From Bryopsis sp. KO-2023 (Eukaryota > Chlorophyta > Ulvophyceae > Bryopsidales > Bryopsidaceae): DNA of 64,000 nucleotides. A program made the position numbers and the translations under genes. The stretch spans positions 1,860,001 through 1,924,000 of the forward strand of contig BSYQ01000005.1 of the NCBI GenBank assembly GCA_030272585.1, written 5' to 3'. The notes beneath the pieces are model-generated. The model ran no database searches and was not told the DNA's origin. It was given only the letters and a program-made list of their open reading frames with translations. Positions 1 to 64,000 of the stretch are shown piece after piece (the stretch's first letter is position 1; each line of letters starts with the position of its first letter).

Positions 1-2671
1 AACACCGAGCGGAGCGAATGCCACAAGCTCTCGTATTTTTTTTGCCCCTCCAAACTCCCCAGATACACCCTCGAATACGGATTCACGCGAAACGTCGACC
101 AAAACGGGTCATCGCTGGGAGCAGGGAGGACGGGGCCTTCTTGTAGACTCATACTGTTATCGCTGATTTCGAAAGCAAAACCGAAAAAAAACCTGGTTGT
201 GGAAGGCAGAAAAAAAGACAAATACTCGTTAGGATTCCAAAAATCGAATAAAACAGGAATTAATAAACAGAAAAGATGCTCTCCGCCACGCCGACAAAGA
301 AACAGAAACGTGGGCCAGCAACACCAGCAATGTCTCCCCCCTCCCCCCACCCAAACTCACATCACCCAGAAGAAGATGGAAGCCACTCCTTTCATTAGAA
401 AAAAAAAAAACTGGACACACAAGGAAAGCATCCAATTTGATCCTGCTCTCCTCGACCTCCATCAGACCCCTCCCCCCTTTCGTCCGTTTGGCAAAAAATC
501 TGATGCTTTTGAATTTAAACGAGTTATCGCCCAAAAGAAATGACAACGACCCCCACCTGTTTTCTCTATAACCTGTGGATCTTCTTCTAGCCTTCCGACG
601 TGAGTTTCGCGCTGTCAAAAAACAGGACCGTCACCGGTTCACCCATGTCTTAACCGCACAGCGTCGTGTTAACACCTCGCTGGGGGGTGCTGGTCAACAC
701 TCGACTCAGCGCAAAATTCCGAACCCATTTGCATTCCCGAAGAAGCTACTAGATGGAATCTGGACTCCCAGCCCGACATAGCGCCACATATCTCGTGATC
801 GACCTCCAAATCCAACCAAATTCACACCCTCCAGCACTGTCATTTTCACCAAACAGTGTGATCACCAAATCTCTTTCCAATTCGAATCGAATCCTCCCCC
901 CCCCCAAAAAAAAAAAGGAACAAAAAAAGAGCTGGGCTTCTGTGTGTGTGTAATCTTTGTTGTTGTTGTTTTTCCCCAAGGGGATGGTGTTTTCACCAAA
1001 ACACAACCAAATCTCAATACCATCCTCCCGAAAAAGAAATAAAACAAAAAAAGACAGGAAATTCACCCAAGTACAGATGAGATGTTCACAGGAACCTGTC
1101 CAACAGGTTGAGGCACAGATGAGGTAAGCCAGTGTGTAACTTGAGTCAACCTTGACCACCCCATGACTAAAACCGAGTAAACCCAAGCAGACGCGGCGGC
1201 TTGGTTATTTTTATTACACCATGTTCACCCAGATTTCACGCTTTTGCGGAGATGGACGAAACTTGAGCAGTCGGCTGTGTGACGCTCCGAAAACGCATTC
1301 GGCACAACTACTAATTCTTCATTCGCGCAGCGACTGAAGATAGAGTCGCACTGAATTACCGCAGAGTCTGTCTACGGCAACTGAGTCGGACTACGCCGAC
1401 TTTGAATGTTCTATCAAAAACTCAATATCTAAACTGCGACGCACTGAAACTATCGTCACCTAAGAAGTCGGCTAAGACCAGTCGCGCTAACAATCATCAC
1501 CATTCGAGAGTCACAGTCTCGATCCCCTTTAACAACGAAAAGCCTGAGACCAGGCATCTGAACGTAACACGAGTCAAAGTCGACGGAGACACTCGCTAAG
1601 AGGGCCTTGCTCCCGAGAGTGAGACAGAAAGTGGAGTCCCCTGGAGGATGGTCGCTAGGAGACCATTGCCTAAGGGGACTCTGGAGACTAAGTTGGAGAA
1701 GAGAGAAACACAAAACGCAAACACCAATAACGAAGGGAGACACTCAGAGGAGAGGTCGGCTCCTCTGAGTGGAGAAAAACCTCCCAAGAGAAGGGCAGCA
1801 CCTTCTCTTACTATTCTGACTCCACCTCTATTTCCCTCTAGAATTGAAGTTTGATCAGAAACATTCTTATTTCGAATAAGGACACTCAGAGACACAAGAA
1901 TAATAGCAAGAGAATATTTTTTACAGAAAGAGAAGGGATGGTGTATCCCATTTCAAAAGTGTACTTCAGTAAACCTTGGATGATGCTATCTTTGGCCAGA
2001 AGTACCTCGTCCGGTCGGGATTCCCGTTTAAGGTAAGTCGCGAAGCTTTCCTTAAGTCCGTCACGATAAGAGAGTCCTCCTATAGATAGATGTCCGAAGT
2101 AAGAAGTAAACGAGGTATTCACCGAGTTCTGTCTGTTCTTAATCAGAATTCTGTGGGATATTTATACTCGCGGCCGGTTCTAGCGCTAGCGCATGTGTGC
2201 TGGCCGCGAGTTCGGCGTCACGACAGGGGTCGACTAGCGACCCGACTGCCAGTCGTGCGTATCGCCTAAGAGATCGTTTTTCGTAGTGAGTCGTATCCGT
2301 TTCGCTGGAATCCATAGTGTTTTCGCCGGCTCCTTGTGTTCCCAGCCGCACGTTTCGTAGAAGTCATACCTCGGATGTCATAATACGACAGTGCCGGCAG
2401 TAAGACTCCTAGTACTCTGCACTAGCCATGGGTTGGCGTGCCAGCTATTCGATATCTTCCAGCGTATCAATATACAACTTTCCTACGTCATCGACCTCGT
2501 CAGGAATTGAACCCGACGTACGAACCACCAGGTCTCACATAGAGCAGCGTAAAATACGACTGTTTATCAGTGTGAGTTGGCAATTCCATTCTTCCGAATT
2601 ATCATCGGAATAATCATTACATCTGGTGGCAGTACATCTGCCATGTTCTTTCTAGCTCCGTCACAGGCTGT
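1..2671. other. Gene-poor left flank
   Basis: I recognise no protein-coding gene here. Open frames are short and of unusual composition. The part from about 1300 to 2450 is less homopolymer-rich than most spacers in the window and is packed with small perfect stem-loops (listed separately). The right end at about 2672 is where the inverted repeat of the Mutator-like element begins. Confidence 0.6.
1636..2257. other. Cluster of perfect stem-loops
   Basis: Several inverted repeats follow each other. Positions 1636-1679 form an imperfect hairpin (GTCCCCT...AGGGGAC). Positions 1742-1752 pair perfectly with 1760-1770 (11 bp, 7-nt loop). Positions 1786-1794 pair with 1801-1809 (9 bp, 6-nt loop). 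Positions 2166-2175 pair with 2202-2211 (10 bp, core GCGGCC). Positions 2219-2224 pair with 2252-2257 around an inner 6-bp stem (2227-2232 with 2238-2243). No coding frame runs through them. They could be a structured RNA, remnants of a mobile element, or regulatory DNA; I cannot tell which. Confidence 0.45.
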
Positions 2672-2812
2672 GCGATCACGTGTCGCATCCCTGTGCACAG
2701 CCGCAGGAGACAGCATCTCCAGTACAGGGATGTACCCCCATATCTGCAAATCCCATATCCGACAGTCCCATGTTCGAAAGTCCCGCGAACGCTAAAGTCC
2801 GACATACACGCA
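2672..2812 (+). repeat. Left terminal inverted repeat of the MULE
   Basis: The core (about 2745-2812) matches the reverse complement of 11687-11760 almost base for base over some 65 bp, including the stretches CCCATATCCGACAGTCCCAT and CGCGAACGCTAAAGTCCGAC. Weaker similarity continues outward to about 2672. Inside it the unit TCCGACAGTCCCAT recurs, as expected for transposase-binding subrepeats. Confidence 0.65.
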
Positions 2813-4780
2813 TCAATGTTCTGACTCTGCCTTCGTCCATTCCGCCTCAGCAACCCACCAGAATCGGAACAGCATTCCATGTCTGGCCATGCCCCAAACT
2901 TTTCTCTTTCGCTCGTCTGCGGTCCGCAACCGTTTCCGCTTCGCAAAAGGAGCGCGCGCCACCGTCGCCGACGCCACTGCGCGTCTCTACCTCTCCAACT
3001 CGCTGTCGCTGAGGTGGTCGTGTCGCGTCCATGTCGAATGCTGCCGAAACCCTCTGCGACCTAGGGTAAGCTCCATCTCTTTTTCGTTTTCGCTCTCTTC
3101 GCTCGTGCCCCGTGTAGAAATCACTTTCCCTGTCGCCGTTCCTTGCTCGTGTGTGTTTCTGTGTGCTGTGTGGTGTACAGGATTGCGTGCTCCTGTCAGG
3201 TTGTACGGCGTATTCCTGGGTTGACACTCCCTCTCCTCCATGCACTCTCCCTGTTGGGGAACAATGGTTTGTTTGTTCCTTTTCTTCCACTCGATTTGGT
3301 TGTCCCCTGCTCTTCTCTCTCTTGCTATTTGGTCTGCCTTTTCTTCTTTTGTTTGGTTTCCTTGACTGTCTTGGTGTCCTGTTTCCTCTCCTTGCTCATG
3401 TGTGCATCTGTTTGCTTGGTGGTGTGCAGGGAATGTGGAATGAGTCGCCTCCAGGAGCTAATCTGACCTTCAATGAATCCAGAGCTCGATTGATGTCATC
3501 CCATATATAGTGATGTGTATATCCACCAACAATTTTAAACGAGAAAGAAGCGCTGCATTTGAAAAGAATTCCTGGGCTGGGGGGGGATCGAAGAATGTGG
3601 TATAAAAGCGAATCCAAACCAGATGAGTGAAAGGATCCATCAGAGCCCGACAAGCTTCTTGGAAGCACACCCAGAAGCAATCCCAGAATAGAAAGCGCGC
3701 TCCTGGAGACCGCATCTCGCTGATACGGAAGAGAAGACCAGGAACCCCCAAATTAGGTACTGCTGGTTGAATATCCTCTTCGAAAAATTCATTTTCCCTT
3801 GTAGTAAAGCTCTCTTGCTGAGTCCAGTTCGTCGTACACAATCCCCAACCAAGAACAGCAGAAACCCTGCCATCAGTCCGTGTAGTTTTGTCCTTAGTGT
3901 CCCCCCGACAGTCCCTTCCAGGAAGGAGACCCAACTGGTGGTAGTGGAAACCCTTAGCCTGTGGGTGTTCAGTGGAGCCTGTAGAGACTCGCTGCTTGGA
4001 TGTGCCTGTTTGATTAATGTGTTCCCTTTTCTGCTCTCTCTCTTGTGAATTTGAATGTCTTCTCCAGTGCTGTTGTCCCGAATCCCTTGTATCCCTGTTT
4101 GCCGTTGCGTGTATGTCTGGTGTGGTACCCAGCGTTGAATTTGTATGTGTCCTTGTGTGTCCCCCAGATGTCGATGAAAAGGGTAATGATCTTGTTTCGT
4201 GCTTCAGGTGATGTACAGGTGGCCATGCCCCATCAGCAACGTGCCCGAAAGAGGTTGCCGCCCAAGAACTCCTGCGGAGCAGACCACCGCGAGGGGCCGT
4301 GCCCCATCAGCAGCATATCAGGTCGTCGCGCGAGAACGGATGCGCGTGACACACAGTAGTAAATCTTCTTTCATACAGGTTGGGTTCTTGTTTCCTCCCA
4401 TTCTTGTATACTTGTTCATCAAATTTTTGCAGACCATTTTGCAGTCTATTTTGTCAGGGGGGGACACTTGCTTGATTTCATGTGATGTTTTTATTGTTTT
4501 CTTTTGGGACTCATTTTTCCCTTCCCTTTCGTACTTATTTTTTCAACCAGCAAGGTTTGTTTAGCCCCCACACACACACAAACAGGAGTGCAATGGGGGC
4601 GAAGCATTTGGCCGATCGAAAATATGGCAAAAATACGGGACAGGGGGCAGTAAACCGAAACCATCGCAGCAAGGCACCTAACCGCGCTGTCCTCAAGTGA
4701 AAGTAGAAGTGATTGGAGCAGTGGGCGTTCATTTTTGAGGGGTGGAGGGGAAGTGACGTAGTGTGTGTTGTGGGGCAGGA

Positions 4781-5269
4781 ATGGGAGGCGCTCAGGCCCA
4801 ACAGCTTCAGGGTGCTAATTTGTTGTTGAGCATGCTGAGGAGAGCAACACGTCCTGCTCAGCAGGCCAATCCCTTGGTAGCGATGGCCGCTGCGCAACAG
4901 CAACAACAGCAGCAACAGCAACAGGAATTGCCAATTGCAATTACACCAATTGCAGCAGCAGTTGCAAGTAAGTGCATTCGGAACACTACCCCCAGAATTG
5001 TATCATGCTACCAAAAGAATAAAGCAACAAACAAAATAATGTGCCAACCCTGTCAACTGAATACGTTTTTTTTTCCTTTTGCCAAGGGGGGAATAAATAG
5101 TAATAAAATACTTCTCTCAATTTGTGTCTAGGCCCAGAGAAAAATGGTATACGACCATCCTGCAGTTGTTTTAACGCTGCAGGGAGTACCTGTCAATAGT
5201 TCACAGTTCACTGACTGGTTCAGTGTGCCACAGTTTGGTGGTGGTCGAAGTGAAATACAGTGGCGTTAG
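4781..5269 (+). other. Possible glutamine-rich spliced ORF inside the MULE
   Basis: An ATG at 4781 follows an acceptor-like GGGGCAG and opens a Gln/Ala-rich frame with a CAR-codon run (about 4890-4922), ending at a good donor (4967/GTAAGT). An acceptor TGTCTAG at 5130 precedes a 46-codon frame (5132-5269) ending in TAG. The two frames do not join in phase at these sites, so the model is incomplete or wrong. Further acceptor-like sites at about 3180, 3430 and 4208 hint at a plus-strand, multi-exon transcript across 3.0-5.3 kb. No family recognised. It might be a captured host gene or a non-coding transcript. Confidence 0.2.
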
Positions 5270-5330
5270 ATAACTAAAAACAAAATAATTTTTTTGGGGG
5301 GTTTTTTCCCCTTCTTAAAAAAACAACTGT
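5213..5330. repeat. Outlying copy of the 121-bp repeat
   Basis: A diverged copy of the unit found in tandem at 6105-6660. It carries the same CACAGTTTGGTGGTGG block (5229) and the same TTAGATAACTAAAAAC block, just downstream of the protease stop codon on the minus strand. Confidence 0.75.
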
Positions 5331-5364
5331 TGCAGCGCGTCCCAATCGTCACAACAACCCTTAA

Positions 5365-7573
5365 TCATTCGTTAACTCTTTTCCCCCAAGACTCCCTGAC
5401 CATATCTAAAGCGAGTTGTCCTCTCAACGCGCTAAGATTATCGGTAGTGCATGGTACGAGTGGTTTCCCGGAAGCGAGTCTGTCTCCAAACCAGCACACG
5501 AATACGCCACAGCTCCAAGCGTCGTCTTGGATACGAGCTTCGTCAAGTGACCTGAAAACCCATTCTTTCTCCTTGTTCAACAGAGGGCAAAAGTCCAACA
5601 TCGCGTCGATTACGTTGTCCATGAATTCTCTGTCTGTATGTCGTGCACTGTCGATGAAGAACCCAAGTGCCTCTTTGGGTTTCAGTGCGAACAGGATCCT
5701 ATAAAGAAATGTGAAAAAATCAATAGTATTACAAGTGGAAGGATACTATAAAAAATATAGTATTCTAATACACTAGAATATTAGAATATTAATATAGTAT
5801 TTTGTATATTGTATTAATAAAAATAAATAAATAATAATAATAATTAATAATTAATTAATAATAACAATAATTAATAAAAAAACATATCTTTTCAGCATTT
5901 TTACCAGTGCTTATTCTTTTGGTTCAGGGGAATGAGAAGAAGGGATTTGCTGGATATGGAGTGGTGATCCATCCAAGAAGAAGCTCGGTCGACACCATCG
6001 TCCATAACAAGCTTCGAGAGGGCGCAGCTCATTGCGGTAATGTCGGGCCCAGCTCTTGCAGCCCTATCCAGCTACGAAAAAAATCCACGAAAAACCCTTT
6101 TTCTAAAAGATAACTAAAAACAGAATAATTTTGGGGTTTTTTTTTCCCTTTTTTTCTTTAAAAAAAAAAAACTGGTTGGTTCAAAGTGACACAGTTTGGT
6201 GGTGGTCGAAGTGAAATACAGTGGCGTTAGATAACTAAAAACAGAATAATTTTGGGTTTTTTTTTCCCCTTTTTTCTTTTAAAAAAAAAAAACTGGTTGG
6301 TTCAAAGTGACACAGTTTGGTGGTGGTCGAAGTGAAATACAGTGGCGTTAGATAACTAAAATCAGAATAATTTTGGGGTTTTTTTTTCCCTTTTTTTCTT
6401 TTAAAAAAAAAAACTGGTTGGTTCAAAGTGACACAGTTTGGTGGTGGTCGAAGTGAAATACAGTGGCGTTAGATAACTAAAAACAGAATAATTTTGGGGT
6501 TTTTTTTTCCCTTTTTTTCTTTAAAAAAAAAAAACTGGTTGGTTCAAAGTGACACAGTTTGGTGGTGGTCGAAGTGAAATACAGTGGCGTTAGATAACTA
6601 AAAACAGAATAATTTTGGGGGGTTTTTTCCCCCTTTTTTCTTTAAAAAAAAAAAACTGGCTGGTTCAGTATCAAAGTGAATAATCTGAATATATATTTCC
6701 ATGAATGAATATTCGGGATCTGGAATCGTTGGCTGTTGAACTCCAACGAGTCATTCGGTGTGGGTTTCATTGCAGTGACATGGCCATCAGGGCTATCAAG
6801 ATATTCTGGAAACATGCAGTGTGGCCATTCCCTATGCTGCCTCCGAGGCAGGTCCAACTGTTGGTCAGGCAAGGAGACGCCGAGCAAAACCATGAGGTTC
6901 CATGACCCCTGGAAAAAAACTGAAGACGTGCACTGCTCGGAAAAAGTAAGGGTTGTTTGGGGGGCTATAGAGCACAGTACAACTCAGCCACAGAAAACGT
7001 ATTAAAAAAAATCCCTAGAGGCGAAAACACCGTTAATCTCCCCCCTAACATTGTCTTTACTGAAGGGGGAGTTTAGAAGGGAGGGATGAACGTGCTTGCT
7101 GCCAATGCCGAGGCTTTGTCTCGTTCAAATTAATTTGGATTAATTTGGCAGAATGCTGTTTAGCAGAAAATTGCAGCCCGGGGGGAAATACGGTTGAAAG
7201 GAAAATATAGACACCTGCATTTATGGGGGAGTGTTAGGCCATGTAGGTTTGGATACAACCTACATGGCCTAACACTCCCCCATAAATACAGGTGTCCACA
7301 TTTTCTTACACATAGTACATTTCTTACCCCATAGTCGATCACGGTATCGTTGAGCCATCCCCCCCCCCTCGTCGTTTTTAGACTTCTGACGGTCAACAAT
7401 TCTTTCGTGGGCAAAAAGCCATAAACTTCGGCGTCATCGGCTACGGTAAAGGCGCGTAAAATTTCAGTTCCCAAATTTTGGGGGGTGAAATGGTCGGGGG
7501 CTTCGATCCACTTCGTCGAAGGTGGAAGGAAATTTTCCAAATCAATCTCCGTAACCTGTATTTCTCGTGCCAA
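5365..7573 (-). CDS. Ulp1/C48-family SUMO-type cysteine protease of the MULE
   Basis: Predicted to be a cysteine protease of the Ulp1/SENP fold, cleaving SUMO-like modifiers or a related substrate. Exon 1 is 7573-7328 (or from an acceptor at 7555) and holds the entry motif WLNDTVIDYG. A likely exon 2 starts at 6908; its 3' end is unclear. Exon 3 (6071-5905) ends in the catalytic His (LLLIPLNQKNKHW). Exon 4 (5698-5365) continues W-ILFALK, then the catalytic Asp (FFIDSA), Gln (ARIQDD) and Cys (AWSCGVFVCWF), then stop. The junction of exons 3 and 4 is in phase (TG|G). The intron before exon 3 contains the 121-bp array and the one after exon 1 a long palindrome. The first ATG lies 47 bp after the transposase stop. 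The His-Asp-Gln-Cys set is complete, so the enzyme is probably active. Confidence 0.75.
6105..6660. repeat. 121-bp tandem repeat in a protease-gene intron
   Basis: The block CACAGTTTGGTGGTGG recurs at 6190, 6311, 6432 and 6553, a period of 121 bp, with a partial unit at each end. Each unit also has TTAGATAACTAAAA, a T-rich run and an A-run followed by ACTGGTTGG. Units are nearly identical, so the expansion is young. It lies between exons 2 and 3 of the Ulp1-type gene. Confidence 0.9.
7201..7305. repeat. 49-bp-arm palindrome
   Basis: Positions 7201-7249 are the reverse complement of 7257-7305 with about three mismatches, separated by a 7-nt spacer (TGGATAC). The inner 39 bp have a single mismatch. 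It sits just inside the first intron of the protease gene on the minus strand, about 25 bp past the 5' splice site. It would fold into a very stable hairpin in RNA, or may be a nested miniature element. Confidence 0.9.
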
Positions 7574-7620
7574 GGAACAAAAAAAATATTAAAAATAAAA
7601 ATAACTTTTGCATACAATAT

Positions 7621-10600
7621 TTAAATCATGTGGATACAAAAATTCTCGGTTGTTTCTTCGACCCTTGTACGGACCTTCGTTCCCAAACCCAAACCGGTTG
7701 TGTGGGCTTCTCCCGAACCCGAACCCGATGCTGGGGCTGCTCCCCAACCCGAATCTGTTGCCGAGGCTGCCAAAAAACCCGAACCCGATGCTGGGGCTGC
7801 TCCCCAACCCGAATCTGTTGCCGAGGCTGCCAAAAAACCCGAACCCGATGGTGGGGCTGCTCCCCAACCCGAATCTGCTGCCGAGGCTGCCAAAAAACCC
7901 GAACCCGATGGTGGGGCTGCTCCCCAACCCGAATCTGCTGCCGAGGCTGCCAAAAAACCCGAACCCGATGGTGGGGCTGCTCCCCAACCCGAATCTGTTG
8001 TCGAGGCTGCCAAAAAACCCAATCCCGATGTTGGGGCTGCTCCCGAACCCAAACCAGTTGCAGGGGCTGCCAAAAAACCCGAACCCGATGTTGGGGCTGC
8101 CAAAAAACCCGAACCCGATGCTGGGGCTGCTCCCCAACCCGAATCTGTTGCCGAGGCTGCCAAAAAACCCGAACCCGATGCTGGGGCTGCTCCCCAACCC
8201 GAATCTGTTGCCGAGGCTGCCAAAAAACCCGAACCCGATGGTGGGGCTGCTCCCCAACCCGAATCTATTGTCGAGGCTGCCAAAAAACCCAATCCCGATG
8301 CTGGGGCTGCTCCCGAACCCAAACCAGTTGCAGGGGCTGCCAAAAAACCCGAACCCGATGTTGGGGCTGCCAAAAATCCCAAACCTGCTGCTGGGGCTGC
8401 CCCCAAACCCAAACCCGATGTTGGGGCTGCCAAAAAACCCAAACCCGTTGTTGGGGCTGCCCCCAAACCCAAACCCGATGCTGGGGCTGTCAAAAAACTC
8501 GAACCCGCTGTTGGGGCTGCCAAAAAACCCAAACCTGATGCTGGGGCTGCCCCCGAACCCGAACCCGCTGGTGGGGCTGTTGATAAGGGAGGATCAGGAA
8601 CCGTAGCTGGTGCTGGTCGAGTTTTTCCCCCCCGAAACTGCTCGGAGCCACCCTTATCAAACCCGGGTACATTATAGGCGACACCTCTCAAGAACTTTTC
8701 AAGAGTGATGTCGCCTTTAAGGAATTGCTCGTGTAGTCGAATAAGACGTTCGTCTACACGAGCGTAGGATTTTTTTTTCCTTTTAGGAGCTGCCCCGGCC
8801 TCCAGTTGTGCTATCAAAGCACCGGCGTCACTTTCCTCCTTCTGAAGTTCATCGAGGAGCTCCCATATGTTAGGGTGTGTTTTCCCTAGTAACCCGTTTA
8901 ATTTTCGATGATACCCTTCTGCGAAATTTATCGTTCGGTGGTCGAAGCGATTATGAACATTCCAAATGCCTACCCCTCCCCGGTGATTCAGCCAATTAAC
9001 TCGGAAATACTCCAATAATTGGGTAATTGGGGTCACCGAACTGTTTGAGCGTTGTGAAGCTTCCTGGACAAGAATAGCAAATCCTTCGTTCACCCGGGGG
9101 GGGGGCAAGAATGCGAGAGCCATCAGTTTCTTAACAAACACCCGGAAGACTTCATCGCGATTGTATTGGGTCTTGAGACCTAAATCACAAACTCGCCGCC
9201 ATATACACTGCGTGAAGTGAAAGTAACAACCGTGTATCGGAACATTCCACACCCCCCGGGCCGCCTCAATAGCGGCGTGCTCAAAATCGAGGACCATCTC
9301 CGTGGGCTGGAGATAGCGGAGGGTTTCAAACAATTTTCTGTAACTCTCCTCATCCTTGTTTGTAAGGAGAGCAAACATGCCGGGCACGGCGTTTCTGCCG
9401 TGCACCGAATGTATAATGTATATCTGTTGGAAAAAACGAGGCGCCGCTCGAAATGTGCCATCGAGAAACCAAATTTCCTGATCCATGCGCGCCAAGCTTG
9501 AGGGAGTAGCGAATATAATTATCCTTTTCTCCCCTTCCATAATATCAGCATGCAGAAAATTTTCACCGGACAAAGACTTTGCCCATTTCCCTTTCCAAAA
9601 CAAAATTAAATAAATTTTACAGAAAAATTCTTTTGAAAAATACAAGCCTCGTATAAATTTCCAGCCCCCAAACCTGATTTCTAATGAAACAAAATTGAAT
9701 TCGCAGAAAAATTTTAATGATTTTTTTACTTTTATATGAGAATATATAACTTTTTCTCTTATTTTGTACAAGAGGTTTTTATTTACCCTCGTAAATAATT
9801 TTTGCTTTTTTTATTTCTAAAAAAAAAAATCCGTACTTACTCGAGTAAATAAAAAAAAATAACTAATGCCTCACCTTCAATTTTCAGAGCACCAAGGGAC
9901 GAGGGGATACCCGGAAGTACGGCACGACGGGCGCGATACATCCTCTTTGAGAGGGTGCGAAAATTAGGTAGGGCGTTGACAACACCTAATGCGGCAGATT
10001 CGATGCGTGCTTCCCTATATATTTTAGGGACTGAAAAAAAAATCGTTTTAATTGACCCTTGAAATTTTCGGAAAAGAAAAAAGGCAATATGGTCATCTTT
10101 GGGTTCGAATCCCAAATGCCTTAAAAAGAAATTTTCTGTGGATCTTAGCGTATTTGTTTCCAAAAAATAAAAAAGGAAAAAATATATATATATATTTTTT
10201 AGTTCCCTGAAATATGAGATATCCACAGAAAATTTCACATGATTTTTTACTGAATCTGAGCATCTTTTTTTTTCAGAGTGCAATAGTCACACAAAAAAAA
10301 AAAATACAAGAAATTCATTTTAAAAAAAGGCAATATGGCAATCTTTGGGTTCGAATCCCAAATGCCTTAAAAAGAAATTTTCTGTGGATCTTAGCGTATT
10401 TTTTTCCAAAAAATAAAAAAGGAAAAAAAATATATATATATTTTAGTTCCCTGAAATATGAGGTATCCACAGAAAATTTCACATAATTTTTTACTGAATC
10501 TGAGCATCTTTTTTTTTCAGAGTGCAATAGTCACACAAAAAAATAAATATAAGAAATTCATTTTAAAAAAAGGCAATATGGCAATCTTTGGGTTCGAATC

Positions 10601-11183
10601 CCAAATGCCTTAAAAAGAAATTTTCTGTGGATCTTAGCGTATTTTTTTCCAAAAAATAAAAAAGGAAAAAATATATATATATATTTTTTAGTTCCCTGAA
10701 ATATGAGGTATCCACAGAAAATTTCACATAATTTTTAACTGAATCTGAGCATCGTTTTTTTCAGAGTGCAATAGTCACACACAAAAATAAATATAAGAAA
10801 TTTATTTTAAAAAAAGGCAATATGGCAATCTTTGGGTTCGAATCCCAAATGCCTCGAAAAATACACTTTTTTTTTGATATTTTTAACAATCACATACCTG
10901 GAGTGGTCTCAACAGCCGCTCGCTTTTTTATAGCCCCTTCTAGTCGTAAGACCTGAACCCTGGAAACGTCACCCGGGTGGTGATGGTCTTTTTCGTTTGT
11001 TTGGACCACTAAAGGCGTTTTCGATTTGATGCTGCATCTAGCTTCGCACTCCGTTTCGACGCAAGTGAAATAATGGGGGAGTTCTGGTTTTTTTCCGTTC
11101 GTCCGACGGAACCAATATCCATTCTCAATGTCGAAGAGAAGTTCCCCTCCTTTTTTCCCTTTTCCTAACTCCCACCGACTCAT
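7621..11183 (-). CDS. FLYWCH-type MULE transposase
   Basis: Transposase with a DDE-type catalytic domain. Exon 1 (11183-10898, start ATG chosen as the last before the domain) encodes a FLYWCH-like zinc finger: aromatic core GYWFRR, Cys pair in CVETECEARC, and HHH before PGD. Exon 2 (10030-9875) carries the RRAVLPGIPSSL linker typical of these proteins. Exon 3 (9590-7621) has the MULE domain: first Asp in WFLDGTFRAAPRFFQ, second Asp in MVLDFEHAAIEAAR, a CYFHFTQ block and the presumed Glu in NFAEGYHRKLN. All junctions are in phase, giving about 803 residues. The last about 290 residues are a 20-residue repeat rich in Gly, Ala and Ser, encoded by a 60-bp array. The first intron contains the 244-bp array. 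A longer N-terminus is possible. Confidence 0.8.
7700..8575. repeat. 60-bp coding tandem array in the transposase C-terminus
   Basis: About 14 units of 60 bp (20 codons), each with GGGGCTGC and CAAAAAACCC blocks on the plus strand. On the minus strand they encode units of the type SGFLAASATDSGWGAAP. Units are exact multiples of three and lack stops in several frames on both strands, so long open frames on the plus strand here are shadows. Some units are shuffled or shortened, consistent with unequal exchange. Confidence 0.9.
10083..10855. repeat. About 244-bp tandem repeat in the transposase intron
   Basis: The block GGCAATATGGCAATC starts near 10083, 10329, 10572 and 10816, giving three full units of about 244 bp and a partial one. 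Every unit contains TTGGGTTCGAATCCCAA, a perfect 5-bp stem with a 7-nt TTCGAAT loop like a tRNA T-arm, enclosed by AGGCA and TGCCT that could pair as a short outer stem. The array is removed by splicing between 10897 and 10031. Confidence 0.85.
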
Positions 11184-11686
11184 CGCTTCAACGCAAGGAA
11201 CGAATCGAACCTTCCCACTCTTAAGAGTGCAGCCACAGTTGCGTCCAATATGTACATGATCGAAGTTTCCGACTGTAAGAATTCCACAGGATCGACGTTT
11301 CTGACTGGAACAACTCCACAGGCTCGAAGTTTCTGGAAGATGTACGTCCACTCGCATTGCCTGGGATTCGAACTGTCGCGCACTCACAACTGTTCGACGC
11401 CGTCACTGATCGCCCAGGAGACGACTGCCCCCCCCCCCCTCCCTCGACGACGCGCATCGATAATGCTTGGGAGGCGGGAGGTGGAGGTCCTGGTATACAG
11501 GTTTTGGCGAGGCGAGGGGATGTCTGCAGGGGTAGACCTTCGCGCACGACGCACGCTCGGACTGCTCGGGTCTGTTATGATGCTTCCATCTCACGCGTTG
11601 CTTCGGTCGTGCGCCGAAGACAGAAACTGCAGGGCACGGAAACTTGTGTCTGTCGGACTCTTGCGCACACGTCTGTGTGTGCTGGG

Positions 11687-11840
11687 GGGATATATGTCGG
11701 ACTTTAGCGTTCGCGGGAGATGCGGACATGGGACTGTCGGATATGGGATTTGCGAACATGGGACTGTCGGACACGGGGTATAATCAGTACAGGACTGTAT
11801 GGTGCAGTGTCATGCTGCCAGTCGGACACACGTGGTTCGC
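11687..11840 (-). repeat. Right terminal inverted repeat of the MULE
   Basis: Inverted partner of 2672-2812. It has one more internal subrepeat than the left end: the block GGACTGTCGG occurs at about 11731 and 11761. The outer part (to 11840) shares CACGTGGTTCGC with the reverse complement of the left end (GCGATCACGTG). Confidence 0.65.
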
Positions 11841-12621
11841 TTTCGGGCACACAGGCGAGGGTGCCTGGATTTAGAGTGTAAGCATCCCACTGGTCGTTGT
11901 CTGAAAAGTTGGTCTAGGGGGTTTATTTGTGGTGGGGCCGGTTCATTTCGACTGGTCGTCTGTCTTTTTACTCGCTTCAGGTTTTCCCTGGGAAAAGGTT
12001 ACATAGAAATATCTCCCGTCTACAGAACGCTTCGTTGCTGCTTGCGCGAGTCGCCGGGTTGATTAGAAAAGAACAGGAAAAAAAAAAGAAAAGAAAAAAC
12101 ACACACGTACAGAATATCAGAAAGAACAATGGCGGATTTCCTTCCAGCATCCCTTCAGGTGGGCGTCCGAAAATGTTGACGAGCGCGACGCTCGCGTCGT
12201 TGTTTTGCTGGGTCGATTCACTCGAACCAGGTTTGTCTCGCATCTCGGTGGGCTATCCCCTACGACCGCTTGGCCGAGCGATAATGGCCTTGAGGGTGTT
12301 TTGTACGCTGAGCGTATTTCGTTGCGGTGATTGGAGGGACGGGGTTCCGCTGGCATTTGCCGTCATTCCTGGGGTTGGGCGTGGGTTAAAGAGTTTGTCG
12401 ACGACACGTTTGGGGAAAAAGGGGCCGACCGAAAAGTGGGCGTTGAATAAAACCGACACATACAACGCGCTCCGTGAAGCGCTGACTGTTTCGGAACAAA
12501 TAGAAATTTCCAGTGCGTGAAGTTCTATGGCGGATCCTTGTCGTCACTCGGACCTGATCGTAGCGACTTGTTAGCGTCGGTGGTGGTGAGACATTTGTTT
12601 TTTTTGTTGTTTTTTTCGCAG
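11841..12621. other. Spacer and probable 5' region of the RRM-KH gene
   Basis: A plus-strand frame (11927-12520) is open but matches nothing I recognise. A donor-like GTGGTGAGA near 12585 precedes the acceptor of the first recognisable exon (12622), so a 5' exon with the start codon probably lies around 12475-12585. I found no convincing ATG in that frame. Confidence 0.4.
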
Positions 12622-15600
12622 GGCAGCTTTGGGTTTCGCTCGACACCTCAACCCACCAGTTGCCACCTGTCCTGCCCGGTGTCTAGCCCGGACTGCTTCC
12701 CATTGCCGGGTGCCCCTGTGTCGCATTGGTATCGTCTGTTCGTCGGCTGGGTGCCACGGCAATACAAGGAGGCGGATTTGCAACCCATTTTCGATAAGGT
12801 GGGCGTCGATTGCATGTTTATTGCCGTCGGGGTGCCAGGTTGAACCTCCGTGTTTGCGGACGTCCCTCGGGTCGAATGCCAAGTTCTGAAATACGACACC
12901 TGACAAAGTACTGTTGGAGGAGTTGCTGGTGAAGAATATTGCCCTGCTTTTTCTTTCTATTTCGGTGGTGTTTTTGGATCCTGGATGAGGTGGCAGCTGC
13001 CTTTGGAGGATATCTGGTTGACAGTCAGATCAGTGTTTTCCTATGAAACATGATTTTCAGTCGTTTTGTTTGAGGAAAATTTTGAAAAGGGGGGTTGAAC
13101 CCCCAATGTCTATGGGTTCATGGTTAATCGTTGGAGCTTCTTGGGGAGGTTGGCATGGTAGTAGGGTATTAGTAACCCCCGTTGTTTTGAATGCGATGTT
13201 GCAGTGTGGGGAAGTGAAGGACATCATTATCTTGAAAGATAAGGTTTCGGGGCAGCCGAAGGGGTGCGCATTCGTCAGCTATGCTACAGAGGCAGAAGCC
13301 AAAAAAGCAATTGCTGAACTCGACAGAAAAATTCAACTGTCCGGGGCATCCAGCCCAATGGAGGTAATGCAGATTGAAAAACTTCCTGATGGAATTGAAC
13401 CTTGTGTGTCGATATCGGGTTGAAAGAAAGTGTTGGATGTTGATTTGATGGTGATATATTGATATTGATACTTTTTTCCCCTCTCCCCCAAACAGGTTCG
13501 TTTCGCTCGTAGCCACCAGTATATCCAGGCTGGCACTGGACCTCAGGACAATCGTCAGCTGTTCTTCTCGAGGGCTCCCACCAGTGCCTCTGAAGATGAC
13601 TTCAAAGCAGCTTTCAGCAAATATGGAAAGGTGGGTCCGTAACCTTAATGATTGCTGTGGATATGCTAAGCTGGCTTTTTCCTGCGATTCCGGAATGACA
13701 GACACATAAACGTATATATATATCTATGTGTATATATTTGGATGGGGTTATGTCACCTCGTTTTGTACTGCTTTTTTTGGGCCAGTATATGTCAAATATT
13801 ATGTTCAAAATCTGTTTCGGTGCAAATTTAGTTAGGTTTCTAAAAGAAAAGATGTGACTGTAAGCTTTTTTGGTGGTTTGAAATTATAGGTGATCGAAAT
13901 CAATGTTTTCACGGACCGTAAGTCTTGCATGAGCAAGGGCTGTGGCTTCGTTACCATGGCATCCAGGCATGAAGCTTTCGCTGCCATTGAGAACATGAAT
14001 GACCAGTATGTCCTCCAGGTGAGTTCCTTTCCTTATTCTTGTATCATTTGGAATTGGTTGTGGATCCAACTGTTGTTTTTTTTGGTTTGGTAAATGGGGA
14101 GATTGTTTTTGAGGATTAAAAAAAAAAGGTGAAATCAGCCGTCTAAACAGGAATCGTTCAATTCAGGGTTCTACCTCCACTTTGGCTGTGAAATGGGCGG
14201 ATCCTGATTTGCAATCAAAGAAGAAAAAAGCTGTCGAGGAGGCCAATGCTGACAAGAGGCTGGTAAGTGAATGGCTTCGGCAGCAACATGACATTTCATT
14301 TCATGTCTCCATTTTCCAGCAGTCGAGAATTTCGTTATGCCGGGATATATATGATTTGACTGGGTTTTTTTTTGCTTTGTTTTCTAGAACATACCTCCCA
14401 CCAAGGAAACTGTTTCTTCTCCGTTTCCATCTGCTGATCGCTGGCTGTCGAGGGACAGCATGGACAATGAAGTGATTGCAAAGATTCTGGATGCACAGCT
14501 CCAGAAGAAGAGGAGGGAGGAGCAATTGGCTGCAACCATGCGCGAAGCCCAACAATCTAGAAACAGTGGAGGTATGTCAGGAAATCAAAACATCATTCAT
14601 CCCGTCGAATCGACGTCATTTTTTATTCTTTCTGGGAGGTTTTATCGGGGGGTTTGAAAATTGCGAGGAGCATGCATGCTTTCTATGCATAGTTTTCCTT
14701 TCCGTGGAAAGCTATAAGGTGAGAGAGAAAGCGTCTGGACCAGTAACGTGGTTTGGGGGGGTATGGGGGGGGATTAATTTTTCAACGGGGTGTGGCGATT
14801 TTAGGCGGGATCTGTCGCATGCCAGGCACAAACGCGCTGTACAGCGTCCCTCCCGGAGCTACCCTGGTGGCTGCCCAACCCCACGCCGTGAGGAGGCTGG
14901 ACTACACTCATGACGTCCCCCCTCTGGGCTGCCAGTCTGATGCTATCAAGCTGTTCGTTGGGAATATCCCCAAGACTTACACCGCCGAGAACCTGAGGCC
15001 TTTGTTCGACCAGATCGGAACCGTCATCGAGCTGGTGGTGGTGAGGGACAAGTTGACCGACGAGTCGAAGGGAAGTGCTTTCGTGTGGTATCAGACTAGG
15101 TGTGAGGCGGAGCGTGCCATTGCAGAGCTTCACTTGAGGTGAGGAATGCCGCTTAAAAAACTATCTTTTTGTTTGTTTAGGGTTTTTTTGTTTGGGGGGG
15201 AACTAACTAACAATTAGTAGGTTGCAATCTTTTTTCTTTTTCTCCTACCTTCAATATTCAACACAATGAATGCTGATGGGCAGCAAAAATTTAACGTAAA
15301 ATTCCTGTATTGCTTGAGTCAGCCCTTTGATTCATTTCTACCACAGAACTGTGTTTTTGCCTGTTTCGTTGGCTCATTTCTGTGAAAGAAATCAATCAGG
15401 TTTTGGCGGGTGCGATTGTGTTTAATAATGATACCTATTTGGATTTTTTATTTGTCAAAAAGGCATATTCTCCACGATCCAACTGGAGAGCAAGACAGGC
15501 CATTGGTGGTGAGGAGGGCAAACCCTAAGGTCCCTCCGGTGCTGTTGCAAGCTGCGGCTGTGATGCCTCAGACCTCGCCGACCGCACCTGCTCCGGTTCA

Positions 15601-16944
15601 TTCTTTCCAGCAGCAGTCAGTCATGCCACCCATGATGGACTCCTCGTTGGATTTCCCTGCCCATCTTCAGGGCTCTTTCATGCCTGAGGTGAGCTGCATT
15701 TTCCAACTTTTCTTTTTAAAAGCTTCTCATTGAATGTTCGAGGTTTTTAACCTTTTTTTTTTTGTTTGAGGTTTTTGTCGTTGGTTGATTGAGTGACAGA
15801 ACTATGCCTCACCTTTCTGCTGGGTTTTTTCTTTTTTTTGCTCCACAGAGTCTCTCCATGGAGCCCAATCCCTCCTCGTCGATCAGCAGAATGTCCAGCG
15901 ATTTCAACAGCCTGTCGCTGCTCCCCTTCACCACTAGGAAAGTCTTGGCTGACCCAGAGCCGGTGCTTTCCAAGGCTCCAGTCACCGTCGGCGGCTTGGA
16001 TTTGAATGTGCAGAGCTTGTTGGGAACGCAGTCCCTCGACAATGTTGATCCAGGGCTCTCTTCGCCATTCGATTTCCTCTCCCCTGCTGGTAAGTTCATG
16101 TTTGTTTTGTTTCTATAGGTAATTTTTGTGTTTTTTTATTTTTTCAAATTTATAAATAGTTCTTTTTTTTTAGTTTTTGTAGCCTGTTGAGGCTATTTTT
16201 TGAACAAATTTTTGACATGATGGGGTCTGGTTAATCATCCAATCAATCAATCTCGATTTGGGAAAAACTGCAGAGTTTGCTGATTCGGGTTGATTTTTGA
16301 CCGAGTTTTTTTTTCCCCTACCTATCTTTTTTTGTTCAGAGGCTTTTCCTTCACCTGCTGGATCTAACTCCTCCACATCACCAACGAGCGGCTTCCAAAT
16401 GTCATCTGTGAATCCTCCCTCCATGCCACTCCAAGTAAGATCCAGTCGTGTTGAAAAATCTGCTGTTCTGTCAAATGGCAAACTGCCCTCCAGGTGGTGT
16501 TCTCTACACTCTTTTCTAAACTCATTTTTGCCTTTTTCTTTTTCTTTTGGTTTTGTTTTCAATCAGAAACTCTGTTCAGGATATAATATATATATATATA
16601 CATATTTTGTATGAGTGTTTTTCGAACGCCACAGAAAAGAAAAAAACCTGCTTTCTTTTTTTTTCAATCAGTTATTTTGTATGGTTGCTGACTTTTTTTT
16701 GTGGCTTCCTTTTTTTCTCCCTCAGCAAAATCTGTGCATGGGCCAGATGACTTTGGCGCTCCCCATTTCCCCCCAGCAAGGGTCTGTCATCGGAGCAAAC
16801 CTCCACAACATCCAAGTGACATCGGGTGCTTTGATTCAATTGGCGCCGGGTGCCAACAATTCTTATGTAGTCATGCTGTCTGGTAATGAAAGTCAAGTCA
16901 ATACAGCAAAAGCCATTGTTCAGGATCTGATTTCCCAAAGCTGA
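12622..16944 (+). CDS. Bruno/CELF-like RNA-binding protein with three RRMs and a KH domain
   Basis: Predicted sequence-specific RNA binder acting in splicing, stability or translation of mRNAs. Eleven exons join in phase: 12622-12798, 13205-13363, 13496-13630, 13890-14018, 14167-14262, 14388-14571, 14805-15138, 15463-15688, 15849-16089, 16340-16434, 16726-16944; 664 residues from the first exon recognised. RRM1 has RLFVGWVPR and KGCAFVSY, RRM2 has QLFFSRA and KGCGFVTM, and RRM3 has KLFVGNIPK and KGSAFVWY after a long linker, the CELF layout. A Gln/Ser/Pro-rich tail leads to a last exon encoding a KH fold (GSVIGANLHNIQVTSGALIQ) whose GxxG loop is degenerate. A KH domain at the end of a CELF protein is unusual as far as I know. 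The start codon is missing from this model (5' exon unresolved). Confidence 0.88.
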
Positions 16945-19900
16945 TAGATTTTGATTTCTCACACAAAAAAAAATGTGACCACAAAAAGTCAAAAAGAAAG
17001 AAATGGATATGATGTGACAAGAAACTTTTGGAGGGGTTTTTAGGAGTTCGGAATTCCCCACCCCCCCACACCCACTCTTTTTTTTTTTTTTTTAATTTGG
17101 CGGGGTGCTTAACAAGAAACCATAAAAAAAAAAGAAACAAAATGCTTTTGTTGGGAGAGTGAGAGAGAAGGAAAAAAAAATGCGCTGATTATATAAAGGA
17201 GGATTTTAGTCATGCGATTTCCACACAAAAAAGAAAGGTTTTGCTTGCAGCGTTTTTTTTTTTTTTTTTTAATTATATATCTTTTCACCTTTTGAGGTTA
17301 TATTTTTTTTTCTTCGAAATTATTCCTTTTGTTTTTATTCCCGGGTGTATTTTTGGATAGAAGGTTTTTGTTCCCTTGTTTTTTTTCACAACAGTTTCAC
17401 GAAAAGCTTGTGTGCGTAGCATTCGCACAATGTTGATTTTTTTTTAAAGATGGAAAAAGAAAATCCATGGGGAAAAATAGGAGGAGAAAATATCCCTTGA
17501 AAACACAAAAAAATCAAACAGAGTGCGTTTGTTTTTCTGCTCCTCGATAATAGCAGAAAAGATAAGCAAGCAAAACATAGAAAATCGGGAGGGAGGGGAA
17601 GGGGTAATTTGTGGCAAGGCCAGAAGAAGGGGAAAAAAAGAATTCGGAAATCAAAAAAAAAGGAGAGATATCTGTGCTTTTCTTTTTGTGCTTTTCTTTT
17701 TGAAGATACAAAAAAAGGGGAAAAAAAAGAAACGTAGGTGAAATTCTTGATTTTGTTCGGTCGGGTTTTTTTATATACATATTTGCAAATGTATCATTTC
17801 TTCTTCTTCTGCGCCCGAGAGGACAGCCGGGGCGAAAAGAAAGAAGAGTTAAAATTTACACAAAAAAAAGAATGTAGATATATCTATTTTTTTTAAGGAG
17901 GGGAAAAAATGAAAAAAGAAGAGTTTACGTGCTTTCCAATATATGCTTCTTTAAAAATTTCAAACGTTTTTTCTTTTCTTTTTTTTTTATTTTATCACAT
18001 AGAACAAAAGCAAAGGGTTGTTGGGATCATGTGGGCGCATTTTCTATTTTCTATTTTTGGGCAGGAAGCAAAAAAAAAAAGAGAAAGGGGTGAGGGGGGG
18101 GGGATGATAATAGTAGTTTGAATGTTGTTGATTTTAGATTTTCAGGGAATGCTTGAAAAAAAATGTGGGGATAAAATACGAAATTCCGAAAAGAGGTTGG
18201 TGTTTTTCCAATAGGGGACTCCAGCTCTTTTCTTTTTTGTTGCTTTTTTTTTGGGATAAAAAAATCTGCGCTTTTTGGTGTTTTTTAGCATGGATTTTTG
18301 CAGTGAATTGGGTTTTACACACGAAGGGGGGGCTGAGAAAAGAAAAGAGAGAAAAAAAAGAAACAGAAAACCGAAAGAAAAAAGACCCCCGCAAACATAT
18401 TTGCAAAATCAAATGTGAAATTTGGGGGTATCCCCCTTTGTTGGCTTTTTTTAGGGGGGCTGTTTGTTTTTTTTTGCGTCTTTTTCTGTGCCATCACTTA
18501 TTTATGTTTCAGACCCATATATTTGAAACAAGGAGATTTTTATAAAAAGGGAAAAAAAAGCACGTATGTATAGCTGCTAATAGATTTTTAAAAGAGGGAA
18601 AAAAACAGCATAATTGCAAGGTTGAAAAGAAAAAAGACAGAGAAAAACAAAATGAAAAAAGCAATTTGAAACCGGGATTAGCAGATATGTAATTGAACCC
18701 AACACAAGGAAAAGAAATATATGCATATATTTTCTATATAAAAAAAGAGAGTCGTTTTTTTTGTCTAGATTTTTTGTGGTGAACCTGGGCTGGAGGGGGG
18801 GAATTAAAAAAAAAAGAAAAGGTGTTTAAGAAATGGATTTGGAAGAGAGATTTTTGAAATTCTAAATTAAATTTAAAAAAGAAAAAAGGTAAGTTTTTTT
18901 TTCCGTTGGTTTTTGATTTTGCTGCTTTTGATAGTGTCTTCAGATGTGATGGGTTTTCAAAAAAGAACAATGGGGACCGAAAAAAAAAAAAGAAAAAGAA
19001 CCAAGAAAGGGATACCTTCAAAATTTCTGTGTATTGTCATGTGCCAGAAAAAAAAAGGGGGGGGGGATTTTACGGAAGAAAAAAAAATATATATTATATA
19101 TTTTGTAGACGCATGAGTTGGGAAAATGGATTTGAGAAATGTGGGATTGTAACCCATTTTATAAAAATGAATATGCAAGTTTGCGAAGTAAAAGCGATAT
19201 ATCTTCAATTTTTGTATTCAGAAAAGGAAAAAAAAAGAGAAAAAAAATCTTCAGAAAAGAAAATAGAGCATTGTTTTTGTCACAAAAAAACAAAAGAAAT
19301 CTGAAGAAAAGAGTGAGGAGGAATACCTCCGGTTAGAATTGTCAAGGAAAAAAGAAGAAATCTAGATCGGACAATCAAGGAATTTGGGAGGAAAAAAAAC
19401 AAACATGGAGTTGGTGTTTCATTAAAATGGGGAGAATTTTTAGAATGAAAAAAGAAAAAAAGATTGGAAATAAAAAAAAGGATTAAAAAAAAGAACAGCA
19501 AGATGATAATCAAGCATAACAAAGAGTGATTAAAAAAAAAGGTGGTGAGTGTTTCTTTCAAAAAGATTGATGATTTTTTTTTCCAACTCTTTTGGAATTT
19601 TTCGTCTATCTTCTTGTGATCCATTCCCACTGTTGCTTTTTTTTTTTTTTCTTTCAATTTTCGGAGATAAACCTCGGTGGATATATGCTGTTTTTTTTTT
19701 AAATCTTGAATCAATTTCTTCGGTTTGTTTTTTTTTTTTCCCTTTTTTTTTCTTTCAAAATATTTCCGAAGGAGGTCAATTCGCAACACAATGATTTTTA
19801 TCGTCATGATATATAGCTCTTGCTGAGTAAATTTGCGTTGGAAAAAAAAAGGGGTTATATTTTTAGATGCGATTTTCAAGTTGGTGTATTTCCGGGGTAA

Positions 19901-21976
19901 ATGTTTTTTCTTGCCTTCGCGAACCTCCACATTCGAATATGTAGTGTTTTTGTCAGGTGGTTTTTTTTCCAGGGTTGGTTTTTTTTTCAAAAAAGGGAGG
20001 TGTGTGTGTTTTCAATTCTCTCTTTTTTGTTCTTCTTATGGAATGGCCAGCTTATCTCTGGCAAGGGGAAAAGGTAGGGGGGGGGGCAAAAAGAGTGAGA
20101 AAATGGAGTGGTTTTGAAAGGGTGAGAAGGAGGGGAAAACTTGAGGATTTAGACCGCGTTCTTTTTCTGGCATGTGTATGTGTTTTGGTTGGGTTTTTGT
20201 CGGGTTTTTTTTTGTTTTTTCGGAGCGTCTCCTTTCTTGAGAAGATGGTGTTGGGAAATGGTCGAGAGGAAATGGGGGGGGGCTGTTAAAAAGATCAATG
20301 AGGGTTTTTAAGAGATGAAAAACAGCAAGAAGAGGGAATGAAAAATCGGAAATAAATCTGCACTTTCTGTTCCCCAAGGTGTAAATTGTTAATTTTGGTG
20401 TTTTTGGAGAAAAGAGGGGTGGGGGTTTTGATCAGAGGATGGAATATAAATTGTAGAGAGGGGAATTCCGAAGCTTTCAAGTTTAAGGAAAAAGGGGGGG
20501 GATTAAAAAAAAAACGGACAAAAAGGAAAAGAAAAACAAAAAAGAGGGAAAAGAAGCCATAAAGCAAGAAAAAAAAGAGATTATGTTTTTTTTTTTGAAC
20601 AGGTTATCGTCTAAAGAAGATATATATAGATTGTGATTCCGTGAAGTGGAGAAGAGGGGGGTGTAAAGTTTTAACAAAAAAGAAAGAAAAAAAGAAAAGA
20701 GAGAAACTCGACACATAAAAAAAAAAGGCAAAACGGGGGGAAAAAGATAACCAAGACGAGATGAGTGAGTGTGTTATGGTGGTGGGTTTTTTTTTATACA
20801 TATATATTATGCCTGTATTCAGCTTTGATGCCTAACTTTCTTTTTTTTTTTTAATTTAATTTGTTTTTTTTTGTTTTTCATCTTTTTTTTTTAATTTTCG
20901 ACCTGGGAAAAGTGAGAGAGGGTTCTTGATTTGGAAAGAAGGGTTGATCGTTTTTTTCGAAAAAACCTTCGAAGCTTTTTTTTTAAAAGGGCAAAAACGA
21001 TGATGGTTTCTTCCTGGTTTAAATTTTAAACTATGTTTTCCGGGGCAGAGAATTTCGAGGGGGAGGAAAAAAGGGGGTGGGAAAATTTAGTTTATGGTGA
21101 AAGTTTTGATGCCCCCTTTTTCTGAATTCCTTTTTAAAATTTCAACCTTTTCCCGAAAGATTGGCTAAAAGAAAAAAAAGAAGAAAAAAGAGTTTTAAGA
21201 ATGGAACAGACCTTTTATTTTTCTTCTTTAATCTCTGTTGGTGTGTTTGAAAAATAATTATATAAAAAAAATCACCCCCTCATCTGCTGGGACAAAATGA
21301 AGCAAGAAAGATTCATTGATAGGAAATCAATATCAAGATGTTCTCTTGCTTTTTCGTTTTTATTTGTTTTCCTTTTCCCTTGTTGTAGGTTTTTTTTGGG
21401 GGGGTGGGGGTGGGGTTAGAGAAGAAGGCTCGTACTGAAATCGCTTGTTGCATTGTAATTGTATGAAGGACATCATTGCTTTTATTGTGTTTCTTTTGGG
21501 CAGGGAAATGGGCATTGATTTGTTTTACCCTTCAAATCTATGTGGGGTTCTCTCTCGCCTTCATACTTCTTAAAACAAATAAATAAACAAATAAATATTT
21601 AATATTTATATATTTCTATAGAACTCGTTCAGGGTGGGGAGATCCGCATTGGATGGAAAAACAAGCAAGAAAACGTCCATCTCAACCAAGCCACTTTACC
21701 CCACAGTTTAAAGTTCCAGGAAACCTGAAACGTTCCACGATCTTTGCAAAAAAAAACTAGACCGTTGGTTGTGTGGCTATTTTTCTACCCTCATTCACAA
21801 AATTTGAAACAGAAATCCTGTTTTCTCAACACCCCCCCTCTTCGATTCAAACAAATTTCCGTGCAGTGTGCGGAAACGAAACTTATAAAAGAAAAAGGGA
21901 AAATTCAAAGAAAAGGGGGAAAGAAACACCACACGACAAACATCGCCAAAAACGAACAATCGCATCAACTCGAAAC
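16945..21976. other. 5-kb low-complexity spacer
   Basis: Dominated by runs of T, A and G and by purine-rich or pyrimidine-rich stretches; open frames are short and encode mostly Lys, Phe and Arg, as expected from such runs. The start is probably the 3' untranslated region of the RRM-KH gene. I see no gene, RNA gene or clear repeat family. Confidence 0.6.
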
Positions 21977-24900
21977 ATGGTCCAAGTCGAGCCCAATCTG
22001 TCATTGACGCTGGAAGCGCTGGCTCCGAGTGGGGCAACGCTGGCTTTGGAAAAAAAGGTAACCAAACTCGGACTTAGAAACAGCCCGTGTACTTTTTTTT
22101 TACTTCAGTGGAAATATAGGCGTTGGAAGAATGGCGCCAGCCAGCGTGCGGTCATAGACGTCATTTTTTGACGTTTTTGATCGATCGTACACGGACTAAA
22201 AAAAAAGTGGGTGCTTTTTCCCATCACCAAAAACACGATCGTTCGGCCAGTGTCTGACTTTTACTTCGAAAGGCTTCCAGCTTGGATTCGAACTCGTGAA
22301 GTTTGAAAAACCAATAACACAGGCAATCAAGATAATTCAACTTTTCAAAATCCCCAGCCCAGGATGAGTGTTAGAAACTGCTAACGTAAAAAAAAGCACA
22401 ACTTCACACAATGAAATTGGTTCTATATCCATGGTAGAAAAATTCTACAATTCAGTTTGTTCAACAAATAATTTTTTTCCAGCCTTTTCCTTGTGAATAA
22501 TTTATCGATTCAGTTTCTTCCATCTTCTTTTTTAATCCAGCATGATTCTCAACCACCAGATACTGCTAAGAAAAAAACCCTTTCCTGGCTTTCCTGAAAA
22601 TCGCGATATGGATGCTCAGTCTTTTTTAAATTCGCATGTGTGGGATTTTTCATGTTTTTTTTTTTTTCACTCAGGCGGCGCTTTGCCATTCATTGCCGAT
22701 CCGAAAAGCTGAAGCTGCCGTTTCTACTCTCAGCTTCTGGGGAAAAATTTCGACATTGAATGGAAAGGTGGAGGAATTTGGTGGCTTTTTTTTCCCTTTT
22801 TTTTTTTTACCAAAAAGTCGAGAAGAAGCTTGGACATTTCATCGAATGTCCCTTATATGTGCAGCTTTCACACTGATTTCAATATGCTTGAGGGAAAATA
22901 AATAAATAAATTTAACATCTGTTGAATTCTTGGTTTTCAGTGGAGGGTTCTTTTTTTTTTTCTGCGATAAAAAAAGAATATGCGCCTGAAAGGGCGCAAA
23001 AGTCCATATTATCCGCCAGCCAGCGATATTTTTTTCTTTCTTGTTTTGCGAATGAAGAAATTAATTGTTTTGGAAAACGATCCAGGATTATCTCGTGGCT
23101 GAGGGGCACAACAAGCAAAAAATCATCAGCGGAAAAGTGATTCTGGATGTCAAATATTTCTACAGTCAAGACGGGGCAAAATGGATCGATTTGGGCGAGG
23201 TCAATCCAGAAACTGCTGAGCGAGCCGCCACCCTGGCGACGAAACTGAGTGGTAAGAACCTGGTGGAAAAATCCCGCTCCCCTTTCGGAAAGGAAAACTT
23301 TCACACACTCAAAAAATGAGTTATTTGCATTGCCAGCAGGTTCAGCTTTTATTTCTCAACATCGATATCTTTCACCTCTTTTGACCAGCCCATTCTATCG
23401 TCGATTGTCTGACTCGAGTTGGAAAAACACAGCCAAAGATCAAATTTCTTCCCGAAACACCCCTTCCCCCCCCCGCAAAAGATAACTAGATTTTATCAGG
23501 AGCACTGATTCTTGACTTCTGATTCCCTCCCCCCCCACACACACACACTCCCTGTCCTTGTTTTGAATAAACCCAGGCGACTCTTCTCAAATCAGCACCG
23601 TGGAGGAAGCTAATCCTGACGCCCCTCCACCAGCCGAAAACGAAGAAGAAAATGAGGAAAACTCCAGGAAGTTGGTTTTCGAAATCACTGAGCTCCAACG
23701 ATTACGGGCCATGGTGGATGCAATTTCTTCTGCAACGAGTGTCGTACCAAAGGTTCTGTTTTAATGTGTGTTTTTTTTGTTTGTTTTTATCGAAAAGCCT
23801 CCTTCTTTACTTAAAAAAAGAGCTTAGAAAAAAGAGTTTCGATTCTTTGATTTTGATATGATGTGCTCAAGATCCACTCTTTTTTTTCCTCAAAAAAAAA
23901 AAGAAGAAAATCCCCACAGGCGAATGAACTGTAGATAAATAATAATCATCAACAAGGAAAAAATTTTTTGAATGCGAATTTTTTTTGTGAGAAATATATA
24001 CTTATTCGTATATTTGTATTGGTTTTTGAATGAAGGGTTGTGAAACGTTGACGGCGGATTGCAACATAGTCCCCAACAGCACATTTGCTGGGGTGGATTT
24101 CCCGGAAAAGCTGGAATCTTTCATTCACAGACAAGGAGGGCCGACAGGTCAGTATTATTGTTATTTGACCAAAAAAAACAACCCCCCAAGGTTGCAGAAA
24201 ATTTATATGTCAGACATAGCCCCCCCCCCCCGCACACACATATCACGAATCGAGAAAAAAAACTTGTGTTGAGAAATTTATAGGAATTGGGTTTTCTGTT
24301 GAGGTCGAAGGCAAAGATTTCAGCTGACCTTGTTTTTTCTTGTTGTTTTAAATTTTATCGTGATTGCTGGACACTCCAGTTGAAACCAAAATTAGAAAAG
24401 AAAAAAATAATGTCTGTATGCTATGGATATATCGAGAAATAAAACGGAAATGCACCCACGCATAAATACAGCTGAATATATATCCCAAACTTTTTATTTC
24501 GCTTTTTGATGATTTTTTTTTTCTCATATTTTTTTTACCCAGGGCCATCATTGGCTACGGATATAAGAGGCACATGGAGTTTGCAACACGATCCATTCAA
24601 GGTGAAAAAATAAAAATATATAATTTCAATTTTTGAACTTTGAATAAATCAAGCAAGGGATCCCAACTTAGCTCAGGGCGTGAAAAGAAACGGCTATTTT
24701 CATTTGGCACAATTCTGTTCCTTTTCTTTTCTTTGCTTTTTTTTGTTAATTAACACTTGGTATAATTTAACTGATTATTTTTTTCGGGTTGTTTTTTGTT
24801 GAATCTTTTGTGTGAATTCCTTTGCCTTTCCTTAAAACTCACGCTTTGTTGGATTGTTTTTTTTTTCTCCAGGGCATCACTGTGTGCAGGAGTTTGGTGT

Positions 24901-25001
24901 GGTTGGGCTACATGTTCTATTACAATTCTCGGACGTTGACTTGGGGATCCACATACACTGGCGATGGCAGGCCAAATTCAGACCTGGTTTTCATGGTGTA
25001 A
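21977..25001 (+). CDS. RSPH9: Radial spoke head protein RSPH9
   Basis: Component of the radial spoke head of motile cilia and flagella, which passes signals from the central pair to the outer doublets. Seven exons join in phase: 21977-22057, 22675-22767, 23086-23251, 23577-23752, 24036-24147, 24543-24601, 24873-25001, giving 271 residues, close to the family's usual size of about 275. Family marks are the STLSFWGKI and DYLVAEG blocks near the N-terminus, ITELQRLRAMVDAI in the middle, and the C-terminal RGTWSLQ, VCRSLVWLGYMFYY, YTGDGRPNSDLVFMV, which end as RSPH9 proteins do. The ATG at 21977 is the first in frame. The donor after exon 4 (GTTCTG) is weak. Presence of the gene shows that the organism builds motile axonemes. 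Confidence 0.9.
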
Positions 25002-25862
25002 AGAAAGAATCGTTCGCTCATCCCTTTGTACGGGAGTGTTGTTGGAAAAAAAAAAAAACAATATAGATTCGCCAACCGGTGATTTCGCCTTTGTACTTCC
25101 ACCCTGACAGATAAGGGGGTCTGGAATATGGAATCTCTTTTTACACTTGAGTAGGTCGCTATGGCTGTCAGCACCTTTTGTTATACGAGTCCGTATTTAT
25201 TTCCACAATCAATCAAAAACCAATGTGCAACCCATGTCTATCTCATGTCTATGGCTGTACACCTGGCATCTGTTTCAAGTCTCAATCAATGAACTGTTCA
25301 TGCGCACCATCATCAGGAATCAGTTTTACACTTCAGGAGGCCGCTATGGCTGTACACCTGGGGCTTGTTTCAAGTCTCAATCAATGAGCTGTTACTGCGC
25401 ACCATCATCCTCATACCAATATGTAAATATATATATATAACAGACCCTCCTCGACCAAAAATTCAACTTGAAATGAAACAGATGCACACGTATGCCTGAC
25501 TCTCTTTTTTCCCTTGCTGATTCAATGCAAGTCGTTCCAGTCAGACTGGAGAAACCGCTGATCCGCTGATCGTTAACTCATCCACCCTTGATCGATCCAA
25601 CACATGTTGGGCTCAATTCCTGTCGCATCATTCGTGATACATGGACGCTCCTGTTCGTGTGTGGGAAAAATGGTTCAGCATTTGCTTCCGGTTTTCTCAT
25701 GGCCAGCCCCCTCGTCAAATCAAACTTCCATCTCGGCAAGCATGTGCCACAAATTTCGTCGAGAATTGCTTGCATGAAAAGCGGACCAAATTCTCCTGCT
25801 CTAATGGCAAAGAGAATATCTGGAGTGGGTGAATTGAAGAACCAATACAAGGTGAATTTAAT
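25002..25862. other. Spacer between RSPH9 and the HAD gene
   Basis: Holds the tandem and dispersed repeat at 25139-25412; the rest shows no gene that I recognise. Confidence 0.6.
25139..25412 (+). repeat. Dispersed repeat, tandemly duplicated
   Basis: The sequence CTATGGCTGTACACCTGG followed by TGTTTCAAGTCTCAATCAAT, then CTGTT and GCGCACCATCATC occurs at about 25248-25315 and 25343-25411. A further head fragment (TTTTACACTTGAGTAGGTCG) lies at 25139-25165. A related copy on the other strand is at 30381-30446, inside or next to the Raf-like kinase gene. Size and dispersal suggest a SINE-like or MITE-like family. Confidence 0.6.
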
Positions 25863-28601
25863 ATGGTGAGGAGGGAAAATCGGTCGAGAAATTCTCCAGT
25901 GCTGTCCCCAACCATACAGGGTTTGATTGATCATGTAGAGGTAATGCGACACTGTAAGAACACACCAAAAATTGGATTTCAGGACACACTTTTTTCAACC
26001 CAACAGCCGCCGCCAAAGTGTGATATTCCAACGAGTTTGGCCAAATTGGGGGGGGGGGGTTACAATGGGTTTGAAATAATCTTGCAAGAAGCGTTTTTGG
26101 TGCTGACACCATATCAGCATGTTTTTTTAGGGGGTGTTGCTGGATCAATTCGGAGTTTTGCATGATGGGCGGAAGCCTTACCCCGGAGCGATACATGCTC
26201 TCCAAGAAATGCACCGATCGGGGATGAAGGTGGTTTTACTGAGCAACAGCAGCCAAAGGGCTGACAAAGCGTATGTTCGATTGGAAGGAATGGGGTTCCA
26301 GAGGGAGTGGATCGCTGGTAAGTGGTGGCAAGAATTCCATGATGAGTTTAAACATATTGGTGGCTTGAAATTGCTTTTTTTTTTTTTTTTGCATGTTGAA
26401 GTGAATGCTGGAAATTGTCTGACTCGATTGGACGGTGTTTGAGAAATGTGGTAGTATTTTTGGTTTTATTTTTTCTGCTTTTTTTCTTCAACAATTGTGT
26501 TTGATTCCTTCTTTTTTTCTCAGCAATTGTGTTTGATTGCCTGTATTTTTTTATTTTTTTTGAAAAAAGGGGTTGTGACGAGTGGCGAACTTGCATTTCG
26601 GCATTTAAGGGACAGACCGAATTCGTTCTGGTCAAATCTTGGACGAAAAGTTTTGCATTTCACATGGGGATCCAGGGGAAAAGTTTCCCTGGATGGCCTT
26701 GGATTGGAGGTGTGTGTGAGAGTTGTTTTCCCACCTTTTTTTTTCATTTTCAAAGTTTTCCCATGAAGGATCTGTCGCTTTTTTTTTCTTTAGGAAGGCT
26801 TCTGTGCAAACGAGGGATCGAAACGGTTGCACCTTAATAAAAAATAAGCAACTCTCAATGCTCATTTTATTTTATTTTTTCTTTCATTTCGTATTTCGTT
26901 CGTATTTAATAACTTTTGTCCCCACCCTAGTGTTCCTTCTGTGGAACACTGTCAAATACCCTAAACATTCCGAAGGATATATAAACAGATTTTTTTATTT
27001 ATTTTTGGTCAAATGTATTGCATCGAGGATGAAAGTGCAAAGAAAGGGCCATCCACCTTGCAAATGAAAAATTCTTTATTCTTTTCTCCTTTAATTCTTT
27101 AATTTATTAATTTATTCATAGGGCTCACCACCCTTACAACAATAATAAACCAAAATTCATTGTTCACTTCTCGGAAAATATTCAAGACGGCAATCACTGT
27201 GTTGATTTTTCAGTAGGTCGTTTCCAATCCCAGCGAGGCGGATTTCATATTGGCCCATGGAACTGAGACGATCGCCCAACCGAACGCTGATCCTCTTCCA
27301 GCCAGCGTGGATCAAATGAAAGAAGTGTTGGCAGAATGTATATCGGCTAAAAATGGGGAAAAAAGTATCCCTATGATCGTGGCCAATCCTGATTTGGTAT
27401 GATGAGAAGATGCCTCTCTCTTGGTGGCCGTTTGGTATAATTTTGAACTGTTTTTGTTGATATTAGTGGGAGTGTGTGTGTGTGGGGGGGGGGGGGTCTG
27501 TCGCATTGATTTGAATGCGGCTGGGAAAATTGTGTTCGATTTCTTCCGAAATGGATTCCTCCCGAAATGTGTTTTTTTTTGAAACAAATTCCTTTTTCTA
27601 GGTCTTTTCCAACTTGCTTTCATTCACAGAAAAGCATGAGCCCCCTAGAAATGTTATAATGGATGAAATGCGTTTTTTTCTCCTTTCACAAATTGAATGT
27701 CTCTGATGCGCTGTTGTGATATTTTTTGTGAAAGGTGACTGTCGATACGACCTCATTGAAACTGATGCCCGGGACGCTGGGGAAAGAGTACGAACGGCTG
27801 GGGGGGCATGTGGAATGGATGGGAAAACCCGCTCCCATTATTTACACTTCTGCAATGCAAATGATTGGAATGGAGCCCTCTGAAGTCGTAGCGATCGGCG
27901 ACTCGTTGGACCATGATATTGAGGGGTGGGGAGATACCCCAAATGTTTCGCTCGGATTTTACCTTTGTTGCTCTTTTTTCTTATTCTTTTTAGATATGAA
28001 AAAGGGATTCCTGTTGATGCTTCCAGATATGGAAACGGTGTTTTTTTCCAGACATGCTGTTTTTGTGTTTTTTTTAAGACAAAAGACTGTCACTGTCGAT
28101 GAGTGTCGATGGATATTTTTTCTCTTTTTTTTCCCCCAAGCGGAAAGTCCAGGAAGTATCTTTAAGAAAAAAGCTTCGATAAATTTTTTACATAAGGTTT
28201 AAAATCAAAGATTCCCGAATACAGAAACAAAATTACATATAAAACTATATTGAATGAATTCATAATTCGATAAGAGAATACTCAGTGAACTGAAACATCT
28301 TAGTGACAACTAAAGGAATCGATTCGCTTGTACAGTTTCCAGGAGGGGGTGTTCAGCAGGTTCCGTAGCGTTTTTTTCACTTTTTGGCCAAAACAAACAG
28401 GGTTGAGAAACCTTCCTGTGGCGATGTGTGTTTTTTTGTAGGGCGATCGGAGCTGGCATTGATTCTTTGTTCATCTGTGGAGGGATCCATGCAAGCGATG
28501 TTGCATTGAATGGGGACGCCATCGATGCCGAGAAACTGGAAGCCCTCTTTGACCGACAGTCCGCGGAACCAACTTTTTACACTTCCTATTTCAAATCGTG
28601 A
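25863..28601 (+). CDS. HAD-superfamily class IIA hydrolase
   Basis: Predicted phosphatase of the HAD subfamily IIA type (the TIGR01459-like proteins of plants and bacteria); the substrate is unknown. Six exons join in phase: 25863-25940, 26131-26317, 26570-26709, 27217-27396, 27735-27925, 28442-28601; 311 residues. Motif I is degenerate in its usual way for this group (LLDQFGVLHDG, with the nucleophile Asp and the second Asp replaced by a DxxGxxxDG-like order), followed by PYPGA. Motif II is VVLLSNSSQRA, then VVTSGE. The Lys of motif III is in WMGKPAPIIY and motif IV is AIGDSLDHDIEG, with GAGIDSLFICGGIH after it. The ATG at 25863 gives a short N-terminal extension. It converges on the Raf-like kinase gene, 425 bp away. 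Confidence 0.85.
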
Positions 28602-29026
28602 TCATGTGTGCTTTGTGGATACGCATGGAATGACTAAGTTTCGATATTTGTTTTGAATGGGCTAGAAAAAGAAGAAAATCCAGCATATTTGTGTTTACAA
28701 TATGCAAAGCGTTTTTGCCCAAAGTTGTACGGAGGGGAAATCGATTCCGGAAAAGCAATAAATCAAATGTCTTTTTGCTGGAGCAAAAGGCTGGTACATG
28801 AAAAGAAACAAAAAAACACATCGCCCCGTATAGGTTGGGGTGTATTTGCCACCTCATCCATAAATTGACTGTCCAGGATTAATCTCTTCATGGTTTTTCC
28901 AGCAGTATATGCACATGCCCCTGTTCATTTGTATTGAATCATTACTTACACCCATAAGTACACTCGTGGGTTTCCTCCCTAAAAAAGGCCAAGCTAGTGG
29001 AAATGTATGTTCCCTTTCCATTAGAT
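28602..29026. other. Convergent intergenic spacer
   Basis: Lies between the 3' ends of the HAD gene (plus) and the Raf-like kinase gene (minus). AATAAA occurs near 28757 on the plus strand. No gene seen. Confidence 0.5.
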
Positions 29027-30163
29027 TTACTTGGAAGCTTGTCTGAGCTGCTCCTGCACCTCAGCAAAACTTGGCCTTTTCGAGGCATCCCCATCCCAAC
29101 ATATTTCGATCACCTCCGCTAATTTCCTCTGGCAGCAATCTGGTATCACTGGCCTCTCCCCCCGGCACACCAAATCCTTGATCTGCTGGAAACCCAACCC
29201 CTCGAAGGGCACTTGTCGAGACACCATTTCATTCAACAGGATGCCGAATGCATACACATCCACTTTCTCATTGTATGGGCTCTTAGTGAGCAGTTCGGGC
29301 GCCATGTAGGGCGGGGTGCCGGAGGCGGCATCCATGGCTGACGCCAATCCGAAATCGCATATCTTAACTTTCCATGATCTGTCCAACAGGAAATTCGCAG
29401 GCTTGATGTCTCGATGGATCACAGCCGGTTTTCTGGAATGCAGGAACTGGAAAGCTCGACAGATGTCCGAGGCCAAGGCGATCACCCTGTTGTAAGCGAA
29501 TCCTCAATATTTGAACCCAAAATCAACATGCATGCATGTTCATTGCGTGCAGGACAGTTGAGCAAAATCAAATGCCCCCTCTCCCCTCCAAAGAATATAT
29601 ATTCCATTTTTCCATTTTTCCATTTTTTGGGGGGAGGGAAAATGTGTGTGGAAACGATCACTGAGCTACATCTGTGGAATTCTCTTGATGCTGTATTATT
29701 CATTACGTATCGATCGAAGGATGGAGGGTGACGCTTCTCACCGTTTTTGGTCCATTTCGACCGACGATTTGTACAGCACTGAGAATAAGGAATGAGGCAG
29801 ATGCTCCATCACCATGCACAGTTCCGGTGGTTTCATGCATGCCCCGAGAAATTGAACCACATTTGGATGTCTCAATTCGGCCAGCGTCATGACCTCTGCT
29901 CGAAATTCCACCATCATTTTATCGCTGTGGTCTGGATCAAACCATTTCTTGATCGCAACGGGGCAGCCTTTCCAGATGCCTCTATACACCAGCGAATAGC
30001 CACCGCCCCCCATTTGATCTTGCACCTCCAGCTCATCGAAGGGAATGTGGAGCCCTGGACTGTCGAATCGTGACATCAGCGAGACAGTAGTGAAATGGAT
30101 TGATGTCTGACATTGGAGCGATCGGTGAACACCCCAGAGAGGATTTTACATGAATGATGCATC

Positions 30164-30195
<32 letters not shown>

Positions 30196-30305
30196 GTTGT
30201 GAATTTTTGTTGCTGAGATGGGCACCTTACGCCTGAGAGTTTTCGCTTCAATCCTGCCACCTCTTTTCGAAGGGTTTCGATTTCACAGGATTGGCCACCA
30301 TTTTC
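29027..30305 (-). CDS. Raf-like/TKL protein kinase
   Basis: Predicted cytosolic serine/threonine kinase of the tyrosine-kinase-like group (plant Raf-like MAPKKK and Dictyostelium SHK/Drk relatives). Exons 30305-30231, 30106-29742 and 29486-29027 join in phase; 299 residues. The first recognised exon encodes a short coiled coil (IETLRKEVAGLKRKL). The kinase has a glycine loop (GGGGYSLVYRG), VAIKKW, LRHPNVVQFLGAC, HRDIKPANFLL, DFGLAS, GTPPYMAPELL and DVYAFGILLNEM, all canonical. The C-terminus is the kinase αI helix (RPSFAEVQEQL). The 5' end is incomplete: upstream exons probably lie in 30.4-30.9 kb on the minus strand but I could not join them. Confidence 0.85.
30164..30195. repeat. GATT microsatellite
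   Basis: About eight GATT units in the intron between the first two recognised exons of the Raf-like kinase gene. Confidence 0.9.
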
Positions 30306-31434
30306 CTGTACGGGGTCAAAACCACTCTGATCAAACCTTCTTTCCTTTCTTTTTTTCTTCGTTCCTTTCTTTTTTTCCACCAGCTCATTGATTTAGACTT
30401 GAAACAGTCCCCAGATGCATAACCAACCCACCCCAGTGTAAAAAGATTCCAGATTGAGATTCCTGTTTTCCCCTTGTTTTTGAGATTCGTGACTTTTCGC
30501 AAAAGCAGTCGACAATAGACAAGCAGTTGGCCTTCCAAAGGATGAAATTGAGACAAAATGGAGCGAATACGAAGGACGGATGTTGATGTTGGGCATAGAT
30601 TCATTGCTGATTGGGGTGTACCTTCAGCATAGCCATCACCGCTGAGTTTCAAAAAACGGACCAAGAAGCAATCAAGCAATCGGGGGACTTTAAAGAACTC
30701 CGGAATCTGAGCGAAATCACAACTTCCAGTGTCACGCGCGGGTCTGGATCAACGACTCCATTTTTGGGGGTTTCTGTCATATTCGTCGCTTCGAGGTGGA
30801 GGGGTGGCGACCCCCCAAAATTACATGGCAGTGGTGAACGCAATGAGAAAAATCAGAACGCAAGGAGCGGCGTCATTATTACAGCCAGGAATCGGGAGAA
30901 AAAAACCTCATCATTTCTGTTTCTCCAAAGAGTGGGGGCAAAAAAAACCAGGGAAAAATCATCCTAACCTTACTGTCTCTTCTTCAGTTTTTGTTTGGGC
31001 ATCAAAATTGGAAACCAATTGAAAGACAGACAAGAGGATTACCCAACCCCCCCAAAAAAAAAAAAAAAATACAGAGAAAAAAAGGTTTCAAATAACTCCG
31101 ACAAATCGAACGTCGCATGAATCCCATCCCAGCCCCAATATGTAATTTCACCAACAAAAAAAACCCACCAAAACTTCTTTTTTTTTTCAATATTTTTTTG
31201 TAGCTCCGACCGAAAACCAGGGACAGCATCCACCACCACCACCATTTTAATATCATTCTGAACCGGGCCAGCACAACCCCTCCTCAAAAATTCTTGAATG
31301 CAATTTCGTTGCTGGAAATATCATCAAAACAAATCACATACAAACCCCCTCCCAAAAAAACCCCACCCCCACAGAAAAGAGAAGAAGAAAATAATCAAAC
31401 GGTGGGGGAAAAAATTCCGAATGATCGAGATCCT
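30306..31434. other. Probable 5' region of the Raf-like kinase gene
   Basis: Minus-strand frames around 30480-30690 and 30650-30840 may be upstream exons, but I see no domain and no in-phase splice chain. The repeat copy at 30381-30446 and an A-run at about 31055-31070 are the only clear structures. The right end is the 3' side of the PDH E1 beta gene. Confidence 0.35.
30381..30446 (-). repeat. Inverted copy of the 25-kb dispersed repeat
   Basis: On the minus strand it reads TTTTTACACTGGGGTGGG, then CTGGGGACTGTTTCAAGTCT and AATCAATGAGCTG, matching the second unit at 25322-25395 over most positions. Confidence 0.6.
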
Positions 31435-34400
31435 CTAAACTACGGCAGCAGTTTGCCCCAGCATTTTTTGGACGGTGGCGGTGACTTGCTCCGGTTGCAC
31501 GATGGTGGAAGCTTCCAATTCGAATGCATATGCGGTGGGCACATCTTGAGAGCTCAGCCTCATCACTTGGTGGTCCAGGTCGTCGAACAGGCTTTCCGAA
31601 ATCACTGCCGACAGGGAGGCTCCGATTCCGCCGGTTTTCATGCACTCCTCCACGATCAAAACTTTCCTCGTTTTCTTGACGCTCTTGGAAATCGTCTCCA
31701 TGTCGAAGGGCTTCAAACTGATCAAATCGATCACCTGAAGCGGGCAAAAATTATAGCAAAAGTCTGGTTTTCAAACACCCGATTGTCGATATTGATTCGA
31801 AGGAAAAGGTGGGTTGATTTCAACTGGGCAGTCTAGATCTCCTCACTTGAATATCTGCTCAAAACGTCTTTTAGTTCCTTTTTAAACCTCCAAAAAAGTA
31901 AGAAAAAGACCCCAACATTGCACCCCAACAAACTGAACAAACTTCCACCATTACACATAATCTGCAAAACTCCAAAATTCAATTCACCCCAAAACTGCTT
32001 CACAAGATGAGGCCTCTCCTCCCCACCTACCCAATCCCCCCCCCCCAAAAAAAAAGAAAAGCAAACAATCAAAATCTTGAGCAAAAGAAACAATTTTATC
32101 ATCTGCTGCTGGTGGTGGAAAAAGTGTTCTCTATTTCCTCGTATAAACCCCACCTCAGCATTGATGCCTTGTTTTTTGAGCTCCTGAGTGGCAGACAGCA
32201 CGGTGTACCTCATTCGACTGTAAGTCAAAATCGTGACATCGGATCCTTCTTCCACCAATTCAGCTCGCTCCAATGGCTGACAATACCCGTCGATCGTTTC
32301 ACCCTTGACGTTGTACAGCAGCACATGCTCGAAGAAAATGATGGGGTTATCGCTCCGGATGGCCTTTAGCATTCCATCGAGAAAAACAAACAAGCAAACA
32401 CCCACCAAAAAAATATTCAGAAAAGGACCAGATTGCACAGTTTTAGTTTCCTTACCTCTATTTCTTTCTTTTTTTTCTTTTGATGGGGTCTGACAGGGGT
32501 TTTATTTTCCGTCCCCAAAATGGGTTTTTTGGATTAACTTTTTGCGAAAACCTATTATCGACCACCCATTGTCTGTTCAAGAAATCGGCACAATGTGAAA
32601 TGCTTGCATCCGATAGAATCTGCCCTTAACACACCTAAACAGTCACCCCTGATTTACAACGAAAAAACCAATCGGACAATTACGGAGGATCCAACCTCCC
32701 CCCCCCCTTCCCTTTCAAGAATTTCATCACAAAAAAACCCCGAACTTCCCCACGAAATTAATCTGCATTTTCCAAGAACACATCACAAAAAAATAAGCGA
32801 CACAATTTTCTCCTCTTACCGATTTCAGAAGGGCTTTGGCATTGGCGACGGTGGAGCATGCCACCAGCTGGACCCCAGGGATCGACTGGAAATAAGACTC
32901 CAATCTTTGAGAATGTTCAGCACCGAGCTGTCGGCCGACGCCACCTGGTCCCCGAATCACCATCGGGACTTTGAACTGACCTCCTGAGGTGTAGTGCAGC
33001 ATTCCGGCGTTGTTGGAAATCTGGTTGAAAGCTAAAAGGAGGAAACCCATGTTCATCCCCTCCACAATCGGCCTCAGTCCAGTCATTGCAGCACCGATGC
33101 CCATCCCCATGAAGCCGTTCTCTGAATATACAATAATCGCATATGCAGAGGTCAAAGGAAGGATTAGTCATGAGCGATTGGACAGCGTGTTAAATCTAAC
33201 CTTGCAAGTTTCATGTGTGTCTGTCGGGGAGGGGGGGGAGGCTGTCTGACTTTTGAAATCTGGCAAATTTCATGTGGTTTTCCCAACTGTTGCATGCAAT
33301 TGGACAGTTTTGTTTTGCCAGAGTGGGGCAATCCACCAAAATTGACGACTACACAATTTCTTAGCCTTTTTTTTGCTTCCCTTTCCTGATTTGACAGAGA
33401 GGCAACCCAATTTGCAAGACGTGCGCTTGCCACAAAAAAAAAAAAAAACTCACTTCATTTTTTCCACACGGATGGCTGCAAAAAGGATCGTAAAAATCGT
33501 TTAGCTTAGCATAGCATTGCAAAATCAGCTGGAAAAAACACTTTCAAGGAAAACTACAAAACTACAATCAAGTACAAATATACATATATAAAAACTGGGT
33601 AAAAAGCTAGATATGGACATTGCGATGATACGGTGGGGTTTTTTACTAAGACTCCAATATATTTTTCTGTAAACGGAAAATGCATTCGGCTGTGTGTAAA
33701 ATAATTTTAATTTCCATATAACAACTGTACCGCAAATGGGGGTGTCCAGAAGCCTTTTATCTCCATATTTCTTGTACAAATCGTAGGTGACTTTGTAACT
33801 ACCGCCATAATGCCCGACATCCTCGCCTACACAGAAAGAAAGAAAACAAAAAAACACAGTTTTGTACATTTTTCCTCAAGCAAGTTTTCTCCAAAAATAA
33901 AAATTGGATCACCAGTTGTACAAAAGGCTGTTTTTTTCTTTGTCGCTTTTTTCATTGGCATTTTGCAAATCAGGTCTGACTTCTTAATCAAGAAAAAATG
34001 AACAGAAAGGAGTGCCAAGTGGAAGGCAAATTGGAATTAAGGGAAAAGTTTTCATTTATTCTTTGAATGTGGCGAATTGTTCAGCCCATTGTTGCAACAT
34101 ATTCTTATAAAAACAAAAAAAAGAATCTGGATAAAGAAACAGTACTTTATCAGGACTGCCACGACCTACCAATAACCAAGACGGTGGGGTCTCTCTCCAT
34201 TTCCTCGTCATGGGCTTCCCTGAGTGCCTCCCACATCAGCTTTTCGTTCTTCGCATGAATTCGTGACGCCTGCCTGCAGCCAACTGCAACGCCACACCAA
34301 GTCGACGCTCAATAAACTTTCCAAGCTTTCAAGGCCATTGGTTGAAACAATTTCGCCCAAACGACACACTTTCCACTGATGCGCGTCCTTAAACTTGTAC

Positions 34401-34542
34401 CGACGGTTTCGATAAGAAACCGGAAAAGAGAGGTTGGAGGAGGGTTCAATTGAATACCACGGCGGCCAGTTGTGGCGAAGGGGCGCGCTTGTCGACCAGC
34501 GCACAATGGTCGACTTCCGACTTGGTGCGAGATGCCCATCAT
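31435..34542 (-). CDS. Plastid-type pyruvate dehydrogenase E1 beta subunit
   Basis: Beta subunit of the thiamine-diphosphate-dependent E1 of pyruvate dehydrogenase; with E1 alpha it decarboxylates pyruvate, feeding acetyl-CoA to fatty-acid synthesis in plastids. Six exons join in phase: 34542-34458, 34283-34170, 33826-33731, 33121-32820, 32363-32154, 31734-31435; 368 residues. Blocks typical of the plastid/cyanobacterial form rather than the mitochondrial one include [72 protein letters not shown] and [17 protein letters not shown]. The first exon encodes a basic, acid-free leader ([20 protein letters not shown]), fitting a transit peptide; no clear secretory signal precedes it. It starts 437 bp from the divergent exonuclease gene. 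Confidence 0.92.
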
Positions 34543-34979
34543 TTTAGCGTCCGATATGCAGCGAGCGCCGATCGACGTCGGTGGAACGTGGGACGATATG
34601 AGTCGGAGTTCGGAAAACAACACGAGATGGTGCGGCAACGCTCGACGCCGAGGGGGATTTGCAACGGAAAAGAAAGCAACGGGGGGATGCTGTGAGTCGG
34701 ACGGAGAAATCGATCAGATTGAGCGATGCGCGTGCGTACGACGCGCGCACGTCTCGAACAGAAATTAAAGTCGTCATTCTGGTACCTTTTTCCCCCGCCG
34801 CTTCGAGCTGTTTCTGTGACGAGGAGCGCGCGCGTAATTCATGCTTATCTGTTTGGGAGGGGTGGGTGTGCAGCGACATGTGTGTTAGCGTTTCCTGGTG
34901 GTTGGAGGCCGCGGTCCGACTGATCGCTCCCGGTTTTGTGAAAAAACCACCGCAAGAGGAGAGGAGACGCACTGCCAGG
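34543..34979. promoter_or_regulatory. Divergent spacer between PDH E1 beta and the exonuclease
   Basis: The two start codons face away from each other across 437 bp, so both promoters must lie here. The region is richer in G+C and CG dinucleotides than other spacers. No TATA box stands out. The exonuclease frame stays open upstream to 34659, so its start could lie inside this spacer. Confidence 0.5.
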
Positions 34980-35711
34980 ATGCTGGTCGACACAAGGGAT
35001 TCTCTTCTACAATGCTTAAGAGACCTCGAGACGTGCATGTCGGCGAAAGACGCCGTTGCAGCGATCGACTGCGAGGGGGTGAACCTTTGTCGCCACGGAA
35101 AACTCTGCACGCTTCAGATACGGTGTCGGGATGGGGCGCAGACGTACGTCATAGACGTCGTCACCCTGACTAGCGACGCGTTTAGCATTTCTTTGGAGTC
35201 TGGCTTCTCGATCAAGTCTATGTTAGAAGACCGCGACAGTCTGAAATTGCTTTTCGACCCGAGAAACGATTCAGATGCGCTCTACCATCAGTTCGGCGTG
35301 TTTCCACAAAACGTGTTTTGCTTGCAACTGGCCGAGGTAGCCCACAGGAGGGCGACAGGTAAAGTAGTGAATTATGTTATGGGGTTGGATAAAATGATTC
35401 GAGGGGCGGTGAAAATGAGCGCGGAAAAACTCGCCCATCTAGCCGAAGTTAAGAATCAAGGGAAGAGGTTGTTCGCGCCGGAAGTGGGGGGCAGCTATGA
35501 AGTGTGGGTGAACAGGCCTCTGTGTGCGGAGCTGGTGGAATATGCTGCTTGTGACGTGGAGTATTTGATCGACGCCTATGATTATTTTCTATCGGTTTTG
35601 AATGGAGACTGGGTGCGGAGGGTCCGGGAGGCAAGTGTCGTGAGGGTGGAGTTCTGTTTGGGAAAAGCCTACTCGAAAGGCAGACACATGGCGGTCGCTC
35701 CGCAGTTTTGA
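34980..35711 (+). CDS. DEDDy-type 3'-5' exonuclease
   Basis: Predicted 3'-5' exonuclease of the RNase D/Exd1-like DnaQ superfamily, acting on RNA or DNA 3' ends. It is intronless, unlike most genes here. ExoI motif: VAAIDCEGVNL (Asp and Glu). ExoII: FDPRNDSDALYHQFGV (Asp), followed by NVFCLQLAEVA. ExoIII: EYAACDVEYLIDAY, the Tyr-x3-Asp form, so the DEDDy set is complete. From the ATG at 34980 it encodes 243 residues; an in-frame ATG at 34659 would add 107 residues of low-complexity, Arg-rich sequence that looks non-coding, so I chose the later start. Exd1-type proteins are linked to piRNA and other small-RNA pathways in animals, but that role is not shown here. Confidence 0.8.
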   Translation: MLVDTRDSLLQCLRDLETCMSAKDAVAAIDCEGVNLCRHGKLCTLQIRCRDGAQTYVIDVVTLTSDAFSISLESGFSIKSMLEDRDSLKLLFDPRNDSDALYHQFGVFPQNVFCLQLAEVAHRRATGKVVNYVMGLDKMIRGAVKMSAEKLAHLAEVKNQGKRLFAPEVGGSYEVWVNRPLCAELVEYAACDVEYLIDAYDYFLSVLNGDWVRRVREASVVRVEFCLGKAYSKGRHMAVAPQF

Positions 35712-37479
35712 TGCTTCGTTTCTTGAAAACTTTTTTTTTTTTTTTTTTCCGGAAAAAAAGTTGCCTTCCCGCCCGCCCCAACTCATCACCCAACTGACAC
35801 TCGATCGACCGACCGATGTACCCTGAAAAGCGGCTTTTCATTCTTCTTTTACCCCGATTTGACAAACCATCCGTCTCGACGGAAGGAGGTCAATCTGCAT
35901 ACAAAAAACATCAGCAAAAACGGCTGTGTTTGTGTGTTTTTGAACCCCAAACGGTGGCCAAACGACGTGCATTTCATGCATCCAGCGCGATTTGGATGGA
36001 GTGCACCCCACCAGACTTCATGAACGCTCTTTCCCTTGAATCAGTCGTACACCAGCTCGCCTCCGCCTTCCGGTCTTCTATGGCGGTCGGCCACCATTTC
36101 TGGATTTTTTAGTTGGCAAAATCGTGTCGAAACCGAAATGAGTAATTTTCGACGATTTTTGTGGCCTGATCCTCTTTCGCGCGATTAAGCCAGTCCCACT
36201 CGTGCGCACCGCTCCTTTCCCCACACGCAGTCTCGGGTTCTGATTATCAACGAGTGACCAAAAAAAAACACACACAGAGTGCTTCAGCCCTTTCGGCAGC
36301 AGTCAGTGGCGTGGTGTGTGTTTTTTCTTACATAGTAATTTCCAAGCCGGAGTTATCCCCGTGAAGGTCGGAGCGCGATTTTCTGGTGGGCATAAGGAAG
36401 TGGCGCACTTGTTTCGGTGAGAGGCCTCGAGATTGCGTCGAATAAAACACCCTGGACGCAATTAAGACAGCATGAGTTATGTTTCGAAAAGAAAATCCTG
36501 CGCACTTGCGACGAAGCTGTCCCAGGGGGCGTCGATGAATGGGTGGCGAACCTCGGTGGCGGTCTCGTTTGTTTGTGGGAGCTGTCGCTTCTCGCGGCCC
36601 CAGAAAATGTCGCAACGTTGTTATGAACGAGACATCACTCGGGCCGCGTTTAGAAAAGCTTCACGTCGCGTCTTCGCGCGCTGGGGTCCATTGGGGCAAC
36701 GCTTTGCGAAATAACCACAGCGTCGAAGGAAATTAAGCGATCGCGCTCACGGGGGAGGTGGGGCATTGGACTCTACGAAAGGGTCGCATCCCAAACACGC
36801 GCTTTTAACGAGGTCTACCATTTCTGGGAACAAAGGAATGGGCAAGGTGGTTTTTCGAGTCGAGTTCATGCGAGATCCCCGACGTGGTGGAGCGACTCTC
36901 TACCTTCGAAAACTCGGTCGTTGTCTTTTGCCAAGTGGAAATCGTACACCCTTGCGACAAAGCGAACCTTAGGTTTTTTTTTCCCAATTTTCCAAAATTG
37001 ATGGGGACTCAAAACAGGGTGCAACAGAATGAAAACTATTTTTCCCCTTTCTTTTTTTTTTTTTTTTTTTGGGGGGGGGGGAGGTTCCCCTGACAAGAGA
37101 TAGAATACTGTAAGAAGAAAATGAAATTATTTTCTGTTCTTTGGGTGGGGTGCAAGAAAATCGAATGGGGTTAGATTGTGTTTTTTTTCCTTCCTTTGCA
37201 GGTGGCTGTGCATTGTTTTTTTTTGCCAAGCTGGGGCAAGAGTGTGTGTTTGTACAAGGGAGGTGGCGTGCCTTCCGTTGTTTTTAAAAATCGAACAAAA
37301 AGGAAGAAAAGACGAAAACAAAACGAGGTTTTGGCCTTGCTTATTCAAAACATCCTCCGCTCTCCGACTGACTGGTTTTCTTCCCCTGGCCGTTTTCCCG
37401 TGAAACACCACCCGGCCGAAAAGACCGAAAAAAAGAAAAAAAAAAGAAAAAAAGAAAACAAACTAGGACTGCAGCAATA
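35712..37479. other. Spacer upstream of the SAPS gene
   Basis: Several short frames but none with recognisable similarity. G- and T-runs occur at about 37052-37082. The last 300 bp are the likely 5' region of the SAPS-domain gene. Confidence 0.5.
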
Positions 37480-40400
37480 ATGTTCTGGAGGGTTGGTGCG
37501 TTTGCCCAGGCCTCCACAATGGAGGCCATTTTGGACAAGGAAGAATTCACTCTGGAGGATTTGCTGGAGGAAGAGGATTTGATTCAGGAATGCAAATCGC
37601 TGAATGGACGCCTCATCAATTTTCTCGGGCAAAAGGAAAACGTGGAGAAGATGGTGGGCTTCCTGGTGGATGCTCCGGAAGTCGACGCCGACGAAAAGAG
37701 AAAGACGAAATACCCGTTTTCCTCCTGCGAGGTGTTTTGCTGTGAGGTGGATGCCATTTTCACGACTCTGTTGGAGACCGAGGAATTGATGAACAAGTTT
37801 TTTTCAGTTTTGGAGGGAGATGGGCCGGTGGATTGCACGGCAGCAGGTCGGCCTCATCCTTTTGCCCCCCCCCCCCTTTCTTTCCCCTTTTTATCCAATT
37901 TTCTTCATTTTTTATTTCCCCTTTTTTTTCCCATTTCTTTCTCTTTGTCCCTCTTTTTTCCCTTTTGTTTCCATTTTTTCTCCCATTTTTTTTTTGTTTA
38001 ATCTTTTGTTTTCTCTTTTTTTTCCCTGTCCCCACTAATCTGTGCAAAGATAGCTTCCCACTCATAAACGACATTTATGCGTTTTTGTTGAAATGCAAGA
38101 AATATAGTGTTTTACTTCACCCCCCCTCCCCAACGGTTTGATTTAGACTTCGAACAAAAAGATTGTTTTTGTTCGTTCCGTGCAAATTTGTATCTTTCAC
38201 CAAAACAAAACAAAACAAAAAACTGCCACCGTTTTCTTTTTTTTGGTATTCCCACATGAATATATGGTTTTGATTTTGCTCCACTGTGCGAGCTGGATCC
38301 TTACCGTCCGCTTGCATCAATTTCACCTCAATTTCAATTTTGTTTGACTTTGGCTTGTTTGGGATAACACATGAAACAGGTTATTTCGGGCGAGTAATGA
38401 GTCATTTATTGCTGCGCAAACCAGCCCCCACGCTACAGCATCTCCAAAACCACCCAGAAATCATCCCCCGCCTCGTGAACCATATATACGACACCTCCAT
38501 TTCGGAGGTCATTCTTAGGCTGGTGTGTGCGGACGAACAAAGCAACACAGCATTGGCGGGGGGCCATTTGACCTGGCTGTGCGAAACCCCTTTGTTGGAT
38601 TGTTTGCTGGAGCGACTCTCGGGTGGGGGGACGGTCGACAGTCAAATCAACTCCGCTCAGGTGTTGGTGGCGCTCATTCGAACTCAGCCGTCTCCATTAG
38701 CGATCAGATTGTCGCAGTCAGACTACCTGGACCTGCTGGTCAGTCATGTGAAAAAGTGTGAGAGCGGGGAGGTTTCCATTCCGGTGCTGAATGTGTGTAT
38801 CGCTGCGATGGACCCCCGGAGGAGAATCGCCGATGGATTTGGAATGCTCGTGGGGCCTATTTGCATTCATGGGGAGGAGCACAGTGGAAATGTGTTCATG
38901 CCTCTTATCGGAAAGCTGTCCGATGCTGTGCCATCACTGGTCAAATATCTGGAAAGGGACGAGGGCTCATCCCCCCAATTGACTCCGTACGGATTGCTGG
39001 ACCCCCCCGCCGGGGTTGGTCGATTGAAAATCACGGAACTGTTTTCCGTTTTGATGTGTTCAGGATGGGAGGAAGCTCAGCAGGCTCTGCTGGAATCCGG
39101 CGCCCTTCCGAAATGCATGCAGTTGTTCTTGAAGTATCCTTTCAACAACCTTTTGCACCGGAACGTCGCTGTTTTGATGGCGGCGGCTGTGGACAGTGGT
39201 TCAGAAAAGGTGTTGGAGCATTTGTTCAACCAAGATGGCTTTCTGGATTGGCTGGTGAGCGTGCCGGAAGAGGTGTTGCTCCCCAGACCTCCAAAAGAAG
39301 GCGAATCTGACCAAAAGAAACAACAGGGTGCATTAGCGCCGATAGGTAACCCGTCATCGTGTCTGCCTTCCCCATTCGATCAGGTCGAATCTGGCTCAGG
39401 GCCGAATTCGATCGAGGGGAAAGAGGGGGAGGCACCCTCCGGCTTGGCATCCGCCGAACCCCCCACAAACCATGCTGGAGGTAGCAAGAAAATCGAAACG
39501 GACGGGGAAAACTCGGCTCAAGGGGGGCAAGCGACGCCCGGGGTGGCGGAGAGTGAGACAAATGCTGCAAAGGTGGTGGAAAACGGACCGATTTTCAAGG
39601 ATGTTGAACCTGTGAGGGAGCATGTGTTGCGGGCTGGGTATATCGGCCACGTGACTCAAATGGCGAACCACGTCGTAATGGTGAGCGAAAGGGACGAGTG
39701 GGTTCGATGCGCGTTGCAGGAGCATTCTGGATGGGACGTATACGTGACCAAAGTTCTGGCGGCTCGAAACACGTTGGAGGATGTGTCGCACTGGGAATGC
39801 GGCCGACCGTCCCCAGGGATCGTTCGACCGGAAAGCCCGGAGGCTCAGTCCAATCAGAGGCCGGAGAACATCATCGGTAATGGGGAGAATTACCGATACC
39901 CGCTGGACGAGGAAGATGACGACGTGAACGGTGCTTACGGGGCGATGGAAGGCTTGACAGTGACCGGCGCCGAGAGTGCGACGGCGATGTTTGCGCAGCT
40001 GAACCTCCAGGAAAACGTGCAGAGCTGGGAGGATCTGACGAGCAGCAGCTCCAGTTCTTCCTCGTCGAGTGAATCCAGCGGGAGTAGCGTCAGCGGCGGG
40101 GGGAGCGACAGCGACGAGGGCTCCCCGAAACAACGGGATTTGAAAGGGGTGGGTGGGGGGTCCAGGGGGGAGTGTTCGCCACCTTTGACCAATTTCGAGG
40201 ACCAGATAAAGTTCGATTCGAGCGACGAGGAAGATGATGAGGATGAGTACGGGGATTTGGTCAACGGGGTGGGGTCGATCAGCAGCGGGGGGATGGAGTC
40301 CATCACTCTGACTCTTAACAAGCAGAATTTCTTTGCGACGGGGGGAGGGTCGCAGGGGGGGGAAGGTTGGGTGGCTTTCGGTGACGACGAGGGGGATTCG

Positions 40401-40586
40401 AAAATTAGTAAGACGGATGTCAGACTCAGGGAGGGGTTTGCCGGGAAAAAAGAGGATTTGTCTGGGGATGGAGAGGGGGGGGGAAATTCCAGAGAGGAGG
40501 GGGAATCTATGGTGTCAGGGGACTACAGTGCTTTTAATTACTGGCGGACAGATGTCGGAGCCTTCGAGGTTCCAGAAAGTTTGTAA
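37480..40586 (+). CDS. SAPS-domain regulatory subunit of protein phosphatase 6
   Basis: Member of the SIT4-associated (SAPS/PP6R) family, which binds and directs the PP6/Sit4 catalytic subunit. Exons 37480-37846 and 38380-40586 join in phase (G|GT) for 857 residues. The N-terminus is diagnostic: MFWRVGAF, AILDKEEFTLEDLLEEEDLI, QECKSLNGRLINFL, YPFSSCEVFCCEVDAIF, TEELMNKFFSVLE, then YFGRVMSHLLLRKP, continuing through the helical repeats of the SAPS domain to about residue 480. The C-terminal third is disordered: a nine- or ten-Ser run followed by SD/ED-rich sequence (about codons at 40030-40120) and an acidic DSSDEEDDEDEYGDL patch, as in other PP6R proteins. One intron only, against many in neighbours. 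The 3' flank is low complexity. Confidence 0.92.
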
Positions 40587-43332
40587 TCGCTTTTTTTTCT
40601 TTTTTTGCTGTTTCATTTTTTTTTTTCTCACCCCTCTATTGTATGTTTTCTTGCCATTTCCCTTTGACAGAAAAAAAAATCCGACTTTGAATAGAAAACA
40701 AGGTGTGGTTGGGTTTTTTTGGGGGGAAAAGAAAAAAAGGAAATATGAAATATATACGAAAGATGAGTAAAATCGGAGGGGTGGTTTTACAAAGTTAAAA
40801 AAAAAAAAACGAAGAAAAGAAAAAAGAGAGGGAAAAAAAAAGAGAAAAAAACCATGCAGTTTCAAGGATTTTATGGAGGGTTTTGAAGGAAACGAAGAAT
40901 AGAATGTTTGTTTTATTATTATTTTTATTTTTTTTTCTTTGGATTACATATTAAAAGACAAGGAGATTTATACATATATAAGCACACATCTGCTTTCAGT
41001 TTTTTTTCGGGTTTTTTTTTTTTTTTCGGTGGTTGCGGTGGGGAAGGGAAGAAGTGGTTTTCTCGGAGTGAAAAATTGAAAAACATTTGGAGACCAAGGG
41101 TTTTTTTAAAAAAAATTGAAAAGAAAGAAAAACAAGGGGGGATATTTACGCTTTTAACCAAAACAAAACTCGGAAAAGAAAAAAGAGAAAAGGAAAGAAA
41201 AGAACAAGAAGAAACATAACGACCGAGATGTGGATAAGGAGGTTGCAAAAAGGAAAGGAAAAAAGAAAGAAGAAAAATGATGGATCGTGCATGGGTTTTT
41301 TTTTTCTCATTATTGTTTTTCGAATTATCATTCCTTTCATCAGTTTTGGCACGTCTGGGTCGTTTTTGTTTGTTTTGCTTTACTTGTTTTGTCTTTTCTC
41401 AGAAAGGAGCCATCAAGAGTGGTTTGGACATGGGGGAAGGGGGGGGGGGGGGGGGGGGTTTCAAAGCATGTGTGAAAAGGAAAAAAAAAAGAAAAAAACA
41501 GAATATAATGAAAGGCATGTTCATGGGCTTTTTATTAAGGGAAAACTAGTAGCACGAGAATATCTATCAAATGAGAATAATATACCTATCCACTGGCATT
41601 GCAAGAAGGATTCAAAAAAAAAAGGAACACTGAGCAAGGAATTAAAGAGGAGGGTGGGGAGGTTGAAATTGGAAAAAAAATACGAACACAAACTGAAGAA
41701 TATGTTTCGAGTTTTTTTTTATCCATCGAGTTGTTTCATATGATGCTTCTTTTTTTTCCCTTGTTTTTTTTTGGGTTCTTTTTTTTTCTTCTTCCCATCC
41801 CTCTTTTCCCCATTCCCCTAATCATCTATCTTCTCTGTTCTTTCTGTCCTCTGCTGACTCCCTGTTCAGAAAGATTCTAATTTCTTTTTCGTTTCTAAAT
41901 TTGCATGGGGAATTTACCCCTCCTTTCCTGCCTATCACCTGTGAGGCTTTTTTTTTGGCCCTTCAGAAAATAAAAGCTTTAAACAAAGAGAGGTACAGAA
42001 AAAGTTCGCCTTGTTTTTTTTTTGTCCAGAAAAGAGTGGGAGGGGGGGGGGAGGGGTTCGAGAAGAGAGTGGAGCCAAAAAAACAAAAATGATGCCGAAA
42101 AAGAAAAGGAAACGGAAAGAATTTTGGAGGGAGGGGGAAAAGGGAGGGAAAAGATTATGCGAAAGAGTGGCAAATAGCAAACCCTTTTTCTTTTCTTCAT
42201 ATCGAGTTGCAGCCAAGAACGATGCGGATGGGATTCAAATAGGGTCACAAAAACTAACACATGTTTTTTTTTGCTTTTTTTTGGGAAAAGGAGGGGGGGG
42301 GGGGGAGAATCAGGCTGATATCATACGTTTTCGAATTCTGACACAAAAAATGGAGGGGGGGGGGGTCGTCTCAGATTGTAAAGTATGGTGATGGGGTCAC
42401 AGTGGCATGTTATTTATTGATTGGGATTTTTTTGTTCGCTTGGGCTGGCCCCATTTCCCCTCAGAAAAAAAAACCGACAACTAGGATGATAGCTCCTTTC
42501 CCTGCCTCTTGGGGTGGATTTATTTCGTCCGTGGTGAGGAATCCAACCCTTTCCCCCTTTCATTTTTTTTGGGCGGCCTTGTGGAGCCTTCGATCAAGAT
42601 TCCCCATTGATTTTATCCACGAATGCTGCGCAGCTTTATGTCAGACTGTGTTGCAACAATAACTCTTCTGACCGATCGGGTTCCCTGGAAAAATGCTCCA
42701 TTTGAGTGTTTGGGGTGGATGAATCCAGTTCTATGTATCTTAAGTTAAGATTCTTAGCATGTGGACATCTTTGGAAGAGGGGGGTGAAGCTCCACCCCAT
42801 AAAAGGTGCTTGTGAAAGTAGGCCTCCTTTCGCTGTTTTATTGGTTTGTTGTATTCACAAAGGTGAACAACAGAAACTTTCGTGACAATTCTAAGTAATT
42901 CTACCACCCACCAACGAGCAACCACCAAGTTTGAAAACCCAGAAAAAAACCCCAAGAAACACCTAGAAATTCGACTGGTGAAAAACCGTCGACACAAACC
43001 CCAACCAACAACAACTTCAATGAATTTGAAAACTACTTACGATTTAATCTTAAAAAGAAACCAGTCACTATTATTGAATTGACGACGAACCCCAAACAGC
43101 CGAAAAAACTAAAATCAATAGTATTTCCCCATATTGCAATGAGTGGGTACACAAACCTCTGACCAACCCAAAGAAAAACCAAATTTCGCCACACTTGAAG
43201 GCGAGCAAAGTTTACAATCCAAAAAGTACAGTCAGTCTTCGCTGTAGAAATCGAAATCGATCGCCAAAAATTACGAGTTAATCCCCTGAAAAAATCTTGC
43301 ACACTGTCGAGCCAATCCATCTTGAAGAGTGG
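40587..43332. other. Low-complexity spacer
   Basis: Long T, A and G runs, including 20 consecutive G at 41439-41458 and G-runs near 42292-42306 and 42355-42365. Translations are mostly Lys/Arg or Phe/Leu strings. No gene recognised. Confidence 0.6.
41439..41458 (+). repeat. 20-nt G run
   Basis: Twenty consecutive guanines preceded by TGGGGGAA, a strong candidate for G-quadruplex formation on the plus strand. Confidence 0.85.
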
Positions 43333-43565
43333 ACCCATCACAATGTCGAGATGATGTATCTCGGAGCTGAGCTTACCCATTACAATGTCGAGTTGATGTA
43401 TCTTGGAGCTGAGCTAACCCATTACAATGTCGAGTTGATGCATCTCGGAGCTGAGCTTACCCATTACAATGTCGAGTTGATGCATCTCGGAGCCGAGCCG
43501 ACCCATCACAATGTCGAGCTGATGTATCTTGGAGCTGAGCTTACCCATTACAATGTCGAGTTGTG
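43333..43565. repeat. 42-bp minisatellite
   Basis: Five and a half units of 42 bp with the core CATTACAATGTCGAGTTGATG. The period equals 14 codons, so frames are open on both strands (for example THYNVELMYLGAEL on plus). Substitutions between units are few and mostly silent-like or transitions. No flanking domain suggests that it is coding. Confidence 0.85.
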
Positions 43566-45405
43566 GCAGCAACCTCCATTTATATTGGGAGTGCAATCAG
43601 AAACAATCCTCAACGTTCAAAGGTCTAGGAATCGTCAGTGACGAATGTGAGTTTTTTATTTTTTGCTTTTTTGTTCATTTTTTCTTGAGTGGTTTTTTTT
43701 TCTTGTGGTATTGCGAATGTGTAGAATGAGAGAAGAACTGTTGGGTTTTGATGATTCTGGATTGAATAAATATTGGATTCAGGAAATTGGGAATTGGTGA
43801 TCTGATGTACAGTATCCATGGTTCTCAAGGACTTGTGCAATTTTGTAATTCATCAGAACCTTGTATTGTGAATGGACATAGAGTGTAGCAAAGTGAGTCT
43901 GACAGAGAAACCACACTACTGCAAATCAGTTTTCGAATGGAAAAAAAAAAAAGATTCCTTGTCGCTGCAAAGTACACCAGAATGAATGGTAACCACGCAC
44001 CTCATCCCAAAAGGGACTGCCCACCAAGATTTGATTGGATTGCAAGATTTGATTTGAGTGTTTGTTTCCTCTAAAGGCCATGAAAAGCCTTGCAATCCAT
44101 TGAATGGATCATCGTGGATAAGTATAATATGTTGAGGAGATTTGCAGCGCACATCTATCCCCAGCAAAAAACATTGTGTTGTTTTCAATGCCAGTTCCTC
44201 TGGCGTCAGAAGTCGTCAATGCCATGTGTTAAAAAAGTTCAATACCATGGTTCAGTCTCTTTTACATTCGTTCACTCTAACCGCACATGTGTATGTCTAT
44301 ATATTGGCCATTGTGTTCTTTTTTTTGGGACCCATTTCATTCATTCATCCACCCAGATACACGTAGTCGACCTCATCCAGCAGGCTAAAATTGGGCTTCC
44401 ATGAAATCTGCATTCCTTAAACCAGGAAATTTTTGCATCCTAAAGCAAAGGGTGAGCACAGTGTCGAATACCGAGTGATGGGCATATCTGTAACACAAAC
44501 CCCTGTTTACTGACTATCCATTTACATTTTTGTATCCAATTTGCAAAGATTGCTGAAGGTAGCCCATTTCCATGACAGACCTACTTCAAGACAGCAGTGC
44601 GGTACTGTCTTCTTTGGTTTGGTGAGCACACAGCCCTGACCTAGAGAATCTTGAGAATACCATTCATGACCTCACAAGATAAGTACTAAACTGTAGATGG
44701 TGAAAAAAAAAAAAAAAGAGAAAAAAAAGAGAAAACAAGAGCAAGTATGAAAAGTGGCTGTTGACATCTTTCAAAGAGGTGCAGGTGTCAATTGTGTTTT
44801 TTTCTGTTTTCGGGGATGTGTCGTGACTATCCCAAAAGAACGATAAATGCTCATCGCTGATGCATGCAGCAAATCTCTGAAATCGTATTCTGAATCAACA
44901 GTGCCGACAGAATAAGATAAATGCTTTTGTTCTTTTTTTAATTCATTACACTTTGAATCCCTCTTCCGAAAACCAACGTTTCAAATCTTTTTTCCTTCCT
45001 TCACACGTGTGAATGAAAAATCCATTTTTGATCTAGAAAACTCTCCCCCTTTTTTTCTATCGATGAATCTGACATATGCGAATATTGCAGTACACTCCCC
45101 TCGCCCCTCCCCCTCCCATTCAATTTCCATCTGTTTTTTTTCCCTTTTTTTCTTGGGGCGGGGTGGGGTGGGAGGATTTGGGGATCTGTGAAAATTAGAT
45201 GGGATGGATTCTCGAATGCGCATGCAGATCTCTCTCTCTCCCTCACTTTTTTTTTTTTGGTTTATCTTCGTTCGGTCCAACTCCAGAGATTTTCTTGTTT
45301 CCGTCATGGCACATTTGAATTGCTCGAAAAGCTGAAGACCCCATCCTCTAGCAGCACTTCCCTCATTTCTCCTCTAAAAATATGGCAAAAAAAAAGGGAA
45401 GAAAC
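43566..45405. other. Spacer without recognised gene
   Basis: Short frames only. An A-rich run is at 44703-44735. The right part may include the 3' end of the CDPK remnant on the minus strand. Confidence 0.5.
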
Positions 45406-47190
45406 CAGCAAATTCCTTGCCGTCTATGTCCCCGACTTATCCACATCCAAGGCTGCAAACACTTGATTGACTTCAAACTCCGTGAGATACAAAAGGGCCT
45501 TTTTTTTGTTGTTGTTGCAAACTGTTCCAGGACACAGCACACCACGAGGTTGAGTCAGCCGCTTAATAAAAATAAATTAAAAAAAGGGTTACAGGAGGCG
45601 ACTTGAACAACACGAGCTTTTTGCCCCCATCCTGTTTTCTTCCAGATTGCAGGAATTAGTGTTAGGAGGTGACTAAGGGACACATCAGTTGGACATGGTC
45701 AAAACATTCCCCTGGTGAATTTTAACAGGATGTGCATTTGTGAAAACCCTGGAATCCAACTCAGCATCACTGAACAAAAAGAAAAAAAATTGAGCGATAT
45801 ATTCTCACCACTTTCAGGGACGTCGGCAATTCCGTTGAAATCAAGCACTCCATTTCCATCCAAATTCGAAGTGCTCCGATGGCTCCCTCTGTAATTTGCC
45901 TCTTGCTAGCCTTATCCATTCAACCTATCATTCACATTGAACCTTTATGAAAATCAAGTCCTTACCAATTTCAAGAATCGCACCCAGAAAAAGAAAAAAA
46001 AAACCCCAAAAAATGGGGGGGGGGGTGCTGACCTTGATAGTTGGCTGAATACTTTCAGGGATTCCACCGTTTCGGTGTGAAGTTTGTATGCGGATCGTTT
46101 TGACGAGAGTGAATCCCGCAGCCATGCCATTTTCAACGCTTGCTTGGCTGAAACCCTCTTATTCGGATTGGGGTTGAGAAGGGCTCGAATGAACGTTTTG
46201 GCCTCGTTCGACACCAAATCCCATACATCCTCGGAAAAAGCTACCTGAAAATAACAACCATTTTTTCCCTCAAAAGATTCTTTTTTTCGTATAAGAAATC
46301 AGTTACTGTAAGTATAGTTTTTCTTTTTTTCGAGAAAGAAAAAGCAAAACAACTACAGGAAATATTTCAAAATCCCCCTCCAGCACTATATTTGTGAGAT
46401 AATTAAAAAAAAGAAAAGCTTTTTTTTGGACTACGAGAGAATGCCACACCGTGATCTCGATGCATGCAATTGAACTTTTGCTCCATCAAAAGATTAATCG
46501 ATGGACAAAACCTGACTTTGGATTGTTCTATGCGATTTCCCATGAGAAAAAGCAAGGAGAAGACAAGAAAAAGCTTGGAACGAAAACATGTCTGGCAGGG
46601 AAAAAATTCCTCACCTTTGGCTTCTGCCTTAATCGTCACAGAGTGGCCTGCTTGTTTGCATAAGGAAAACGAGGTTTTCCGCAACCCGCTGACAAAAAAT
46701 CTTCCTTTTTGCCAGTCACATCATTGGCCACTTCCAGAGAGCAGTTCCGAAAACATTCTTTTGTAGCTTTGATTTATTCGGTCGGCAAAACACGCTCAGC
46801 CCAAAATCCAGCACTTTCATCACTCCATCCATGCCTTCCTCCAAAAACACGATGTTCTCCGGCTTGATGTCCGCATGCACCACCCCCAGATCGTGGCAAT
46901 AAGCCAAAAAACCCATCAAATCCCTCATAATGGCAGCAACTTGATCTTCGGTGAACCATATGCTCAAAGAGCTCCCCTCCAGCATAGTAATCCATGACCA
47001 GATAGTAATTCTTATCATCCTCGAAAACCTCCCGTAGCTTGGCTGCATTGGGGTGACCCTCAACAGTTTTCATCGTGCTGATTCCCACCAACACGTGGGT
47101 GCACAATTTTCGCTTGGCGAGAATGTGATCCAAGCCTCCTTGAAACACTGTCCGTATTGATGTGAAACGATATCTTTTTTTTTTTCTGGC
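45406..47190 (-). pseudogene. Broken calcium-dependent protein kinase (CDPK)
   Basis: Remnant of a CDPK, a kinase fused to calmodulin-like EF-hands, found in plants, green algae and alveolates. The piece 47077-46721 has EGHPNAAKL, YYLVMDYYAGGELFEHM, then at about 46955 the frame shifts by one base before FTEDQVAAIMRDL, HADIKPENIVF and LDFGLSVF. The activation-segment end reads GTALWKWPMM then stop, where GTPYYxAPE is expected, and no exon with the APE or DxWSxG blocks is found. A C-lobe exon (46244-46033) has VSNEAKTFIRALL and the junction helix ESLKVFSQL. EF-hands follow: NLDGNGVLDFNG (45888-45809) and DVDKSGT with a one-base loss at about 45430 before IDGKEF (45498-45406). The glycine loop is not recognisable. 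Several independent lesions argue for a pseudogene; sequencing errors could explain the single-base ones. Confidence 0.65.
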
Positions 47191-48402
47191 CTGTACAATC
47201 CAGATGGTCGGTCTCCGGTCCGAATCCAGGTATGTTCCACGCTCTCGATAAAGGCGAGGGGAGATTGAACAGTTGGTGGAGAATTTGCACCGGATTGAAT
47301 GCTGTTGGTAAATGAACGAAGGGGTCCGCGAGGGTGGATGAAATCTGCCAAAAGAAAAGGACAGAAAAACTGAGTGTCGATCGTTGTTGGGCACAAATAC
47401 CATTTTACAAGGATGCCGTGCTTTTTAATTTTTGATCGCAAAAACGTGTTTCAAATGGATATACACGGAGACTCAAGAGGATGCATAAATAATATATATG
47501 TTTTTCCATTGAAAATCTGTTCCTGAAAATACTACCAAGGTCCACACACCAAAAAGAGCACCTGAATTGAAAGAAAAAAGTCCTGGGGGAGGGGGTACTC
47601 ACCATGTGATGATCGTACGACTGTCAAGACAAAACAGGAGGTGAACGTGTATCCACAAAAACCTGTCCCAGAGTGCAGATATTCACAGCCCATCCGAAAA
47701 ATCAATAGGGCCAAACAGGGTCTTGTCGGCATATGAACAGCTGGCACCGACCTGTCAACGCAAACAAAATGACTTCAACTCAAGACTCTCACCAATGCAT
47801 ACCGATACATTTTATGTGTTATTGATACACCCTCCCCCCTTTGTCTTTTTATCAAAACCCACAATCATGATCAAATCCAACGTGTTTCTAAATATTTTGA
47901 CTTGTTTCTAAACAACACTCCCCACAATGCTTATTATCCAGATAGTCCAAACATCCAGCCCATAAACATTGCTTACTGCATCAAGGGGTATATAATAAAT
48001 GCTTAGGACTCCTATTGTTACTGTTTTCACTGGAAATACTGCCCACTCCTTATTTGAGGAACTTCCACTGAAGCCAACTTGAATCTCACGAGGGGAAAAC
48101 AGGAAATCTCAACATTCGTTTGCAAGGCGACTGACTACCTTGGTTCAACGAGTCTATGTTCAGAAGTCCTTTATAAAAACATGTCTTCTGGTGGAGTACC
48201 AGAAAGAAAAATTTGCAACGATAGAAAAGACGAACTTACGAGTGAAACCATGGACGCTCGCGTTGCGGGACTCCAAAACCCCCCTTCCACGGAGTGGAGA
48301 AGAAACGGAACACCAGTCTGACATGGGGGCATGCTGACACACCAACCATGACCAGACTGCAAGGGGGAAGGAAGGAGGGGAAGGGGGGGTGCTGGGATGA
48401 GG
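47191..48402. other. Spacer between two kinase loci
   Basis: Minus-strand frames near 47200-47440 may contain degraded N-terminal CDPK exons. Otherwise nothing recognised. Confidence 0.45.
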
Positions 48403-50011
48403 TCACTCAGTGGTGGCCAGCCACTGGTGCTCTGCAGCCTCCTTGGCTGTCATCCTCTTGGTGGGGTCCTTTTCCAGGAGGCCACCCAGAAATCCCCTGA
48501 CCAAGGGATGACAGCCTCCCACCTCATCCCAGCAGGGACTGCCCAGCACGATCGGCCGCAGGATGTCCCGTGTCGATCGGAACTTGCCCTCCTGGGAAGC
48601 ATCCCAGAAGGGCATCCTGCCGAACCGAAGCTGGAACAGGGCAGTCCCACTGCTCCACAGGTCGGCCGGATGGGTGTACTTTCTGCCGAACACCTCGGGA
48701 GCCCAATGTGTTGGGGTTCCCAAGGGTTCGACAGAAAAACCCAATCCTGTAAGAAAACACAGCACAGAAAATTGAAAAAAAAACAATCAGGGGTAAATTA
48801 TGACAGCTGCCAGGAATTAAGTGAAACACAATTTTTTCTGAAGAATTACAAAATAACAGCAAAAAGGCTTATGAAACACAATTTGTGCCAGAAAACACCC
48901 ATGTGATTTGCAAATATATTTTCAGTTTCTCATAAAACAATATCCACTGCCTCTGGAATTTCACTGAATTTACTGAAGCCTGTTTGTAAATTACTGCAAA
49001 AAATTGACTGGATCAGTAAAAACTGCCATGCAAGGATATTCTGAGATTCAAGTCTTTCATCAATTTTTCATCTGGCAAAGGATGCAATGAAATCAAACCA
49101 TTGGAGTATGTATCAGGAACACTTACCGGCCGGCCTCGCGGTGCCCATGTCGGTTGCCACCAGCCAGCCAGGCAGCAGCATCTCGGGGTTTGTCTTCAAT
49201 TTCCCCTGGCTGGCTGAGGACGCAAGCATGAGGTTGGAGGCTTTTATGTCCGAGTGCAGGATGCCAGCGTCATGGCAATCCTGCACAAGCCTCACAACCT
49301 CCCGGGCCACCACTCTCAACTGGTCGTCGTTGAGGGGGCCATTCTCCTGCAAACAAAATATCCCATTACTGCACATACTCTTGCTGGCTTGCATACCCAC
49401 AATGCAGATGTGTTTTTTTCGGTGTTACACTTTGCGCTGCCCATGCACCCACAACGACGACTTTCAGCCTGTGCCCGTCATACCTGCACGAACGTCTCGA
49501 GAGTGCCTCCCTCGAGCAGGTCCATGACGACGCACGAGACCTTCGCTTGAGCGTCCTCGGTCTCGACGTCGTCGAAAAACCCGTGCAGGTCCACGACAAC
49601 TGGCGAGTGCTGCAGTCTCTGGAGCATGGCCGCCTCGTTCCTGGCCTCCCTGGATTTCTTGCTCGCCTTGATTTCCTTCACGGCGACCATGCTCCCGGTT
49701 GCCGTGTCTCTCGCCCTGTAGACAGTTCCGAAGGAACCCTTTCCCAGGACTCCCTCGACCTCGAAACGTGTCCAAAAGGGCTGTTCTGCGACGACATCCA
49801 TGGCGATGTCATCAGTGCTGCTGCTCGCGCCCTTTCTCCCAGGTTTCCGTGGAACTTCCACAGCCGAGCTCAACTTGGAGGAGCCACGCTCCACAGCACA
49901 CTTCTTTCTCAGCGCCTCGTAGAAAGACCTCGTTCGAGGGCGCCGTGTGCTGCAGACTCTTGGCGACACGTCCAGCAAAGGGAGAACGTCGGCGAGATGT
50001 TGCCTTGCCAT
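48403..50011 (-). CDS. Serine/threonine protein kinase with HSD and DMG motifs
   Basis: Exons 50011-49484, 49346-49127 and 48746-48403 join in phase; 363 residues. After a basic 60-residue N-terminus the kinase domain begins with FEVEGVLGKGSFGTVYRA, the ATP-binding Lys in MVAVKEIKA, and an Ala-free EARNEAAMLQRL αC helix with its Glu. The catalytic loop is HSDIKASNLML (Ser in place of the usual Arg, so a non-RD kinase). The magnesium motif is TDMGTA instead of DFG. GTPTHWAPEVF, DLWSSGTALFQL and the Arg of DPTKRMTAKEA are normal. An insert of about 15 residues separates the catalytic loop from DMG. All residues needed for catalysis are present, so it is probably active, with low dependence on activation-loop phosphorylation. 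It resembles CAMK-group kinases most, with no close family assigned. Confidence 0.85.
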
Positions 50012-50483
50012 TCTGTGGAACAATAGCGAGAGGCCTTATTAGCAGTCCTTGAAACGCGGGGCTTTCTGGGAAAACAGAGACGACGGCACGGATAATCCCA
50101 GCGACGCACCTGATTGTATAATCCGGCAATCAGGAACAAAAATGCGCGCCAGACTCAGAGTGCGAAGAAGTAGAAGGCGCACAAACGTTTGTGTGTAGAA
50201 ACCAAACACTGGACGATAGAAACGCGCGTTCCAGACTCGAGCGAGTAGTGCAGTGCAAAGGTGCAAACCCTTTCTGTGGCTATTACCTTGTAACCTTGCG
50301 AGTGATTACTGGCGAGGTATGCAACTTGCTGTTGTACTGGTACACTCCTGCATTCTATTTTTGGTGGCGGCGTAAAAAGTGTCATGCTTATCCGTTCAAT
50401 CCAAGTTGCGTGGGTGTGACCTCAACAATCAATCAATCAATGATTACATGTTGTGACCTCAACAAAGGCTGGTGAAACGAATA
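50012..50483. other. Spacer upstream of the HSD/DMG kinase
   Basis: Probable 5' region of the minus-strand kinase gene; contains CAATCAATCAAT near 50429-50440. No gene seen. Confidence 0.45.
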
Positions 50484-50794
50484 CCGTACGGCGCCAAAAA
50501 AAGGTCGCACCAGAAAAAAGGTCGCACGATCCTGAAAAATTTCGAAAATCAAAAAAGAGGTCGCACAAAGAAACCGAATTTTCAGGTATTTCCTTAAAAA
50601 GGTCGCAGAACTTGAAACTTATGCGATATTGGCGCTTCAGGGAGCTCCGAAGTCATAGCGCAGAGGCGCGTGATTTTCATAAAACGCGGAAAAAAGGTCG
50701 CAAAATCATACATAATTTTCAAAACGCCAAATAAAGGTCGCAGATAAAAAAATAAATATTTATTTTTTGCGACCTTTTATTATGCGCCGTACGG
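50484..50794. mobile_element. MITE with TA target duplication and subterminal repeats
   Basis: A 311-bp element with terminal inverted repeats CCGTACGGCGCC... (left, 50484) and ...GGCGCCGTACGG-like GCGCCGTACGG (right, ending 50794), flanked on both sides by TA. The motif AAAGGTCGCA occurs at least six times in direct orientation (about 50498, 50514, 50557, 50597, 50692, 50734) and once inverted near the right end (TGCGACCTTT, about 50769). It has no coding capacity. TA duplication fits Tc1/mariner-like or related transposases supplied in trans; many subterminal motif copies fit transposase-binding sites. Confidence 0.75.
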
Positions 50795-52136
50795 TATATA
50801 TTCTTCCGTCTACTGGCAATGGAACCTTACGTGCAGCTGCACTGCAGCTATTGTAAAATGGGAGTGATCATGATTATCTAGTGTGAGACAAAGGGCGGTG
50901 GAGATGCAAGGATGACGAGGAGATCAGTAGGTTTGGCTTTTGGGTTCGACCGGGACGGGTACGAGATATGTGTACGGGACAAGTACGGTGTCAGACAGAA
51001 TGGGGTTCGGCGTGGGAACTGAGGATAGAGGGGGTTTCCCTCGAAGTGTTGTTTGTTTTCGTAAACTTGGTCTCTTGGCCTTCGGCCGTCACATTGCCAC
51101 TCTGTTACCCAAAACAACTTTTGTTTCGCCGAATTATTTTTGCACAAAATTCTGACCTGAAGTTGTTTTCAAAAAAGGGGCTGAATTCGATCTAAATTCG
51201 AGTCAATTTAATTTGATTTTAAATTAAGAAGAATTTTGGCAGCAATTGAATTTTTGTGAGTAGGAAAAACGTTCAATCTTTTTTTCCTTGAAACCAATAT
51301 TTTGAACTTTAAAGCGGACAAGGAAGGACTTTTTCTTTTTTCAAAAAATAGGCAGATCTTTTTTTTCGATTTGAAAAGTGAAGGAATGATGAAGATGTGG
51401 AAAGGAAATTCTGGTGGTGGATTGTTGTGAACATCTAAGAGGTGTTTGTTTTGGATCAATGCATCTCTTTGTTTTTTGTTGTTTCCGACTGTGGGAAGAA
51501 ATGAAAACGTCCGAAAATGGCTGAAAATTTGACCTGGCGCTTTTTCCACTTGGGAGATGCAATATTTTCACAGATCAAAAATCGAGTCATGGTATACTGT
51601 TGTATTTCCACTACATAGCTTTGGGGAGAACCCCTCTGAAAAAAGTTCAAAGAAAAGGCAAACTACCAGCCCAAACCAGACTTCAAGCCAAATTTTTTAC
51701 TCAATTGGGTAGAAATTGGCTGGCCAACCATCCACATGGAAGACTGCCTGGGAGACTCCATCCCATCGGAGTTTTCCAGCTTGCTGACAATTTTTGGGGG
51801 TTGACCAAACCCCTTCAATCCAAACTTCCACCAAGAAGAAATTGTGTGTTTCGACCTGCTGTCTGCCAGTATTTTGCAATTTAGCTCCCCAAGAAAGAAC
51901 ACCACTCTACTCGACTGTTTCCAAATAGACTCTGGATGGGTTCAGAACCTTGTCTATCCCAACCCAATATCGTTTGCAGTGATTTGAACCCCTCGTTCAA
52001 AGTCAGCAAGGCAGCGTTACTCCAGCTCGATGGCTTTGCTGTATCTCTTCTCCAGGAAGGTTTTGGCATTGGCCATGTTTTTTTCTAGAGTTCCAGCAGC
52101 CCTATCCAGCTTGACTGGCAGCATGCCATTCCCGTC
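50795..52136. other. Region downstream of the ATG6 stop
   Basis: On the minus strand the frame stays open for about 38 codons past the ATG6 stop to a donor-like GTAACG (52020). No BARA-domain block (such as the EINAAxGQ motif) appears in any minus-strand frame down to about 50.9 kb. Nothing else recognised. Confidence 0.5.
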
Positions 52137-53657
52137 TCATTCTATTGCCCCAAAAGGACCATCATGAAAAATCTTGAATCCATTGCTGTACACGTTCAAT
52201 TGCTTCAACCAGGCCAACCTCTCCTTGGCTTGATTGTATTTCTTCACCAATGCAGCATTTTGATCCACATGTACCTGCAGGTGAGTGCAGCAAAACCATC
52301 ATTTCGAAATCAAGAAATACAGTCGTGGAATGCCTCAGAAACAAGGGGAAAACCTTGCCAGCATATCGACCTCCCCTATTCGATCCAGTGCTTGGTTTCT
52401 GATTGACCACAATTGCCTCCTCTCCATACCTGAAGTTGCAGATGGTAGTCATTTACATCATGCCAGTAGCGTTCCTCCAGTTCGTCCATTTCTTCAGCGA
52501 TGACTTTCAGCTGTGCCAACTCCTTTTCTGCTTCTCGACAATCAGCCTCCGTTTTCTCGGCACGGATTCTTTCATTCTCACACTGTTGCCTGGCCTTAAA
52601 AAAACCGACCCAACGAAAAACATATTTTCAATTATCGAGATATTGCTGACCTCACAATTGCTGCTGTGTTGCTAGCCTGACCTCGAGTGAATCCCTGTTT
52701 AAAAACTACTGGGGATATATTTCGATGGGAAGAATTATTTGCAAGTGGTAAACATGACAAGATAAGAAAAGCATGTTCCACTGATGGCCTCAAAAATTGG
52801 GACCAAGAAACCTGTAACAATAAAAAATAGAAAACAGAAAATCAGGTTGATATAGAGGGTATGGTCTCCTGCAACACATGAATGTTAATTGATATCCTTA
52901 AAATATTTTCGGACTACATATTCACTAGACACACAAACATTCGGACAGTTTCCACCCCACCAGGTCGATTTCTTTGGACAGTTCATTCAGTGATTCAGCT
53001 TCCCCTCCTTCTTTTTCCAGAAATTGCACAGCTGCACTGTACTCTGCAATCTCAGCCTCGATTTCTTTCTTTTGGTTTTCCACCTCCAGTCTGACTTGAC
53101 TCGTGCAATCGATGCACAGAGGGTGGTCCACCCCTATTTCCTCTGATGCCAGCTCGACTATTTTAGCGAACGCCCTGACCTGACAACATCAGTAAAATTT
53201 GAATGTTCGTGTGTGTGTGTGTGTGTTTTTGTCTTAACTTAGAATGTTTATTGGCCTTTCCAATTCGCACGCTATTATGACCTGTGTGATATTTTCTGGT
53301 CGGTTTCTTAAAGACACAAGCAATGATGGTAAGAAAGTCCGCTTTTACACGAATCTGTTTTACGCAATAATCCCACACCTTGGACTCGAAGTTTTCCCCT
53401 GCACTAGGCTCCCCGTCCGTGATTCGATAAGTCTCTGCCGAAGGCGGCTGCCCCTTTTCGTCCTCCACCAACAAGAATGACCCCTCCACTCCGATCCCAC
53501 CCTCCGTTGTCGACGGAGTGTTGAAACTGGAGTTCGACACCGAAGCTGGCAGACTCTGAGCTTGGCTCCACGCTCTTTCCCCCCCGGATGCTGGCTCCAG
53601 GCCAGACATCGTCAACAGGGAGCGACATTCCTGGCAAGAAAAGACGACCTGATCCAT
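52137..53657 (-). CDS. ATG6: Beclin-1/ATG6-like protein lacking the BARA domain
   Basis: ATG6/Beclin-1/Vps30 is a subunit of class III PI3-kinase complexes that start autophagy and sort endosomes. Exons 53657-53379, 53179-52961, 52594-52430 and 52274-52137 join in phase; 266 residues, against about 450-520 in full family members. The N-terminal zinc-like motif is FSCQECRSLL. Exon 2 holds DHPLCIDCTSQVRLEVE, the hallmark start of the Beclin coiled coil, which continues through exon 3 (LAQLKVIAEEMDELEERYWHD) and exon 4. Exon 4 enters the membrane-binding BARA domain with NVYSNGFKIFHDGPFGAIE and then meets TGA (52139-52137), where the family continues with NNFRLGRLP. No further BARA sequence was found. 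It may be a truncated gene, an alternative end with missed exons, or a pseudogene. Confidence 0.75.
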
Positions 53658-55034
53658 GGCACTCCAGCCTTGTGATTTCGCTGGGTGAAATCCGTCGAGC
53701 AAAGAAAATGGTCAGGTTTGTCCTTGTCCGCCTGCTGGTGCTCCAATATTCTCAGCCAAGGTGTCGTTGGACACCTCTTGTCAAGGGCTATCCGCTCGAT
53801 CCTGTTCGAGCTCGATTCGAGCTCTGGTTGAAAAGCGCGGACGTGCTCCACACGTGAACAGACGGGGTCTCATTCGCTGGTCGACATGTCAACAAGGATC
53901 GGCTTCCCATCTCATCAAACCCAGGGATATTGCATCGCGCTTGAAGAGGCCCCCAGCATGTTTGCGCAAGCAAGTGATCACTCGAGCGTCTCCTTTGCAA
54001 TCAGGGATCGACACTTTGGTCGCTCACGAATTGGGCAGCCGCACAGCTTGGGCCATAAACAGGCTGCGGGTGGTGCTGATCATTTTTGCAGAGTGAACGG
54101 AGAGGCGTTTGGGCGTCGCGGTTCGTTGGCGTGCCCTCGGCTGTTGGTTTGAAGGAGAGACTTGTCATCTTCCTTGGGCCCTCACATCGCGAGGAAAAAG
54201 AAGGTCCTTAGTACTGATTCCGTTAAGGGGGACACCAGAAAATACTCCCTTACTATCTTCCGTCCGTGGACGCTTGCCCCTTGACTCCATCAGCACTACC
54301 CGCGGACGGTCATCATTTGCTTCCTCCCTCGACGGATGGACAACTCCCGAGCCGCTCATGCCCCCTTCATCGCTCCCATCACTCCATTCCATCATTGGAC
54401 GCTTTCTTTCTTTCTTTCTTTTTTTCTTTTTCGGTGGTTTTCCACGGTAAGGAAATTTGGGAGGGAACTTCGAAGTTCGAATGTCTGCGCCTGGTCAGAC
54501 AGAGTGGAAAATTCACTTAGGAAGTGAGGGCAAAATGCATGGATATGCCAAAATAGGAAAACGATAAGGGCGAAAAGATATTTTGTGCAATTCAAACTCA
54601 CATCAGTGCTCAATTGTGTTTAAGTGGCTGGAATATCTTGTCCATTCCAAAAGAGGTCCCATCTTTGCTTTGTTGAAGCACAGAAACCTTTTTGGTCTCC
54701 TTTCTTTTCTTTTCCTGTGGTTTGGTCCACTTTTTCTTGTGGTTGCCAGTAAAAGAATTCCTTCTTTTTGCTCTATTGTGTAACCGTTTGGCACCGAACT
54801 ACGTCAAAGACGACCATCGGCCCGCGCAACGATCAGTTGCAACTGCTGTAACTCCTGCGCAAAACCTCTTCGGAAGGCGCTTGTGTTTTACGTATTCACA
54901 GCCAGCACGCCAGAACAGGTCAATTCTTATCAGCCCCGGGGACCAAGAAAGACTAGAAAGAAACATACAGAAGTGGGGTTTGCGAGACGTTCTGGCTATT
55001 TCGTCTTATATTCTTGCTGGACGCAGCGATATCG
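53658..55034. other. Divergent spacer between ATG6 and the LRR gene
   Basis: Holds the 5' regions of two genes facing apart. A minus-strand frame at 54395-54165 encodes a polar, acidic/basic 76-residue peptide and a plus-strand frame runs from about 54800 to 55048; neither matches a family I know. Confidence 0.4.
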
Positions 55035-56695
55035 ATGGCGCAAAATAACGAAGCATTGGTAAAGTCTACGGCGAAGGAGGGAAGAGGCGAGGGAGGACAC
55101 TCTGCCGACAGAGAGTTTGATGCTGTGAGTTCTTTTCACTTTTCTTCTTCACGCTCTCTGGATACGCTTTCTGTGTTTCTTGGCATCACTTGATAAGTAT
55201 TGTCTGATAAGCGCCACTGAGTAGATGGCGCTGATTGCCAATCACGAAACTATGGTGGCTGACCTCCCCGGGGAGGTCAAATTTTGGGCCCCAAATTGTT
55301 ATGTGTGGTCAGAAAAGATGCAAAATGCGTTATCAGTGCACTACAAAACATTGATTTGGCATGTCCATTGATTCACATATAAAAAAAAATGAAAATGTTT
55401 GTTTGCAAATTTTATGGGGTGTGAAACATTCTCAGAGAGTTTTGTGATCACATTGGTGTTCATCGATGTCAGTTTTGAATTTGAAAAAATTGGCGTTTGT
55501 AGGATTTACTTGGGGACTATACCATCAAGGCGAAGAATTTCAGCCTGGAACTGGTACCAAACGAGATCCTTACAAAAAAGAGCGCGAAAGTTCTTCTCCT
55601 CTCCAGCAACCGGCTGACGTGTTTGCCGCCCCAGATTGGCGCCATATCAACATTAACGGTCCTCAAGATCGAGAAAAATTTGGTGCGAATGAGAATTGCC
55701 TGGAATTGGGTGCTAAGTTGCGGATTCGTGTTTACAGGAGCACAAATATTAACCACTTTGCCAATGCTTCGATAGATCAAAGAGCTTCCGAGAGAGCTGG
55801 GTAACCTGCTGTGCTTGGTGGAGCTCCAAGCGGGGGAAAACCTGCTGAACGGGCTCCCAACAGAACTGGGAGCCATAAAAACGCTGCAAAAAATAGGCCT
55901 GAATGGGAACCCAATGATGAGCGAGCTGGGGGATTGTGGAAAAACTCTTTGGGAGGTATGGTATGGGGATATCGCCGGACCTATGCCGACGAGCCAACAT
56001 GAATGCCAGTTGCGGCCCGCTAAGAGCTCGGGAACGACAAAAATGAGGACGAGCTTCGTTCTTAAGATACTGCGGAGGTCCATGAAAGGAAACATCCGTG
56101 GCACTCTTGGACCTGAAAGGGTGGCCAGTAAGGAACCTTCCGACGCGTTACGTCCTGATCTATCTCCACGAGGCTCCACGCATCCGAGTGTCGCCGGCGA
56201 AGGAACGCTTTGTGCCCTTCCCTGGTGTGTGAAAGCGAAATCTGCTCGAATTGTGTTGGTGCAAGTGAATAGAGTTGTGTGAGAACAAGGGACTTTTATG
56301 AACGTACTGACAGGAGCCTCAAATGCAAGAAAGCTGGGGACCAGCCCAGTTCCAAGGTGGATCTTGGCGGGACTTCGCCGAGCACCTCGGATGCAGCCAA
56401 CAGTGGAGGCAAAATTGAGACGGCGGAGGGAGTCGAGCCGACTGCGCCCAGCAAGGACAAGGGAGCCATGCGACTGTTACCGACCTTGGACGCCGCCGAA
56501 CCAGAAAAATTGAGCTCGAGCGTTCCCATGGTGGGGGAGAAACCCGAACAGGGGGAAAACACAGGCGAAAAGATAAAATCAGCGTCTCGAAGTAGAAGAG
56601 GTAGAAGAGGGGGAAGGTGGAAACTCATTTTGCTCGGGGGTGCCATCGTTGCTTGCGGGGGGGCATTTTTGCTACGCAGGTACAAAAATGTATAA
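55035..56695 (+). CDS. Tail-anchored leucine-rich-repeat protein
   Basis: Exons 55035-55124, 55503-55682 and 55776-55955 join in phase and encode a polar N-terminus and three to four 23-residue leucine-rich repeats of the plant Ras-group/SHOC2 type (VLLLSSNRLTCLPPQIG, VLKIEKNLIKELPRELGNL, LNGLPTELGAIKTLQKIGLN). A following exon between about 56067 and 56225 is ambiguous: frame and acceptor can be chosen in two ways. The last exon (from about 56264, stop at 56695) is Ser/Glu-rich and ends in a basic patch SRSRRGRRGGRWK, a 16-residue hydrophobic stretch (LILLGGAIVACGGAFLL) and RRYKNV. This is the shape of a tail-anchored membrane protein. Function unknown; the joining of the LRR part to the anchor rests on the ambiguous exon. 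Confidence 0.6.
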
Positions 56696-57976
56696 GTCGG
56701 CTGCGAAATTTTGGAGTCCAACAATTGTTGGTGGTGAAGAGTTGTGTTGTTGTTGGTGAAGAGTTGTGTTGTTGTTGGTGGAACTTTTGCCCCTCTCACT
56801 GAGGGGTTGGAGGGGAACTGAGAATGTAATTGTGTTGAGTTGTTTTACTTTCTGTTTTGTTGAGAACTACACAAAAAGAAATTTTTGAATGCTATATTCC
56901 TTTGGATTCAGTGTGGTGCTAGCTGAACAGCAATGATCAGCACTTGTCTGTGGTGGTTCAGGCAACCAAAAGCAAAATTTTGATTGGAATGGATCGATGT
57001 GTGGTTGCAATCTGAATGGAGCATATATTCTCTTTGATCTCAGTTATCAGTTGAAAATCACAAGGGCTGAAATAATCCACACCACAATCAAATCATTGCC
57101 TCCCCCTAAAATTAAAATCGAAGATACAGTCCTGGAATGTGGAAACGAAAAAGTACTCGGAAAACAAAAACAACATAATAACAACCCTTTTTTTTACCAA
57201 TAGCCCCAAACCATTATTGAGGCAGTTTCCAAGACACAAAAATATTGCATTTATGAGCCGCCACCTTGATTCCACATCCCATTTTCTAGAGGAAAACCAT
57301 GATTCAAAAAAATTGATATCCGCTCCCCTCAGAACTCATTGACAAACCTGAGGCTTAAAAAGAACATACAATCAAGTCACACCAGCCCGGCCAGCCGGCC
57401 ACAAGTTTCTTGGTTGAAATAGAAAGGGGTAAAAATGAATGACAGACAACGAAATCAATTTTGCCGCAAGTCCGACAAGGGACGTGTAGTTGATGATATT
57501 TGTTATTGGGATTCGTCTCGACTCCATTTGAAAACGAAGTTCAATCGTTGGAGAGGTGGTGGCAGGCGTTATTCGGATAAATATCAGCCGTCTCTGTCCA
57601 CAAACTCTGAGAACTCTGAGCTTCTGAATCTGTGCTGAAGGAGATACTGTGCTTAAGTTTTGTTTCTCTTTTTTATATCAAGCAAAAACTTTGTATATGT
57701 ATATATGCATACATGACCTCCTCTGATGCACATGTGTGGATTGTGCTCTGTGGGGAAACATCAACTGCTCACCATGACAATAGAACTCTTTTTCGGAAGC
57801 TCTGACTGTGTGTTGCTCCACAACAGATAACCACACACAAAATGCCAACCATATCCAGCGCTCCTCAAGAAAATGCCAATTACCCTTGCCACCCCCAGAA
57901 CTCAATATATAGGGAACCGCCAGGAAACTGACCATCCCCATCCCCCATCAAAAGTCTATCCGTTCAAGCAAACAAT
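56696..57976. other. Convergent spacer between the LRR gene and REV1
   Basis: Holds the 3' regions of two converging genes. A GAGTTGTGTTGTTGTTGGTG unit is directly duplicated near 56740-56780. A 67-codon plus-strand frame (57435-57638) has no recognised similarity. Confidence 0.5.
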
Positions 57977-60900
57977 TTATGTATCGTCCAGCAATGGATT
58001 AAACAAATTCAGCCTGAACCCATGCTCCTTCTTCACCCAATCTTGAACAAACTCCACAATTTCCATGCTGCACTCCAGAAACCCATCCAATGTCCTACCC
58101 AAGCTCTGGATTCTTTTCAACCCTCGCAACATCCAGTCCGACATGGGATCCAGCCCCACCAGCCAGTCTTGCAATTGCTTGGCCAATTCTTTAAGCTCGT
58201 TGGGCTGCATCGTCGATTTCCCACAGACCTCCTTCACTCGGTCCACCGCTTTTTCAAGCTCCGTCTGGTGATCGACTGCCATTGAAACAACGAATCTTAA
58301 AATTTGATGATCGTAGGACGTTTACCATTGGACAAAATGCAAATTAGTGAATGTTGAGTGGATATACAGAGATTTCCTTCACTTTGAAGCCGAGGGTTTT
58401 CATCTTGGCTCCTTGTGGGACCTACCAGCTTTGCATGACTGATGCATGGATTTGATGCGATGGTCAGAAAGTGTGACAACTATAATATCATGTACACCAG
58501 GAAAGTGTGAGAGTGTGACGAAATATCACATATGTACACAAGACTCAAAGCAATACATGGAAACAAGACATCAGGATTTGAGTGGACAGAATGGCCAAAA
58601 AAGCAAAAGCAAAAGCAAAAGCAAAAGCAAAAGCAAAAGCAAAAGCAAAAGCAAAAGCAAAAGCAAAAGCAAAAGCAAAAGCAAAAGCAAAAGCAAAGCA
58701 ATCCAGCATACCTCTAACAGCTCTCTTGTCGACTTGACGCTTCGCTGAAGGACCCTCTACCTTTCCACAGTCATTGATCGGACCGGAATCACCATTCGTT
58801 CGTTGGGAATCTTGATTCATGGTATTCGGTCCCCTCAAGCGGACTCTCGGCAAACTGACTTTGATTTCATTACGAATGTCTGCAGGCAAACTTGCCAGAA
58901 CTTCGGGGTCGATCTGGCTCCATGACAGACACCCAAACATATCATTCATATCCCCCCCACCGGCCGGAATCGACCTCGAAGCCCTCGATTTTGGCACTGT
59001 GGGTGGTCCCCCGGCTCTCTTGACCCTTTTCCTGATATTCACGCTGGAGGGGTTGGCTGGCCTCCCTCGTTTTTTGACTTTGGCGGAAGACCTGGGGATA
59101 GGTTCCATTTGTTGCAAGGAGTAAGCGTTTTCTAGTTCTCGGCGAGTGATGAGAGGCAGGGCATCCCACACATCCATGTCGATTTGCGAAGCGGGGGGTA
59201 GGGGTTGAACTCCTGGACTGGAGGGGCCTGCAGGGGAGACGGTTGGCGGTGAAGGTAACAGCGGTCCTTTTCCTGGGTCATCACCTTTGCACCCAGAAAA
59301 CAAACCAATCATGAAATCCTTACAACTAATTGAATCCCCCCCCCCCCAAAAAAAAAAGAACAAAAAAAAAGAAATTGAACATAGCACCTTCTATGCATAA
59401 CATGAAAAGAAAGGACCCACGCACAATCAAGATACATATGTATTTCTCGGTCAGTGAAAATTAGGTTTCCCTTACCCTCTATTTTCCGCTTTTCGACATT
59501 TGCAAACATAGCTGCCAAGGGACCTTTTGCTTTTTCCTTAGCCATCTTCTCCGGCTTCTCTTTTTTTTCAGCACTGGGTGCAGCGGAGGGCCCACCCATG
59601 CATCGATCCGACAGTTCGGTCGATTGCCTGACGACACCAACCCCATCGGCAGGATTTCCTTTTTCCTTTGAATTTTCGGGAAGGGCCTCCTTCTTGCTGC
59701 TGTCCAATTTCACCCATGGATGGGGCTTGTTCTTATCATAAGCGTGGATTGGGGGCGGTGCTTTGGCTCGAGCCAATCCACCGACTGACGTCTTTGCAGC
59801 GGCAGATGTTGAGTCACTGTCAAATTTGGAGACCTGATTAATTGGACACAGTTCCATAAAATAAAAAAACCCTGAAAACTGTTGGCACGCTGAATATTTT
59901 TCTGAAGCAAGGAAGCTCAATAGAAGTTTTCTTTTTTTTTTTGAGAAATCGAATAAACAAATGAATCAAGGAGTTCGTACCGTGATGCCCATTCCACGAA
60001 TTTCTGGCGCCGGCACCCCCAGTGCTTTGAGCATCGTCCAGCATGAAGAAAAAATATCTTTTTCTGAATCGGTGAATCCAGAAATCGTGACGCTTCGACT
60101 CAAACTGTCGCAAATTCCACATCCCAGAAATTTCCTGGGCTCCGGGGCACCCACCCTCTTCCGCTTTACCTGACAAACCAAACGAATTATTCTTTTTGAA
60201 AATGCTGGAATCTGAGTTCCGGAGCATACACCAAAACAAATCACCAAGCTGATTTGAATGACAACGCCCAAACATGCAGTGGTCAATGAGGGTTTATCGA
60301 GTGAATTTTGCTGTACGAATGCGTTGAGCTGGAGGTCTGGAGGGGTGGGTTTGCTCACCTTGAGTGTCATGCTTCGGCCTTTGGCAGCAGCTTCCTTCAT
60401 TCGATTGCTCACTTCTTTGGACAGCTGTTCCAGGAACTTCTTTGCATCCAAAATACCATCGAATCGAACGCCCCAGTTGCATTCCGCACCGATCGACTTC
60501 CTGGCCTACTCACAAAAACCAAAAAAAATCAGAAAATGTGTCAGCATGAAGGCAAGATAATACAGAGAAACAACTCCAGAAGCAAGCAATCCATTTCAAA
60601 AACTAACCCGCCCCCCCAACCCAACCATCTATTCATCCAGAAGCTCTCCTAACTTTCTTACCCCAGGTGGTTTGACTTCTCTTTCATCTTGGCCCCTGGC
60701 ATATTTGTGCAGCGTTTCCCCCATTTTTTGCCCAAAATGCTGTTGCAGAAATTCCTTGCTTTTTTCCAGCAAATCCACAACTGTTTCGATTCCGAGAGAG
60801 GTGGCTGTCTTCCGTAACGACCATCCGACACCTTGACAAAAAAAAAACACAAAAAAAACAGGATTCTTAACAAAAGAAAAGCAATCGAAGCGATTCATTC

Positions 60901-63900
60901 AGATTATCAAACTAAACGACCCCATTGTTCAAAAAAAGGCAACTCAGCTCGGGGTCTTTTTTTTCTTGGTTGCATTTTACATTTTTTTTAAACCTTTTCC
61001 TTTTAAACTTTACCATCGACATGTCTGATTCAAAAATTTACCAGGGAGACTCCCTATAGGCAGCTTCACCAAAAACTGGTGAGCATCGCATTGCTTTATC
61101 CGAAACTGTCCATTGGGCTTTCCTTCTTTCGTGGCGAGGCGAGCCAGCAGCATGTTCGGTCCAATTCCAGCACTCGCAGTGCACTCTGTTTCTTCTTCGA
61201 TTTGCTTCCTGATTTTTGACACCAAAACATCTGGATCCCCCAAGCCAGAAATATCCAAGAAAGCTTCGTCGCATGAAATTGGTTGGACACACCCAGTGGC
61301 AGTCATTGTGATTCGATAGACCTGGAGTCGAGGAAATTTTTGTAAACCACAGAAAAAAAATAATAAAAATAATATATATGTACATATACATATACAGATA
61401 GATATGCTCTTTTGAGTGAATCAATATCAAGAAAACAAAACTTCCATGCGATTGGCGAAAGTCTGGAGCAGGATGCATGCATTCATATTTTCGATTTCAT
61501 GTTCATGCGATTTTTTTGCATCCGCTTTCGATTTCTTGATCGACATGATCATTGAAGGTACAAATAAGAAGAGAGGAAGAAAAAAACTCAAGAATAAAAA
61601 TCGCCACAGTGCTGGTTGGAAAATCCATTCCAGCCAACTTATGTATTTTGCATAATCCCAAAAAAACTCAAAACAGAAATCCACAAGAAGAAACCCAACA
61701 GATTTTCATATTCCTGGAAAAAAAGGTTTTGTTTCTGGACAGATGGAACCCTTTATGGATGCATAAACTCGATACTCGTGGATAACTTTTTTTAAAAAGT
61801 GTTTCTACCTCACTTTTTCGAGACAGCATATATATATATATCCGTGTGCATCCATACATATCCCACCTTTTCAGAGATTTCTTGATATTTGTCGAATTCG
61901 TACGGAACGCTGATGAGCTGAGGACAAAGCTCCTTGGCTTTCGAAATGAACATGTTCGCTTTCACACCGAAAGCCCTGGCTTCGTAATTGGCGGCCGAAA
62001 CTTCACCGGGGCCTTTTTCGCTGTTGGAATGGCACACCGCCAAAGGCTTTCCCCTCAATACAGGTTTCCCCACCACGGCAGCCGACGCAAAAAAACAATC
62101 CATGTCGAGATGGACGATGACTGGCTCCACTAAAAGCATACACACACACATGGATAAGTCCGCCTTGTCTTAAAATCTTCATTGCTTTTTTTAGCGGTCA
62201 AAACCCAACATCCTACACGCTTGAAAAAGCAAAATACGAAAACACGATACATAAATACATACTTTCATATATTTTTTTATTCTTGTATAAATTAAATTAC
62301 ATACTTTTTTGCACATAAATGAGGAAGAGTACATAAATGCAGGTTTCGACTCTCAAATTCAGAGCAGGGTGTATGGACTTTGTGTGTGCATGAGATAAAA
62401 AAAGCAAGCCTTTTTCAATCAAGAAACAAGATTATATGTTTACATATATATATATATTTTTTTTTTCCTCGTGCACACTCACACATCCCTCACCATTTTT
62501 GTCTCTCACAGGGGCTGGGGCTCCATCAATCATAGAAGCCGCCAGATTTTCGATTCTCGTTCGCCAAGTGCCGATGAAATGGAGCCTCGAAGCCTTGAAA
62601 TAAGTTTCCATAAATTCTGGTCCAGATCGGGATGTCTGAGGAGGACCTTGAAACACACATAGATTTTCATATCCTTCATTCAAAAGTTCACTCGAGAAAT
62701 TGAAAAACATTTCTTTTCGGGCGGTCAGTGCAATTTTTTTTTAAAGTTTCATATATTTTTATTTCCTGAAGCTTGCACTATTATGAGCATCAACTCAAAT
62801 AAGGCCTCTTCGACAAACTTCTTCTTGTTGTCATCTTTTTTTCAACTTTGGCCTTTCTGGATCTGCCCTTTAAACAACACCAACCCATCCTCAACGATTT
62901 CTTTTTTCTTTTTTTTCCACCTTTCAAGACAGCACATGCAGCTCTCTTTTCTGCAGCAACTTGGCGGGCCTCCAGCCAATCTGAACCCTCCTCGTTCATC
63001 CCATCCACCACCCGTTCTGATTCTTCAGCAAGGTTCACCCCCTTTTCAGTACCTTCCATCGCTTCAACAACATCTTGTTTAAAAACCCCACTCTCGACCT
63101 TCCCTTGGCATTCCACCTCCGACACACCTCCTTCATCCACATTCGGAGGCACCTGCTCGTTCGTATCCGAACCCTCAGCGATTTCCTCATCCAAAATATA
63201 ATCTTGTTGGTTTTCCGGAAGAACCCCACTGTTCGCATCCTCCCTCCCACCTCTTTCAGCTGCAGGAATAGTGTTTTGCCCGAATGGGTGTGCAATCTGC
63301 AACTGCCCATCATTAGTATCGTTTTTTTCTCCTTCCAGAGATTTCTGGACTGCGGAGATGGTGTTTTCCTTTGGAGGAGGTGCAAGGGTGGGGTATTTTT
63401 CGGCTGCAGCCATCGGATCCACTTTGTGTTTAGCAAAAGCCTTGAGCATTTTCTGACCGGGGGCATCCCGAATTCTTTCGAGAAAAAAATCTTCCAGCTG
63501 TGAACACAAAATCCAGGGAATCAATAATTGTTCAAGTTCTCGGGGAAGGATCAGAAAAACAAGAAGTCTTTTAAATAAATAAATAATTAATGAATGAAAA
63601 AAGATTCACTGAGAAAACAAGTCAGCTGGAGGGATACACAAAGAAAATGACATAAAGTAAGACATGGTGGAACGTTCGCCTTACAGGCAGCATTTTCCCA
63701 GCGTTGATGGAGGCGACCACCCAATCGGGTCGAACAATCGGGACAGGGTTTCTATCACACATAAGCAAAGAGTAAAAAGAGTACAAAGAGTGAGAATGAT
63801 AGAAAATGGACATAAAAAAAGTGAGAACAGTAAAAACGAACATACCTCATCGCTATCCAAAAGAACTTGGAAAATATTCTTCTTCTTATTTTTTAATGAA

Positions 63901-64000
63901 TTACATGGAAAACAAAAAAAATCTATTGCAAATGGATTCAAATCAAGCAAAAAAACATCTGCATTGATTCTGTCCCTTTTTTCTACATGTATTTCTTTAT
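57977..64000 (-). CDS. REV1: Translesion DNA polymerase REV1 (5' end outside window)
   Basis: Y-family deoxycytidyl transferase that bypasses abasic and damaged template sites and serves as scaffold for other translesion polymerases. Eleven complete exons join in phase: 63751-63685, 63497-62921, 62646-62494, 62129-61867, 61321-61042, 60831-60662, 60505-60359, 60169-59981, 59833-59476, 59284-58712, 58275-57977 (about 1024 residues). A BRCT domain ends in VRPDWVVASINAGKML. Then come the REV1 N-digit (SRLHFIGTWRTRIENL), palm Asp in IVHLDMDCFFASAA, SCDEAFLDISG with the second Asp and Glu, the helix-hairpin-helix VGWSLRKTATSLG, and the little finger RKSIGAECNWGVRFD. Two ubiquitin-binding motifs follow (VWDALPLITRRELE and DPEVLASLPADIRNEI), then the C-terminal domain that recruits other polymerases and REV7. 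All domains of full REV1 are present; the start lies beyond 64000. Confidence 0.93.
58597..58695. repeat. AAAAGC hexanucleotide microsatellite
   Basis: About 16 units of AAAAGC on the plus strand (GCTTTT on the transcribed strand), starting 17 nt inside the last intron of REV1, next to the 5' splice site GTATGC at 58711. Because six is a multiple of three it opens long artificial frames. Confidence 0.95.

Follow-up and report, generated by a model that had tools for sequence, protein, structure and literature searches.

A TIR-type Mutator-like element with a predicted transposase-Ulp1 protein in the green alga Bryopsis sp. KO-2023

A stretch of 64,000 nucleotides of the Bryopsis sp. KO-2023 genome (contig BSYQ01000005.1, positions 1,860,001 to 1,924,000; hereafter the window) contains what is likely, taking the best explanation as a whole, an autonomous and recently mobile Mutator-like element (MULE) of the terminal inverted repeat (TIR) type. 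Its predicted product is a single protein in which the transposase is fused to an Ulp1/SENP protease, a gene model held with fairly high confidence, and cut-and-paste activity by this predicted protein is very probable. The pairing of transposase and Ulp1 is already known in plants and animals, and the algal element is a well-preserved further case.

Element ends, copies and miniature relatives

The ends of the element were set by two further full-length copies (C10 and C7), which diverge from it outside these limits, and the element is flanked by a perfect 8-bp target-site duplication (TSD):

2729..11785, minus strand: whole element, 9,057 bp
2721..2728: left TSD AGTACAGG, perfect match to 11786-11793
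11786..11793: right TSD AGTACAGG, perfect match to 2721-2728
2729..2806, plus strand: left TIR, starting GATGTACC, with three 15-bp CCCATATCC-type units
11693..11785, minus strand: right TIR, minus-strand start GATTATACC, with four 15-bp units

A preliminary description of this DNA had placed the element at 2672-11840, about 55 bp too long on each side, and had rightly reported inverted repeats at both ends. The core arms (2737-2806 and 11693-11762; 70 nt) are identical at 63/70 positions (90% complementary); when the element was block-shuffled 200 times, the left arm never matched better than 36/70. The presence of TIRs identifies a TIR-MULE, and the 8-bp TSD, together with the MULE DDE transposase, agrees with the MULE superfamily, for which a TSD range of 8-11 bp is given in the relevant part of PMC6446971.

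The same description had suggested recent activity, proposed that genome copies would define the ends and a target duplication, and named the lack of a second copy or empty site, or a protease lying outside the repeats, as evidence against its reading. Three full-length copies are present in the genome (window, C10 and C7), with distinct flanks and each with its own perfect 8-bp TSD; 3 positions separate the C10 copy from the one in the window, and the protease lies within the TIRs in all three, so these grounds do not refute that reading. Near-identical copies with perfect TSDs bear out the suggested recent activity. An empty site was not found: a search with the flanks joined without the element gave 126 candidates, of which 40 were scored, and none of these matched across the junction. 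A repeated, LTR-like end is present in the left flank.

Miniature relatives carry a perfect 8-bp TSD in 11 of the 12 cases tested, the twelfth being represented by one end only. Across the 18 loci examined (L035 left out), perfect TSDs occur at 14 (three full copies and 11 miniatures), the others being C1a (one mismatch), C1b (three mismatches) and two loci with one end found. As the miniatures demonstrate, a member of this group needs no gene of its own in order to move. The TIRs of the miniatures are nearer to those of a second family, family B (GATTATACACC), than to those of the window element, whose own protein is at most a candidate for mobilising them.

The predicted gene and its protein domains

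One six-exon reading frame of 1,028 aa runs along the minus strand, with five GT-AG introns of consistent phase:

10898..11183, minus strand: exon 1, FLYWCH-like zinc finger (PF04500 score; aligns with the finger of a MULE at C13)
9875..10030, minus strand: exon 2, N-terminal part of the transposase (splice phases; alignment to other MULE families)
7675..9590, minus strand: exon 3, MULE DDE core (PF10551) and repeat linker, with a weak donor at 7674
7716..8579, minus strand: minisatellite of 30-bp units; counting its edge, 29 units encode a ten-residue Ala/Gly/Pro/Ser-rich repeat
7328..7555, minus strand: exon 4, start of the Ulp1 domain (WLND motif), without methionine
5905..6071, minus strand: exon 5, Ulp1 domain, catalytic His H917 in NKHW
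5365..5698, minus strand: exon 6, Ulp1 domain, Asp D934, Gln Q975, Cys C981 and stop codon
10077..10854, minus strand: tandem repeat in intron 1, 244-bp unit, 3.2 copies
6108..6667, minus strand: tandem repeat in intron 4, 121-bp unit, 4.6 copies

The frame is intact in all three full copies (no internal stops), the splice contexts of all five introns are identical in the two other copies, and its order is FLYWCH-like finger, MULE DDE transposase, 29 ten-residue repeats and Ulp1/SENP domain, so that finger, transposase and protease share one strand as first described. An in-frame upstream ATG at 11358 is a possible alternative start of exon 1.

The transposase matches a single transposase model, PF10551 MULE (Pfam profile search, E 5.3e-7; 30.4 bits, cut-off 27.6), with DDE residues D191, D249 and E372 in the predicted protein. 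In an alignment with four other MULE families of the same genome the D, D, E and CxxH columns are shared; at E 0.1, a fifth MULE group (L079) could not be aligned. The claim of a FLYWCH transposase with DDE motifs thus stands for its DDE part and is marginal for the finger: PF04500 scores 24.4 bits on the exon-1 frame alone (cut-off 23.6) and 16.0 bits, below the cut-off, in the spliced protein, and the finger aligns with the clear FLYWCH finger of the related MULE at C13. Assignment to a Mutator-like element in a photosynthetic host is upheld by the MULE transposase and by 107 LHC-matching stretches in the genome.

The spliced C-terminal domain is Ulp1/SENP (C48) by similarity and by its His-Asp-Gln-Cys set. 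PF02902 matches the spliced protein at E 5.2e-12 (taken singly, exon 6 scores 21.2 bits and exon 4 does not match), and yeast Ulp1 (1euv) matches at E 6e-8 with H, D, Q and C all aligned, in agreement with the complete catalytic set noted earlier. Among 16 PDB rows, the 14 with E <0.02 are all Ulp1/SENP deSUMOylases, and the last two are ChlaDub2 (E 0.28 and 0.38). Predicted deSUMOylating activity is reasonably probable.

The other MULE families of this genome gave no tblastn match to the element's Ulp1 at E 0.01 within surrounding stretches of ~3.3 kb each. The 11 C48 places outside the element and family B (16 found in all) are all more than 20 kb from any MULE place, in a search in which the element's own exon 6 scores just 18.8 bits. 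Scans of viral contigs, with single-protein queries that reach close relatives only, gave 17 pattern matches for the transposase core and 5 for Ulp1 exon 6, none confirmed; a viral source of either is without support.

Relation to known elements and possible role of the protease

The element resembles the Kaonashi elements of Arabidopsis (KI-MULE/KIU) in combining a Mutator-like transposase and an Ulp1/C48 domain, and had been proposed as their algal counterpart. This proposal is not supported: Kaonashi is described in the cited part of PMC2528002 as a MULE that lacks TIRs and has its ULP domain reversed relative to mudrA, whereas the window element has TIRs, a FLYWCH-like finger and a protease that is on the same strand, frame-compatible and apparently fused. 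KIU are Ulp1-bearing VANC genes, one of three genes in their elements according to the section concerned of PMC13317346. The ULP-bearing TIR-MULEs and Jittery-like MULEs of melon and grapevine are similar in having TIRs and, past the transposase, a ULP in either orientation; they are angiosperm MuDR-like or Jittery-like elements, and the passages on them in PMC2528002 make no mention of splice fusion or FLYWCH.

In Ginger1 the transposase protein itself has an Ulp1 or OTU domain at its C-terminus, and hydra and lancelet Mutators also encode Ulp1 (both as outlined in PMC2836005). The window element, whose one transposase match is to MULE, apparently works more like Ginger1 than Kaonashi, although the Ginger1 transposase is of the Gypsy-integrase type. 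FLYWCH occurs in some Phantom elements, a minisatellite follows the transposase ORF of an aphid Phantom, and Rehavkus has one at the C-terminus (PMC6446971, Table 1), features that recall the marginal FLYWCH-like finger and the 30-bp minisatellite found here. For these groups that part of PMC6446971 lists no protease and gives TSDs of 8-10 bp (Phantom, where given) and 9 bp (Rehavkus). A literature search for a MULE with FLYWCH and Ulp1 together found no paper. Zisupton/KDZ elements also carry Ulp1; a search for Zisupton with Ulp1 likewise found no paper.

In the proposed mechanism, a single main gene would encode a transposase whose FLYWCH-like finger probably binds the 15-bp repeats within the TIRs and whose DDE core would cut and insert with an 8-bp stagger. 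Splicing would most likely also yield a form with a C-terminal Ulp1/SENP domain joined through the repetitive Ala/Gly linker. The finger could then bring the protease onto the DNA of the element itself. There the protease may strip SUMO, or a ubiquitin-like tag of a related kind, off the transposase or off local host chromatin or repair proteins, resulting in more transposition or weaker silencing. A putative anti-silencing or transposase-stabilising role is given a little less than an even chance. The fuller version, in which one spliced protein would bind the ends, cut, and as a DNA-targeted protease strip SUMO there off itself or off factors of silencing and repair, while transcripts that retain an intron would yield a form lacking the protease, is tentative and rather doubtful. 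On the host side, a Rad60-SLD search of the genome gave 29 matches, many in polyubiquitin-like tandem arrays, and the two candidates read (L095 and L096) are not clear SUMO.

ULP domains occur in unrelated DNA transposons, as noted in parts of PMC2528002 (MULE and CACTA) and PMC2836005 (Ginger1), and their function in plant MULEs is called still unknown in a section of a recent review (PMC13317346). A near-identical full-length set with an apparently fused protease offers a clean system for asking whether SUMO removal aids transposition or escape from silencing, and the miniature relatives are ready-made substrates for transposition tests. Were the DNA-targeted reading true, such a transposase would be found in a green alga, at a great distance from the ULP-MULEs of angiosperms.

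Alternatives to the proposed fused, functional protease

The exon 3-4 donor (AAG/GTCCGT) is weak and departs from the usual GTRAG. In-frame joins exist and several alternative donors also preserve the frame, the scan having covered 7720-7618 only, i.e. not donors ahead of the repeat array. The linker has 9 synonymous and 17 non-synonymous distinct variants (0.346 vs 0.300 expected), with no clear constraint, and the array could be intronic, like the 244-bp and 121-bp arrays. The weak donor favors two separate proteins. The transposase would then stop at 7621-7623, whether or not it includes the linker, and the protease would have a transcript of its own that includes an undetected 5' exon. The same arrangement is favored by the transposase frame's own stop ~20 codons past the last repeat unit, by the separate KIU gene, and by the plant MULEs, in which, in the account of PMC2528002, ULP follows the transposase ORF in either orientation. 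This arrangement is improbable: no methionine precedes WLND in the exon-4 frame, which opens just 32 bp past the transposase-frame stop and leaves no room for an independent protease gene start, and the acceptor at 7556 calls for an exon ahead of it. Because the protease exon lacks a methionine before its catalytic motifs and an in-frame splice is possible, the fused protein is the simplest model.

Adenovirus-like proteases process polyproteins, and by analogy the C48 domain might free the transposase from a precursor, an idea suggested by their placement in the same predicted protein, the long repetitive linker and a Gly-Gly pair found twice directly before it (KGGSEQFRGGKT); the uniformly deSUMOylase PDB matches below E 0.02 make it very unlikely. 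Capture of a host ULP sequence as a passenger with no role in transposition draws on the lack of demonstrated purifying selection on the protease in the 64-codon, gapped comparison of exon 6 with family-B copies C1b and C10b (2 synonymous, 6 non-synonymous changes), and on other apparent captures inside the element. It is nevertheless unlikely, since the full catalytic set spans three exons with phases kept, family B and a relic on C2 still retain parts of Ulp1, and no close host source was found in the genome outside the element group. The best matches there are C2:8513600 and C2:8527740 (38% over 42 aa, one internal stop), C12:42812 (48% over 33 aa) and L061/L062 (26%), suggesting, without proving, that the protease was kept open through long divergence. 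The apparent captures are:

4546..5140, plus strand: apparent Gln-rich host-gene fragment, 88% identical to C7:5497320-5497957
3631..3991, minus strand: LINE-like fragment, two short matches (3631-3711 and 3945-3991) to a LINE-like ORF at C5:2764 kb

The ORFs of the Gln-rich fragment contain no Pfam domain. LINE-like matches of the same sort are also present at C15 and C16.

Ends and copies of the element

Comparison with other copies sets the ends of the Mutator-like element (MULE) at window positions 2729 and 11785. The preliminary description had placed it at 2672..11840; the inverted repeats it reported at both ends are present, and only the boundaries shift. The repeats, transposase and protease lie where it put them, and the observation of the element is confirmed.

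2737-2806 and 11693-11762: inverted-repeat arms (70 nt, 90%)

The arms match at 63/70 positions, as against at most 36/70 in controls (200 block-shuffle trials). Both terminal inverted repeats (TIRs) are made up of 15-bp units, three on the left and four on the right, which would be good candidate transposase binding sites. The left end starts GATGTACC and the right end, on the minus strand, GATTATACC; a perfect 8-bp target-site duplication (TSD), AGTACAGG, encloses the element. A repeated sequence at 2529-2672, which looks like an LTR end, stops ∼56 bp left of the element and is nearly identical at at least 38 other places. At least 1.2 kb past the right end, RRM matches occur in two plus-strand open frames (13022-15139).

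Using 141 bp from the left end as query, we found 38 matches in the same genome (91 Mb, 28 contigs). Two further full copies are present: that on contig C10 differs from the window copy at three positions (one in a coding exon), and that on C7 (9,907 bp) shows 99.0-99.5% identity where the two align. A second, related family (family B) comprises C1a and C1b along with a copy at about 2,326 kb on C10 (C10b); its right TIR is GATTATACACC in C1a and C1b, and exons 2-5 are absent from the copies compared. The miniatures, which are short relatives, have TIRs of the family-B type. Perfect 8-bp TSDs were found at 14 of 18 loci tested (L035 was left out), comprising the three full copies and 11 miniatures with both ends found (339-410 bp); C1a has one mismatch and C1b three, and only one end was found at L033 and L034. 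The preliminary description proposed a search for further copies and an 8-10 bp target duplication; such copies exist, two of them full-length with perfect 8-bp TSDs. No match spanning the joined flanks, as expected of a paralogous empty site, turned up among the 40 scored of 126 candidates. We class the element as a TIR-MULE that has moved recently.

C1a (L019/L020, C1:6851842-6864345) contains a nested LTR-type element of ∼8.5 kb with a 1303-codon open frame, probably a recent insertion since its 269-bp ends are identical. The ∼400-bp miniature whose interior was read (L024 185-594, C7:1622484-1622893) has telomere-type TTTAGGG and GC-rich repeats between its inverted repeats. The 1.43-5.96 Mb region of contig C2 holds 16 of 31 transposase matches. 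Most of these are short or interrupted by stops, which suggests that the region is a graveyard for old MULEs.

The probable transposase-protease gene

The predicted minus-strand gene has six exons, five GT-AG introns with consistent phases and 1,028 codons. Its frame and all splice junctions are intact in the other full copies, whose predicted proteins differ from the window copy at five residues (C7) and one (C10). Exon 1 encodes a FLYWCH-like finger of marginal score (24.4 bits alone, 16.0 in context), which can be aligned to the clear-cut finger that a related MULE on C13 carries. Exon 3 encodes the MULE core, in which D191, D249, E372 and a GCYFH motif line up with four of the genome's other MULE families (a fifth group, L079, gave no alignment at E 0.1), and, past the core, 29 ten-residue repeats. 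Exons 4-6 encode the Ulp1 domain (Pfam E 5.2e-12; yeast Ulp1 E 6e-8; SENP2 E 1.2e-6), with catalytic residues His 917, Asp 934, Gln 975 and Cys 981 (predicted-protein numbering).

The protease most likely belongs to the transposase gene. Its frame opens 32 bp beyond the close of the transposase frame and has no methionine ahead of the WLND motif, which makes an independent start unlikely. The protease can be joined in frame with the transposase exon. The general donor consensus is MAG|GTRAGT; the best-placed donor, AAG|GTCCGT, agrees at 7/9 positions but not with the bases usual at +3 and +4. Since several alternative donors also preserve the frame, it is one candidate junction among several. 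The repeats may encode a linker. Alternatively, the array may belong to a longer intron, since it displays no clear coding constraint and tandem arrays sit in two introns of the element. In either case the protease would be spliced to the transposase exons, and we regard a transposase-protease fusion as quite probable.

Selection and apparently captured sequence

The three full copies differ too little to inform on selection (two synonymous and five non-synonymous changes between C7 and the window copy over all exons). Against family-B copies, exon 1 gives a dN/dS of 0.45-0.46 (0.35 for C1a). For exon 6 it is 0.81 against C1b and C10b (64 codons, eight changes, gaps; the counts from these two are identical and not independent) and 0.11 against C1a, on 29 codons only. 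A relic on C2 gives 0.31 over 50 codons with a stop inside. Given the near-identity of the full copies and the few codons, gaps and non-independent counts of family B, exon-6 values of 0.11-0.81 on 29-64 codons demonstrate neither presence nor absence of selection on the protease.

Gene-piece capture is a known MULE tendency, according to parts of PMC6446971 and PMC2528002. Window 4546-5140 shares 88% identity with a part of C7:5497320-5497957, which reads as a Gln-rich gene. Family-B copies also hold sequence covering or overlapping this segment, so the apparent capture predates the split of the two families; five ORFs read from its place contained no Pfam domains. Two further segments, window 3631-3711 and 3945-3991, find a match in an open frame of 533 codons on C5 that, from translation alone, reads like a LINE endonuclease; a similar match occurs on C16, and one on C15 was seen in one search only.

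Known relatives and host

The preliminary reading of the element as an algal counterpart of Kaonashi is not supported, and it is not a Kaonashi element: passages of PMC2528002 describe Kaonashi as a non-TIR element whose ULP runs opposite to mudrA, whereas the present element has TIRs and a protease in the same orientation as the transposase, to which it is apparently fused. The same passages report ULP in TIR-MULEs and Jittery-like elements of melon and grapevine (grapevine MULEs have it in either orientation) and in five grapevine CACTA families. Passages of PMC13317346 describe KIU genes as VANC genes that carry Ulp1 and have a link to hypomethylation of related elements. In excerpts of PMC2836005, Ginger1 transposases have a C-terminal Ulp1 or OTU domain, Ulp1 is said to be encoded by Mutators of hydra, lancelet, Arabidopsis, maize, rice and melon, and a repair role during transposition is proposed. 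The MULE survey PMC6446971 names groups with FLYWCH and records minisatellites that follow the transposase; its main text contains none of the terms ULP, protease, peptidase and SUMO. No paper combining MULE, FLYWCH and Ulp1 was found in the searched literature, outside which most subscription papers fall. The element belongs to a kind already known, and its own architecture is unusual and testable.

In the genome, 107 stretches match the light-harvesting-complex (LHC) model, showing that the host is photosynthetic. The one LHC piece tested scored 239 bits against Bry-Lhcb1, a siphonaxanthin LHCII chain, 240 against Lhcb1 of 9k7v and at most 195 against chains named chlorophyll a-b binding protein (the top-ranked match, 9vfj, is a longer multi-domain chain); with 'Bry' taken to stand for Bryopsis, these scores suggest a siphonous green alga. 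Two loci, L061 (C1:9091544) and L062 (C10:5061824), are 97% identical over 1.44 kb in differing surroundings and contain another Ulp1 (C48) domain, possibly a second mobile element with a SUMO-type protease. At C17:147399-198208, several ubiquitin-like open frames of 305-355 codons that match Rad60-SLD lie in a cluster.
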